DNA of 64,000 nt from Camellia lanceoleosa (taxonomy: Eukaryota; Streptophyta; Magnoliopsida; Ericales; Theaceae). The stretch's first letter is position 1, and every line of letters begins with the position of its first letter. The notes below the pieces were generated by a model that was not told where the DNA came from, made no database searches, and was given only the letters and a program-made list of their open reading frames with translations. The position numbers were made by a program, and so were the translations under genes. Positions 1-64,000 of this stretch are shown piece by piece. The stretch lies in the NCBI GenBank assembly GCA_025200525.1, contig CM045770.1:123295429-123359428 (forward strand). The letters run 5' to 3'.

Positions 1-1863
1 ACACACACGCACACATGCACATATTAAGACACCAACACTTGAGCATAATAAGCAACATTCAAGTACACTTGAAATGAGTTAAACATGGACTACTAGCATG
101 CAACTTAGGCTCTGAAATTCATACAAAACACATGGCCAAAACATGCAACAAAGCAAGCCAAACAAAGCATGCAACTAGCCTATGCTTGAGGCAAGCTCAA
201 GAGAGCATTGAACCACATCTATGCAAAGCAAACAAGGCATGCATTGAACAACCTAAATCAGGTTTCTAGCATGTTAAAACAAGGCCAAATGTCCACTTAG
301 ATGGCATCTAAGAAGCTTAAGCATGAAGGCATGCAACAAGACCAAAACATGGAGTACTTAACACACACCTTTAAAGCATTAAAGAGGCATGCAAGGCAAT
401 CAATCAAACATGTATGAGGGACTGAAATAGCATGGAAGATGGTCCCAACCATCAAAAACAAAGCTAGAATAGCATACCACATATTCATGCTTTTGAGGCC
501 TACAAGCCAAATACAAAGGGGCTACAAAATACATGCTAAGATTGGCCAAAATAGCTATGGACAGAGCTAAAGCATGACAAAATAAGCCTACAAGCTTCAC
601 AAATGCAAGCCTAAAACATGCTAGAAATATAGGCTAACAAGCTAGTCATGTTAAGGCAATATTAAGGCATTACAAAGTAACTATGCAAATCATGCAAAGA
701 GTACTAAAACCCACTTGAAAGCATGCTATAATATGACAATATAAGCATGATAAACAACCAAAACATGCTCAATACACAACTAAACATGGAGCTCTCTCAA
801 GAGGCAAAACATGCCCTTTTCAAGGACAACAAGGAGAGGGGATGGCCCTCTCCTTCTTGAGACTCAAAGGCATACTCTACACAACTGAAATCCCACAAGA
901 TTCAAGTGGTGAAGAGATCCCAAGACCAAAATCTCGGATCTCTCCAAAATGGTACAAAAGTGCCCTTTTCAAGGCCTAAAGGTGGTCAAAGTTCCTCAAA
1001 CCACAAAACACTCTTAATACACAATAAAGAGAGTCAAAAATCAGAACTTTTATGTGCCAAACACTAAGCTCAAAAACTGTTTTAAACTAGGTAAAAACAA
1101 GTTGCAAAATGGGGAATAAAGTGTAAGTTTCTTACCCTTGTTGACTACCTTCACAAAGGTTGTTGTGCTTGGTCCCTTGAGCTCCAATCCACCAAGAATC
1201 ACCAAAACTAACCTTTAGAACCTCTCAACCAAGAGAAGTAGGGACACTAGGTGCTAGTGTGCAAAAGTAAGGCACAAAACACCTAGTTAAACAAGAGAAT
1301 GAGAGAGATATAGAAGTTATATCTATTCTAACCCTAAAACCAGAGCTTGGCTCTCTAACAATGGCTAACACTCAAATTTTCTAACCTTTAAGCCAAGAGG
1401 GAGAGCTTCCTCTTATAGGCCAAAAGCTTACAAGCTTGGCCACTAAGAAGCCCATCCCTCCATACACGTGTATGGAGGAAACAAGTTGCAAACAAATGTG
1501 AGAAAATATCTCACCAAGCAAGTGCACAATGGTCGGCAGGCAAAATGGTCATTTCGCCCAAAACAAAGGCCGACCGGCACAAAAGTGCCGACCGGCACAA
1601 TATAGTGCCGGTGACAACTACACCAAGCCTCTAGCCCCAAATGGTGTGTGGGGATGCCTCATAAAGCATCCCCTGCCCTTCCAAGGCAAAACACAAGTGT
1701 TTGGTGCAAAACCAAACACAAACGGTCGAGTTCGGAGATCCTGAGGCACGGCGCGCGAGCCGAGAACTCCGGGAACTCCAAACGAACACAAACATGGATA
1801 ATCACCGAGTGTTCCAACGGTGACGTCCAAGTCTTGAGGACGGTCAAAAATGGGGTGTCTACA
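1..1863 (-). mobile_element. LTR retrotransposon end (gypsy-like), truncated by window edge
   Basis: Read on the minus strand, the sequence ending at 1863 begins TGTAGACACCCCATTTTTGA, a terminus common in plant LTR retrotransposons. The block upstream has no coding ORF longer than about 100 codons and looks like LTR or untranslated internal DNA. The partner LTR and internal region would lie left of the window, so length, TSD and family cannot be confirmed. Just beyond the terminus (1864 onward) the sequence belongs to a different LTR family, which suggests this element inserted into that one. Confidence 0.6.
120..830. repeat. CATG-rich simple-pattern block
   Basis: About 700 bp in which CATG, mostly in the contexts GCATGC, AACATG and AGCATG, recurs roughly every 30-40 bp in an A-rich background. 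It does not resolve into a fixed-period tandem repeat. It lies inside the retrotransposon end at 1-1863, and no coding function is visible. Confidence 0.5.
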
Positions 1864-3610
1864 CCCCACGACAACTAGTTTTCGAAACCAACCCACAAAA
1901 CCCAATTATGTTTTCTTCGATTAACGAACTTACCCCAACTTCACTTTACAATTTTCGATTAGAAGTATCCCAAACGAACATCATGATGATACATATGAAA
2001 TACTCCTCACGTAACCATTTAAGATATTGACATCCTCCACAAAATAATTATCTCAATGCATGATACACATAAATGGAACCACAACGATAACTAAAAACCT
2101 AACAACGCTCTACCTGCCTCAAGCACGGTAACAAGGATATACCTTTCCAATACTCATGCCAATTCACCAGTCACCAGTTGGAAGGTAATGGTACCTCTAC
2201 CAAGTTCTCCAAGCGCTAGTGGAAGGTACTAGCACCCCATATTCTTAGTGCATCCAATTCTTCAGGCACTAGGTACCCCTTATTCTCAGCGCGTGCACAT
2301 TTCTAACCATCACATAATTCAACTAACAAACATAATCCGAGTGTACTACATACACATAATCTATTCAACATCACAATGTCACCCTCAACCGATGACCAAT
2401 GACAAAACCTCTAAGCATAAGTATTTAAGTATACATAATACGATAATCTGATACTCCCTTGAATTTAAGCCTAACCACAATAATAATAACAATATTCAAA
2501 AGTTTCAAAACCCAACCTCATGTTCAAATCTAGATTTTCAATACACCATGGTTTTTTTCTCTTTTCAAAATTAACTCTTTTATTTTCCAAAAACAAATTC
2601 CCACATTTCAACAGAACCACATTCAAGGATTTCCAAGCCATAATCCAAATTAACTTGACATGGTTATCTAAATAAATTCCCAATTCCATAATTTATTCAT
2701 CCTTTATACTAACAACACAATAACCACAACTCAAACTGCCAAAACACAATCTTTAATCAACTTTACCCCTTTTTAGTTCGTTAGATCAAATTATCAAAAT
2801 TAGGGCTTTCTCTTCCTCTTAACACAAACACAATAAACTACTCCTCAACTAATCAAACAATAACCAATTTAATCAATTTGAAACCAGAAGATCAAACCCT
2901 AGATCCCTTTTCATGATTTTCAAAAGATCCACAATAGATGTGATTTTTATGCAATAAAATCTACCACATGTTTATCTATAGACGAGGTATTGAAAAGGAG
3001 CAAAAGAATTCCTACCTCAAGTAATGAAGAGAAGAAAGCCTGAAAATCCAACTTCAATGAAAACATGATCTACTCAGATTAAATGGAATCCTTTGTCGAG
3101 CTCTACGTTTTGGTATATGGAACTAAGGGTCGAAGATGGGTAGAAGTAGACGAGAACCAAGTGGGAAGAGCTTGGAAGCTCAAAAATGGCAGAAGGAGAG
3201 AGATGAAAGAGAGAAAAGTGATCCAGATGTGACCAAAAGTGACCTTTATAGTTGCTGAATTTGGATAGACCACTCGAGCAGAAGAAGTGTTGCTCGAGCA
3301 TACATACATAGCAAGAGTGACCGCTTGAGCACAGGAATCACTGCTTGAGCAAAGAATGCACCATCTCAGTATTTTTTGCAGACTTGCAAAAGTATTGAGA
3401 GCTTTCAAACATCGCTCGAGAGTAGAGACAAAAATTCAGGGCAATAACAAATTTAGAAAGCAACAACCAACCTGCTCTAAATACAACCAACATACCCCAA
3501 TAACCAAAATCAATAAGGAATAAGGGGAAACAAGACATGAACAATCATATAAGACAATGAAATCCGAATCCAAAACATGAACGGGTCGGATCTAAACTAG
3601 AGTCGCTATA
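1864..3610 (-). mobile_element. LTR fragment of family A (same family as 5849-31568 and 54954-57068)
   Basis: Read on the minus strand from 3610 it starts TATAGCGACTCTAG, followed by a block that aligns by eye with the start of the outer solo LTR at 5849 and with the copy ending at 57068. Shared parts are a GACCCG-type start, a TTATTT/TTATTG GG...GG(T/A)GTGTTT stretch, and a series of GCTCGAGC-like palindromes at about 3270-3420. Its far end (expected GGCATTACA on the minus strand) is not found before 1863, where another retrotransposon terminus lies, so the copy is probably interrupted. The many short ORFs here are not genes. Confidence 0.55.
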
Positions 3611-5848
3611 CATACCCACATAAGTTTACCCCATCTCTGGTTGAAGAACGAGGAGTGGACGACAGTTCCTCAAAGCTAGTGAACGATGACGATCCTTCGA
3701 AGCCAGTGAACGACGTCATAACCTCTCAGTCAATGGAAATCTCTTCGACTCCTCAAAAATCTCTTCTCAGGTTTTGTTTGGTTGAATGGTGTTAAAACTA
3801 AAGGTTTTGTTTAGAACACACTCGCTGATTGGCTACATTATTGTTCAGAACTCATCTTTTGAACTAAATTTTCTATTTAGCATTGTGTTACCGAACAAAA
3901 TCTTAATAGTTAGCAAACCAGTATCGATCAAGCTCAAACAAAACAGCAACCATCGAAAACAACCAAGAATCATTAATTCAAGATAGATAAACTTGCCAAT
4001 GCAATGCCATCCGCATTAGAGTTGTTGTCATCATTCTCCATTACTCTATAAGTATCAATGAATGGTGAAATAACTGATATGTGGTATGAATAGTGCAACA
4101 ATTTGAAACGACTTGAACATTGGACTTCAACCACTGATTTCTGGTTCAGGGTTTAGGATGGTGATGAAGAGGAATACGTTTAGGGTTTATAATAGTGATA
4201 AAGAGGACGTTGGGTTTAGGTTGGTAAGAAATATGTTTAGGTGGGGGAGGTGGGTGTACAATATTGTAAAGTGTCATTATAATTGTCTTTATTTGGTGAG
4301 TGGGTGTTCCATTGTCCTTTAATATAATTTTACTTTAAAGTATAATTATAATAAAGAAAAAAAATGGAAATTAGGGGATCTAAAAAAATTAAATAAGTGC
4401 TAATAGCAACCTTCTTATCAATATTGTTATTCTTCTTGAGATTGCAAAATTATCACGTCCTTGTCCTTGTTTTTGCCCCGACTCTCTTTCCAATTTGCCC
4501 TTCCCCTATATAATTTGAAGCTGAGACAGGGCATTACAAATACAACCTCACTTATTTTTTTCCTTCTATATTTGTACCTAGCCAAAATAATAATAAGGCA
4601 CCTATGCTCAGAATGTTTTAGATAAACCTTTTTAGATAAATTACAAATACACATTGTGAGATTTTTTTAAAATATAGATTTTTTCTTATAGTTTGAAAAA
4701 TTAAAAATATCACATTGTTAGAATTTTTTTATTTAACATAATTAATTAAAAAAAATAAAATTTCTCACTGATCTCCTATACAATAATAGAATTACTTGAA
4801 TTATTAATTGAAATAATTTTTGATATCATTAAAAACTGTTAATTGATTGATGATTTACTAAAAGAGGTTATTCGTTATGAAATTAAAAATTTCAAGGGAC
4901 GTGATGTAATTTTCAAAACTATAAAGAATAATTTGTATTTTAAAGAAATCTCATGAGGTAAGGTATATTTATAATTTTCCCAACTTTTTTATATTTGGTC
5001 TCCAAGTGTGCTAGAAGCCTAACATTTTTCTAACAAAATTATCATTTTCTCTTAAAAATTGATTATAAAAACTCAATTGAAAAGTGAAATAAATTTCATT
5101 GTAAAATTTAATTAGTAATTGTGTTTTTGTAAAAATTAAGAAAAATTAAATTTAAATAAAAATTTACTAGTTTTTGAAAAATAAAGCAATGATTATAAAA
5201 ATTTACCATATGCACTCTTAGTTATGTCATTTTCTTCTTTCATTATAACCAAATTTCTTTTTTTTTTTCTTATGAAATTATTTTAGTTATGACTCATGAG
5301 TTCTTTAATTATGTTTCATGTTGTGTTTGGCTATGACATTTTTTTAATTATGATTCAAAAAGTATAGAATTATATCATTTTCTTTTTTAGTTATAAAGTG
5401 TATATGATATACTCTTATAATTTTGCCTCATAAAGTTGCAAAATGGTTGAGCTGTTGTTCTCATTGCCATCACTACTAAAGACGCTCCCCCTCGTAAAAT
5501 ATTTTGAGGAAATAACAATGTAAAAGTACAAAAATAAATAAATAAATACACATTAATTGAAAATTTTATAAATATTAATCATTAAAATTCTATACTTTTC
5601 CATGTATTTGTTTAAAAAAAAAAATCAAAATCCCACTGTATTGTATTTTCCCCAAATATTTTTGTAAATGACGTGCTCACCCCTTCATTTTGATTTGGCT
5701 AATAGGTCTGATTTGGTTCAATTTTAGACTTTGGTTTTTGATTTTTTTTTGAAAAATTAGAAATTAATTAGACAAAAATAAACACAATTTTTTTAATTTG
5801 AATTTTCAAAACTTAATTTCATCTCAAAAGTAAAAATCAAACAATAAT
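3611..5848. other. Intergenic AT-rich DNA without a recognised gene
   Basis: No ORF longer than about 75 codons and no protein segment I recognise. About 3640-4330 holds short non-repetitive sequence with three ORFs under 80 aa. The rest is very AT-rich and includes the MITE-like foldback at about 4635-4979. Nothing else can be supported. Confidence 0.6.
4635..4979. mobile_element. MITE-like foldback element
   Basis: The left end (GATAAATTACAAATACAC) and the reverse complement of the right end (GGGAAAATTATAAATATACC) pair over several tens of bases, including a shared AAAATA..GATTTTT..CTTATAGTTT-type stretch. A related arrangement occurs at 31949-32293. No TSD could be fixed, so the ends are approximate. 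Confidence 0.45.
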
Positions 5849-5989
5849 TATAACGGTTCTGGTTTAGACCCGACCCTTTTCATGTTTTTAGATCCGGAAT
5901 TCCATATCTTTAATTGTTGTTTATAATCTCTTACTCTTATTTTTAGTTGTGTTTAGTTATTTGGGAGTAATTGTTGTGTTTGAAACAGG

Positions 5990-6200
5990 TTGGGAGTTAG
6001 TTTTTAGAAAGAGTTGTTGTCCAGTCCATTCCTTCTTCGCTCGAGCGGTGTTTTGGTCGCTTGAGTGGTCTTTTACAGGTCTGAACTTCTGGAAGGGGTC
6101 ATTGTGTGCTCGAGCGATGTCACTTACTGTATCTGATGCTAGAGTGGTAGGTTGATCACTTGAGTGGTCTGTGCATATATCAGATCGAGAAAAGGAAAAT
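5990..6200 (+). repeat. Cluster of GCTCGAGCG-like palindromes in LTR family A
   Basis: CGCTCGAGCGG, CGCTTGAGTGG, GCTCGAGCGATG, GCTAGAGTGG and CACTTGAGTGG occur at intervals of about 20-60 bp. Equivalent clusters lie in the related LTRs at 3270-3420 and 56620-56880. The spacing and palindromic core suggest a conserved LTR module, but its function is unknown. Confidence 0.55.
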
Positions 6201-7440
6201 TTCATCACTTTTTCACTCACTCTCCCTCTCTAAAACATTCCAAACCCTAATTTCTTTACCTTCTCTCTTTAGTTCTTGCTTAAAACCTCAAATACACCCG
6301 CATCCATTGATTTCTCCACCATAACTCTTTGGATAAAAAGGTAAAGCTCATCAAAAGCTTCATTCTAATCGGAGAGCATCTTGTTTTCTGCTCCGTCAAA
6401 GTTTTACCCTTGCTCTCTTCCTCTTATACTATTGTGGTAGAGATTTCTTCAACCTTTGGTATGATTCTTAGCCTAATTATTTGCTATTTGAAAAGGTTTA
6501 GTGATTTGAGAATTTTGAATTAAACCTAGGGTTTGATTTTGAAATATAAAAGAGGGGTTTTTCAAATGAATTCTTGAGAAAGGTTGTGGAAGTATATAAA
6601 ATGTTGGGTTGTGTTGAAATGTTGGAATTTCCTTACTTAAATGTGATTTTGAAAGTAAAGGAAGTTTTGTTAAAAAAATCATTAATATTTGATTTATGAA
6701 AGAAAATGGAAAAGATGTTGGGTTTTGGAAAAATAAGAGGATTGTATCTGTTGATGATGAGAGGGGAATTGGATATGTAGTATCGCTCCCATTTTGAAAA
6801 TGATGAGATTAAATATGATGGATCATTTTACACACCAAAAATAAGCACTAAACTGTACCAAATTGCTTAGAACAATAGTAAGTCTAGGTATTGATCCACA
6901 ATGACATATGTGAAATTAAACTAATTTAATTGTTAAATTCCTAATTTAATTTTGATCAAAAAGATGATGATTCATAAATTAATAATAACTAAAATAAACT
7001 AAGATTTAACCTAGCAATTAAAAGTGAAATTGGGATTACTAATTTTTGGGAAAAACCTAGGGTAATGAATTCACCACTAGTTACATAAATAAAGTCTCAA
7101 TTTGAAAATCAATTATGTCCGGTGAACCAAATAATTCTTCACAACTACAAGTTCGAAGCATTGATCAAGAGAATTATCACGTTCAACCTATAGGCACGCT
7201 CAAGTAACATGAGTCGTTCATTCTAAACTATGGTAGCAAAATGACTCACCCCTTGTAGTATGGCTCGTCTCATACCTTAAATATGAAAGCACAAAAAACC
7301 ATTGCATGGAAAACATTCAACAATTATAGAGAAAAGAATACTTGAAGAAATAATGAAAAATATATTTAAAAACTTTTTGTATATCATATAACTTGTTCAA
7401 ACCATTACATAATCAAAAATTAAAAAGAATACCCCATTTA

Positions 7441-7950
7441 CACTACTAAAAATCGGACTTTTTGCAACGGTCTCAAATGTCGCAAAAGGTCCATATATCG
7501 TCGCAAAAGACTTTTGCGACGGAACAGTGACGGAAAATGGGGGTCGCGGAAAGGGGCGTGACAAAAAGTATTTGCGACGGTTACAAACTGTCGCTTTCTT
7601 GTAGCGACGGCTACTCAATAGTTTTTGCGACGGTTTCACGACACAAAAAGGAAAAACGGCATTTTAGTGACCATATTAATTGTCGCCAAAAAAACCTTTT
7701 TAGCGGCGGTATTTGCCGTCATAAAAAGTTTTATTAGCGGCGGTCTAAAACGCCGCCAAAAAATAGTATTAAGTTAATATCAGATAAGGCAGTTTAAACC
7801 GTCGCAAAAGATTTATTTGCCACAGTTGAAACCATCGCAAAAGATTGGAACTAAAATGTATATGCGACAGGTTAACCCGTCGCTAATAAAATATAAGGAA
7901 ATGAGAATTACATTAGCGACAGTTTATTATTGTCGCAATAAAATTATTTT
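7441..7950. repeat. Left subterminal repeat array of the CACTA element
   Basis: TTTTGCGACGG, TAGCGACGG, TAGCGGCGG and complements (CCGTCGCAAAA, CCGCCAAAA) recur at short intervals in both orientations. In the En/Spm family such subterminal arrays are bound by the TnpA-type protein; that role is inferred here. Part of the array has the altered core GCGGCGG (about 7700-7760). Confidence 0.75.
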
Positions 7951-8599
7951 TTATAAAATAATATTTTATTAAATATTCCCTATACAAATTATTAATATTT
8001 TTTAAAATACATCCACATCCACATCCAAATTCACATTCAAAAAATCATATACCAAGAATAATATATGTACCTTGTAACAATTGTCAACCAAATATTCTTT
8101 ACAAAAATATATAAAATAACCTCTAACAATACTAATAATTTTTTATATTCAAGAACTCAAATTTTTAGTATCGACAATAGAAATAAAAAAATAAAAAAAA
8201 ATAAAAACAGATATAGTGTAGCCTTTTTTTGATATCAATACTAAGCTCCCATATCGATATGTGAAGATATCACGTACTCAACAGGTTTGCATCTGCAAAA
8301 CGAAACAAAAAAGAAAAAAAAATCATCATTTACAACATAATTATTTTCAAGCTTACAGAAAATGTAAAACATTTGATATTTTTTTCAAAAATAAATAAAA
8401 ATAAATAAGATTGTAAACTCTAATATCGATATGCAAAGATATCATCACGTACTCAAAAGGGTTGCACCTGCAAAAAAACCAAAAAAAAAACCAAAAAAAA
8501 AATCATTTACAATATAATTAATTTTAAGCTTACAGAAAATGTAAAAAATTTGATATTTATTTCAATAAATAAATAAATAAGATTGTAACATATACATGA

Positions 8600-11500
8600 A
8601 TCGAGCGCCACACAATGTATCTTCTCCACATTAACCAACTTAGGAGGATTTTCACCGATGTGTGCAGGAATTTCCATCGATAGCAAGCAGGCCTTCACAA
8701 AGGACAAGCCCTGCAAAACACAAATGTTGAAAGGAACAACCAGGCGTCAACCAGGGGGAACAACAGACCCATCTGTAGGTGGTTCTCCTGAATTCGCCAA
8801 TGGCCCTGACAGGAAGATTGAAAAGGGTAAACAATACGAACACGCCTTTTTATCAAACTCATTGTCTATGTAGAAAAGTGTATCAAAAGCTGTAAACAAT
8901 CACTAATATAGATTTGTGGGATATCACAGAATTAGTCAATCACAAGAGAAAAAGGGGAACTTCAAATTAAGAAAATACTATGATAACAAATGCAAGAGAA
9001 ACACACAAAGAGGAACTTCAATTAAGTGTTCAAACATTTTTACCCAAATAGTGTCTTCAACCAGAAATTTGGACCAAATGACATCGTAAGCATCAAATTC
9101 ATCAAATCTCAGAATCGTTAAACAGGTCTTAAGATGAGAGTAAACGAGTACCACAAAGGGGTGGGGAACTTTGATTAAAGCACTCTCGCTTTACTCTGGG
9201 AGAAGGTTAAGAAAATAGGATCCGTCATTGAATATGTGGGCAACGTCAATAGGGCATGTTGGAATGTGGCTTCACCGACGGTAAATTTTCATCATAATTC
9301 AAACCAGCACCATAGATCAAAATGTTGCTACTCCTAGAAGAGAGCCATATATTTGATGTAATTGTTGCTTAAAACTAGGAACTGAAAAAACTTAGAAACA
9401 CCAAGATTACAAGAGCAAAGAAATTATATTAACAAAATACAATAAACAAAAGTTATTTTCCTATTACAAATTGTGGTTGGAAAATTACCGCATAGTGGAT
9501 CAACAACATTAGGTCGCTTCTATCCTTAGTGGCCTCCTGTGCTTCTAGATAAATTTTTGCTAGCGAGATCGTGTCAACCAAACCATGCCGCCACGCTTTT
9601 AAGGTTCTTGGTATTGTCACTTCCGCACTGTGTTTCAGAGGAAGGGCACTTTTAAAGTTTCATAAGGGACTGATAAAACAGACTCTTGGTTTTTTCCTGA
9701 TAGTGATATATGTGCCTGTTCAACTGGAACAGTACCAACATTAGCCAGACTAATCCACACATCACGAATCTCACCTTCATATAAAATGACAGCTCCATCA
9801 CCACCTATAATGTGTGACACTAGCAATGGCAGTGAGGGTACCACAGAAATATTTGGAACTGATACATTTTTCAACTTTGCAGACCCACAGCAGCGGAAAG
9901 GGTTAGAAAGAACAAGACCTTGTGCTGCTCCAAGGATTAAGTTATCAACATCCTTAAAAAGGTGTTCAGTAATTACACCAAAACAATGAACCATGCATCC
10001 AGGAATTGTCACTGGCCCCATTTTAGTTGGAATTCCTGACAACGTGATCACTTTTGAAGAATTAGTTGGGAGATTTACACTAATTGGAAAAGAATCGAAG
10101 TTTCCGGAATGCACTGACAGATAGATGCTATCAACCATTAAGTCAAACCCAGAAGGATTTGCCAATTCCACTAACACCTGGACTGGCTCTCCAACAACCC
10201 AAATCAGCTCATGCTTACTGCTATGATTTGGCTCTCCTTTGCTGAATGGTGTATAAATAAAAGGCCCTGAGGGACCAGATCCTGCCCACCAATCTTCTCT
10301 AGCTGAATTGCATTTTATGATGTCCATTTGTGAGGGATAGAGTGGAAAGGAATGCAACTTGGAAGCATTTAAAAAGTTGACAGCACAAATAGGTAAAAGT
10401 CTTTGAAAAGTAAATGTGAAAAAGTATAGGAGGGATCCAACAATGATTTTTTTTTTGTTGGGGGGGGGGGGACGTGTGATCAATGTCCTTTTTTTTTTTT
10501 TTTTTTTTTGACACAATCACCAAGGGTTCCATCCAACTAGGCTGCCCCAGTTTGTTCAATGTCCTTGGTTATATGTTTAGCCAATTGAAGACATTTAGCA
10601 TCTTATAATTTTATCTTGCCAAGGAATATGTAATGACAGGACCGTAATAAGCCTGTAAGAAAACTTGATTCTTGCTCAATACTAGAGAAGTATTAAACCT
10701 ACAAGACAAATACCTTATAAAAGGTGAGGCGAGATCGGCCCAATGAAGTTCTCAAGGAAGTCTATCAACGAAATTTGCAAGTTCACTGCAAGATTATTTT
10801 GCCCAGAGGAGTAATTAGAGGAGAATAAGATTGAAGCAGTATGTCGCCGCACTCCATGCAAAGAAGAGGATCTCCGCAGCATGCCAGACACCAGTATCTC
10901 TCTTAGAACAACCATCTGCAGGGTGCTCCAATGGGACTCAAAATGTGAGACTATGGAGTGATGATGCGTTTTCCCACCATCAACATGAGTGGATACAATT
11001 TCCTTAAATAAAGAAAGAACAGATACAAATTCAGAATGTGGAATAATTAACTGAAAACAGTATAGAACCTGCTGATCTATCACACCATGTCAGTTCTAAC
11101 CAGACCATCCACTGCAAAGCTTCTCTGTCAAATTTGGAGTTCTGACCAATATTGAACTTAATTCAATCTGTGAATGGAAACTAACAACTTCACAAGAGGT
11201 CATGCTGTGTACCATGAGAAAAAGGATTTTAATTTTTTGGTGGGGGTGGAAAGGAAACATTACAGTTTTCAATTATTAATTTTTATTTTTTTTTACCATG
11301 TGCACTATGAAATGTTAAAAATTCTTATTCTTACATTTGCAATAATACTTTTTTGTTGTCATTCAAGAAATCAAATGTATTAGCATACCATAATCTCCTA
11401 CCTAAAATCCATCAGGACCTTGTTCTAGAGAAAGTGGTATGGGATAACCATACATGAATATAATTTAGCATATGCACATTAGCATGGTACCTTATTCGAG

Positions 11501-12894
11501 TAAGTAGAAGCTGATGCAGCATTTTGTTTGTAAATAAAAGGACAATAAATGTTTATTTTTACTAGCTTTTCAAAGGCAAGCTCCCAAATGTGAAAAGTTC
11601 ATCCCAAATGCAAAAATTAATGGTAATAGTCGCATAATCATATATGCCAAACCATACTTTTAAAACCCACATTGGGAAGAGAACTCCAAGCAATAGATGC
11701 TCTACTTTGAACACGATATGCTTTTGTGGTAATTGCCAACTCTTGCAAGGCATTGATAGCGGCCAGTCTATTTTCTTGTTGCAAATACAGCTGAGCTACC
11801 TGCCTTGAAAAAAGGCAGCTTTTCGGTGATAGCCTAGAGTTCCAAAAAGACGAGCTACTTTAACATACAATATTAGTCGGTCACTGGCATCAATCAAAGA
11901 TTTTGCTCCATCAACAGCAGCTGTCAACAACTCCACTACTTCCTTGGCCAGCTCACGTCTATCAATAAACAAAATATTTTAAGTGAAAAACCAATTTTAA
12001 AAATCACAGTAATACAGAAATTCTTAGCTTATAACTACATTTCAACCTTCTACATTGTTCCCTAACCCAAGGAATAAAGACACATCTATGGGGATCCTAA
12101 CCCATAATTGAAATGAAGACTGCGTAATTGACTGGTTTAGTGATGTCTAACAATTATAGAATAATGGCAATAGGAATTAATGAAAAGTTGATAACATACT
12201 GCAGAGATGAAATGAAAATTTTACGGAATGTGATCTGGCAAGTGTAGTCTGTTATATGGTACCTGAAATTTACTGGTACCAAGGTCCAATTTAAATCCAA
12301 ACTTTCCATATTGCTAGTCATCTTTAACTCTCAAAATTTTTTATATGGCAATGTGATCATTTGAGCTTCACCGAATTTTAGCTGAAGTTTAAAATAATTA
12401 GTCCAAACTTCCAGCTAAAATTATTAAAATATTGAAATGACCTTGTTTACCCAAATGTGATCCAAAGTTTGACAAAAATCCAATCCAGAATTTGGGTCCA
12501 AAATTCACTTAATTTACGTTGAACTTAAAATATTAACTAAATTTACAAGCATTAAAATATGATGGCAGGTAGAAGTATTAAAATCTAATGTCTTTTTCTA
12601 TCTTTTTGCCAAAAAATTAACATCTGTACAATTCATACCTTGATAAAATGTAGAATAAAATGATGCAGGCAGCATTGTATAAATAATATAGCCTCATTAA
12701 TTTATACCTATATATTGATTGCACATTTCGATCAAGAGATTTTGGGATATCATCCCACTTCTACAGGCTAAATTCATTCAAGTACAATAGTATGTTGCAG
12801 TCATCACCATAGAAGCTAGGTTAAACAAGCCTACTTGCAGAGAAATCTTGCCAACTTCAAAGTAGCCTCGAGTTCAAAGCTTAGGGGAGATACT
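8600..12894 (-). pseudogene. TRS120: Captured fragment of TRS120 (TRAPPII subunit), five exons
   Basis: TRS120 (TRAPPC9 homologue) is a large TRAPPII tethering-complex subunit acting at the trans-Golgi/early endosome and in cytokinesis. Five consecutive exons are readable on the minus strand: about 12894-12835 (LSFELEATLKLARFLC), 11958 to about 11645 (RELAKEVVELLTAAVDGAK, VAQLYLQQENRLAAI), 11002-10714 (HWSTLQMVVLREILVS), about 10352-9490 (NSAREDWWAGSGPSGPFIY, VVGEPVQVLVELANPSGFD, FRCCGSAKLKN) and 8805 to about 8600 (CVLQGLSFVKACLLSMEI). AG acceptors and GT donors sit at most junctions. Damage: frameshifts and a stop in the 11002-10714 exon, a one-base loss near 9655 after YETLK, and a stop in the last exon before RLVVPF. 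The gene's 5' part and 3' end are absent. It is a non-functional capture inside the CACTA element. The gene identification is by recognition of conserved wording. Confidence 0.85.
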
Positions 12895-13758
12895 CTGCAT
12901 ACCAAATAATTACAAAGATAACCATCAAGAGGGTTACATATATTATGAAGTGAATAAATATGAAAAGACAATAAATAATAAGCATTAAATAAATCTCAAA
13001 AAATAACATTAAGCCACTGGAAGGTTTTGTTATCTGAATAATAGTATTCTTCAAACTTATATAGCTTAAATTACATAATTAACCAACATTTTTTTGGATT
13101 GACAACCAAGAAAAATTTATTAATAACCAGAGGACAATTAGAAAATAATACAAAAAATGTAGAAGGGCACACGCTACACATTTCCAAAGAGCCCGCACTT
13201 TATCATAGAGAACTTGTTTCCAAGTCGTATATATTCCATTCAGATGCCATAATTTAAAGATAGTAATTTCACATGAACTTGCAAGAAAGTAAAGCCAGAT
13301 TAATACTTCAGTTCACATCAAGAACATTCACATAAGTTTGTACATAAAAATATCAAGGCACAAGTAGACGATTTTCATGATAACAATTTTTCAAGTCCAC
13401 ATAATTATTCTACTTCTAAGCTGCTGCTTAATGGTCACGAGTCATTCCCTCCTATTTAGTGAAGCCAAAATTGAGAATGGAGCCAATGATGGCAGCTGAA
13501 GAGCAGTAGTGCGTATGAAAAAATGTAAACATGCAGCAATATTTTAGCGCATAATCAAAATTCTCTCAGATGTTTGATGTCAATGTAAATCCAGAGCGAG
13601 GATTATGGAGCGCAAGTATCATGATTGATTCAGTGTGTCAACAAGAGTAAAAAACAAGGACTTCTAAAATTGTCGTATTATGATTGATTCAGTTTTCAAC
13701 CAAAAACAGGAGAATAAAATATGAAAATAAAATAATTCCAAAGACCAAGACTAGAGTG

Positions 13759-15818
13759 TCAGTTTACAGTTACAGAACTTAAGCCTTCATAGTTAACAGG
13801 GGCTTTCTGAAGCTTTGGGTCTGTATATGTAACGTTCTCCAATTGTTTCAGCACAGCCTCTCCATAATCCTGGAAGGACCTGAAAGCACCAATGTATTAA
13901 TTAAGCCACTATTACCTGAAGGCATTTTCAGCCAACAATTACAAAATACAGTAGCATACCCTCCTTTAAGATCTGGATGACTCTGATCAATCGTTAGTCT
14001 AAATTCAACAGTAACAGCACGTTCCTCTAGACTGTCTACCAAATCATTCAAAACTTTGCTGCCGCCACCTACTCCTGAAGCTTTGGCAGATGCAAGTTTA
14101 TTCAAGAGCTTCACCTGCAAGTAGTGCCAAATAGAAGAGGGGAAGAAGTAAGAGGAAAAAGAAAATATTGCAAAAACAGAATGTCAACTTTGCACAATGG
14201 ATAAATTTATCGTGTTAGGGGAAAAAAAATCCTATGTTGCATAGTGAACTACAAGTGTAGAATGCTAAATAAATTTCATAACCACAGTTGCAATTCAAGC
14301 CTACCATGAGATATGCACCATCATCAAGCCAATGATTTTCCTTCAGAGCTCCATGGCCACTGGTTTCAATAGCCAAGTGAGACTCCTTACCAACCGAGTT
14401 CTGTAAACAATATTTCTTTTAGATATAAAATCAGGTGCAGAGTTACATACTAAACAAAATGTACAATGAAAGAAGCATATGTAGTTGATGCTATCATGAA
14501 TTGTATAATTTCCTTTCTGGTTTTCCTTTTATCCTCTTCCATCAGTGCAGACAAAAACTACCACTAACGTGCTAAAAGGGTCCCAGGTGAAAACTGGACA
14601 ACAAGGATCCATCTAACAAGAAAGCAGGCCCCTCAATTAAGTAGGAACCACTTTCATCTCTAGATATCATAACATGAGAGGTGTGGGCTTGCTGTTTAAG
14701 AGAGGATCGTTGAAGGCCTAGGGCTAATAGTACTTTTTGCATTTCTGTTGAAAAGCCAAAGATCTAAGAAATAACTCAATACATGGTTAAATAATGCACA
14801 TCCACACTTTCAACTCTGCGATTCAACTAAACCCCAGTGCAATACCATCTTTAAAGAATCAATCTTATGAGCTCATATCACAATCAGATGCTTTACTTTT
14901 AGTTCCTAGTTTTTTTATGATGTATTTTATTTCCTTACTGAAGACATTTTCTCCTCTGGTTGTACTCTCTTTTTTGGAAGATAAAAGATTTCAATCTATG
15001 AAGCAGAAAGTTCAGTTGGACACATCACTTGTTGGTTCTGAGAAAAGTTACAAGTCATGTACATAGGAATAAGGTTCTCATGATGCCTCTGGTAGTGGTT
15101 AAGTTCAAGACATTCTCAACCATAGTTTCTCTTAGACTTGTAAATATGGAATGCAAAGCTCCATGAAATTCATAAACTGTTTCATAATGAACATTAAATA
15201 TTTCCAAAGAGTAGCAAGTAGTAACAGTAATGAGTACCAGATGAATTGCTTCATCAATGACATTTTTGTAGCCTCTTTTGAACCTGTGTTGCTTTCCTCT
15301 TGTGAGAAATGATATTAAGTTATGAGCACATTAATCATAAGAAAGGAATCAAGCAATCTAATTACTCTTACCAAGTTTCTTTTCAATAAATGTTGTTAAT
15401 CCATTTGAAGTAACACTGTCTATGACAACTGTTGTTCTTGGATGCTAATAGAACAAAACACAAAGTGAATACAACTCACAACAAATACTTTTTTTTTCCC
15501 TCTCATTTGGGAAGATTCAACAGGACCCAAAGTTCAGGATGTAAACAACTACAGTTTTATACGGACAACTAACTAAGGAAACTTATTTCCTCAAGAACAA
15601 TGGCTGACATTAATGCAATCAGACGATTCTGATTGAGCTCACGGCCGCAGGAATCCACAGCAGCAGATCTGGGAGAAAGACATAGTCAGGAAAATACATG
15701 ACATGCATACTAGATTAACGCATGGATTGTAAAAATCGTTACCTGTCAACATCCGCATCAAAGATAATTCCCAAATCAACATTATTATCAAAAACTGACT
15801 GGGTGATAGCTTCCATTG
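13759..15818 (-). pseudogene. Captured fragment of a phosphoglucomutase/phosphomannomutase-like gene, seven exons
   Basis: The alpha-D-phosphohexomutase family interconverts sugar 1- and 6-phosphates; the plant subgroup recognised here is the chloroplast-predicted PGM/PMM-like one. Exons on the minus strand: 15818-15743 (AMEAITQSVFDNN...DADVDR), about 15668-15590 (RELNQNRLIALMSAIVLEE), about 15446-15369 (TVVIDSVTSNGLTTFIEKK), about 15302-15242 (RFKRGYKNVIDEAIHL), about 14399-14305 (IETSGHGALKENHWLDDGAY), about 14110-13961 (VKLLNKLASAKASGVGGGSK) and about 13880-13780 (DYGEAVLKQLENV, KAPVNYEG). DADVDR matches the metal-binding loop and SGH...ALKENHW the sugar-binding loop region. Splice phases agree across all seven exons with no internal stop, but the second exon's donor reads ATAAGT where GTAAGT is expected. 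The N-terminal exons (with the catalytic serine) and the last exon are missing; the reading frame runs into a stop at 13759. Confidence 0.85.
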
Positions 15819-15839
15819 CTAATTTACTTCTTGAGGGGG

Positions 15840-16660
15840 AAAAAAAAAAAAACCAGAAACAAAAATGAAAAAACAAGAACGAACAAAAAAAAAGGGAAAA
15901 ATTCAAAAGAAAGCAATCAAAAAATGAAATAATAATTGAAAAAAAACTAGTAACAAAAATGAACAAAAGCAAAACATTTTTCCTTCAAAAGTAGAATAAG
16001 AAAGAACCAAAAATGGGGGGGAAATCAAATGAAAGAACAATAAAAAAATCAAATAATAAACGAAAAAAAACTAGCAAAAATGAACAAAACCAAAACCATG
16101 TTTCCTTCAAAAGTAGAACAAGAAAGAAAAATTAAAAATGAGGAACAAAAACGAAACCAATTTCACAAGATTCAAAGATTTCAACTTTTACCAACTCACA
16201 TTGAAGTAAAAAAAAAAAAAACCCAATTCCACAACATAAAAAACTAATTTTGTCGGTTCTGAATCAAAACCCTACCTTTTCAATTGAAATCCCCAATGAT
16301 TTTTTTTTCCCTCTGAGATCCCCGAATTAAAACCCTAGTTTGAATCTCCAAACCTGATTTAAGGGAGGAAGTGTTATTCTTCGCTGAGTCTCTCGTCCCT
16401 TCCTTTCTCTTCGTCTTCTATGTAGCGGTTGATGCGGAAAATCAACTGATTTATCTCTATTTCAAGTCGATAATGTCAAAAATCGACTGATCTTACTCGG
16501 TTGAAGCTCAAAGCTTAAACTTCAATGGTGGTTAAAGAGAGATAGAGTGACGACTGGGTGAGAGGAAGGGAGGGAGGGAGAGAATAGTGAGATTATGGTA
16601 GAATATTGAAGTTTTTTTTTTTTTTTTTTCAACAGATTACAAGAGAGTTTGGGAAAACAG
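15840..16660. other. AT-rich CACTA interior with no recognised coding exon
   Basis: The first 350 bp (about 15840-16190) is built of repeated A-rich phrases such as ACAAAAATGAA, AAGAACAA and GAAAGAAC, resembling a degenerate repeat. From 16250 to 16560 the composition becomes ordinary and could be captured 5' leader or intron of the neighbouring gene fragment. Nothing there can be named. Confidence 0.4.
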
Positions 16661-16719
16661 TGATGCTAGGGAGCTCGAAAACGAGCTCCCCCTAATCCCC
16701 CGAATTCCATTTTTTTTTT

Positions 16720-16990
16720 TTCTTCAACAGGAAGAAGACGGAGGGGGAGGGGGACTGGAGGGAGCCTAGAAAATGGGCTGGAGGCGGAGGGCTGGAGGTC
16801 GTCGGCGATGGAAGAGGCGAAGAGGCATGGCGCGGCGACGGAGGGCAAGGCCGATCGGCGACGGAGGGCTGGACGATGGCGATCGGCGACGGATCTGCGA
16901 CGATCGGCGGCTCTCTCTCCCTCCCTCCCTCTGCTTCTCTCTCTCTCTCTCTCTTCTCTCTTCCCCTTTGCTTCTCCCTCTCCTCTCTGC
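16720..16990. repeat. GC-rich block with repeated GATCGGCGACGGA
   Basis: A sharp GC island in otherwise AT-rich DNA, built from repeats of GGAGGGCTGGA and GATCGGCGACGG and followed by CT-rich sequence. It supports open frames on both strands up to about 135 codons. These are low-complexity Arg/Ser/Pro-rich reads and are not supported as genes. Its GGCGACGG core resembles the element's subterminal GCGACGG repeats. Confidence 0.6.
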
Positions 16991-17159
16991 TTCTCTCGCC
17001 GAAAATGGAAGAAAAAAGAAAAAAAAAAAATCCCCAAAATGACGGGGTTTTGGGGATTAGGGGGATTCGGGAGAGCCAAATTCGAGCTCCCAATCTTTAT
17101 TCTTGGGAAAATGGGGAAAGAGGGAAAGTGAGAGGGAGGTTTGGCGCGAATTTAAGAAT

Positions 17160-17455
17160 TACCATTTGCGATGATGTTAAGGCCCGTCACGAATGAATGA
17201 GCTAAAAATAAACTTTTGCGACGGATTGTCAAAAGAGCGTCGCAAAAAAAAAAAAAAAATAAGGCTAGAAAAATTTTGCAACATTTAATGTACCGTCTCA
17301 TATAACCTTACTTTTTTGCCACGAGCTTAGTTTTTCCGTCGCAAAAAAAATAATTTTGCGACGTCATTAACTGCCGTCGCAAAAGCTTGCTTGTTGCGAC
17401 GGCACTTAAACCGTCGCAAATTATTCCGTGTCAAATGCCCTTTTTTCTAGTAGTG
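17160..17455. repeat. Right subterminal repeat array of the CACTA element
   Basis: Mirror of the left array: TTTTGCGACGG, TTGCGACGTC, CCGTCGCAAAA and GCCGTCGCAAAAG recur up to the terminal CTAGTAGTG at 17455. At least six copies in both orientations lie within 300 bp. Confidence 0.75.
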
Positions 17456-17931
17456 TTACTTGGCTAGAGTTTTATCAAAATCCTAGGAATAGAAGAACTA
17501 GCAACTCATGGAGGAGTGGGGAGAGATAGAGGAAGAGGAAACCACCATGAGAGATATTCTTGAAGCTTGAAAGCCTTCTCTTCAAACCCTAGCCCCTCCT
17601 ATCCTTTGGAAAATTTCAAAACCCTTGAGTAACCTTTTCTTATTCTTTTTATTCTCAGCAGAACGAGCTCAAAATTCGGGCACATGTTCAGGTAGGCCGC
17701 CGAGCCCACAATTTCCACTTGAGCGGTGGTGGGCGCATGTGCGGTGGTGGCAAGTTGAAAATTTTCAAGATTGCTCAGAGAATCTGCTTTTGTGCCACTT
17801 TACCGAATTTGCATGTTGCCTACCAAATCAGAAAAGTGCACAAAACACATTATCTTTGCCAAATAAACAAAATTCAAAGAGTATAAATATAACTTAAGTG
17901 GCCTCAATATGGTACCTTTCGACCCACATCA

Positions 17932-17948
17932 CATCCCCCAATTTACAT
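17932..17948 (-). promoter_or_regulatory. Polypurine tract next to the 3' LTR
   Basis: On the minus strand TAAATTGGGGGATG lies directly before the LTR start TGATGTGGG. This is the expected place for the plus-strand primer of an LTR retrotransposon. Confidence 0.65.
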
Positions 17949-18475
17949 TTTGCTAGTCCTTGAGCAAAACAAAAGAAATGAGAAAAATAAAATAACTCTA
18001 AGCCACTTTCGTATGGATCACAATTGCATTTAGCATATGCAACAAGCCTTTAAGCCACAAGGCTATCCCAAGTGGATTTAGTATTGTCTCTGAGGGTTTC
18101 CAGAAATGATACCCACAAACATTAACATATTCACATCTGCCCACCAACAATTAACCACATTACTCCACCTAACAATTAACTTATGTGCCAACTACAGTGC
18201 GATATTAAAACATGATGAGTCATTGAAGGCATAGTGGACAAGCATGAAGGAATCTATTGAGCAAGAACCACAATTCAATATTACAAAAGTTAAGTCCCCT
18301 GTACTTTTGAATGCTAGTAAACACATCATCAGTGCCCTTGGTGTAAAGTGCAGTCCCCATAACAAGTTAACTGCCCACTATAATAGCCCAGTGTAACTCA
18401 TAATAACAGCTAACACATACTGGAAAAAAAAAAAAAAAAAAAAAACACTAAACTTTTGCAACCAGGATTATCAAA

Positions 18476-18830
18476 TATATATATATATATTAGACTGTGT
18501 AATGTACTAATCCATTAAGCTTTCTAATTAACCCATGTAACAAGTATTGGGTCAATGACTCCCAAACCAGACGGTTTTAGGGCACTAGGTGTGAAGACAA
18601 CCCTACAGGCTTAATAACTCGAGTTGAAAAGGTTACGAATTAGAACAAGTCATTTTCATTATTTTTCCTTAACTGTGCAATCTCTAGGTCCCTTAAGCTT
18701 TCTAATTAACCCATGTAGCAAGTATTAGGGTATAGGGCCAATGACTCTCAAACGAGACGGTTTTAGGGAACTAAGTGTAGAGACACCCCTATGGGCTTAA
18801 TAATTCCCGTTAAAGAGGCTACAAACCCAA
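18476..18830. repeat. Direct duplication, about 178-bp period, in Athila 3' non-coding region
   Basis: TTAAGCTTTCTAATTAACCC at about 18515 recurs at about 18693, and the similarity continues (AAGTATT..GGTC/GCCAATGACTC, GAGACGGTTTTAGGG, GGGCTTAATAA). The two copies differ at roughly one base in eight, so the duplication is old. Confidence 0.75.
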
Positions 18831-19729
18831 ATAAATAAACTTTTTTTTTTTTTTAAGAATCAAGGCTAATCATTTATTCTTTTCTGCAACACTAGCAATT
18901 ATCAATGATATACACCAGGGATTATAATAGAGAGGTCACTACTATGATAGTTTATTCATATGAATCAAGGCATAGTCATGACAAGTGTACTAATACCACA
19001 AACACAAACAACTATCCTAGTGCAAACATCACATGCGAGTATTTACCCAATAAACCCATTTCATACAAGTCCATTATGTTCCCCAATTAACATATGCTCT
19101 CACCATTATACTAACAAAAAGCTAACATCAAGTGAAGTGGTTCAATTAAGTGCAACAAGTACAAACATGAATTGTGAATTATGACAAATATAAATACACC
19201 CTCACCCCTCAACTGTAATACAACATTGTTCTCAATGTAAGCAATTATGAAGTAAATAGTAAAAGGAAAAAGAGAGAGGATATTACCAGACGTTGTAGGT
19301 GCACAACCAGCAAGGCGGGGATGAAATAAACACACGCACACACACTTTTTTTTTTTTGTACAGTATAAAAGGAAAAAGGAAAATAAAATAAAAACAAATA
19401 AAGAAATAAAACAAAGAAAATAAACAGTAGTTCACTGGTTAGAATCCGACGGTGGTGGAAAGTATTGCTCAAATAAGGCGTGCATCAACGTCCGAGTCTC
19501 AAATGCCTTATCATGAACCCTAGTGCCAAGCTGATCAAAGCGCTACTGGCTCGACTCTCGATATGCATAGAAGACAGTTTACATGGATGCAATTGACTAT
19601 GGTACTTGAGCTGACGAGCATTAATTTGGTTGAATGTCGCCCAAGAGTAATCCCGATACGCCTGATAGTCCATGTAGAGGTCAGCCACAGATTGCTGAAT
19701 GGTGGCTTGATTATCCAAAATAGTCTGAT

Positions 19730-20530
19730 ATTACGCACGTGTCATGTAAAATTGTGGTGGCGCTGGCGCAGCGGCGGGTTTTGCTGGAATATCATTGGGG
19801 TTGGCTGGTGCATCAAGGATGACTAGCGGTGGCGACAGGCGAGCAATGGTTTGGCGCCATTGGGTTTTAGCATAGAGCGGTGGTAGCTGAAGCTGAACCT
19901 CATTCGGATCGAGTGGGTAACTCTCTTGACTTTTGATGAGTGCTGTAATAAGGTTGGCGAAGGGGAGGGCCCATGTAAAACCGCCTCGGATGTTGCACAG
20001 TTTGACTTCATTCAGAATACATGCCATTTAGTTGAAGATCAATGTGGGAATATCAACCCAAAACCCAAAATCGAATCGATACAAGGCGCAGAGGAAGTCC
20101 CCTTGTCGCTCCTCCTTGTAGCCTAGAGGTATTACATTCTTTTTTAGAACCACATCAAGAAAGAGGAGGTGACGTGGTAAGTTAGTCCGACAGATACTGG
20201 TGCGGTTGTCATCATCCTGCCACCCCCTCATAGAATTCAGTCACTAGTGCCGGGATTGTGCATTCCCGAGTGAACACTAAGAATCGCTATACATTGATAG
20301 TGTCCATTGAGCAGTTGAAAATCTCAGCAATGGAGGTTAGTGTTATTGCTAACTCAACCTCGTCCACAATGGAAAGAAGGGCCCCGGTCTTCAAGTTGTT
20401 GCACACCCCACATAGTGGGTTAATGGTGCCAGAAGAAGGTGATTTCAAAGGGTGTGTCAGATGCAATTTGTTTATCGACCCAGATGGCGGTTGGCACATC
20501 CCTACTTCCTATGTTGGGATTGCGAGGGCG
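19730..20530 (-). pseudogene. Extra ORF region downstream of integrase (Athila env-position ORF), broken
   Basis: Several adjoining minus-strand frames read as one degenerate protein. Recognisable phrases are IAEIFNCSMDTINV (about 20330), LLFLDVVLKKNVIPLGYKEE and FGFWVDIPTLIFNQ (about 20200-20020), then FTWALPFANLITALI (about 19950). This resembles the 'putative plant transposon protein' ORF found after pol in Athila-like elements, but I am only moderately sure. Stops separate the pieces. No transmembrane or viral envelope signature was seen. Confidence 0.5.
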
Positions 20531-20629
20531 TTTGGGTGCTTGGTGAGATGATGAAGCCATAACTGCACAAAAAGACTACATTAAAAGAAAATAAGAAACC
20601 ACAAGTTTTTTTTGTTTTGTTTTGGGTGG

Positions 20630-20942
20630 GTCGCACGTGCGCCGAAGATGGCCGCATGTGCGCCGGTCGATTTCTACAACCCAACAGTTTTCTTTTTGAT
20701 GAACAATAATCAAGACTACTATTACACTACCAATGAACTATACTACAAATGAGGATTGAAAATTTCAAACAAAAAAGTGGTTACCTTGAAAAAAAATATA
20801 CAGAAGAAAATAGTGGAGATTCGTTGGAAAAATGGCCACCGGAGGGAAGATGGTGCGCCGGTGGTAAAGTGGTGGTGGTAAAGGTTGGGTGAAGGTTGAG
20901 GTGAGGGTTGGTGATGGTGGGGTTTGATGGGTTGGTGGAGTT

Positions 20943-20976
<34 letters not shown>

Positions 20977-21370
20977 AAAGAAGATGATGAGAGGTAGAGA
21001 GAGAAAGTGCAAAGAAAAGGATGGTCAAAGAGGGTTAGGGTTTGGCTTTTGACTATTAGGATTTATTTTTTATTTTTTATTTTTTTTTTGGGGCTGGCCG
21101 CATATGCAGTGAATTATGGGCCACTCGTGTGGCAGAATTGGGCCACTCTATCAGCAATCAAGTAGAATGGTTTGGGTATTAGGCCGCTCATGTGCTCGAG
21201 CCCTCTGTACGAGCGCCCAATTTATTTATTTATTTATTTTGGACAGACCGCTCGTGCACCATGATGGGCCGCACCTGCGGTGAATATAAGGCTGCTCCAG
21301 CGGCGATCCAGCAATAGCCGATTAAGGACTGGTCACTTGTGCGCCTATGCGGGCCGCACGTGTGGTCTAC
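20630..21370. repeat. Series of GGCCGC(N)GTGCGG-type palindromic motifs
   Basis: Imperfect palindromes recur at about 20630, 20651, 21098, 21182, 21246, 21272, 21325 and 21350, for example TCGCACGTGCG, GGCCGCATGTGCG, GGCCGCACCTGCGG and GGGCCGCACGTGTGG. The stretch lies between the extra ORF and the integrase of the Athila-like element. Related motifs (GGCCGCTCGAGCG, GGGCGCATGTGCGG) occur in the LTRs at about 17693-17750 and 28718-28780. Confidence 0.6.
20943..20975. repeat. (GA)n microsatellite
   Basis: About 16 uninterrupted GA units, flanked by further purine-rich sequence. Confidence 0.9.
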
Positions 21371-22199
21371 TCTTATTTATTTATTTGAAGAAAAACATTG
21401 CTACAGCCATTTACTCCCATAACTCAACTTGTATCTTTATTTCACATTCAAAATAAGAATAGCACTTTGAAAACATTTAAAAGCTCAATAAAGGTATAAT
21501 CTTCACGCGAAAACCACGGGTACTACTTTTCTCCCTAACCATGTTTGTAACTTTCCCTATTCTCCAACAGGGTGACAAACTAGGTTGATTCAATATCCAG
21601 AATCGAGGCACCTAAAGCTAACTCGACCTATGGGGCTACCATACAGAGTTCAAGCTGAGGTAGTTTTGAAGCAATCTTTACACCCCTAGGTATTTAAACT
21701 AGACTTTAGTCTCAAAAATTCCAAACCTTTGCATTTTAGGCTTTTCTATTCGAACTCTAGTTTTCATTGTCTTAGTTGGTCTCCTAGGAACTTACTACAA
21801 ACACAGTTAGGTAGCTAGACCAAATCGTCAGATGCAGTTCTGGCATGGCGGACACCAAAGGACTTGCACCTTTAGAGGATTTAAAGTCTTCTAGACTCAA
21901 AGTAATTACGATGGAAGATATATTGGGTCCGTCAAGTGGACAACCTCAATCATCTACCCTCTTTCAATACAATCCACAAAATGTTTCAATCTTTGGCCAT
22001 TGACCTTGAAGGTTGTACCATCTTGTGGGTTTTTAATCTCAACCACCCCATGCGGAAATACTTCGATAACCTCATATGGTCCTCCCATCGAGAACGAAGT
22101 TTACCTAGAAACAATCGCAATTTGGGATTGAACAACCACACTTTTTGGTGAGGCTTGAAGGACTTACGAGAAATGTGTTTATCATGAAATGCCTTAGTG

Positions 22200-23170
22200 T
22201 TAGCCTTGTAAATTTTGGAGCTCTTATATGCATCATTGCAAAGATCCTCTAACTCCGGCTTTTACCTTATCAAAATTGAACTTTTTAATAGCCCACAAAG
22301 CTCGGTGCTCTAACTCAACAGGGAGGTGGCACGCTTTCCCAAATATAATCCTATATGGAGACATCCCAATGGGTGTCTTATATGCAATGCGATAGGCCCA
22401 AAGTGCATCACCAACCTAGTGGACCAATCTTTCCTATCGGGCCTCACAGTTTTTTCGATGATGTGTTTGACATCCCTATTAAAAACCTCTACTTGACCAC
22501 TACTCTGGGGGTGATAAGGAGTTCTAACTTTGTGAGTGATCATGTATTTGTGCACCAATGCCTCAAAGAATCGGTTACAAAAATGTTTGTCATCATCACT
22601 AATTATGGCACGTGGGAACCCAAAATGATAGAAACTGGTTTTATGGAGGAATTTAACCACAACTTTGTGGTCATTCGTTCTGGTGGCCACTGCCTCAACC
22701 CACTTGGATACATAGTCCACGACCACCAAAATGTATTCAAATCCAAAAGATGGTGGAAAGGGACCCATAAAGTCGATGCCCCAAACATCAAAAATCTAAA
22801 CAATCAAAATAGGGGTCATCGACATCATATATCGTCGTGACATAGAGCCCATTCAAGACAATGCACACAAGCTCTACAGAAGTTATGGGCATCTTTAAAG
22901 ATAGAGGGCTAATAGAACCCACATTGTAAAACCTTGGCGGCCATTTTCTGCCCACTGAAATGGCTACCACATGCATGAGAGTAACAAAAGGTGAGAATGC
23001 TATGGGTTTCACTCTCAGGCACATAACGCCAAATCACTTGATCTGGACAATACTTGAACAATTCTGGGTCTTCCCAGAAATAGTGCTTCACTTGTGAGAA
23101 AAATTGGTCTTTATCTTGCTTAGACCAAGTTTTAAGAATTTTCCCAACTGACAAGTAATTCATTATGTGA
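22200..23170 (-). pseudogene. Integrase of the Athila-like element, degenerate
   Basis: Inserts element cDNA into the genome. The N-terminal zinc-binding part reads THSILTFCYSHACGSHFSGQ (about 23010-22950) followed by a Cys-rich stretch. The core then reads [28 protein letters not shown] and [19 protein letters not shown] (22768-22440), giving the first two acidic residues and the Glu region of the DDE core in expected order. At least one stop separates the zinc and core parts, and further stops follow before 22310, so no full-length integrase is encoded. Confidence 0.85.
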
Positions 23171-23399
23171 GCAAACTACGCCGCGGGGAGGGGGGGTTCA
23201 CTTGTGACACCGCAAAAAGTTGCTCGTCCGAAAACAAGTCGTGCAAGGCTAAGGGATCACTAGCGTGCTCAATAAGGATTCAGGATAGATGATCCACAAT
23301 GACATTCTCAGATCCCTTCTTGTCTCTAATTTCTAGGTCAAACTCTTGAAGGAGTAGAATCCACCTAATCAACCTAGGTTTGTTCTCCTTGTTAGACAA

Positions 23400-24990
23400 T
23401 AAGTACCACAAAGTGGCATGTTTAGTGAACACAATAACCTTAGACCCTAGAAGGTAGGATCAGAACTTTTCAAGTGCAAAGACAACAGCTAGTAACTCTT
23501 TCTCAGTGGTAGTGTAATTTAATTGGGCATCAGAAAGAGTACGACTAGCATAGTATATAGCATGGAGCACTTTATTCACCCTTTGGCCTATGATGACGTC
23601 GAATGCATGATTAGATGCATCGCACATAATCTTGAAAGAAAGAGACCAATCAAGAGATTGCATGATGGGGGCAGTAGAAAGTGCAACTTGGAGTGTTTCG
23701 AATTCCACCAAGCATGCTTTGTCAAAGAAAAACGGAGTATCCTAGCCAATAGAGTGCACAAGGGGTGTGAGATCTTACTAAAGTCTTTGATAAATCGACA
23801 GTAAAAACCTGCGTGCCATAAGAATGAGCGCACTTGGCACACGAAAGTAGGTGGGGGTAGGCCAGAGATCAAGTTGACCTTGGCCTTATCGACCTCTATA
23901 CCACAAGGAATATGTCCTAACACAATACCATCCTGAACTATAAAATGGCTCTTTTCCCAACTCAAAACAAGGTTTGTCTCCACACAATGAGTAAGGACTT
24001 TAGTTAATTTTGGAGACATTCCTCAAAAGACGACCCAAACACGGAGAAGTCATCCATGAAGACCTCTAAGAATTTCTCCACTATGTCAAAGAAGATAGCC
24101 ATCATGCATTGTTGAAAGGTCGCTGGTGCATTACAAAGCCCAAAGGGCATTCGGCGACAAGCGAAAGTGCTAAAAGGACATGTGAAGGTGGTCTTTTCCT
24201 GGTCATCAGAATACATAGGAACTTCATTGTAGCCAGAATAGCCATCAAGGAAACAATAGTAACTTTGCCGTACTAACCGCTCTAGGATTTGATCAATAAA
24301 AGATAAAGGAAAGTGATCCTTCCTAGTTATGGAATTGAGCCTACGATATCAATGCACACTCGCCACCTAGTGGTGGTTCGTGTGGGGACTACCTCTCCTT
24401 GCTCATTATCAACAACAGTGATGCCCGATTTCTTGGGCACCACTTGTGTGGGGCTCACCCACTTGCCATCGAAGATGAGGTATATAATATCCCTATCTAA
24501 TAACTTTAAAACCTTTTTTTTTACTACCTCTTTCATATTAGGATTGAGCCTCCATTGCATTTCATGAGAAAGTTTGGCATCCTCCTCTAAATGTATATGA
24601 TACATGCACATGGAGTGATCTATCCCTCTCAAATCAGCCACCGACCACCCTATAGCACTCCGATGCGTCACGAGAACACTCATTAATTGACTCTTCTGCT
24701 CTACAGTTAAGTCAGATGCAATGATGACTGGTAAAGTATCCTGAGACCCTAAAAAGGCATACTTGAGTGTGGCCGGGAGTGGCTTCAACTCAAGTATAGG
24801 TGGTGTGACTAAGGATAATATGGCAGGCTTTCTAGAAAGAGGAGGAAGAGACTCAAATTGGGCTTTCCATAGAGGAAAATCCGGTGTAAAAGAAGAATCA
24901 AGTAAAGCATTCACTTCCTCAATTGACCTGTCAATATCAAAATCATCAAACCTAAAATGAGCTAAACAAGCCTCTAAAAGGTCCTCTATG
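23400..24990 (-). pseudogene. Reverse transcriptase and RNase H of the Athila-like element, degenerate
   Basis: The RT start LKPLPATLKYAFLG lies near 24790. The palm block RRMPFGLCNAPATFQ and the catalytic FMDDF box follow at about 24150-24045, then LVLSWEKSHFIVQDGIVLGH and SFLWHAGFYCRFIKDFSKI (about 23950-23790). RNase H starts FKIMCDASNHAFDV with KVLHAIYYASRTLSDAQLNY (23640-23510) and TTEKELLAVVFALEKF. Frames change between 24327 and 24216, at 24004, and at about 23700. In RNase H the usual VGAVLGQ reads FDVIIGQ. The RT catalytic Asp pair is present, but the polyprotein is interrupted. Confidence 0.88.
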
Positions 24991-25064
24991 AGAATGAAGG
25001 GTAAAACCTCCTCTACTATCGAGCCCATAATATCTACAAATAAGCACTTTTCTCTTTCATGGGG

Positions 25065-25499
25065 TTATTGGGAAGCTTGGAAAACATTGAGTTTCACTTG
25101 CGTATTCCTAAATGAAACATCCATAACCCCGGTACGACAATTAATACATGCATTAGCCGTAACCAAGAAAGGTTGACCAAAGATCATCAGGATTTGTTTC
25201 CTAGAGTTGGCTACCAGTTCCATATTTATAACCACAAAATCAACAGGAAAATAAAACCTATCGACCTTTACTAGCACATCCTGAATCATGCCACGTAGCA
25301 CTTTGAGGGACCAGTCAGCCAACTGGAGTGTAACAATAGTGGGCTTTAACTCGCCAAGCCTGAATTCCTCATATACAGAGTACGACAACAAATTAACACT
25401 ACCCCGTAAATCTAATAAGGCCCCATCAATGAAATGATCCTCTATAATGCATGCAATGGTTGGGGCATCGGGGTCTTCAAGCTTGGGGATGTGTGTCAC
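25065..25499 (-). pseudogene. Aspartic protease region of the Athila-like element
   Basis: A 144-codon frame beginning near THIPKLEDPDAPTIACII. The expected active-site phrase DLGASVNL reads DLRGSVNLL, so the residue pair after the catalytic Asp is altered. Downstream RPFLVTANA-type wording (here GQPFLVTANACIN) and GVMDVSFRN match the end of retropepsin-like domains in this clade. The change at the active site suggests an inactive enzyme even if translated. Confidence 0.75.
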
Positions 25500-25569
25500 T
25501 CAATAAAATGGAGCTTACTTGCTTTGTGAGTATAACCTTTTGGGACACATGTGTCCTAGATTTATGCTT

Positions 25570-27312
25570 TTACGTACATAGGTCCTTCAAAATTTTTGCA
25601 TGGGAAGGTACTTGTTTAATCGCCTCTAACAAGGGGAGATTGATTTTAACCTGTTTAAAGACGTTCATGATCGTTTCCATGGATGCCACCTTCTTATTAA
25701 AAGGGGATGGTGTATCAAGGCATTGGGAAAAGGGTGCCTTAGGCACATATGGTGCCTTAGACTCATTTGAAGTACTAGGGACTAAGTCATCCTCCTTATG
25801 TATTTCTCCCTCACTTGCTCTCATTGGGTTTACCACCGTGGTCACCCTTCTTAGCCTTATTTGCATCAGACATAACTAGCTAAGGCTCTAACTCTCTTCC
25901 ACTTCTCAAAGTAATCACCGCTTACAGCTGTTCATGGTGCTTTCCATTCCCACTCGACCCCTCTACCTCATATTGACCTTTAGGGTTGGTCATAGTTTGA
26001 CTCGATAATTTTCCCTCATCTCTCCTGTTCATGTTATTAGCCATTTGCCCTAATTGGGCTTCTAGCTTGGCAATGGAGTGAGTGTGGTAGTGAACTACTG
26101 ATGCTAACCCCTTAAGTTCTGAAAGAACTTCTAACACTTGAGTCTCAAAAGCTGAGTTGCATTGAGGAATAGGTAGGGGTTGTGGTTGCTAGTAAGGTTG
26201 TAGTGGGCGATAAGAAGATTGGTTGGAAAAATTATTAAACTTCTGCCTTGGTGGTGGAGGGTTGTAAGAAGTGCCTTGTGAAGAAGTCTTCATGAAAAAT
26301 TAGGGTGGTTCCTCCATCCCGGGTTATATGTGTTAGAATATGGGTTGTTACCCGGCTTGGAGAAACCTTGAGCCGCATTCATATACTCTTGGACTAACTC
26401 CAGAAATTGTGATGCCGAAGGGCACTCACTTAAGTCGTGAGTAGGGCTCGCACAAATAACATACGCCTCGTGAAATTGAGTCTAAACTTGTAGTGTAGGG
26501 GCATGTCCTAAAACTAATAATTGGTCCATTTTACGAGACAATGCCTCTACTTATGGGGCTTACACTACATTATGCCCCACCTCACAAATGCCCCCTCTTT
26601 TCGGGGCTCCAACTACAGGTTACTGGATTTGTTGGGCTGTGAAGGCATGGTGAAGGGAATTATCACTTAGGTTCTCAAATAATTGCCATGCCTCGGCATC
26701 ATTTTTTGACATGAATGTCCTACCACAAGAAGAATACACCATTTGGCAGTGAGGCTCAGTTAAGCCATAGTAAAAGGTTTGAACAAGTTGCCAATCAGGC
26801 ACTTGGTGGTGGGGACATTGTTGGAGAAGGTCACAAAGTCTTTCACATGTTTCATGAAATTCTTCGCCATCAATTTGAGCAAAATTGGTGATGGCTCGCT
26901 AGAGTTGGTTGGTCTTACCAATGGGAAAGTACTTCTCCAAAAACTTCTGTTGTAATTGGTCCCATGTTGTCATAGAATTAACAGGTAAGGAGTTTAACCA
27001 GTGTTTGTCTTTATCCTTCAGTGAAAATGGGAACATTCGCAACATTGAGGCCTTATTGGTGAAATTCTAGACCTTCATTGTAGATAAAATTTTCAAAAAT
27101 TCATGCAGATGTTTGTAAGGGTCATCATGAGCTAGTCCATGGAATGATGGGAGCATTTGGATGGTGCTGGACTTAATCTCATAATGAGCAGCGATGGTAT
27201 CGAGTAGTTGAATGCATGATGTTGATGTATATGCAGTGGGTGTGAAGTAATCCCTAAGGGTTCGGTTGGGCCAATTCGGGAAATTCGGGTTCGCCATCTC
27301 TAATGGCTCCAA
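25570..27312 (-). pseudogene. Gag of the Athila-like element, degenerate
   Basis: The start reads MEPLEMANPNFPNWPNRTLR at 27312. Then come SSTIQMLPSFHGLAHDDPYK (about 27160), YGLTEPHCQMVYSSCG (about 26760), SKNDAEAWQLFENLSDNS and SIAKLEAQLGQMANNMNRR (about 26060). These are Gag phrases typical of this lineage. Stops or frameshifts near 27066, 26900, 26480 and 25900 break it into at least five pieces. Confidence 0.82.
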
Positions 27313-27821
27313 GTATGAATATGGATATTCAAGCCTAAGAACACGGAAAGAGACTCTAAAGTTCCTAAGAGTCCTTTCTGTTTAAGGTCCAAACTCTACA
27401 ATTTAGGGCGGTAAGAACGGTGCCCATACATACATCACTCACACACACAAACACACTAAGTTCCGACTCTTGTGCACTAAGTTATGAAAGCCAAATACCA
27501 AAGGAGAAAATACTCACAACGATTTAACGAAAATGCTTTACTCATTTGCGGGTGCTTGACGTGTAGACCGTTGTCTCCAATCTCCACTTAAACTCTCTAT
27601 TTTAGCACTTTGGTTCTTTTCTTGCGAGTATTTGCTTCTTCTTTTTTCTAAAGTACTTTAGTGTTGCGGTTGTTTTTAAAGCTCGATTGTGCTCTGCTTA
27701 CACTTCGGTGATAGCTCTACTTGCAAAAACCTTGCACACTTAGCAACACGAAAACATAATATCCTAACTAAAAATTAAAATAAGAATATAACTTTAAATT
27801 AATTAATTTTGCTAGAAGTCT

Positions 27822-27840
27822 CCGACAACGGTACCAAAAT
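27822..27840 (-). promoter_or_regulatory. Primer-binding site, Asp-tRNA type, mutated
   Basis: On the minus strand, two or three bases after the 5' LTR end (CCCATCA), the sequence reads TTTGGTACCGTTGTCGGA. The Asp-tRNA complement used by Athila-type elements is TGGCGCCGTTGCCGG; the match is good apart from apparent C-to-T and G-to-A type changes. Confidence 0.65.
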
Positions 27841-27841
27841 T

Positions 27842-28965
27842 TGATGGGTTATTTTACACACCAAAAATAAGCGCTAAACTGTACCAAATTCCTTAGAACA
27901 ATGGTAAGTCCAGGTGTCGTTCCACAGGGACAAATGTGAAATTAAATTAATTTAATTGTTAAATTCCTAATTTAATTTTGATAAAAAAAGATGATGATTC
28001 AGAAACTAATAATAACTAAAATAAACTAAGAATTTAACCTAGCAATTAAAAATGAAATTGAGTTTACTAATTTTTGGAAAAAAAAACCCAAGGTAATGAA
28101 GTCACCACTAGTTACATAAATAAGGTCTCAATTTGAAAATCGATTATGTCCTGTTCGAACCAAATAATACTCATAACTACAAGTTCGAAGCATTGATCAA
28201 GAGAATTATCATGTTCAACGTATAGGCAGGAATCATCTCAAGTAGCACGAGTCGTTCACTCTAAACTAGGGTAGCAAAACAACTCGTCCCTTGTAATATA
28301 GCTCATCCCATACCTTAAATATGAAAACAAAGAAAACCATTGCATGGAAAGCATTCAATAATCATAGAAACAAGAATACTTGAAGAAATAATGAAAAATA
28401 TATTTAAAAACTTTTTGAATAACATACAACTTGTTCAAACCATTACATAATCAAAAATCAAAAAGAAAACCCTACTTACTCGGCTAAGGTTTCATCAAAA
28501 CCCTAGGAATAGAAGAACTAGCCACTCATGGAGGAGTGGAAAGAGGTAGAGGAAGAAGAAACCACCATGAGAGATATTCTTGAAGCTTGAAACCCTTCTG
28601 TTCAAACCCCAGCCCCTTCTATCCTTTGGAAAATTTCAGAACCCTAGAACAACCTATTTTTCTTCTTTTTATTCTCAGCAGAACGAGCTCAAAATTTTGG
28701 GCACGTGTCCCTAGGTAGGCCGCTCGAGCGCCCACAATTTTTGCTCGAGTGGTGGTGGGCCACAGTGCGGTGAGGTGGCAGGTCGAGAAATTTTTAGTAC
28801 TTGCTAGGAGAATCTGCTTTTGTGCCACTTTTCACCTAAATTTGCATGTTTCCTGCCAAATCTGTACAAGTGGACAAAATACATCATCTTTGCCAAATAA
28901 ACAAAATTCAAAGACTATAAATGTAACTTAAGCGGCCTCAATGTGGTATCTTTCGGCCTACATCA
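27842..28965 (-). repeat. 5' LTR of the Athila-like element
   Basis: A complete LTR of about 1.12 kb. The minus-strand start is TGATGTAGGCCG and the end CCCATCA. It contains GGCCGCTCGAGCG and GCTCGAGTGG palindromes (28718-28755). It is flanked on the outside by the TSD copy at 28965-28969. Confidence 0.88.
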
Positions 28966-29254
28966 ATATCTATGGTTGAAAAATTATCTGTTGTGTAGAA
29001 ATATTTGTTTTAGGTTATTGGTAGATGATAGCTTTGATTGTTGTAGAAATTGCATGAGAATTAGGTGAATTGAAACTAATTACTCATACATCTTGCATTG
29101 AGTATAGTTTTATTCTTAAACACTGAAAATGCGTTGTTTTGAGAAAAAAATGTGTGTATCTTGGTGAATCTGATTAGGGGGTGTAGTTATGGTTATTATG
29201 TTGCTTTGTGTGTCCTTGGTGAAAGTCTAGAAACTCGCGCGATTAAGTGCCAAT

Positions 29255-30923
29255 TGTGACACCCTGAATGTTTAATTAAATGCCACATAAATATTTATGG
29301 GTGTATGTGATATATATATATTATTAAATAATTTAATTTATACGAGGTTATATGGGATTTTTATTTAAGGCCAAATCAACAGAAATATGAAATTCTAATA
29401 CTAGTTAGGTCAAATTAAAGTTAAAGATAGTAAAATAAATAAGTTATACGTGTTATGTAAAATTTATTAGTCATCGCGGTTATTAAATATGTGACGAGGA
29501 AATATCATTAAACGAATTAAATACCACATAAATAGTTATAGTCAAAAATAATTATGGTTGTATGTGATGGCATGGTATTAAATAACTAAACAATAATAAA
29601 TAAATATATAAATTTAATTTGGCATTGAGTTATTAAATATGAGATTAATTAGGGATTATTGTTTGAGACTAAGTTGGCACGAATATAAAAAGTATAATAC
29701 GAATTGGATAAACTTAGAATAAAAGAAATATATATATATAATAAATAAATGAATTTAGAAGTAGAGTAGATAATTAGCCTACTGATCAGATAAGGCATCA
29801 AGTGCTCACCATTAATTCATGAGATTATAATCTTAGATTATGATCCTTGGGGAGAGACGGATGGATGCCACGTGCAACACCTACCTTTAAGGAGAATTAA
29901 TCACCCTACAAAAGCCTCATAATCTGCATGTATATATAAGAGGTTTGGGGGGGGAAGAGAACTACGCTAGAGGAAAGAACTGAGAGAATTAAAAAGTGAA
30001 GAAAGAAAGAAACCGAGAGGGAGAGACTCGTCAGCTGAGGGTAAGGAATCTATAGTGAGGAAGTTCTGATAATAAAGTAAAGCTAAGGGTTATAATCAAG
30101 GTGAGATATGTTATACCTTGATTTACCATTATATGTTTTACAAATGTTTTGAGTTACCATAGCTTATTTCAAACACGTTATATTTATTAAGTTATATAAA
30201 TAAAAATTATGTTTATAAATATTTCGGTTACGTGGGTTACTTTCTAAACTCTATTTACCTAAAAGGGAACCCATGGATATGTTTGTTTAAAAATTAGTAT
30301 ATATTTGACTATAACCTTATAAACAATTACGTTTTGTAAGTATTACCACGGGAGTCCCACGCCTTGGGGGACTTAAATAACCACTGGCCTCTGTTTGACC
30401 ACTTTGTGGTCCTCTGTTTGTTATGGATCCATTGACCTCGATCCTGATCATTGTCGCTTCATGACCTCTGCTGGTTATAATTCCTTATTCACATGATTTA
30501 TGTATTCCGTCACTTTAAATAAATTGTCATTTTGCAAATGTTTTAGCCTAATTAATTATCCATGGACATTTTGTATTCCCTACACTTGGCATAACATTTC
30601 TCACTCTGCTGTGTGCTTATAGCTGTTACCCTTTCAGGTGACGAGATATAAAACCATGGAACCTGCATATGGACTGACGATGAATCACTATTTTACCTTT
30701 CTTTTTTTTATATTTTTGCTTCCTTTTGTCTCTGTTCGGGGCTGGTCACTGAATAATAAAATAATGAAAGCCCTAGAAATGTATTTTCTGTTTCTTAAAT
30801 AATAAGATGTAATAGAATTTCTGCTTAATTATTTTTTTGTTTGCGCAGCTTAAATTATTTCGAATGAGAATAAGTTAGTAAGTCACGATTCCAACTCTAA
30901 GCCCCTGGGGTTGGGTCATGACA
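29255..30923 (+). mobile_element. Solo LTR (family B) nested in the outer LTR
   Basis: It begins TGTGACACCCTGAATG and ends GGGTTGGGTCATGACA, with CCAAT on both sides (29250-29254 and 30924-30928), a perfect 5-bp duplication. 1669 bp, with no ORF of note. The ends match the TGTGACACCC...GGGTCATGACA pattern of plant Ty3/gypsy LTRs. A single LTR without internal genes implies LTR-LTR recombination after insertion. Confidence 0.88.
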
Positions 30924-31568
30924 CCAATCCTTTCAGTTAGTGCTGGTAAAATGGTTTTGGTAGTGTTTGTATAGCCTACTGGCAGACACGTACCTAGAGA
31001 TTCCCGATATTTTGTATCCACAGCCCTATTTTCTAATATAAAAGGATATTTTTCATGAATTGATATATAATCCTGGCGTTGCATTGTTTTGAGATAAAAG
31101 TGTAAAACGTTTGACAAATGCCATGCATATGCATTCACCTTATGACTTCGTTAAGTTTTATACATTGTGTTAAAAGTGTCTCTATTGGGCTTTAGCTTAC
31201 TCTATGTGCAAAACAACTTTCAAGTGCTAATGATATATCTCTACCAAAGACATAGTTTGAGAGGACTTGGAGCCAAAAACTTCTTTTGTTTCTTGTGTAA
31301 TTATTTTTGTACAAGCCATAGGATTTAATTGTATTGACTTGAACTCATTTTGTTGTACTCAAGCATTGACTTGGAATTCTTCTTTTATTTCAAATTATGT
31401 GCATATGTCATATGCTACAGATTCAAGATTTAGGATTTATGAATATATACACACATAAGTCATCTTTTGTATGATCAAAGAGTATCAATGAAATGTTAAA
31501 TATAATGCTAGTGATTCATTTTACGGAATATTATGATGTAGGTTGTTGTTATTATTTGGGGCATTACA

Positions 31569-32367
31569 ATAATGATTTTAAAAAAAAATCTTTTAAAGAA
31601 TAAATTCTAAAAAGTTTGAAAGTGTGTGGAGGGAAAAAAAATTATTTGGTGCTCTTGGGGCACTACATGGCTGTGTTCCTTACCAATCACAATACACCAT
31701 GCCCTCTATTGTTCCCAATCACTTAACACAAAATTATGAGCCATCCTCCTCCACCAATCACAACACTTCTAGGGCACTATGTAATTGTGTTCCATAATTA
31801 CCAAATAATGTCAATTTACTTGTCATGTCAATCCATATTTGTCAATGTACTTGTCATGTCAATCTATTTTTTCAATGGAAAATATTTTTCATATCTATTG
31901 ATTTTCGAGAACTTTTTTTTTTAGTATATGACTGATAATTTTTTTTTTAGTAAATTATAAATATATCTCTTGAAATTTACTTAAAATACAATTTGTCCTC
32001 AATGGTTCTGAAAATTACCTCCCCATCTTTGAAGTTTTTAATTTTATAACAAATGGTCAATTTTATTACTAAATCATTAAGTCAATTAATAATTTTTAAT
32101 CATATCAGAAATTTATTTCAATTAATAATTTAGAAAATTTTATCATTGCATAGGAGAGCAGTTAGGATTTTTATTTTATCTGTTAATTTTGTTAAATAAA
32201 ATTTTTTGACAAGGGAGGTATTTGTAATTTTTCAAACTATAAGGAAAATCGGTATTTTGAGCAAACCTTAAAGAATATATTTGTAATTTGTCGATTTTTT
32301 TTTTTTTATTGTATGCGTTGTAATTTTTCACATTTATAAAAAATCAATGTACTAAAATGACAAGTTA
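31569..32367. other. Intergenic DNA with a MITE
   Basis: No gene is visible. 31650-31950 is AT-rich unique-looking sequence with short ORFs. 31949-32293 is a foldback element. Confidence 0.6.
31949..32293. mobile_element. MITE-like foldback element
   Basis: The left end AGTAAATTATAAATATATC pairs with the reverse complement of the right end, CGACAAATTACAAATATATTC. The inverted similarity then continues through AAAATAC, TTTGAA/TTTGAAA and AATTACAAATACCTCCC. It sits between runs of T, so the TSD is ambiguous. Related to the element at 4635-4979. Confidence 0.55.
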
Positions 32368-32945
32368 GAGCATCTCCAATGGTTTGCCATTGGAGCTGTC
32401 AAAATTATAATATAGCAGCTTTGGGTGAAAAGGGGCTATCCAATGGTTCCATAAAGCAACTATCAAATTTGGCAAATGCCAAAACATGTGCCAAATTTGG
32501 CATAAGCTTTAGCAGTTGCCAAATGTGCCAACTCACCCAAAATCAACCTTTTTCTTTCTTCTCTCTTTCATCCTTCCCAACAAAACAGAGTTATTTTTTG
32601 TAAAACCAAATTCAGCAAATTTTTTCTTAAAAAAATTATTTAAAACATAATTTTTTTTAAACATAAATTGTTTCAACAACCAAACCCTTCAAAAAAAAAA
32701 AAAAAAAAAAAATCGTAGACAACAATAACAACAATAATCAAACAATTTCAATGCAAACAAGCAATTTCAAATGAATTTTAAACAATAAATACCAGGAATT
32801 TCTGGTGGTTGATGGATTTGTGATGAGGCTTTTGATTTCTGGCGACAGCTCTGTTTCGATTTCTACGATCTGCAAAGAGGGCTCGAATAAGCTCCTGATC
32901 TGCGATCTTGGTTCTCATATTCTTTGTGATATACGAAGAAGGGTT

Positions 32946-32949
32946 TGTG

Positions 32950-32983
<34 letters not shown>
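32946..32983. repeat. (GA)n microsatellite
   Basis: About 16 GA units, with a second shorter run at 33070-33090. Confidence 0.85.
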
Positions 32984-32985
<2 letters not shown>

Positions 32986-33497
32986 TGATCTGCGATCTTC
33001 GGTTTCTTTTGTATCATCCATCTGCTGCTAGTGATGGTAGATCTGGGAAGGAGACGAGGGAGAAATATGAAGAGAGAGAGAGAGAGAGAGGTTTTGATAA
33101 AAAAAAAGATGGAGATTGAGAGATAGGAAAGAAATGAGAGAGCTAGGATGTTGTAGTGGAGAAGAAGGTTGGAGATCGAAGAAGGATCGGAAGGGTTTGA
33201 GGGTAAGAGATTGAAAGTGTTTGAGGGTTTGAGATCAGAAGGGTTTGGTGGTTGTTGTGGTTAAGGGTGGTAGTTGTGGTGATAAGCAACGATAGATGAG
33301 ACACAAAGGGAGAGAATGAGTGAGGAAAGCTGCAATCGGTGAGGGTGAGGGCGAAGGAGAGAGATGCAGACTGGTTATGGAGAGGCATTGGAGATGGGTA
33401 GAGAGATAGAGCAGAGTAGGGGATGGTGATTCTAGAATGAACGAGAGATAGAGTGACAGAGAGATGAGAGATACAGAGAGATAAGGATCAATTTTGA

Positions 33498-33521
33498 CCG
33501 TTGGATTGTCTAATCCAACGG
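33498..33521. repeat. Perfect short hairpin
   Basis: CCGTTGGATT and AATCCAACGG separated by four bases, inside the Harbinger-like element. Confidence 0.7.
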
Positions 33522-34154
33522 TGCTCTTTTGTCATTAGAAATACAAAAATTGAGCAACGACTCTTTTTTTTCCTCAAATTGAGAAATGTTTGAAACAACT
33601 GATTTTTAACTATTATAATTAAACGGATAAAAACAAAGGTCATATTTTTACTCCCTTTAAAACTAAACAACCAATCTCCATTTAAATACACATTATCTTC
33701 AATCTACATATATATATATATATATTTGGTATGTTTTTTCACACAATCAGTACGGAAGGCTCATTACAAACAAAGAGAGGAAAATCATTCACTACTCAAG
33801 AAGATGTGGCAATTTGTAGAGTTTGGTGTCACAGTACTGAAGACCCAATTATTGGGAATTCGCAATCTCATACTCATTTTTGGGGAAGAATTTTTTTAAA
33901 TTATTACTCACTGCAGAATGATCACTCAAGAACATGTGTTTATCTCATCTAGATGGGGTGTAATCATGAAATGTTGCAACAAATTTTCGTGGGTGTTTAG
34001 CGGAAGTTGAAAATCTATACCCAAGTGAGATGTCTCAAGTTGATATAGTAAGATTTCATTTTCATTTATTATGTTAGTTTTTTTTTGTTTTTTATTTTAT
34101 TTTGTCTCATATAAAAATTAATTAATTAATTAAATATTTTATTGATGCAGATGC

Positions 34155-34262
34155 TTCAAGCAAAATTTTTATACCATCAAGATGAAAATAATTTTAAGTT
34201 TGTTTTAAGTTGAAAGCAAAATTTTTATACCATCAAGATGAAAGCAAAATTTTTATACCATC
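34155..34262 (+). repeat. Three tandem copies of a 27-30-bp unit
   Basis: AAGCAAAATTTTTATACCAT occurs at about 34158, 34216 and 34243, the first two followed by CAAGATGAAA. The repeats abut the insertion point within the ORF1-like gene, so they may come from slippage or gap repair there. Confidence 0.75.
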
Positions 34263-34274
34263 ATTATTTTGTCT

Positions 34275-34990
34275 CATTTATTACGTTTTCAGTTTTTTGT
34301 TTATATTTACAAAAATTTTAAAAACTCAAATAAAACCTTATTTGGTAAAATTTTTGATTTATAAATCAGTAGTCTTAGTTTATAAATTTGACCAAAAAAT
34401 GAAAACACAAAAAATATGTTTCCATTTTGAGTTTTCAGTTTTTTTTTTTTTACCACCCAACACTAGCCACCACCCGTCACCATTTTCCACCACCGTCTTC
34501 CGCCACCACCACTCACCACCCACCTGCTACCACCACTCACCCGCCACCACCACCCACCACCTACCTGCTACCACCACTCACCCACCACTACCACCACCCG
34601 TCATTTGCCACCTACCTACCACCACCACCCACCACCCGCCACCGTCACCCACCCAGCCACCACCCACCACCACCCGCCATCCGTCACCTACCTGTCACCA
34701 CCACCCACCACCCACTACCACCACCCACTCGCTACCACCCACCACCCACCACCACCACCACCACCACCAGCTACCCACCATCCACCATCACCACTTTCCA
34801 CCACCGTCTTTCCCCGCCACTTGCCACCACTTGCCATTTCTCACTCTTTTTTATATTTTTAAATTTTTTTAAACATTTTGTCAATTATCAAACGCGTTTG
34901 TAGTTTATGTTTTTCTAAAAATAAACAAAAACAAATTTATAAAATTTTTGTAAATATAAACTGAAAACGTAAACGTTACCAAACACACCC
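34275..34990. mobile_element. Inverted-repeat element with a CCACCA-rich core
   Basis: ATTACGTTTTCAG...TTTATATTTACAAAAATTTT (about 34280-34320) pairs with ATAAAATTTTTGTAAATATAAACTGAAAACGTAA (about 34938-34970). The right end, minus strand, reads AAAGGGTGTGTTTGGTAACG, a terminus seen in many plant hAT-like MITEs. The left outer end has been lost or rearranged. The core 34444-34850 is a (CCACCACCN)n low-complexity tract whose Pro/His/Thr-rich open frames are not genes. Confidence 0.55.
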
Positions 34991-36040
34991 TTTACTTTTG
35001 AACATTGCTGGTCAATCTTGCAAAACAATATCAGGTGGCAAGATGTAGCTCCTACGAACACAATGAAGTCAATGACACATACACCGTTTTCTCCTAATTC
35101 AACTCTCGAATCCCCTATGAATAATTTCTCTTGAATACGATAACAATCCAAGTGTTGATAACAATCCAATTGTTAGTAATAATCCAATTGGTGAGGGTAG
35201 TGTCTCTACAAGGCCATGGGTAGGAAATTTGCAAAAGAATTGCTTCAGAAAAGTGAAGTTGTTCTAGCTGAAACCCACAAATATAATAATTTGTTGGAGA
35301 CATTTAACCAATACCTTGTTGAAAAGAAAATGAAAAAAGTTGAAAGAGAAGAAAATATGATTCAAGCATTGCAGGAGATGAAAGAACTGGAGATTAAAAG
35401 GAAGAACCTTTGTTGGAGATGAGAGAACTTGAGATAAAAAAGGAAGAATGTTTGATAATGACTGTGGACATTTCTTACTTGGACCCTCAGACGAAAGCGT
35501 ATTACATAATGCAAAAAAATGAGATTTTCGCTAAGTGGTCCGCACATGCTAGCAACCCAAATTACTATTTTCTCCTGCATTCTGATGAATAATTACAGGA
35601 GAATGTATTTTTTAATTTTGTTATGTCAATTATTTTTCAATGTAATTTTGAGGACTTTTAATTTAGTTAATAATTTTTTTTTATATATTTTTTTAGTGGT
35701 ATGTTTTTTGGTGGGGTGAATTATATTTAAATTTTTTTTTAGAAATTTTTCATTTTTCTTATTTGTCTAGTCGGGTATAATGTAAATATATAATTTTTTT
35801 TTTTTAACAAACAGTTGAAAAAAGGTCACAAAAGATTAAAAAAAAAAATAAACAAAAAAAAATCACAAAAAATTTATATCTAAATAACACCTACAAACTT
35901 AAAGAGAAAGTTGATTGAAATTTGTCAAAATAACATGTAATCATTGGAGCACTATTCCTATAATTTGGTAAAATAGTATTATTTATTATCAAATTATAAC
36001 AATGATAATATTATTTTAACAAATATCATTAGAGATGCTC

Positions 36041-36985
36041 TTATAAATGAGTTTCTTGAAAATTGGCTAACGATAAGTGATTTTGAGATTATGAGGAAAA
36101 AAATATTTTACTTATTGTTCACGCAAGCCAAAAAAAAATATGTAAAATATCTTTGAAGAAGCGTTTTATGTGAATAAACGAAGCAAAAAAAATATTTAAT
36201 TTTTGTTAAACATTTTCCTGGCCGAAAATCATAGAGTGATCATGTAATCTTCTCATTTTTTTTTTCTTTTCTCTCTTCCGATCTAATTTTAGAGAGATTA
36301 AAATGTGAATTATGAGAGAAAATTTCTTTCCATTTTTTTTTCTATTTATTCCACTTATCTCTTGTTTTGTAATCAAAACAAGTAAGATTACGAAAAGTCA
36401 CCATGTTTGATTTGAAATTTTCAAAAATAATTTTTAAAATTTTAAAATTTTGTATTTTAATGATTTTTTTAAAAGTATATTAATTAATTAATTAATTTTT
36501 TTAACTTTTTAGATTCACTTGATCTTGATATATTTAAAAAGTATAAAATTTGTACAAAAATATTTAAAAAATTCATTGAATACAACAAAATACGAAATGT
36601 ATTGAATTTTTATTTTTATTTTTATGTTTAGTGATTTTTTTAACAAAAAATTCACAAATATATATATATATATATTTTAAATGTATCTAGATTAGTTACA
36701 TTTAATAAATAAAAATTTATATAAAATATTAAAAAAATTCACTAAAAATAAAAAATAAACATAATAAAAAATTCAATTTTACGAAAAACACAGATACTAA
36801 ATGGAAAATTCTCCCATGTAAAGCAAATCATATAAAATTCTAATATAAAATTAGGCAAATTTTTACAAACTTAAACAATTGATTTCATAAAAATATATAA
36901 ATTGAATATATATTTGTATAAATTCACAAAATCACAAACTTACACCAATTTGTCTTTTAACTTACATATCTTTATATTACTAGTT
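36041..36985. other. AT-rich intergenic DNA
   Basis: Runs of A and T with short (AT)n and (TTAA)n tracts (for example 36478-36500 and 36658-36676). No gene or defined element seen. Confidence 0.6.
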
Positions 36986-37231
36986 AGGGCAAATTATCAA
37001 CACCTCTCGAGATTTGACTAAAATATAGATTTTTCTGAAGTTTGAGAAATTACAAATTGTTCCTTGAAGGTTATATTTGTATAACAAATTAGGGAGAATT
37101 TGTTATATAAATATAAACCTCAAGGACAATTTATTATGAAAATATAAACCTCAAAAATAAAATGTAATTTTTCAAACTTCAAAAAAAATCTGTATTTTAA
37201 TTAAAGCTCGATGGCTGTTGGTAATTTGCCC
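36986..37231. mobile_element. Short foldback MITE
   Basis: AGGGCAAATTATCAACA on the left pairs with AGGGCAAATTACCAACA read from the right end on the minus strand. The flanks TACTAGTT and TACTACTT agree at 7 of 8 bases, a possible hAT-type target duplication. Confidence 0.6.
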
Positions 37232-37270
37232 TACTACTTGCATAAATTCATCTACGGAATTTTGTATTAA

Positions 37271-38038
37271 GGGCTGGTTTGGGGTAACCTGAATCAGCCA
37301 AAAAGTCAAAAAGTTACTCTAAAATCCAAAAAGATATCACTATTCACAAAAAAAAAAAAATTAAAAAATTAGTTTTTTTCTGCTAAAGTACACACCGAAT
37401 GGACCAAAAGCCGGCTGTTGTGCAGCGGCAGTGCAGATGAATGAAATAATTGGGTGTGATTTGCACACACACCGCTGTTTGGCCTGTGGGGGCTATCACG
37501 GGTCCCTTTTTGATAATCTGAACCGTTAAATGTGTAGAACTCGTCGAGTACTATATGTTTAAAAAAAATCACATTGATCGGATATCGATAACTATATGAT
37601 CAAATTAGTTATCTACAACAAATGGATGGTGTTATAATTAATGATTGAAAAATAAATAAATCTGATCAGATAGTTATCGATATCCGATTAACGTGATTTT
37701 TTATAGGTACATAGTGTTCGACGATTTACACACATTGAACGGTTCAGATTATTAAAATGGGACCCGTGATAACCCCCATGGGCTAAATAAAATTGTCTAG
37801 TGCTTTGTACAAAAAGTAGCTAATAATTTCCTACTCCATTTCACTCCAGCTGGTTGTACGGCTGGGGCCCACCTGTCCACTAATCATCTCTTACCCACTC
37901 TTTTTATACAATTTTTTAATACATATTTTTTTATAAAAATTCAAAAGTTAACTTAACCCAAACCTACATATTTTTTCCTCAACTTTTTTAATCTAAAAAT
38001 ACAAAAAATATACTTTTTAAGACACCTCAAACCAGCCC
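37271..38038. mobile_element. Tourist-like (PIF/Harbinger) foldback MITE upstream of the NLR gene
   Basis: The terminal repeats are GGGCTGGTTTGGGGT (left) and GGGCTGGTTTGAGGT (right, minus strand), flanked by TAA on both sides (37268-37270 and 38039-38041). A long imperfect inverted repeat fills the middle: CGGATATCGATAACTAT at about 37575 pairs with ATAGTTATCGATATCCG at about 37670, and GGGTCC..TTGATAATCTGAAC pairs with GTTCAGATTATT..GGGACCC. It ends 136 bp before the NLR ATG. Confidence 0.82.
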
Positions 38039-38140
38039 TAAAATTACGTACGGTGTGCATTCTCTAGAGTAGCATTTCCATAGACATCAAGGGGTAAAAA
38101 GAAGAGGAAAGAAGGTAAGAAGCACTGTTGGGTGTTGACT

Positions 38141-38148
38141 TATATATT
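38141..38148 (+). promoter_or_regulatory. Candidate TATA box of the NLR gene
   Basis: TATATATT lies 34 bp before the first in-frame ATG (38175) and 79 bp before the second (38220). If transcription starts about 30 bp downstream, the 5' leader would be too short for the first ATG and natural for the second. No experimental support. Confidence 0.4.
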
Positions 38149-38174
38149 CTGAGGAGCAAGGAGAAGATTAAAAA

Positions 38175-41105
38175 ATGGGCTTTTGTTTTGTATGTTGTTT
38201 TCCCATAATTTTGTGTGCCATGGAAGCTGCATTTCAGTCTGGTATTGCCTCTGCTTCTCTACAAGTCATCCTTGAAAGATTTGCAACTTTTGCTCTCAAC
38301 GAGATTGGCCTAATACTCGGCGTTGACGATGAGCTCAGAAAATTGGAAAAAACTCTGTTGAAAATCCAAGCACTTGTTGATCTTGTTGAGGACAGTCATG
38401 CCATCAACAACACCAAGGCTTGGCAAGTCTGGCTCGAAGACCTCAAGAAACTTTCCTACGATGCAGACGACCTGCTCGATGAAATTTCTCTCGAACTCTC
38501 CAGGTTCAAATCGAAATCTCACCCACAAATCTATACTAACAAAACCCAGGTGCGCGATATGGTCTTTTCAACTTTTAAATTGGGTTTACCTCATGAGATT
38601 AGTAAGTTACAGAAGGAATTGGAAGGTATTGCTAGTGAAATGGACAGTTTTTCTCTAACTCAATTGATCAAATTTGGGTTTCCAAGGAGGGATATGGGGA
38701 TCCAATTGGGTAGTACAAGTTGTGGTAGTAGTAGTGTATCAGTGGTAGATGAGATGAATTTAATTGGAAGAGAGAAGCAGAAGGAAGAGATTGTGGAAAT
38801 GTTGTTGACTGAGGATGTTGGGGGAAACAATGTTTCTGTGATTCCTATAGTGGGTATGGGTGGTTTGGGTAAGACAACACTTGCTCAGATTGTTTACAAT
38901 AATGAGGAAATAGTGAAGGATTTCGATTTGAGAATGTGGGTATCTGTGTCTGTAGACTTTGATGTGATTAGGATTACAAAGTCAATCATTGAGTCTGCTA
39001 CTGAGAGAAGTTGCAAGTTGTTGGATTTGGATCCAATTCAGGTTACGGTGCAAAAATTACTCCGGGGTAAGAAGTTTTTGTTGGTGTTAGATGACTTGTG
39101 GAATGAGAATTATGGTGATTGGGATGTCTTGAGAGCACCTTTTAGAGTTGGGTTAAGAGGAAGCAAAATTCTGGTGACCACTCGGAGTTCGATAGTTTCA
39201 TCGATTGTTGGCACCACTCCGCCATACTACTTGCCCAGTTTGTCTGATGAAGATTGTTGGAACGTGATGAAACAAAGAGCGTTCTTAAATTGGAATTCGG
39301 ATGAGAATGAGAGGTTTGAAGTGATTGGTAAAAAGATAGCCAAGAAATGTGATGGTCTTCCATTGGCAGCCAAGACACTTGGGAGTGTCTTACATTCAAA
39401 AACCAGTGAAAAAGACTGGGACACACTGTTAAGAAGTGAGCTGTGGGATTTGCCTCAAGATAAAAATGAAATATTTCCAGCTCTAAGACTGAGCTACCAT
39501 CATCTGCCTACACATCTAAAGAGATGTTTTGCTTATTGTTCAATATTCCCTTGCAATCATGAGTTTGAAATAGATAATTTGGTCCTTGTGTGGATGGCGG
39601 AAGGACTCATTCAACCTGTAGGAGAACAAAGATTGGAAGACATTGGCAGTGACTACTTCAATGATCTACTTTGGAGGTGTTTTTTTCAATATTCACATGT
39701 TAATATTCACAATCAACCAGTATATAAGATGCATGATGTCATTCACAGCATGGCACAATTCATTTCTGCTGGTATGTGCTTTCGGATGGAGGACGACAAA
39801 GGATGCTGGTATCCTATGTTTAGAAATGTTCGTCATTTGTCTTTGAATCATAAAAATATTCAGCATATTACTTCAAAGTCCTTTGATAGATGTAGAAGAA
39901 GATTGCGAACATTCTTAGTGATGTGTGAAGATGGTGCTTGTGTTGGACAAATCCCTTCTGATCTATTTCTGAAATTAGGTCGCTTGAGAATGTTGGATTT
40001 AAGTTGTATTGGCATTGATGAGCTGCCAGATTCCATCGACCACTTGAAGCATCTTCGGTACCTCAACCTCTCTGAGAATCGATTCCAAAAGCTTCCTGAA
40101 TCAATTGATAATCTTGTAGGCTTACAAACATTGAAGCTCAGAAACTGCTTTGAACTTCTTGAATTACCCAAAAACTTGAAAAATCTGACCAACCTACGAC
40201 ATCTTGACTTGGATGTAAAACGGCAACTGAATTCTATGCCATCGGAACTTGGAAGATTAATTAATCTCCAAACCCTCTCTGCTTTTATCGTGGGAAAAGA
40301 AAAAGGACGTAGTGTTGCGGAGCTGAAGAACATGAGGTTTCTTAGGGGATCGATTTGCATTACAAATCTTGAGAATGTGATGAATGTAATGGAGGCTAAG
40401 GAAGCAATGTTAGACAAGAAACCACACCTCAACAAAGTGGAGTTTCAGTGGAACAACTTCAGAGATAGATTCATTCAACAAGAAGTCCTAGCAGGCCTAC
40501 AGCCTCATGAAAATGTGAAAGAGTTACAAGTGACAAACTACGGTGGAATAATTTTTCCTAGTTGGCTGAGTGACCCATTGTCATGTAAACTTGTGAGTAT
40601 TCACTTGCAAAGCTGCCAACGATGCACAATCCTCCCCCCTCTTGGGCAACTTCCGTTGCTGAAATCTGTTTACATTGAAAGTATGGGTGATTTGGTTAAT
40701 GTGGACCATTGTTTTTGTGGGTTTGGTACTGTTAGGGGGTTCCCTTCATTAGAGTCACTAAAATTCCATGATATGCCAAACTTGACTGCATGGAAAGGTT
40801 TAAGTCCTGCTGACATGCCTTGCCTTTTGGAGCTCACCATTGTAGATTGTCCACGACTAGTTACATTACCATTACTTCACAACCTCAGTTGCCTAGAAAA
40901 TCTAGACATCAGTCGATGTCCAAAACTTCAGTCATTACCAGAGGAAGGTCTGCCAACTTCTCTTAAAACCTTGATTATTGTAGAAAGTGTCATTTTAAAA
41001 GAAAGATGCAAGGTGGAAGAAGGTGAAGATTGGTGCAAGATAAAAACAATCCAGAAGATAGAGATTGACTATATAGAGATTCCTAGGCAGTCACAAAGAA
41101 TCTGA
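38175..41105 (+). CDS. CC-NB-ARC-LRR disease-resistance protein (CNL, RGA-like), single exon
   Basis: An intracellular immune receptor: NLRs bind ADP/ATP through the NB-ARC switch and trigger defence when a pathogen effector is sensed. Of 976 aa, the Rx-N-type coiled coil spans about residues 18-135, with YDADDLLDE at 95-103. NB-ARC holds the P-loop GMGGLGKTT (227-235), kinase-2 LLVLDDLW ending in Trp as in CNLs (302-309), RNBS-B GSKILVTTR (329-337), GLPL (394-397), RNBS-D CFAYCSIFP (451-459) and the MHD motif KMHDV (518-522). Leucine-rich repeats follow from about 550 to 940 (for example LRMLDLSCIGIDELPDSI and LKHLRYLNLSENRFQKLPES). All key motifs are intact and there is no internal stop. 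The family usually starts MAEA..., so Met16 (38220, context GCCATGG) is the likelier start, giving 961 aa; the longer start adds a Cys-rich hydrophobic leader. The minus-strand frames inside are shadows. Confidence 0.95.
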   Translation: MGFCFVCCFPIILCAMEAAFQSGIASASLQVILERFATFALNEIGLILGVDDELRKLEKTLLKIQALVDLVEDSHAINNTKAWQVWLEDLKKLSYDADDLLDEISLELSRFKSKSHPQIYTNKTQVRDMVFSTFKLGLPHEISKLQKELEGIASEMDSFSLTQLIKFGFPRRDMGIQLGSTSCGSSSVSVVDEMNLIGREKQKEEIVEMLLTEDVGGNNVSVIPIVGMGGLGKTTLAQIVYNNEEIVKDFDLRMWVSVSVDFDVIRITKSIIESATERSCKLLDLDPIQVTVQKLLRGKKFLLVLDDLWNENYGDWDVLRAPFRVGLRGSKILVTTRSSIVSSIVGTTPPYYLPSLSDEDCWNVMKQRAFLNWNSDENERFEVIGKKIAKKCDGLPLAAKTLGSVLHSKTSEKDWDTLLRSELWDLPQDKNEIFPALRLSYHHLPTHLKRCFAYCSIFPCNHEFEIDNLVLVWMAEGLIQPVGEQRLEDIGSDYFNDLLWRCFFQYSHVNIHNQPVYKMHDVIHSMAQFISAGMCFRMEDDKGCWYPMFRNVRHLSLNHKNIQHITSKSFDRCRRRLRTFLVMCEDGACVGQIPSDLFLKLGRLRMLDLSCIGIDELPDSIDHLKHLRYLNLSENRFQKLPESIDNLVGLQTLKLRNCFELLELPKNLKNLTNLRHLDLDVKRQLNSMPSELGRLINLQTLSAFIVGKEKGRSVAELKNMRFLRGSICITNLENVMNVMEAKEAMLDKKPHLNKVEFQWNNFRDRFIQQEVLAGLQPHENVKELQVTNYGGIIFPSWLSDPLSCKLVSIHLQSCQRCTILPPLGQLPLLKSVYIESMGDLVNVDHCFCGFGTVRGFPSLESLKFHDMPNLTAWKGLSPADMPCLLELTIVDCPRLVTLPLLHNLSCLENLDISRCPKLQSLPEEGLPTSLKTLIIVESVILKERCKVEEGEDWCKIKTIQKIEIDYIEIPRQSQRI

Positions 41106-41216
41106 AAGTTGCAAGCATCATAGCTGATTCACTACTTGCGTCGGACTATTTTGAAACTTCTGTATCAAACAGCCTTTTGTGGAGTTGAAGTAAACATGAG
41201 CATAATCGAGTTTGAA

Positions 41217-41228
41217 GTTTAAATAAAA
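41217..41228 (+). terminator. Candidate polyadenylation signal of the NLR gene
   Basis: TTTAAATAAAAGG about 115 bp after the stop codon contains AATAAA, followed by T-rich sequence at 41295-41313. Confidence 0.4.
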
Positions 41229-41886
41229 GGATTCGACAGGGTTGGGTTTTGAATTGCCTGTAAGTTGCAAATCCCTTTTGAATTAGCAACCATGTTTTTT
41301 TTTTTTTTTTTTTTGGGTTTGCTTCATTAAATTCAAATCCCCTAGTATAGGTTGTTTCAGTTTGTATGGTTCCAGCCATGCATGTAGTTCAAACTCACTC
41401 TCCAGGCACATATTGCTCACATAGTTTATCCAGCCAATGCAGTTTGCGAATGGTTGAGACTTTCTTAAGGTGCCAATGAGATTATGGAGCTTTTATATGG
41501 TATCTATGATAAGCATTAACATACACCTGATTTCTTATAATATCTGCATTTGTTTCAGTGGTTTATTTATTTATTTTATTATTATTATTTTTTTCTTCAG
41601 AAAAACATTTTCTGCATTTTCTAGTGTGTGGTATGATAGAAAACGAAAGTCAACAATTTTTATTTATTTATTTATTTTTATTTTTATGTCAATGGAAAAA
41701 TAAGCTGATTTGTTTGGAAAACATTTTATTTTTTTAAGGTGAAAATGTTTTCCACTTTCCAAATGTAGAAAACGTTTTCCAGACCTAGCAAGACAGACAG
41801 ATAAGTGTCATACCAATGCCACCACCATTGTCACTACGACCATTGCCACCGCCACCACTACTACAAAACAACAACCATCACTACAC
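41229..41886. other. NLR 3' flank without a further gene
   Basis: T-rich and AT-rich sequence, with a foldback-like stretch at 41715-41785 (GGAAAACATTTT and AAAATGTTTTCC) and a CCACCA-rich run at 41815-41865. No coding evidence. Confidence 0.55.
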
Positions 41887-42197
41887 TGTTGGCGATAAAA
41901 CCCACCTTAAAAGAAGCATACCCAATAAAAATATGCATACACAAAAGAAACACACAATATTTAACGTGGTTCAGCTCAAGTGCCTACATCTACAGGAGAG
42001 ATATGCCACTATAATCAATAGAGAGTATATGTGAGATGGCTGAAAATATTCAAAATTCACACAACTACTTGAACCCCATGTTCAAGATAGTTGAGTCCTT
42101 GCTCACCCCATTGTCCTATGGTTGCTTTTTCTCTCACACAATATACATCCTTTTCTTCCCTTGACAACTCTTACTCTCACCACACATTGGAGAGTCC

Positions 42198-42198
<1 letters not shown>

Positions 42199-42248
<50 letters not shown>

Positions 42249-42285
42249 ACAAATTGGGGAGACTCCCTCTCTCTCTCTCTCTCTT

Positions 42286-42326
<41 letters not shown>

Positions 42327-42358
42327 TTGGGGAGACTCCCTCTCTCTCTCTCTCTCTT
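42199..42358. repeat. Compound (CT)n-(CA)n minisatellite, duplicated
   Basis: A unit of (CT)n then (CA)n then CAAATTGGGGAGACTCC is present twice, with a third (CT)n following. The reading frames through it are simple Ser-Leu or Thr-His repeats and not genes. Confidence 0.9.
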
Positions 42359-42420
42359 ACAATGGTGAGCACCTCTCACTCACTCTTAACTCAACCCATA
42401 TACTCATAGTTATACATAAC

Positions 42421-43205
42421 CTATGAAGTACGGACACTTGACACGGACACGCATCGAACACGCTGTGGACATGTGTCCGACACTCTCCCTAAGGTGTCCC
42501 ACTTTTTTTTCTTTTTTTTTTTTTTGTTTTGAATTTTCAGTTAGACACGCAATGGACATGTGATGACACGTTTTGGATACGCACGAGATAGATCGAAGAA
42601 GCCCTAATCTGTTGGAGAGAGAGAGAGAGAGGAAGCCTTGAAACTATTCAAAAGAGATCAATGGAAGGCCCTTCTGAGGTATTCTTCTTCTTCTTCTCTG
42701 TCTTCTTCTTCTCCTTCCTTTTCTGGTTTCGTTTCTCTGCCCTCCTTCTTCTGATTTCGTTTCTCTCTTCCTTTTCTGATTTCACCTCTCTACTTTCTTC
42801 TGATTTCGTTTCCTTTTTTTTTTTCCTAATTTCGTCTCTCTCCCCTCCCTTTTTTTGCTTCCTAATTTCGTCTCTCTCCCCTCCCTTTTTTTTTTTCTTT
42901 TTTCTTTTTTTTGGGTATCTTTGTTTTTGTTGAACCTAAAATTCATAGAACAAATTATTTTTATTTGAAAAAAAATCAATTTTTATTAAAAATTTTTAGG
43001 TAATATGTTTATTAAATTTATTATTATTGTAATTTTATAGGAACCAATGATTTTTTTTATTTTTTTTTTTAAATTTAGATATATAATAAATAAATAAAAT
43101 TATATATATTAAGCGTGTCCCTAGTGTGTCGTGTTTCTCGTTTTTTGAAAATTTACGTGTATGCGTGTCCATGTCGTATCCCGTGTCTGTGTCCGTGTAT
43201 CATAG
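42421..43205. mobile_element. Small non-autonomous DNA element with 8-bp TSD (hAT-like)
   Basis: The left end CTATGAAGTACGGACAC pairs with CTATGATACACGGACAC read from the right end on the minus strand. TACATAAC flanks both sides (42413-42420 and 43206-43213), a perfect 8-bp duplication. The subterminal zones are rich in GGACAC/GTGTCC. The middle contains a CT-rich stretch and ATGGAAGGCCCTTCTGAG followed by GTATTC, which looks like a first exon with a donor site but cannot be named. Superfamily is inferred from TSD length only. Confidence 0.75.
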
Positions 43206-43266
43206 TACATAACATCAGATAGTTGAGGAGACATACAAAGTAAATACGCATTCCTTTTGGTCTTTC

Positions 43267-43440
43267 CTATGATGACAGCCGAGTACCCAAAAATGCATCA
43301 TGCACTTCATTTTCAAACCTAATGTCAGCTGCTACTTCCTTCCATGCCATTTCATTAACCAATGTTGACAGCACCATTACAAATAAAACCTTTGCTCTTC
43401 CAAGACTAATATTGGCTGCTCCGCAGATTGGCAAACTGTG
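43267..43440 (-). other. Unidentified coding-like patch
   Basis: On the minus strand, after an AG acceptor at about 43441, an open frame reads LPICGAANISLGRAK, then VLFVMVLSTLVNEMAWK and FENEVHDAFLGTRLSS before a stop. The composition is protein-like, but I do not recognise a family. It may be an exon remnant or chance. Confidence 0.25.
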
Positions 43441-43620
43441 AGATACACCACTGCCAATAATCACATTAATTTTCACAAATGTGATATATACCATGCATGT
43501 ACATGCATATACACACATATCCAATAACATTGAGCCTCAACTAAATGGCTCCCTAGGGGAAAAACCAATTACCATTAATAATAATATATTTCCATTTCAT
43601 ATTGATAGAAAATCCCAACA

Positions 43621-45994
43621 CACACCTCCCACCACTACGATCGTTGTTGCCACCACCACTGCCACTACCACCACACAACAATCACCACCACCACCACTCT
43701 ACCACTCTATCGCTATCTCTCACACCACCAAAACTGCCATCATTTTCAAGGTCACAACCAAACACAAGAATACATTTTGGGGGAAAAAGGGGCTTAGCAT
43801 AGGCAAGAATACGTTTAAAGTGATATAAGTAGTAATGTATAATTTAAAATGTTTTCATGCTGCGTTTCATTAGTTATTAATATAAATAATTTGAGGAACT
43901 TTTATCTTTGATTTGTGTTTGATTGGATTTTTAAAGTAAAAGTGGATGAATATTTTGCCCTTGCAATTATCTTTGTACAAATGGCTTATAGATTTAATGT
44001 TATCTGCAAATAAAGTAGTCAATATTTAATGATAATTAGTGAAGTGCATACTACTTGTCAATGTTGTGCTATAGCTGTGAAATAATAGTGTGAGCTTTCT
44101 TTTGCTATTTTTTATATTGACCTTGGTTTTTTTGTTGGAAGCTCCTTAATTAGCTCACTACATATGTTTGGGCTTAGCTTAGGCAAAATCTTTGTAATTA
44201 AATATGTTTAGGCATAATTTCTGTATAAGCCATATATTGTAAATTATATATATACCTCACTTGAGAAGAATAGAGATTAGCCAATTCTCAAAGTTCTTTC
44301 ATGGATTGCTTGAGTGACAGAAATGGTGGAGGGCAGTGGTGTGATATCTAAGTTTTATTTATATAATAATTATAACATTAAGAAATTATTTATGGGATGA
44401 CTTTGTAATTTCTTTGACTTAGATGGGTAATTTTGTAATTGTAGAAAACTAGGATAATGAGCCAATGCTTGGGCTTTTAAGTCTTGCGGCAGAGACATAG
44501 GTTTATATATATGCTTATTTTTTGAGGGTCTAAAAGAGGGGGCCGTTCAAGGGTTTGAAAAGAGTGGGTGATTTTGATCTGTTCATCTATTAAAGGTAAG
44601 ATTTTTAATGGTATTCTTGTCTATTAATTTAGTTTCAATATAAAATGCGTGATTCGTATGGGTAAATATGAAAAAATAAGCATATTTGTCTAATCTGATA
44701 TTGGGTGTCGGTTTTGCCAAAATATGAATACGGTGGGTTGTTTTGACCATAGAGTATCTTGTATGTTGATTGGGGGTGTGTATTTTGGGCTGATATGTGA
44801 TAGGTAATTCTAATGGTGGTGCATTTGTAGGATACAAGCTTTGACTGCTAGCAACTATGGGTTTGTATATGAAAAAAAAAAACAATAGAATAAAATAAGT
44901 CTTGAAGATTGCAGAAGCTGTATTTTGGGATTTTGGAATTTACTTGTAGACTATAGGATTAGATTATTATATTATAAAGAAAAGAATGATGGGCGTATTT
45001 AGGATAATAATATTTGTACATGTGGTGTAATATTTTATTTGGTTTGTAAGATTGAAGTGGATCTTTGTATTTTGAGGTTAGCTTTGGAAAATATTATTTT
45101 AGCAGTTTGAGGTAAGTAACCCTCTATCACTGTTGGTTTTTTTCAATCCTATTGAATTTAAAAATATATGTTTCACTATTGTAAATAATAATTATTATTA
45201 TTATTATTTATTTGTAGCATTCTTGTTTTCTTAAAAGAAAAATATGGATCAAGTATGCAAAGGCATTGAATATGAATTCTGAAATTATTCCTATACTTTT
45301 CATGAAACTATTTTGAAAATTTGTACCAAAATGTTTTCAAATGATATCGAATATCTTATATTTAAAAGAAATTTCTTGTTTGAATTTTGAATATGATTGT
45401 AGTCTGACTATGATCTAGAACTAGCCAATGGAGGGTTATTTATTGGCACCAAAACTAGTTTCTTCTGGGTCTTTACCACACGCCTTTGTGTGATTTTGGG
45501 TCTTGTCATGGGCTAAGTGGTTGTAGTTACCAAGACTTGAGTTTGTGAATCAAATCATTGAACCATTGGATTTCAAACCATCGATTTGAACAAATGAAAT
45601 TACATCGAATTGTCTTATTGTGTTTTGAATTAAAATGTATTGTTACACTCTGTTTATTTTCAGCTATGAAACCATCTTGCAAACTAATTGCTTCATTCGT
45701 TGAATTGTAGAGAAATACATTTATTGTTTATTGACTATTTTTCTGTATACTAATCTAGCTAGCAGTGATAGTTGGTTATTTGTTAGGCTATCCCTTTTTT
45801 TATTTTTTCTTTTTCAGATTTTGAAGAGTAGAGTTGTGCGGGTTTAACTTTTGGGAGTGCTGAGTAGGAATATGATTTAAGTTATTTTGGATTACAATTT
45901 TGTTAATGGACTATCGTAGTGGACTTGGTGGAGGTTTTCAGAAGTTAAGAATTAATTATAGTTTGATGGATTTTGAAACTTTATAATTAAAGAT
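43621..45994. other. Intergenic DNA without a recognised gene
   Basis: Begins with a CCACCA-rich run (43625-43700), then AT-rich sequence with no ORF above about 100 codons (the longest, 44583-44885 minus, has no recognisable motif). Includes an (ATT)n run at about 45187-45210. Nothing can be named. Confidence 0.5.
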
Positions 45995-46590
45995 GAGAAA
46001 TTTTATTTTTACCCCTATATTTTGCCTCGATGATCAATTACACCCCCAGACTTTGAATAATTTTAATTTTATCCCCAAAGTTTTTGAAATCGTATCAATT
46101 TTTCCCCTACAATCACATTTAAACGGAAAAAGTTAAAAAAAATTATATTGACCCCAAATTTCAAAACAAAGATGCAAACTCACCCTCTCTTATCCAAATT
46201 CACCCTTCTCCTTCCTCTGTTGTCATCTTCCACAAATTTCTTTGCGACTCCTCCCTTTCTCTCTTTCTCCCCCTCTATTTCTAAGCCCTAAACCCTCTCT
46301 CCTCTCTACACCTCTACAACTCTGCCGGCTACTGCTGGTGGCGACATCTAGCCCTCTTCCTCCTTCCACCAGTGCCCTAATTTTGCATACATATCAATCA
46401 ATGAATATATCGGATTCCATTCCCATTCTTACACTAAAACCATGAAGTTCTTTTCCGGCAAGGAAACAATCTAGTTCAACCAACATTGATACAATTTCAA
46501 AAACTTTAGGGGTAAAATTGAAATTATTTGAAGTCTGGGGGTGTAATTGATTATTGAGGCAAAGTATAGGGATAAAAATGAAATTTTCTC
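45995..46590. mobile_element. Mutator-like MITE (long TIR, 9-bp TSD)
   Basis: Terminal repeats of about 110 bp start GAGAAATTTTATTTTTACCC on the left and GAGAAAATTTCATTTTTATCC on the right (minus strand); both contain CAATTACACCCCCAGACTT. ATTAAAGAT flanks both sides (45986-45994 and 46591-46599), a perfect 9-bp duplication, the Mutator-superfamily hallmark. The interior is CT-rich without a gene. Confidence 0.88.
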
Positions 46591-46599
46591 ATTAAAGAT

Positions 46600-48083
46600 T
46601 TATTTTATGTCTATTATTATTATGGTTTATTTGATTGGACTCTTAGCCTTGCATGCTCACTTAGATGAGTGTGTGGCGTTGTCACGAGGCTTGAGGCATG
46701 ACAAGTGGCACCTCAACACAATTGGAAACGCTGGAAAGAGGCAGAGAGGTGCCATTGACTTGAACTTCACTTGAATTTGTGTTTGGAGGTCTAGTTGATC
46801 ACAGTTTTTTGTCTTGCTCCTTATTTGGTTTCCTGTGTATCCACGTGTTAGGGGTAGTTTCAAATTCAACATGTTGTTTCCTCGTCAAAATGGTAGTTCA
46901 GGACATTGGTATCTTGGATCAAAATAGCTGCTTTATGGATGAAGTTTTGAAGATTATTAAATGTTAGTTTCTACTCCATAGTTCAGGTTTTTGATATAAT
47001 GTTCTTTCACAAATCGTCTATCAGAAATGTTTTTGAAAAGGACCAGTTCTAAGTTTTGATGTCGATTTAAGGCCAAGATAATATTTTCACTTTGACCTAG
47101 TGAAGATTTTAGTAAAGCTATAAGAGACCATCTGATGTGAGAGCCATCTCACTATAGATGTGGTAATAAACTAAGACAAGACCAACTTGATAATTCCAAA
47201 AGCCTGGTAGGGTTTGATTTCCAGCTTTGTAGACTTTGATGTGTTTTTTGGTTTACTGTCATGGAGAGGGTTACCTAGGAGACGGAGACTACTTGAGAGT
47301 GGTCTCAAGGGACAAAGTGGTTGCTTGACACCTAACTTAAGCTACCTGCAACAAAAGCTTTGTCAAACCATTTTATTTTTTGTTCTGGATGGTTTGCCAA
47401 ATCAGTAAATGTGAGATATGAGCTCCCAACTTTCCACTTTCCTGAGGGGGTGGGTCTTGATAAATTAAGACCTTAGATCCCACTTTTTCTGATTTGGTAG
47501 ACCATGATTGGTTGGGACTATAAGTGATGAGGTGTTCTTGGACCACCAAAAAGGGACTGAAATCCCTCCCTGGTCAAGTGAAAGCTACCTCTGAGTACGT
47601 TAGTTGTGGATTGGTCCAAAGGGTGTTGCATGGTTTGATTTTTTTGCATTTCATGTCTTCGGGCTTTTAGCATCTTGGTTAGGTTTGAAAGATTTGATTC
47701 ACCAGGGCAAATTGAAACATCCCAAGACATGTTGAGACAAGTTGCATCGTTTAAATCTGGAAAGGACCTATTTTGTGTGGTAAAATTCACTCTTTCCTTT
47801 TACATGGCACTATGGTACTTTTGTAATCATTTCCATTTTTTGAGTTTTAATTTTTAATCCCCATTTGTACCAAATTTGAGATGGCAGCCCAATATGGAGT
47901 TTTCTGGTGGATGCAGCATTATTCATTGTGACCAAGATTTTGAACCATGTTTTGAGTTGATTATGATGCAAATATGTCAACTGTCCATGTATGCGGGTAC
48001 CAAGGTTGTGCTACTGATATGTACATCATCCAAAATGTTTCTGTTCTGTGACATAGCCAAAATAGCTGCCATTACTAAAAAGT

Positions 48084-48117
<34 letters not shown>

Positions 48118-49236
48118 CGCCTTTAGAGATCTGTCTTTAAAGAACTTAACAGCCTGTTTGAATCCTGTGATGAGAAAGAAGGAAATGGTTGGAGTTTCTC
48201 ACCTTCTTGTTTGGATGGACAATGATTAAAATAGGACACTTTTTATTTTATTTGCTTTGCATTTAAAAGCGTAGTTTAGGTATTATAAATTTATTGTAAA
48301 GAGTAATTTTGGTTTCTCACCAAATCTCACCAATTTTAGTGAGAAACAAAACTCAAGTTTAGAGTGAATGTCTTTCTCGCAATTTCTCTTCCTTTTGCAT
48401 CATTACTCACCTTATTAATCATTCAAACAAGTGATGAGAAACTTTATCTCTTATTTTCTTTTCTTTTCTCACCGAAAAGCTTCAATCCAAATAGAGTGCA
48501 AGGGAGATTGGCAAAAAATGATTACACGGGCAACATTTCATTCGAAGTTGGTTATTCGAGTCCACGGTAGGTTGTAATGTCATATAGAGATGGATTCAAG
48601 TGTGGCTCCAATTGCTGACTTATTTTTTGTCAATTTCTTTATTTGCTTCTTCCACGCAGACTTAAATATTGTTCAACACACCACAATAACACTGCAACTG
48701 ATACTGATTCGTCTTCCGATTTAATACCTTGATGTAAATACTGTGTGTTTGTAGGTTTGTTAACAAATTGAGGCGTACTCTCTGACTCATGCTTACAAAT
48801 AACTTTGTTTTGGCATTTTCAATTTCAGGTCTACATTTATAAGGATTGCCTTACACATCCTTTGGAGCTGTCAAAATATGATAAAAAATTATTCACAATT
48901 GAATAGATCTTGTTCTTTTGAATCCATGTCCATGAAAACAGATTCAATAATGCTGACCAAACAATCTGAACTCTATGATGTCCACAGTGTGAACTTATCT
49001 TTCGAACTATTGTATTCATTTGACACACTAAAATGTGATTATTGTAATTTTTTTTTTTTTTGGTTAAAATTTTATTGTAACTTCCTTTTTTGTTCTTTAA
49101 TATCACCAGCATTTTATGTAAACGTTGTTTCTGAGGAATAGGAAACCTTGGATTGTAGTAATTGGTATCCGTTAAATTTGTTTTGTGATTGTTGTCGTGA
49201 CTTCATCTTACTGAATAAAATTATGTTTTAAATGTT
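46600..49236. other. Unassigned region with a few coding-like patches
   Basis: The frame at 46620-46774 (+) ends with HLNTIGNAGKRQRGAIDLNF. A stretch near 48500-48570 (+) reads GRLAKNDYTGNISFEVGYS before a GT. After an AG at about 48828 a frame reads VYIYKDCLTHPLELSKYDK and stops near 48903. They could be exons of one plus-strand gene, but frames and splice phases do not join convincingly and I recognise no family. A (GT)n run lies at 48098-48117. Confidence 0.3.
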
Positions 49237-49244
49237 GTATAGAG

Positions 49245-50166
49245 ACAGCGGCGGAGTCATGAATTTAATATGAGGGGCACCTATTAATTATAATTTCAAA
49301 ATTTTATTCCCCAATCAATAACAATAACATAATAACAATAACAAATCAAAAAAATTTACAAATCAAAACTTAACAAATAATTATAAATTAATACTCATAA
49401 TTTTTATTTAAAAGTAAAAAGTAATAAATAAAGGTACCTATAAATAATGAAGAGAAGACATTAAGATTGTAGTGTGGTTCCAAATTTGTGTTGTGTGATA
49501 CCAATCTGGTAAATCATGAGTCGATAAATTGCAAAGCAACAAAGGAAGCCAAAAAAAATATGAAAACACTTAAAAAGTACCGTGAATAAATAAAAAAATA
49601 AAAAACTCCATACATTTTTTGGGTTTTAGAGGTTTTGTCGAGTGCTACTGAAAGCCTTGCTCGGTAAGTTTTTTTTTTTTTTTTTAGATTGACCCTTGCC
49701 CAGCAAGTTACGAATTTAATATAAAAGTCCGAGACATTTTTTTTGGGGGGGAAGGGGGGATGCACGTGATTGGAGCTGTGTCAGTGTTTGGTTGGGAGTT
49801 GTGTGTTAGTGTTTAGCTAAGATAAAAAATAAAAAAATAAAAAAAAATTGAAAAGTCCGGACATGGCTGGGGATTGTGTCAGTGTTTGGTTGTGGTGGGG
49901 GCAATCTTTGGGGACCCCAAGGCGACCCAAAGACCCCCAAAGGTGGGGCACTGCCAATGGCCAGAAATCCAAAAAATAAAAAAATAAAAAAATCAAGTTT
50001 TGGACCAATCAGAGAGGACCCCCAGTACCCCCACTGGGGGTCTCAGCCATTTTCCTGTGGTGGGGGCTGTGTGTGTCAATGCTTAACTAAGATTCAAAAA
50101 AAAATAAAAAATTGAAAGTCATGGGGGCACATGATCCCCTTGGTCCCTTAGTGCCTCTGTCTCTCC
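49245..50166. mobile_element. hAT-like element with 8-bp TSD
   Basis: GTATAGAG flanks both sides (49237-49244 and 50167-50174). The left end reads ACAGCGGCGGAGTCATG followed by GAGGGGCACC; the right end has GTGCCTCTGTCTCTCC. This resembles the CAGCGGCGGA...termini of plant hAT-type elements. The interior has runs such as CAGTGTTTGGTTG repeated three times (about 49780-49890) and no transposase. Confidence 0.65.
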
Positions 50167-50977
50167 GTATAGAGATATATTTTAAAATATTTTAAGTGAC
50201 CAGTGTGACAACCACATACAATTTGCACTTGAACTGAGCATAGTTAACACATACATCGATCTTATTTTACAACGTTGCGAAGGCAAGGGGCTTTGGGGGT
50301 TGGAGTGGTTGTGGTGGCTAGAGTTTGGGTGAAAAGAATTGTTGGGTGGGGTGGGGAGGTATTGGCGGTGGCGGGGGGAGCAACGTGGGGTAGTGAAGAG
50401 GTGATAATAGTGGTGGCGATGGCAGGAATGGACGAAGGAGGGACTAGGGATTGTGAGGGAGAGTATTGCAGTGGTGGCCAGCGGTTGGAGTCACAGAGGA
50501 AAGAGGGCAAGAAAGGAGGGAAAGGGAAGAGAAAGGGCAATATGGTCAATTCAAGAGTATATTTTTCTTATTTGTAGTTTGTAATTATTTTTCTTCTTCC
50601 CAAATGCGTTGCAATTTAAAAATAAAAATAAAAATAGTAAAATAATAAAAAATTCTCCAATGATTTGAAAATATATTTTTTGACTTCCCACTTATTTGTA
50701 ATTTTTCTTTGTTTAGAAGTTTTAAAAAAAAATTAGTGAAACTGATTCTTGACATATATGAGAAGTATGGACTTGAATTGGATGAGGATTGATTCCTTCT
50801 TCCTTTGCGTACTTTACCATACCGCTTGGCTTCTTGCTTCAGCAATGCAATTATACTCTTCCTCCCTTTTGAAGCCTCCATACCCAACCATAAAATTCAG
50901 ACTAATAGCTCTTTTCACTTTTGTGTACCCATCACAATCTTATTGTCACAACATTGTCAAGGAGGAGACAGAGATAG

Positions 50978-53349
50978 ATGGGTCAATCCCTTAAGAAACT
51001 AGCTCCTGGTATGCAAACCCCTCTCTCTCTCTCTAACGCACACATTAACATGGTATCAGACCTCAGATTAAGAGAGGTTTTAGAGTCGAATTTTTCAATT
51101 GGCATTTATTATCTTGTCATTGTTTGATTTCTTCTCTGTTTGCTTGTTTATGTCTCTTTCTATTTGTCTCTTCATGTGAAAGAGGATGTTGGATAGATTA
51201 ATATATATCGTTAGACTCATTTCGTAAAAGTTTATTATGTTTTTGGAACAATTGGTGACTTAATACAGCACATATTTTTTGTCCATTGCAAAATGTAATT
51301 CTTTTTTTAATTTTTTTTTTATTAATCATTTTTGGTGTAGGAAGTGAGGAAAACAAGGCCAAGGAAATTGGACCAGTAATAGAAAATTGCTATAATACAT
51401 ACTTTGCAGGCACCGATAAGCATGTCCATCGGGACTGGAAGTCAGATGACTTCTACCACGCTGTTTGTGAGACCATCGAGTACTTTTCTTTTCTTCTCTA
51501 TCAGTTTCCCTCCTTTTTTTTTTCTATTAAATTTTTGAAATGTTCGAATTTTTTGATTTGAGAAAAAAATTGAATATATTTGTAGTGACATGTGAGCGAG
51601 CATAGCGAGCTCTCCTATTTAGAAGTAATAGTTACTTGATCGTGTTAGATTTAGCAATTATATCTGAATAGTAAAGTTTACGATCCATATATGATTTATA
51701 TTATAGACCATTATCTTCTCCATTATACAATTGTAACAGAACATCTATATTACATATCCAATTGCTATAAATTAGGAATGCGAATTATTGATAAGTGAGT
51801 GATGATGCCATGATATTATTGTTATATTAAATCTTAAAATATTGTGGAATGAAAATTAAAAATAAAAGGCAAAACAGGACACCTATTGTAGTAGCATAGC
51901 AGTGTAATTTTCTAATTATGAGCAATCAATTTGTGTTGGTTTGTTTTGTCTATTAATTGACAGAGAAATTAACAAAACGCTTGGTAGCACACAGTTCCGT
52001 GTCCCAAAGACAACAGAACTTGAGCAAGCATTCAAAGTAAGCATCTTTACATCTAGTTTAATTCCTAATTTTCTTCCAATAGTTTCTCCATTGCTAATTA
52101 TGAGGCCTCATTGGAGGACATGCTTGTTATTCAAAAATAAAAAAGCATTACATTAACTTTCAAAAGTTTTGCTAACATGCCTCCAATACAGCTTTTGAAT
52201 TGGTGTCTTAACTCTTGAATGAGTGAACTCTTACTAGAAATTAATTAGGGTAGTTCAATTGATGACTGTATACAATCTCAATTCAAATGCCAATAAGGGT
52301 TTTTTCCCGATTGATCAAAGGTCAATAGGTCAATTTTTGTTAAATTCAAAATTTGATTTTTTTTTTTTTTAATTAACAGGAAAGTCTTTAATTGTTTATT
52401 TATTTTTTATTATAAGGCTCTTTCTTGTATTGGAGTAAAAATTCAATGTGTGGTATTACCAACATAAAACTACATGATGTGGAAGGTAAACCTTATGGTT
52501 CAGGTATCACACATATACATGGAGGGTAAAAGATAAGAAATAATTGGACGGTGATACTAATGACATGGTATCACCGTTGTATTCAAGTTTTTCTTCTTTT
52601 ATTGATCTAGTAAGTGTTAGAGTTGCGTTTGGAGTATATATTGTTAGACTTTCTTACATAACTGATTGTCTATTTGATGTAATTTTATTGATATTTATAA
52701 ATAATCTCCTCTTTTTTTTTTTAACTATATAAATAATAATAAAAAAAAATTAAAAAAAAAACTCTTATGCCAAGTTTGGTTTGGCGATGGAAGGGTTGTT
52801 TTGTCATTTTGCAATAAAATTCTTATCTCGGGTTAAATTTTTCCACTCGAAAACAAAATTATCTCACATGTATAATAAACAGGCCTTGTTATAATTGAAA
52901 TGCATATGAAGAATAAAAAGGACTGACCATAACAAATACAACAATGCTATGTTTATAGAAGAATACAAAATGCACAAATTTGTGACAAACAATTGTACAT
53001 TTTGCGTTCGATACCTTGCAATTAGACTTTTTCTAATAAATATCTTTGTGGAAACTAATATTGAATCATTGATGCTTCCGTGTGGGTGTTATGATTTTTC
53101 CAGATTCACCATAAAGGCGAAGACAAAGTGACAAGGGAAGAGTTTAATAATATCCTCCAAGATTTGGTATTCAAGACTAGGTTTTCAGGTTTTGGAGCAA
53201 AAGACATGCTCATCTACATCTTTGGGGTTCCAATGACCACCCTATTCATCAAGCAGAAGATCATTCCCAAAGTCATTCCTAATGAAATTTTCATCCCTGT
53301 TGTCACTTCTGCCACTGTTTTTGTTCTTGCCAAGCTCAACAAGATATGA
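50978..53349 (+). CDS. Small EF-hand-family protein, four exons, 162 aa
   Basis: Exons: 50978-51008 (MGQSLKKLAPG), 51341-51479, 51964-52036 and 53104-53349. All introns are GT-AG and the phases fit (31+139+73 nt = 81 codons, then 81 codons plus TGA). The joined protein resembles a plant-specific family of about 160 aa annotated as calcium-binding EF-hand proteins (Arabidopsis AT1G64850-like, from memory). Seen: KSDDFYHAVCETIEEINKTL (residues 44-63), FRVPKTTELEQAF (68-80), a loop HHKGEDKVTREEF (83-95) that is a poor EF-hand with few acidic positions, and a hydrophobic C-terminal part (115-160: IYIFGVPMTTLFIKQK, FIPVVTSATVFVLAKL) that may contact membrane. Biochemical function is unknown to me. 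The start is set by the short first exon; the ATG at 51286 lies in intron 1. Confidence 0.85.
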
Positions 53350-53440
53350 CCACCACTTATTCATTACATTCATGCACTTGTAATATTATTCTAATTGAAT
53401 TGAATTATCTTTCTCATGTATTGTTTTAAAATTATTTCAA

Positions 53441-53745
53441 GGGTTAATTACACTTTCAACTCATGTATTTTTACTTAAATGTCACTTTTGTTCCTATAAT
53501 TTTAAATTGAACGGTTTAGTCCCTAGACTTCAAATCAGCTTCAATTTGACCATTTCATCCAAATTTTTGTTAATTTTTCCTCGTATGACAAGTGTTCTAA
53601 AATTATTAATTTTACGCTCTAACTTGAACGGAAAGGACAAACTAAAACTAGATTTAAATTGTAAAAATTATACTATTTAATTTGAAATTATAGAGATTAA
53701 AGTGAATTTTGAATCAAACTATAAGGGTGAAATTCAACTAACCCC
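53441..53745. mobile_element. MITE just 3' of the EF-hand gene
   Basis: GGGTTAATTACACTTTCAAC (left) pairs with GGGGTTAGTTGAATTTCACC (right, minus strand), and the inversion continues through CTATAATTT and TAAATTG. TATTTCAA flanks both sides (53433-53440 and 53746-53753). 305 bp; starts 91 bp after the stop codon and may lie in or next to the 3' UTR. Confidence 0.8.
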
Positions 53746-54953
53746 TATTTCAATTCCAAATATCATGTAAATCTTATGTGGTTTAACTAAAATAATGATA
53801 AAATACAATTATAGTGTTTAAAGTATGTGTCTTGTGAATCAACAAATTTTGTACGTTTGGCTAAAGCTCTGGCTTTACTAAGATGTTTTCAAGTCTTACC
53901 ACTCTTCTGAATGGATGAACATGGTCTGGATTGGTTTGGATTAGAGTAAAACCATTATCAATTTGTTATTTACAGTTCCTGAAAAATTAGAACTAATTCA
54001 ATCCGTTTAAATCATGGAACCAATCCAAACCAATACATTTAAACACGGATCTGATCGGTTTATGACTATAGATTCACATAATTAAATAACAAAAAATATA
54101 ACATTTTAATTTCATAAAAACATAAATATAGCATCATATTAGTTCCACAATAGCGACATACTGTTCTAGAATTTAAACAACCATAAGATAATTAGTTCCA
54201 CCATAAGTATTTAGACCATTACAAATTAAAACTAAAAACCAACAAATAAAAGTAATAAAAGAAGATACTATGCGGGTTTAGGTTTTATATACAATACGAG
54301 AAGATACTGTGCAGAATGATGTATAATATAAATATAAGCTATTTGTATACGGTCCGGAGCCGTGGGGTTCAATCTGGAACCAATCCATGGACTATGGATT
54401 TGTAATTTTTCAATCCGAAACCGAACCACAGATTCAAAAAATCAATCCAAACCTACTAGATTGGATTGGACCGGATCGAATTACGGATTTTACGGATTCT
54501 TTACTCAGCCTTACTCTCCCGCGTAGATCTTATTTCACTTATATCCTCTAGCAAAAAGTCTAGGCGCACAAACGACTCAACATAGATCTGAGCATAGAAA
54601 TTGTACATCTGGACGACTGGCCAAAGTTTGTCGATCGCTGTTGTCATGGTGTCGACTGCAGCTATCATCTTGGCCAGAGTTTGTCGATGGATCGTGGATC
54701 GTGACTATCATGGTGTCAATCTATTTGTCATCTTGGTCAGAGTATGTCGACCGCGACTGTCATTGTATTGATCGCAACTGTCATGGTGTCTTCAGGTCGT
54801 CTGGCCGGTCGTTCGGTGGAACAGTTTCTATATTTGGTTTTATGTTTGGTCCTCTGTGTGTGTAGCATTGTTGTATCCTCCAATCTTTAGTCTAAAAATT
54901 TTAATGTTAAAAATTTTTGTCTCTAAGAACAAGTAAAGAAGATAAAATATAAT
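53746..54953. other. Intergenic DNA without a recognised gene
   Basis: Contains repeated GGTTTGGATT/CCAATCCAAACC phrases around 53920-54490, probably an old DNA element whose ends I could not fix, and the tandem repeat at 54618-54787. Confidence 0.5.
54618..54787. repeat. Degenerate tandem repeat, about 60-bp period, 2.7 copies
   Basis: The unit begins GGCCAGAGTTTGTCGA and carries TGTCATGGTGTCGA then ATCATCTT. Starts at about 54618, 54673 and 54736. An open frame of 74 codons through it is a by-product. Confidence 0.7.
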
Positions 54954-57068
54954 TGTAATGCCTCCAAAAAAATAACATAATAAATCTAAGTCATGAACAG
55001 AAGAATATCATAAATAAAGTACTTTCATTCATCAGAGTTTGTATTACAAAAGGTAACACATGCATCATACATTCACAAATGTACATCCTAAATCTACAGC
55101 ATGTAATACCAGTTAATGATTTACAAAATAAATGCCCTACGGGCTTACATTTTTCCAAGACATTGCTTGGTTATAACAAGAGAGAGAGTCATAAGCTTTG
55201 TACATATAAAGCCCTTGGCTTGAATAAATATTAAACACAAAACAACAAAATAGAGCTTCCAACTCCTAGATCCTTCCAAGTTACGTCCTTGAAGGAAGCA
55301 TGTCACCGGTACCTGAAAATGGTTTCCCAAGTAGGGTGAGTCAAAGCCTAGTAGGAACAATTTATCACAACATATGAGGTTTAACGAAGATATAAGTGTC
55401 AGGTGTATATTCCATATTTATGAAAAAACACACATTTCTCCACACGACCATGCATTACCGATATTCACATCTCATTCCATTCCCATCTATTCATTTTAAA
55501 TTAATTCATTTCATTTCAATTCATGAGCCAAGTTTTTAATTCTCTGAGTAACCTAACTGAGATTACAACTCAATGGTTCTCAAATCATCACAATCATCAT
55601 ACAAGCACTTCAATCTTGTCATTTTACTGAAAAATTTTGTCCGCGGGATTGGCACCCATGTATACGCATGATTTCGGGACTTTCACCCTAGACACTCTAG
55701 CCAACTTAATTTCAATGGAGTCCATCCCCTATATTCTCCTAAAACATGGAGCACATCCCCTTTTTCCTCCCAAAACATCATACATATACAATGTATTTAA
55801 AAGTACCGTCATATTCAATGACTATCAATCATATTCAATGCCTCAACATACCATCATATTCAATGACACATTTAAATGATTAGTTTCAATTTACTTAATC
55901 ATCATGCAATTTCTACAACAATTATAATTATCCTCCATCGATAGCCCAACACAGATATTTCTAAGCAGATATTCAATCTTAAGACAGATAATTTATTCAA
56001 ATTTCCATAGGAGTGAGATAACATATCCGGCTCCGCCATTTACATCAACAAATATCCAATTCCATGTTATCATAATCAATTTTGCTTGTTTATACAAAAC
56101 ACAAATTGAACCATCTAGGGCACAACTCTCATTCTTCCAAATATTAATTCAAGTGTCCAAATCAACCATTTTTCAACAACAAACTTTTACATCTACACCC
56201 AAACCATTTTTACCAATTACATTTGAAAACCCTCTTTCATTTCACACCCAAGCCCTAGATTCATCCACAAATATCCCCAATATTCCACCTTTTATACATA
56301 ACAACAAATAACTAGGTTAAAAATCATATTAATGTGTAGAATGTCCCTATCTCAAGTTTAGAAGAGCAAAGGAAGAGATGGAGAATCTTCAAAGACACTG
56401 AAATCAAATTTCAATCGGACCAAAAGGAAGCTCTTGAGACGCACTCTTTTTTTAATAAAGGCACAAAGGTGTAGAGATCACTAGATCTAGTTGTGAATGT
56501 AGAGAGGGAAAGCATTTTAGAGAGAGAGAGAGTCAAGATATAGGTTTTTGGAAGTTTTAGAGAGAGAGAAGAATGAAAAAGTGATATAAAATGTCATTTT
56601 TGCGATCTGATATACGCACAGTCCACTCCGAGCGAAAGAGTCGACGCTCAAGCGTCAGACACAAGAATTTATTCCGCTTGAGCGCAGAATACACACCTCC
56701 AGTACTTTTGCTGGCAACAGGCAAACCGCCGGCGAAGAATGGTCGCTCGGCGCCACCCGCCGAAAGCATAGGAAACGCGGCTGGAGCGTGGAAAATACCC
56801 CTCTAGTACTTTTGTAGACGTGCAAAGTACTGAGAGTTTGCAACTCCTGCTCGAGCGCAAAAATGGCCACTTGAGCAGAGGACCAAAATTCTAAGTAGCA
56901 TATGGCTTGAAAATCAAGCAACCAACCTGTTCCAAACACACTCAAAATGCCCAAATAACCAAATTTAAGGAAGAATAAAGAGGAAAAGACAATGAGCAAC
57001 ATTCAGAAACCATAAACCCGAGTCCGGACTACCACAAGCGTCGGGTCAAAACTGGAATTGTTATAACA
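54954..57068 (-). mobile_element. Solo LTR of family A
   Basis: On the minus strand it starts TGTTATAACAATTCCAG and ends GGAGGCATTACA, 2115 bp. It matches the outer LTR 5849-31568 at both ends, in the GCTCGAGCG-rich zone (56620-56880) and in the GAAAGAGGG..TTTCAAATG phrase (56226-56243; 6552-6570 in the other copy). Left flank ATAAT (54949-54953) and right flank ATGTT agree poorly, so the TSD is not proven. No internal retroviral genes adjoin it. Confidence 0.7.
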
Positions 57069-57577
57069 ATGTTACGGGATTTAAGGAAAATTTTGACAAA
57101 ATTAAAAATTGGGTAAATTACACTTACCTCCCCTAATGTTTCTGACAAATCTGAGGACCTCCCCTATAGTTTCAATAATTACATAAATCTCCCCTACTTT
57201 AGATGACAATATTAAGATTTCCCTAATCCGTCAAATTTACACAAACGACGTTACTTGCCTATACAAAATGACCATATTGCCCTTTCATTTAAGAGCAAAA
57301 AGACAAAAATACCCTATAAAGTGCGCCTTTTACTTTTTTAACCCCACAAAGTGTGTTGGTCAAACCTCTCCCCCACAGTATTCAACTTTATTTTGTGTGC
57401 TCACTTTTGCCTGTATCAGATCTGCAGCAAATCTGTGATTGAGGGTTTGCTTGGCTTCATTGAGATCGTGTGGATTAGAGACAGAGATTTGCGGTAATGA
57501 ATTTATAACGGTGGGGCTTATGATGGTGTGCTTGCAAGGGTGGGAGGGACTATGTGGGAATTTTGGCAAGAAAGGGT

Positions 57578-58234
57578 CAGTGTCGGCCCTATGCATTGGC
57601 CAACAAGGCCATAGCCTAGGGCCCTTCAAAATAGACCCAAAAAAATAGGGCCATTCTATTATGGTTTAGTGTAATATATTAGGTATGTTTTAAGTTTTAA
57701 AAAAAAAAATAAAGAAGGCCCAAACTAATTTAAAATAAATTGACTTATTAAAAAATTGAAATGCCCATTCAAAAAAATTAACATTGTTATCCATTGAAAA
57801 TAGACCCAAAAAAAGGGTCCCTCCTATTATAGTTTATTTTAATATATTAGGTATATTTTAAATCCAAAGAAAAATTAAGGAAGATCCAAACCAACTTAAA
57901 ATAACTTGACCCATTAAAAAATTGAAAGGTCCATTTAAAATAATTAACATTGTTATCCATTAAAAATGATTTTGCAAAAAAACTAGATTATACAAGTATG
58001 ATTGATTTGTTTGCTTCTACAAATGCAAGAAGAGCGAGGATCAAGCGACAATTATTAATTTTTGTAATGTAATACTAAATATTTTTTGTGATTTTAACAC
58101 AAATTTTTTGTCTTTTATCTTCATTTTTTAAAAAAAAAAAAATTTCATTCAATGAAAAAAAAAATGTAAAGGGCCCTAAAAATTTATTAGTTGATTATTG
58201 GCTTTAGACCCCGGTAATCTCAGGGCCGGGCCTG
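57578..58234. mobile_element. Non-autonomous hAT element nested in the Mutator-like element
   Basis: The left end CAGTGTCGGCCCTATGC and the right end, minus strand, CAGGCCCGGCCCTGAGATT are typical hAT termini. Next to the ends are the CCTAGGGCCC and GACCCCGGTAATCTC phrases common in plant hATs. Flanks GAAAGGGT (57570-57577) and GTAAGGGT (58235-58242) agree at 7 of 8. An internal direct repeat covers about 57620-57800 and 57800-57970 (AATAGACCCAAAAAAA... CATTGTTATCCATT). Confidence 0.8.
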
Positions 58235-59095
58235 GTAAGGGTGGCATTGGGTAGGGATTTTGGTTGCGCAGTGGAGGAGGTGGAGTTTGTGGGAGGTTGG
58301 GCATTTTCTCTTTCTCTCTTTTTAATTTCCAACCACTATAAGTGGCATTTTGTCGAACACCTTTGGCACATAGGTTGTTTGTTTGATGGTGGCTCTAGGA
58401 AGGGAGGATGGGGATGGAGAAAAAAGAGTGGGGTCCTTGGGGTGTTTAGATGGGGTGGGGGTGGTTTGCAATTGTATTGGCAATATTAAAGGAAGTAATA
58501 GCATGAAGCATGAGGTCATGCTCATGCCTCAACAATGGTTGGATTTGGACTCGCCTTATTATCAAGGCTAGGATTCATAATTAGGTTTGTGTTGAGGAGA
58601 AAAGAAATTGAAGGTTTGTGTACCATTAGCAATGGCGCATCACTGCTCAAACGCTTCATCCAAACAAGCTCAACTGAAACTCACAAACTTCTTGAGCAAC
58701 TATAAAGAGACAGATAAAACAAAATCTCCCTTCCTATCTCCTTTTCTTGTTACATATCCTTGCTTGATCAGCAACTCCTCAACCCACCCCCAAATCCACC
58801 AACAAAACTATGTACCCTTACCAATGACACACTAAATCCTCTAATTATTTCATCCCCACCCAATCCAAAACCGACTTTCATGCCTCCGCTACTCCCTTAT
58901 CCATCGCTTCATCCAGCCCTTCATCACCTTCCTCACCAATCATCCCACATTAGCTAATCAAAAATAGAGGTAGAAAGTGATAAAGGAAGATATTTGGGTG
59001 GTTTTTAAGCAATCAATATGTAGACAGAGGTGAGAGAAGACGCGTGGAATATGGGTTTACCGGTTAGAGTTCATCAGAACATAGTTTTGGAAAGA

Positions 59096-59425
59096 CACTT
59101 ATGTTTGGTTTGAGTTTGGGAAATGAGTTTTAGAAAAAGAAATTTCAAAAATTTGTTTGGTTTGAGATTTTTCTAAAAAAAAATACAAAAGCACTTTCTC
59201 GCTCTTACACATCAATCAATCTCTTTTTCTCTCTCTCCTTCTCAATCACTTTTTCTCTCACACACATCTACTCTATTCTCCTAAAATATTAAATCATCCC
59301 AAACTCCAAAAAAAAATTTGTCTCTCAAAATATACAACCAAACAAACCAAAAAAATTTCTAAAATAACTCTCCCAAATTTTTTTCAAAAACAACTCTCCC
59401 AAAAACAAACCAAACAAGCCCAAAT
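59096..59425. mobile_element. Foldback MITE
   Basis: TTATGTTTGGTTTGAGTTTGGG at the left and CCCAAAAACAAACCAAACAAGC at the right are inverted, as are TTTTAGAAAAA and TTTTTCAAAAA next to them. TSD not resolved. Confidence 0.45.
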
Positions 59426-59451
59426 TTTCTTTACCTATGTTTGACATGGGT

Positions 59452-60047
59452 TCATTTGGGATGTGGGTCAACTTTTTGACTTTTTAGTTATTTTAGCCTA
59501 GGCTTAAAAAGTCGTTTGGGATAGATTTTTTGACTTTTGTAAGAGAAAAAATAAAATGATTATGGTTTGGATATGATATTTTGTTTTCAGTTTCGATTTA
59601 GAGCACTAAATTAGCAGCTCTAAAAGCACTACTAATGAATTGGCAAGTGCAAGGAAAAAAAAAAAAGAAAAAAAGGCCAAATTATCACATCAATAGTGGG
59701 GTCCACATGATGTCATGTCATTAGTGGTGCATTAGTGATGTTGAATTAGTGATCTGAAGCATTTTTCTTTTGTTTTATTGGGCTAAAACACATATTTTAT
59801 CTTTTTGTGGCTATTTTAGCCAAAAAGTCTTATTTTAGCTTACGTCAAACGAAGGCATAGGTTATTTGGGCTAAAATAACCACAAAAAGACAAAATTGAC
59901 TAAAAAATCAATAAGACAAAATGTCACATCCAAATCATAATCATTTTATTTTTTCTTTTACAAAAGTCAAAAAAGTCGAAAAATCCATCCTAAACGAGAC
60001 TTTTTAACTTAAAGCTAAAATAGTCAAAAAGCCAACTCACATTCCAA
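59452..60047. mobile_element. Foldback MITE, about 600 bp
   Basis: TTTGGGATGTGGGTCAACTT and the reverse complement of the right end (TTTGGAATGTGAGTTGGCTT) start an inverted repeat of more than 120 bp. It includes TTTTTGACT..TTATTTTAGC and AATAAAATGATTATGGTTTG. The loop itself holds a second inversion around AAACACATATTTTATC. TSD not resolved. Confidence 0.6.
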
Positions 60048-60405
60048 ACGAAAGTTTAGTGGTGATGATAATGTGAAGGATTAAAAGGATAAAAATTGTT
60101 CTTCAATTTTAGCTCCCTTCACTTCTTTTTCTCTTGCCGTGGATTTTCTGAAGATAAAGTTCAAGTGTCTTTGGTATTGGTATATATAAATGGGTTCAAG
60201 AAACTTGAGGACATTATGGGCATTTCAACTTTTATTTTTGATGACATCAGCAGTTTCTATTAGTTGTGTGAACGAAAATCAAAAAATAGGAGAACCTTGA
60301 TATTATCAGTTAAAGTATGAAAGGTTTCTGTAATTATTAACACTACAATGGAGGTCTTTGTATTTTTCAGAAATCTCAAGAGAGGTAAATGTAATTTATC
60401 TTTAA

Positions 60406-61299
60406 AAATTTTAAGAACTAAAGTGAACACAAAATGCATAATGTGGAGACAATATGTGAATTTTAATATCATTCAATTAATGATTTAGACCACCCATTTA
60501 AAATTAGATTAATTTGACTTGAATTAAAAATTTTATGATGAATTAACAAAATTAAAACTTACAGAATATATATTTTGATGATTGCAAGTACAATTAATCT
60601 AATATAAAAAATAAAAATGTAATATAATATAAATGACTGTTTGCAAAACGATTTAGTTATGTAGATCTCTAACTTGGGTTAAATAATCCCTTGAACGATC
60701 TGCAAGCCATAGGATACAAAAAATAATAAATAACAGTAAATAAAACAAGCGATGGGGAAAAAGAGAGAGTACTCTATTTCTCCAGCCAAGGCAAAAGATT
60801 ACTTCTGTTCTGAGGTAATCATATAGCATCATTCCGTAGCAAAGCGTATTGCGCTCCAATGAATATGAAAGAATGTAAAGGAGTAGGACAAGAAAACGTG
60901 AAGAAACTTTTGAAGGTTTAAAAGTTAACGCCGTTGTTTGGGCGAAAACCTTTTCTGACATAAAATATTTTTTGTGAAAACCCTTTTTACAAAAAAATTT
61001 CGAATAAAATATTTTTTTTATGTTTGGAGCTGGTGGTGGGAAGAAGGTGACAACACATAATTACGTGGTCGTAAATTTTTTGTTTTTTCTTTTATCCCAA
61101 ATCACTCATTGTGATTTATGTTATCTCGAGATTCCTTTTAAATTCTCAAATAATTTAACTAATGAAATTAACTAGTGTGATTTATGTTATCTCGAGATTC
61201 CTTTTAAATTCTCAAATAATTTAACTAATGAAATTAACTTGATTGGTCACAACTCCTGAACCTCACTAGAAAGTCAGGAATTCGAATATCTCCACTTAC
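60406..61299. other. Intergenic DNA
   Basis: AT-rich with no recognisable gene (the 102-codon minus frame 60653-60961 has no known motif). Includes the tandem duplication at 61111-61239. Confidence 0.5.
61111..61239. repeat. Perfect 66-bp tandem duplication
   Basis: GTGATTTATGTTATCTCGAG through GAAATTAAC is present twice in a row (starts 61111 and 61177), apparently identical over about 62 bp. The identity implies a recent duplication. Confidence 0.85.
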
Positions 61300-61628
61300 G
61301 TGTGGGTCTTATTACACATGTATCTATTGGGATTTTTTGTCCTACTTTGTGAGTTTTTACTTTTTGTCGTATTGATTATAGGGAGACTTATTTATAAATC
61401 CTTTTTCAGACACTTATGCTATATTAAGTCCTCTGTAATTTCTTATAGAGTCTCAAGTCCTATTTGTGGAATATCACCCCATGTGAAGGGGGTGATTGAT
61501 TTCTCCTATGGGAACACATCATGGAGGCTGCCAAACCATTCAAGGATTTCGGCCACCAACCTCAGCCACCGAAATGGACCAACAGCTGGCATGCCAACCT
61601 CTCCCACCTACTCCCTCTCTTGTTGTGT

Positions 61629-61635
61629 ATATATA
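61629..61635 (+). promoter_or_regulatory. TATA box in the copia LTR
   Basis: TATATATAGAGAGG lies about 225 bp before the LTR end and is followed by GAGAGCATG and GAGA-rich leader sequence, the usual U3/R layout of copia LTRs. Confidence 0.55.
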
Positions 61636-61857
61636 GAGAGGTTGAGAGCATGATTAATCACAGCAGATAGCAGAGTGTAGTGAGTTGTAGAGAGAAAAAC
61701 AGAGAGAGAGAATTACTTTCAGAGTGTTGTAATTCTTACCATTTTCTGAATATAGTGAATCCGCTGCCCGTGGATGTAGGCGACTTGCCGAACCACGTTA
61801 AATCTTGTGTGTTATTGCTTGTGAGTGTTACCTGGTGTGCCCCTGATCCACAACAAT

Positions 61858-61869
61858 TGGTATCAGAGC
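61858..61869 (+). promoter_or_regulatory. Primer-binding site (initiator tRNA-Met)
   Basis: TGGTATCAGAGC, the standard plant copia primer site, two bases after the LTR end. Confidence 0.9.
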
Positions 61870-62421
61870 TCGGGTGGTGAAAAATCGAATTTTTCCCGAA
61901 AGTGCCCAGATTTCGAAGTGCTCGAAATCCACTTTTGAGCATACCAGGAGCAAGATCTCCCAGAGAGGAGTCCAGAACAGCAAAGACAGGCCCAAGAAGA
62001 CACTCCACGCCACGCTCACCTTCGAAGAACTCACGAAGACGAAGCCACGCTCTCGGCCTTCGCCACGACATCGCCGTCGAATCGCCACCATCGCGTCACG
62101 ACATGTCCACGTCGCTACCGTGTCGCCGCCGATGTCCCGAGCGTCGGCTGGCCGTGACCAAGCCCGTTGCCGTGCTGATTGCCGTTAGCACGCCAACCTC
62201 CGTTGACCGCGCCGCGCTGCCGTTGACCGAACCGTTAACGGAGAAATTATTCGGTGCATCTCGACGCATCGGTCTGCGGTCCGAGGCGTTGAAGCTATTT
62301 TGGCGGATCTAAGTCATTCGGTCCGTTTTGACGATCCAATAGTGTTTTCAATTATTTGGAGTATTCGGACACATCCGCAGTCGCTTTTTGAATTGAAGTT
62401 TCGAAAAAAAAAAACAGTTTA

Positions 62422-63117
62422 ATGGCAGAATCTACAGATACCAGATCAACCGAGTCTGTAAGTAATCCAGCGAGTACAAGCAACTCTAGGCATTGGACCC
62501 CGGTGTCCCATGCTAAGTTCGAGGTAGAGAAGTTTGATGGGAGCAGCAACTTTGGCATGTGGAGATGCGAAGTGAAAGATATGCTTGTCCAGATGAACCT
62601 GCACTTCACTCTGGGAGACAAACCAGATGACCTGGACAGGATAGAATGGGAGAAGGTGAATCTCCTGGCCTGCAGTTCCATCCGACTTTGCCTTGCAAAA
62701 GAGGAGAAGTACGCCTTCACAGAGTATGATATTGCGAAGGACCTTTGGAAAGTGCTGGAAGATAAGTTCATGACAAAGAGCATTGAGAACCGGCTCTACT
62801 TGAAGAAGAGGTTGTTTCGTTTCGACTACAAGAAAGGTATTTTGATGAACGAACACCTAAATAACTTCAACAAAATTCTTACGGATTTAAAGAATTTGGA
62901 TGATCACATTGGTGATGAAGATAAAGTATTGTTATTGTTGAATTCCTTGCCTGACTCGTATGATCATCTCACTACTACTTTACTGTACGGTAAAGAGAAG
63001 ATCAAGTATGTTGACGTTGCGAACGCCTTGCTGAACAATGAGTTCAGAAGGAAAGATAAGTCTACAAACAGGGACTCAGCATCTGAGACATTGACGCAAA
63101 TGAGGCGTAACAAATAA
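62422..63117 (+). CDS. Gag of the copia element
   Basis: The capsid protein of a Ty1/copia retrotransposon, packaging element RNA into cytoplasmic particles. The intact frame is 231 aa from MAESTDTRST. Residues 32-60 read VEKFDGSSNFGMWRCEVKDM, the usual LdGsNF..W opening. LWKVLEDKFMTKSIENRLYL (about 108-127), FNKILTDLKNLDDHIGDEDK (about 149-168) and LLLLNSLPDSYDHL follow as in the gag-polypeptide (UBN2/Retrotran_gag_2) family. The stop at 63117 separates it from the zinc knuckle that is normally in frame, so it ends early. Minus-strand frames over the same bases are shadows. Confidence 0.88.
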   Translation: MAESTDTRSTESVSNPASTSNSRHWTPVSHAKFEVEKFDGSSNFGMWRCEVKDMLVQMNLHFTLGDKPDDLDRIEWEKVNLLACSSIRLCLAKEEKYAFTEYDIAKDLWKVLEDKFMTKSIENRLYLKKRLFRFDYKKGILMNEHLNNFNKILTDLKNLDDHIGDEDKVLLLLNSLPDSYDHLTTTLLYGKEKIKYVDVANALLNNEFRRKDKSTNRDSASETLTQMRRNK

Positions 63118-63184
63118 CGAGAAGATATGCGAGGCGAGGAAAGTCTCGCCAAAATCTAGAGGAAATCTTGAAGACGAAGACGTC

Positions 63185-64000
63185 TTGCAAAAGACGAGTG
63201 TCTTTGCTTGTCGCCGAGAAGGGCATTGGGCAAAAGATTGTCTAAATAAAGACAAGACAAGAGAAGGTGAATATTGCGAGATGGAGATAATGATGAAGGA
63301 GGAGCCTTCACGGTTTCATCATATGGCGGTCGATGAATGGATAATAGATTTCGATGTTCATACCATATGTGTCCTAACAAGCGGTGGTTCTCGAGCTTCA
63401 CGAGAGTTCGATGGAGGAGTTGTCGATGGGCAACGACCAAGCTTGCCTGCCATAAGGGATTGGAACAGTTCGGTGAAGATCCATGATGGAACGATCGAGA
63501 ATTCTTGAAGATGTTAGGTATGTACCCGATCTGACAAAGAATCTCATTTCACTGCGTGTTGTAGACTCCAAAGGTTCTGAGTAACCATGGAAGGTGGAGT
63601 CCTCAAAGTTGTTCGAGGAGCATTTGTTGCAATGAAGGGTACTCGGCGAAATTTATATTTCCTAGATGGCTCTACATCACAGGAGAGTGGTGTCTCCACC
63701 AGATTCAAATTCGAAGATGATGCATCAGACACTTCCAGACTTTGGCACATGCGCCTAGGGCACGTCGGTGAGAAGGCTTTACAAGGGTTGGTAAAGCAAG
63801 GCCTGTTGAAAGGCGCAAAGACAGGGAAGCTTGAGTTATGCGAGCATTGTGTACTAGGAAAGCAAACAAGAATCAAGTTTGGTCGCTATTCATCGTGCAA
63901 AGGGATTCTAGACTACGTTCACACCGACGTATGGGGTCCTTCCAAGAATGCTTCGTTGGGAGGTAAACACTACTTTGTGTCGTTCATTGATGATTTCTCC
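63185..64000 (+). pseudogene. Copia pol fragment (zinc knuckle, protease remnant, GAG-pre-integrase, integrase start)
   Basis: The zinc-knuckle remnant FACRREGHWAKDC lacks the first of its Cys residues. The protease site that should read like W.LDSG..H reads WIIDFDVHTIC, so the catalytic D-S/T-G is lost. After frame changes around 63500-63600, the GAG-pre-integrase zinc domain is clear: LWHMRLGHVGEKALQGL (about 63740) and CEHCVLGKQ (about 63840). It is followed by the integrase start YVHTDVWGPS with the first catalytic Asp. The remainder lies past the window end. Confidence 0.82.

Follow-up and report, generated by a model that had tools for sequence, protein, structure and literature searches.

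A Pack-CACTA element of Camellia lanceoleosa with exon-intron segments of TRS120 and a phosphohexomutase gene, probably captured in succession

The gathering of unlinked gene fragments by DNA transposons is only partly understood. Among the closest described systems are the Pack-CACTA elements of Arabidopsis, rice and maize, for which CACTA termini and captured coding DNA from several loci per element are described (PMC8903248). In soybean, the 5.7-kb CACTA element Tgm-Express1 lies inside a gene and is transcribed, and is reported to hold five unrelated host gene fragments as exons and introns that are spliced in many combinations (PMC1947982). Captured host fragments are likewise described in CACTA-like elements of Chenopodium, where they occupy the 5′ region, ahead of the coding sequence of the element itself (PMC8978399), while the sequence captured between terminal inverted repeats in animal Pack-TIRs, for which gap filling and replication fork switching have been proposed, offers a mechanistic parallel only (PMC8277862). 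Our literature search on CACTA elements in Camellia returned no related work.

The window analysed here, a 64-kb stretch of the Camellia lanceoleosa genome, contains a 10,015-bp CACTA element at 7441-17455, which is a Pack-CACTA and a clear example of this known kind of gene shuffling, with host coding DNA of TRS120 (TRAPPC9) and of a phosphohexomutase between its ends. It has the same termini, captured coding DNA and multiple source loci as the elements described in PMC8903248, and differs from them in that its cargo is a pair of multi-exon segments, 4.6 and 2.6 kb long and with introns kept, that the composite exists in six copies and that a one-cargo element survives. The unrelated host gene fragments held as exons and introns recall Tgm-Express1, but the soybean element sits in a gene and is transcribed, whereas the present one sits in an LTR retrotransposon and is known from DNA alone (PMC1947982). 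In contrast to the arrangement described for Chenopodium, the cargo here fills the interior (PMC8978399). A sequence-only reading of the window had named it the best candidate for a new element family; a new kind of element is not supported, as Pack-CACTA elements with several loci are already described (PMC8903248, PMC1947982). In other respects it is what a transposon family that captures genes ordinarily yields; what sets it apart is that the DNA allows the order of events to be reconstructed, through a mutase-only element, a six-copy mutase-plus-TRS120 element, candidate donors and base-level junctions, and this makes rival capture models testable in related accessions.

The ends of the element are well defined. 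The terminal bases are CACTACTAAAAA at 7441 and TTTTTTCTAGTAGTG at 17455, and the terminal inverted repeats there read CACTACTA and TAGTAGTG, respectively. When the flanks are joined across the element they give one unbroken match to the partner LTR (1,131 columns, 87.5%). All 14 occurrences of GCGACGG found on both strands of the 64 kb fall inside the element, with six in the first 443 bp, five in the last 238 bp and three at 16835-16892, within a nested insertion. Terminal inverted repeats, a 3-bp target duplication and subterminal repeats at both ends place it among the CACTA (En/Spm) elements. The termini, motif arrays, TTA duplication and continuous LTR of the earlier reading are confirmed by the end sequences, motif count and flank-join match. 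The host site is an LTR retrotransposon. The features are collected in the table below.

Features of the CACTA element and its insertion site (positions in the 64-kb window)
Feature	Position	Strand	Basis or remark
Target-site duplication TTA, left	7438..7440	.	Empty site in partner LTR
CACTA 5′ terminal region: TIR, subterminal GCGACGG/TCGCAAAA repeats, 177-bp repeat x1.9 (8251-8577)	7441..8621	+	
Captured TRS120 (TRAPPC9) segment, several exons and introns	8622..13205	-	Pfam and genome matches
Captured phosphohexomutase (PGM/PMM-like) segment, seven exons	13203..15820	-	Pfam and structure matches
Block C: CACTA 3′-side backbone	15816..16657	+	Also adjoins CACTA 3′ end in mutase-only C3 element
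9-bp duplication TTGGGAAAA, left side of nested insertion	16649..16657	.	
Nested repeat insertion, 445 bp	16658..17102	.	Missing from other five composites
CACTA 3′ terminal region: subterminal repeats and TIR; first 9 bases are right-hand TTGGGAAAA	17103..17455	+	
Target-site duplication TTA, right	17456..17458	.	Same partner LTR comparison
Partner LTR, uninterrupted (empty) site; outside element	27837..28965	+	Flank-join alignment

By segment make-up, cargo, backbone and nested repeat account for the interior, in which TRS120 provides the longest open stretch. Among the matches listed, the nested repeat has at least eight relatives elsewhere in the genome (84-89%), and block C has at least four further matches, two on C1 and two on C6. 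The TRS120 cargo is 4,584 bp long with its introns retained; one exon matches Pfam PF08626 at E=2.3e-20 and another at 1.6e-4, which is below the cut-off. The five exons first proposed stand as to their TRS120 identity and not as to their extent, further exons lying at about 8622-8870 and 12838-12900. The left junction falls inside a coding exon (at KLVNVE), and the right junction overlaps the mutase segment by TCA. The mutase cargo, about 2.6 kb, is on the same strand and has also kept its introns. Its single exons are weak in Pfam (PF02879 0.017, PF02880 0.21), but the seven exon translations joined match PF02880 at 1.2e-10, PMM/PGM structures at 9.4e-8 and, below the cut-off, PF02879 at 7.9e-4, which bears out the seven mutase-like exons originally described on the TRS120 strand. 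The right mutase junction is again inside a coding exon, where the overlap with block C is TTGCT. At the final mutase exon of the cargo, the splice donor is TT in the window copy and GT in C5, C3 and C7; the mutase-TRS120 transcript envisaged in the earlier reading would need this donor, which the window copy has thus lost.

Further family members share the 5′ end of the window element. In the genome-wide search for that end 40 of 1,169 first-look candidates, the window element included, were scored, and the copies that the sequence-only reading had suggested seeking do exist, five others carrying the double cargo and both ends. The assembly thus holds six such composites at six sites, with the same gene order, similar spacing and matches that continue across both internal junctions; six loci of one cargo indicate mobilisation after capture. 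Their target duplications are exact in five cases (TTA, TAT, TAA, TAT, ATC), and the C9 copy has ACA/ATA, with one mismatch. The same five-to-one division holds at the 5′ start, which is CACTACTA in five of the six and TACTACTA, with the first TIR base changed, in C9. More widely, the 5′ terminal region is common to all 20 family copies fetched, being only partial in several, and the 3-base flanks match in 10 of 13 sampled family loci with two ends printed; of the remainder, L010 and L017 had an internal motif mistaken for the end, and L027 has no left flank.

We consider it likely that this putatively non-autonomous Pack-CACTA arose by serial capture, with the mutase taken up first and TRS120 second. 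A family CACTA element would have acquired about 3.4 kb of a mutase gene whose present-day representative lies at C7:60.18-60.19 Mb, and a relative of this stage would survive at C3:169196307-169212491. In a sister lineage the 4,584 bp of TRS120 would have come to separate the 5′ backbone (cut at 8622) from the mutase (cut back at 13203), with the mutase joined on its other side to block C at 15816-15820. The composite would then have moved as a unit, presumably through a transposase acting in trans, and each of the six resulting copies would have gained its own target duplication. The three junctions have 3-5 bp overlaps, which point to microhomology-type joining; we infer this joining chemistry, the mobilisation in trans and the status of the C3 element as an intermediate lineage. 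The cargo itself looks neutral and without function: no constraint on the TRS120 exons is seen across 9500-12000, where six composites compared with the TRS120 locus C14b, CWG and CG sites left out, differ at 2.42% in exons vs 1.99% in introns.

The element on C3 is a 16.2-kb CACTA with mutase and without TRS120, composed of the 5′ end, a mutase segment at 169197509-169203234, block C and the 3′ end, with flanks CGT/TGT. Its mutase is longer than that of the composite by 445 bp on one side and 259 bp on the other, and because of this extra sequence on both sides it is not a deleted composite. A Pfam scan found no mutase domains in minus-strand frames of its 8-kb middle. The best donors of the two cargoes are unlinked, TRS120 at C14:142.92 Mb and the mutase at C7:60.18-60.19 Mb. 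The latter is a candidate donor that may not be an intact gene, as no mutase domains were found by Pfam scan in sense frames of the flanking 5.1 and 3.0 kb, and a LINE-type reverse transcriptase lies beside the C7 mutase match. For TRS120, N-terminal matches occur only in the C14b neighbourhood among 12 scored candidates. Two features of C14b count against the serial-capture account, namely a 133-bp deletion absent from other loci and an in-frame TAG, which is also found in five composites.

Distances away from CG/CHG sites place the two cargoes at different depths. For the mutase, measured in two of the six composites, the distance is 0.0370 and 0.0424 (3.7-4.2%) to C7 and 0.0275 and 0.0322 to the C3 element, and for TRS120 all six composites lie 0.0083-0.0177 (0.8-1.8%) from C14b. 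The upper interval limits for TRS120 to C14b reach at most 0.0254, and the lower limits for mutase to C7 start at 0.0283, a comparison that gives the order of events on the assumption of similar rates in both donors. The TRS120 distances between composites, 0.014-0.036, are larger than those to C14b, and at four sites the window copy groups with C14a and C3:14.1 Mb, apart from C14b and the remaining five composites. None of the 25 commonest site patterns splits the six composites from the three donor-like loci. Conversion between copies is possible, and the claim of a single TRS120 capture therefore rests on the shared junctions.

These data bear on whether the cargoes came together before or after capture. 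Had one CACTA element captured a pre-joined TRS120-mutase locus, with TRS120 later lost from the C3 element, the common strand of both pieces and the matches crossing their junction in all six composites would be explained, as would the lack of any substitution that cleanly marks a separate TRS120 capture. Such an origin is nonetheless improbable, since the genome has no locus with both genes outside CACTA ends, the C3 element continues into the mutase locus for another 445 bp at the place where the composite carries TRS120, and the cargoes diverge unequally from their best donors. The idea that the two genes are natural neighbours was dropped, all joint loci in this genome being within CACTA ends. 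Of the two origins first offered, the mutase-only C3 element, the separate donors on C14 and C7 and the unequal divergence thus favour two captures over one rearranged locus.

Serial capture could have proceeded in two ways. By the tandem-hybrid excision model reported for Arabidopsis Pack-CACTA (PMC13317346, section 7), two CACTA copies, one of them a mutase carrier, would have flanked a TRS120 copy, and a 3′-truncated and a 5′-truncated element would have been mobilised together. We give this route not quite an even chance. Under this model the captured piece should be bordered by truncated sequence on either side, as it is at 8622 and 13203, and the model agrees with the grouping of the composite 3′ end with C3 (0.096-0.122, against at least 0.126 from the window and C5 copies to 13 other family copies). 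Four family loci (L012, L016, L021, L023) combine similar 5′ ends with unrelated 3′ ends, and the 3′ variety among the 20 family loci is partly a sampling effect because loci were chosen by 5′ similarity. The 5′ distances do not tell sources apart, however, the C5 composite being 0.052 from C3 and 0.037-0.067 from the ten other copies printed (away from CG/CHG), and a clear two-parent origin from the ends was dropped. Moreover, the 300-750 bp read next to the TRS120 breakpoints at C14a and C14b contain no CACTA ends; TRS120 continues past both breakpoints at these two loci, and past the right-hand one at C3:14.1 Mb, so that the tandem-hybrid donor site would have been repaired or lie on another chromosome. 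The continuity of TRS120 at C14a and C14b, and of C7, through the composite breakpoints instead suits copying, in which synthesis on a mutase-carrying CACTA, during replication or gap repair, switched to TRS120 and back and left the donors in place. The short junction overlaps and the Pack-TIR proposals (PMC8277862) are in keeping with such a route, but the junctions have no patchwork of several short sources and overlaps of 3-5 bp equally fit end joining or chance; we regard it as plausible, though short of probable. More tentatively, unlinked genes may be captured serially by template-switch copying, with undisturbed donors, a few shared bases at every junction and the multiplied element of each round serving as vehicle for the next gene. 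On this view the C3 mutase-only element would record an earlier stage and the six composites a later one of a single process, which would bear on the gap for unlinked fragment capture left in a 2026 review (PMC13317346, section 7).

The exon differences of the C5 copy from the majority reach up to 9.5 times the intron level. Faster evolution of captured exons was rejected as a reading, the excess lying near CAG/CTG: within 3 bp of these motifs the composites differ at 16.67% in exons and 7.32% in introns, as against the 2.42% and 1.99% given above for elsewhere. Non-element copies have 4.82% (C14a) and 3.93% (C3:14.1 Mb) near CAG/CTG and 2.49% and 2.60% elsewhere. Three other family-copy pairs have 11.09, 13.88 and 15.77% near the motif, taken from either copy, vs 1.51, 3.83 and 1.83% elsewhere; with the motif taken from one copy only, near-CG sites equal or exceed this level in two of the three pairs. 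In the window LTR pair, over few columns, the CG effect exceeds that of CAG/CTG. The probable cause of the dense, scrambled CAG/CTG differences in element copies is methylation-linked consensus error in repeats, a kind of error on which our literature search found nothing. They suggest an imperfect repeat consensus, from which one might argue that the composite is itself an assembly artefact. This is very improbable given six copies of one structure with different flanks and 3-bp duplications, five of them exact, and given the empty site preserved within the window itself.

The CACTA element spans 10,015 bp (7441-17455), with the ends CACTACTA and a TTA duplication. When its flanks are joined (left of 7441 to right of 17458) they give a single unbroken match to 27837-28965 over 1,131 columns at 87.5%. 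This stretch is the partner LTR, the other LTR of the gypsy element hosting the insertion, and its site is still empty. The element limits and the target duplication are therefore real and, as the sequence-only reading had described, the LTR becomes continuous once the element is removed. The pieces of two host genes recognized inside it are likewise borne out, TRS120 by PF08626 (E=2.3e-20) and the phosphohexomutase (mutase) by PF02880 (1.2e-10 for the seven exon translations joined) together with PMM/PGM structures. The interior was mapped by pairwise comparison and from genome-wide matches to 8600-17100 (best 40 of 1,909 candidates) in an assembly of 2,999,249,670 bases and 790 contigs (G000), where the window, plant-like in its genes, is C13:123295429-123359428.

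Segments of the window copy (window positions) and of the mutase-only C3 element (contig positions), and loci matching each cargo; C5, C8a, C8b, C60 and C9 are the other composites, elements with both cargoes
Feature	Position or loci	Remark
5' backbone	up to 8621	
TRS120 segment	8622-13205	
Mutase segment	13203-15820	
Block C (3'-side backbone)	15816-16657	
Nested insertion, 445 bp	16658-17102	9-bp repeat TTGGGAAAA on both sides
CACTA 3' end	17103-17455	
Mutase sequence in C3 element	169197509-169203234	
Block C in C3 element	at 169211299	
TRS120 loci	window, C5, C8a, C8b, C60, C9, C14a, C14b, C3:14.1 Mb	
Mutase loci	window, C60, C8a, C9, C5, C8b, C3:169.2 Mb, C7	

Among the composites the nested insertion is present only in the window copy, 16657 being joined directly to 17103 in the five others, and its 9-bp duplication suggests a Mutator-type insertion. 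At least eight relatives of this repeat, 84-89% identical, lie on several contigs. The 5' backbone also contains about two copies of a 177-bp repeat (8251-8577); in three sampled family loci (L012, L016, L019) further self-similarity occurs at about 1.7-3.7 kb, spaced by roughly 175 bp.

Scoring all candidates for the TRS120 query 9500-12000 (22/22) gave nine loci covering the greater part of it, plus short matches elsewhere, and the mutase query 13700-15840 (11/11) gave eight. Six loci carry both genes in the same order, with the query pieces 1.4-1.7 kb apart and matches continuing across both internal junctions; CACTA ends bound each of these six, and the 3-bp duplication flanking them is exact at five. 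Other elements sharing the 5' terminus exist, the earlier reading having proposed to seek copies with the same termini: with the first 260 bp as query, the best 40 of 1,169 candidates were scored, and these 40 places, window copy included, match the 5' end at 88-100%. Twenty of the 39 others were fetched, picked by their 5' end, and all share the 5' sequence, many to about window 8630 and several in part only. A matching 3-bp duplication borders 10 of the 13 loci with both ends printed (in two of the remaining three an internal motif was mistaken for the end, and in one the left flank is missing). The double cargo recurs in two of the 20, C5 and C8:91959809, the latter with extra sequence that displaces most cargo past the fetched stretch. 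Interiors vary among the other copies. Two of these, L010 and L017, have a common interior (95-96%), with a minus-strand PF24663 (DUF7651) match in L010 (3.5e-21); they form a sister subfamily within this CACTA family, and L010 likely holds another host gene fragment. The interior of L028 has no Pfam match. In L012, L016, L021 and L023 the 5' divergence from the composite is 6-10% and the 3' ends are nearly unrelated (0.35-0.42, in loci chosen by 5' end), which suggests that family members have swapped ends. By its 3' end the composite falls with the C3 element, the 5' end being uninformative when CG/CHG sites are left out.

Among the donor-like TRS120 loci, similarity between C14a and C14b continues past both capture limits, and that of C3:14.1 Mb past the right one; no CACTA ends were found in the stretches read at these three loci. 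N-terminal TRS120 matches occur only in the C14b neighbourhood (12/12 candidates scored), making C14b the best donor, with the cautions of an in-frame TAG and a 133-bp deletion. For the mutase, C7:60183583-60189013 matches the copy in the C3 element and is without CACTA 5' or 3' sequence, the two being colinear except where unrelated insertions, about 2 kb in either one, interrupt them. Between its two CACTA ends the C3 element itself (C3:169196307-169212491) carries, from the 5' side on, mutase sequence, a further 8 kb and block C, and it lacks TRS120; its flanks, CGT and TGT, are taken as a single duplication with one base changed. It cannot derive from the composite by deletion, since its mutase extends further on both sides (445 bp left, 259 bp right).

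This mutase-only element and the unequal divergence from the donors favour two separate captures, one of the histories originally considered. Away from CG/CHG, the mutase of the two composites measured (window, C5) differs from C7 at 51/1380 and 56/1320 sites and from the C3 element at 40/1457 and 45/1398, and TRS120 differs from C14b at 11/1327 to 23/1297 across the six composites, the TRS120-C14b and mutase-C7 intervals having no overlap. Because TRS120 is the less diverged from its donor, the mutase would most likely have been captured first and TRS120 second, given similar donor rates. The substitutions complicate this history. Between composites, TRS120 distances (0.014-0.036) exceed those to C14b. 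At 10132, 10164, 10411 and 10634 the window copy shares its base with C14a and C3:14.1 Mb, and the five other composites have the base of C14b, one of these differences abolishing the in-frame TAG; the pattern could reflect conversion between copies or an older polymorphism. Among the 25 commonest patterns (103 two-state sites), no site sets all six composites apart from all three donor-like loci. The case for a single TRS120 capture rests on the shared junctions, not on substitutions; the remaining signal may have been obscured by conversion among the copies.

The junctions carry short overlaps, TCA between TRS120 and mutase, TTGCT between mutase and block C, and at least TTC common to backbone GTATCTTC and gene ATTCTCCAC where CACTA meets TRS120; the first and last breakpoints of the cargo both lie within coding exons. 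Where TRS120 meets the mutase, composite and C3 element both read CATAGAG, and C7 reads CAAAGAG. Sequence continues through the composite breakpoints in C14a, C14b and C7. Short overlaps with donors still in place fit hybrid excision followed by end joining, the donor being repaired from its homologue, and they fit template switching equally. A review describes hybrid formation of Pack-CACTA and allows that, for unlinked genes, a further, undiscovered mechanism may exist (PMC13317346). Re-mobilisation of neighbouring Pack-TYPE insertions is reported in PMC8903248, as are Pack-TYPE elements that combine material from several loci, in greatest number in maize Pack-CACTAs, so a new kind of element is not supported: the composite joins a known kind, and its history can be read unusually well. 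Tgm-Express1 (PMC1947982), Chenopodium CACTA-like elements with captured gene fragments (PMC8978399) and animal Pack-TIRs (PMC8277862) offer further comparisons.

The TRS120 cargo has no sign of constraint, as exons and introns differ about equally from C14b away from CWG and CG (2.42% and 1.99%). Most of the mutase splice sites inspected are retained; in the window copy the last donor is TT and one acceptor has been moved by a base change, and a fused transcript would be possible from the other composite copies. Differences between element copies (9500-12000 and homologues) form short scrambled patches near CAG/CTG, exon positions within 3 bp of these motifs differing at 16.67% in composites and, far less, at 4.82% in the non-element copies C14a and C3:14.1 Mb. 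This clustering probably reflects consensus error linked to methylation, or possibly genuine clusters of mutation, and frameshifts in element exons accordingly need caution.

The C5 composite has 896 bp more than the window copy, between the equivalents of 8915 and 8921; this extra stretch was probably inserted, with duplication of 5 bp, since its starting GTGGG is repeated directly after it. The TRS120 stretch 12279-13205 also matches, at 90-96%, at least seven places in C6:142.45-142.59 Mb (one only from 12526) and at least three on C641, an array-like cluster.
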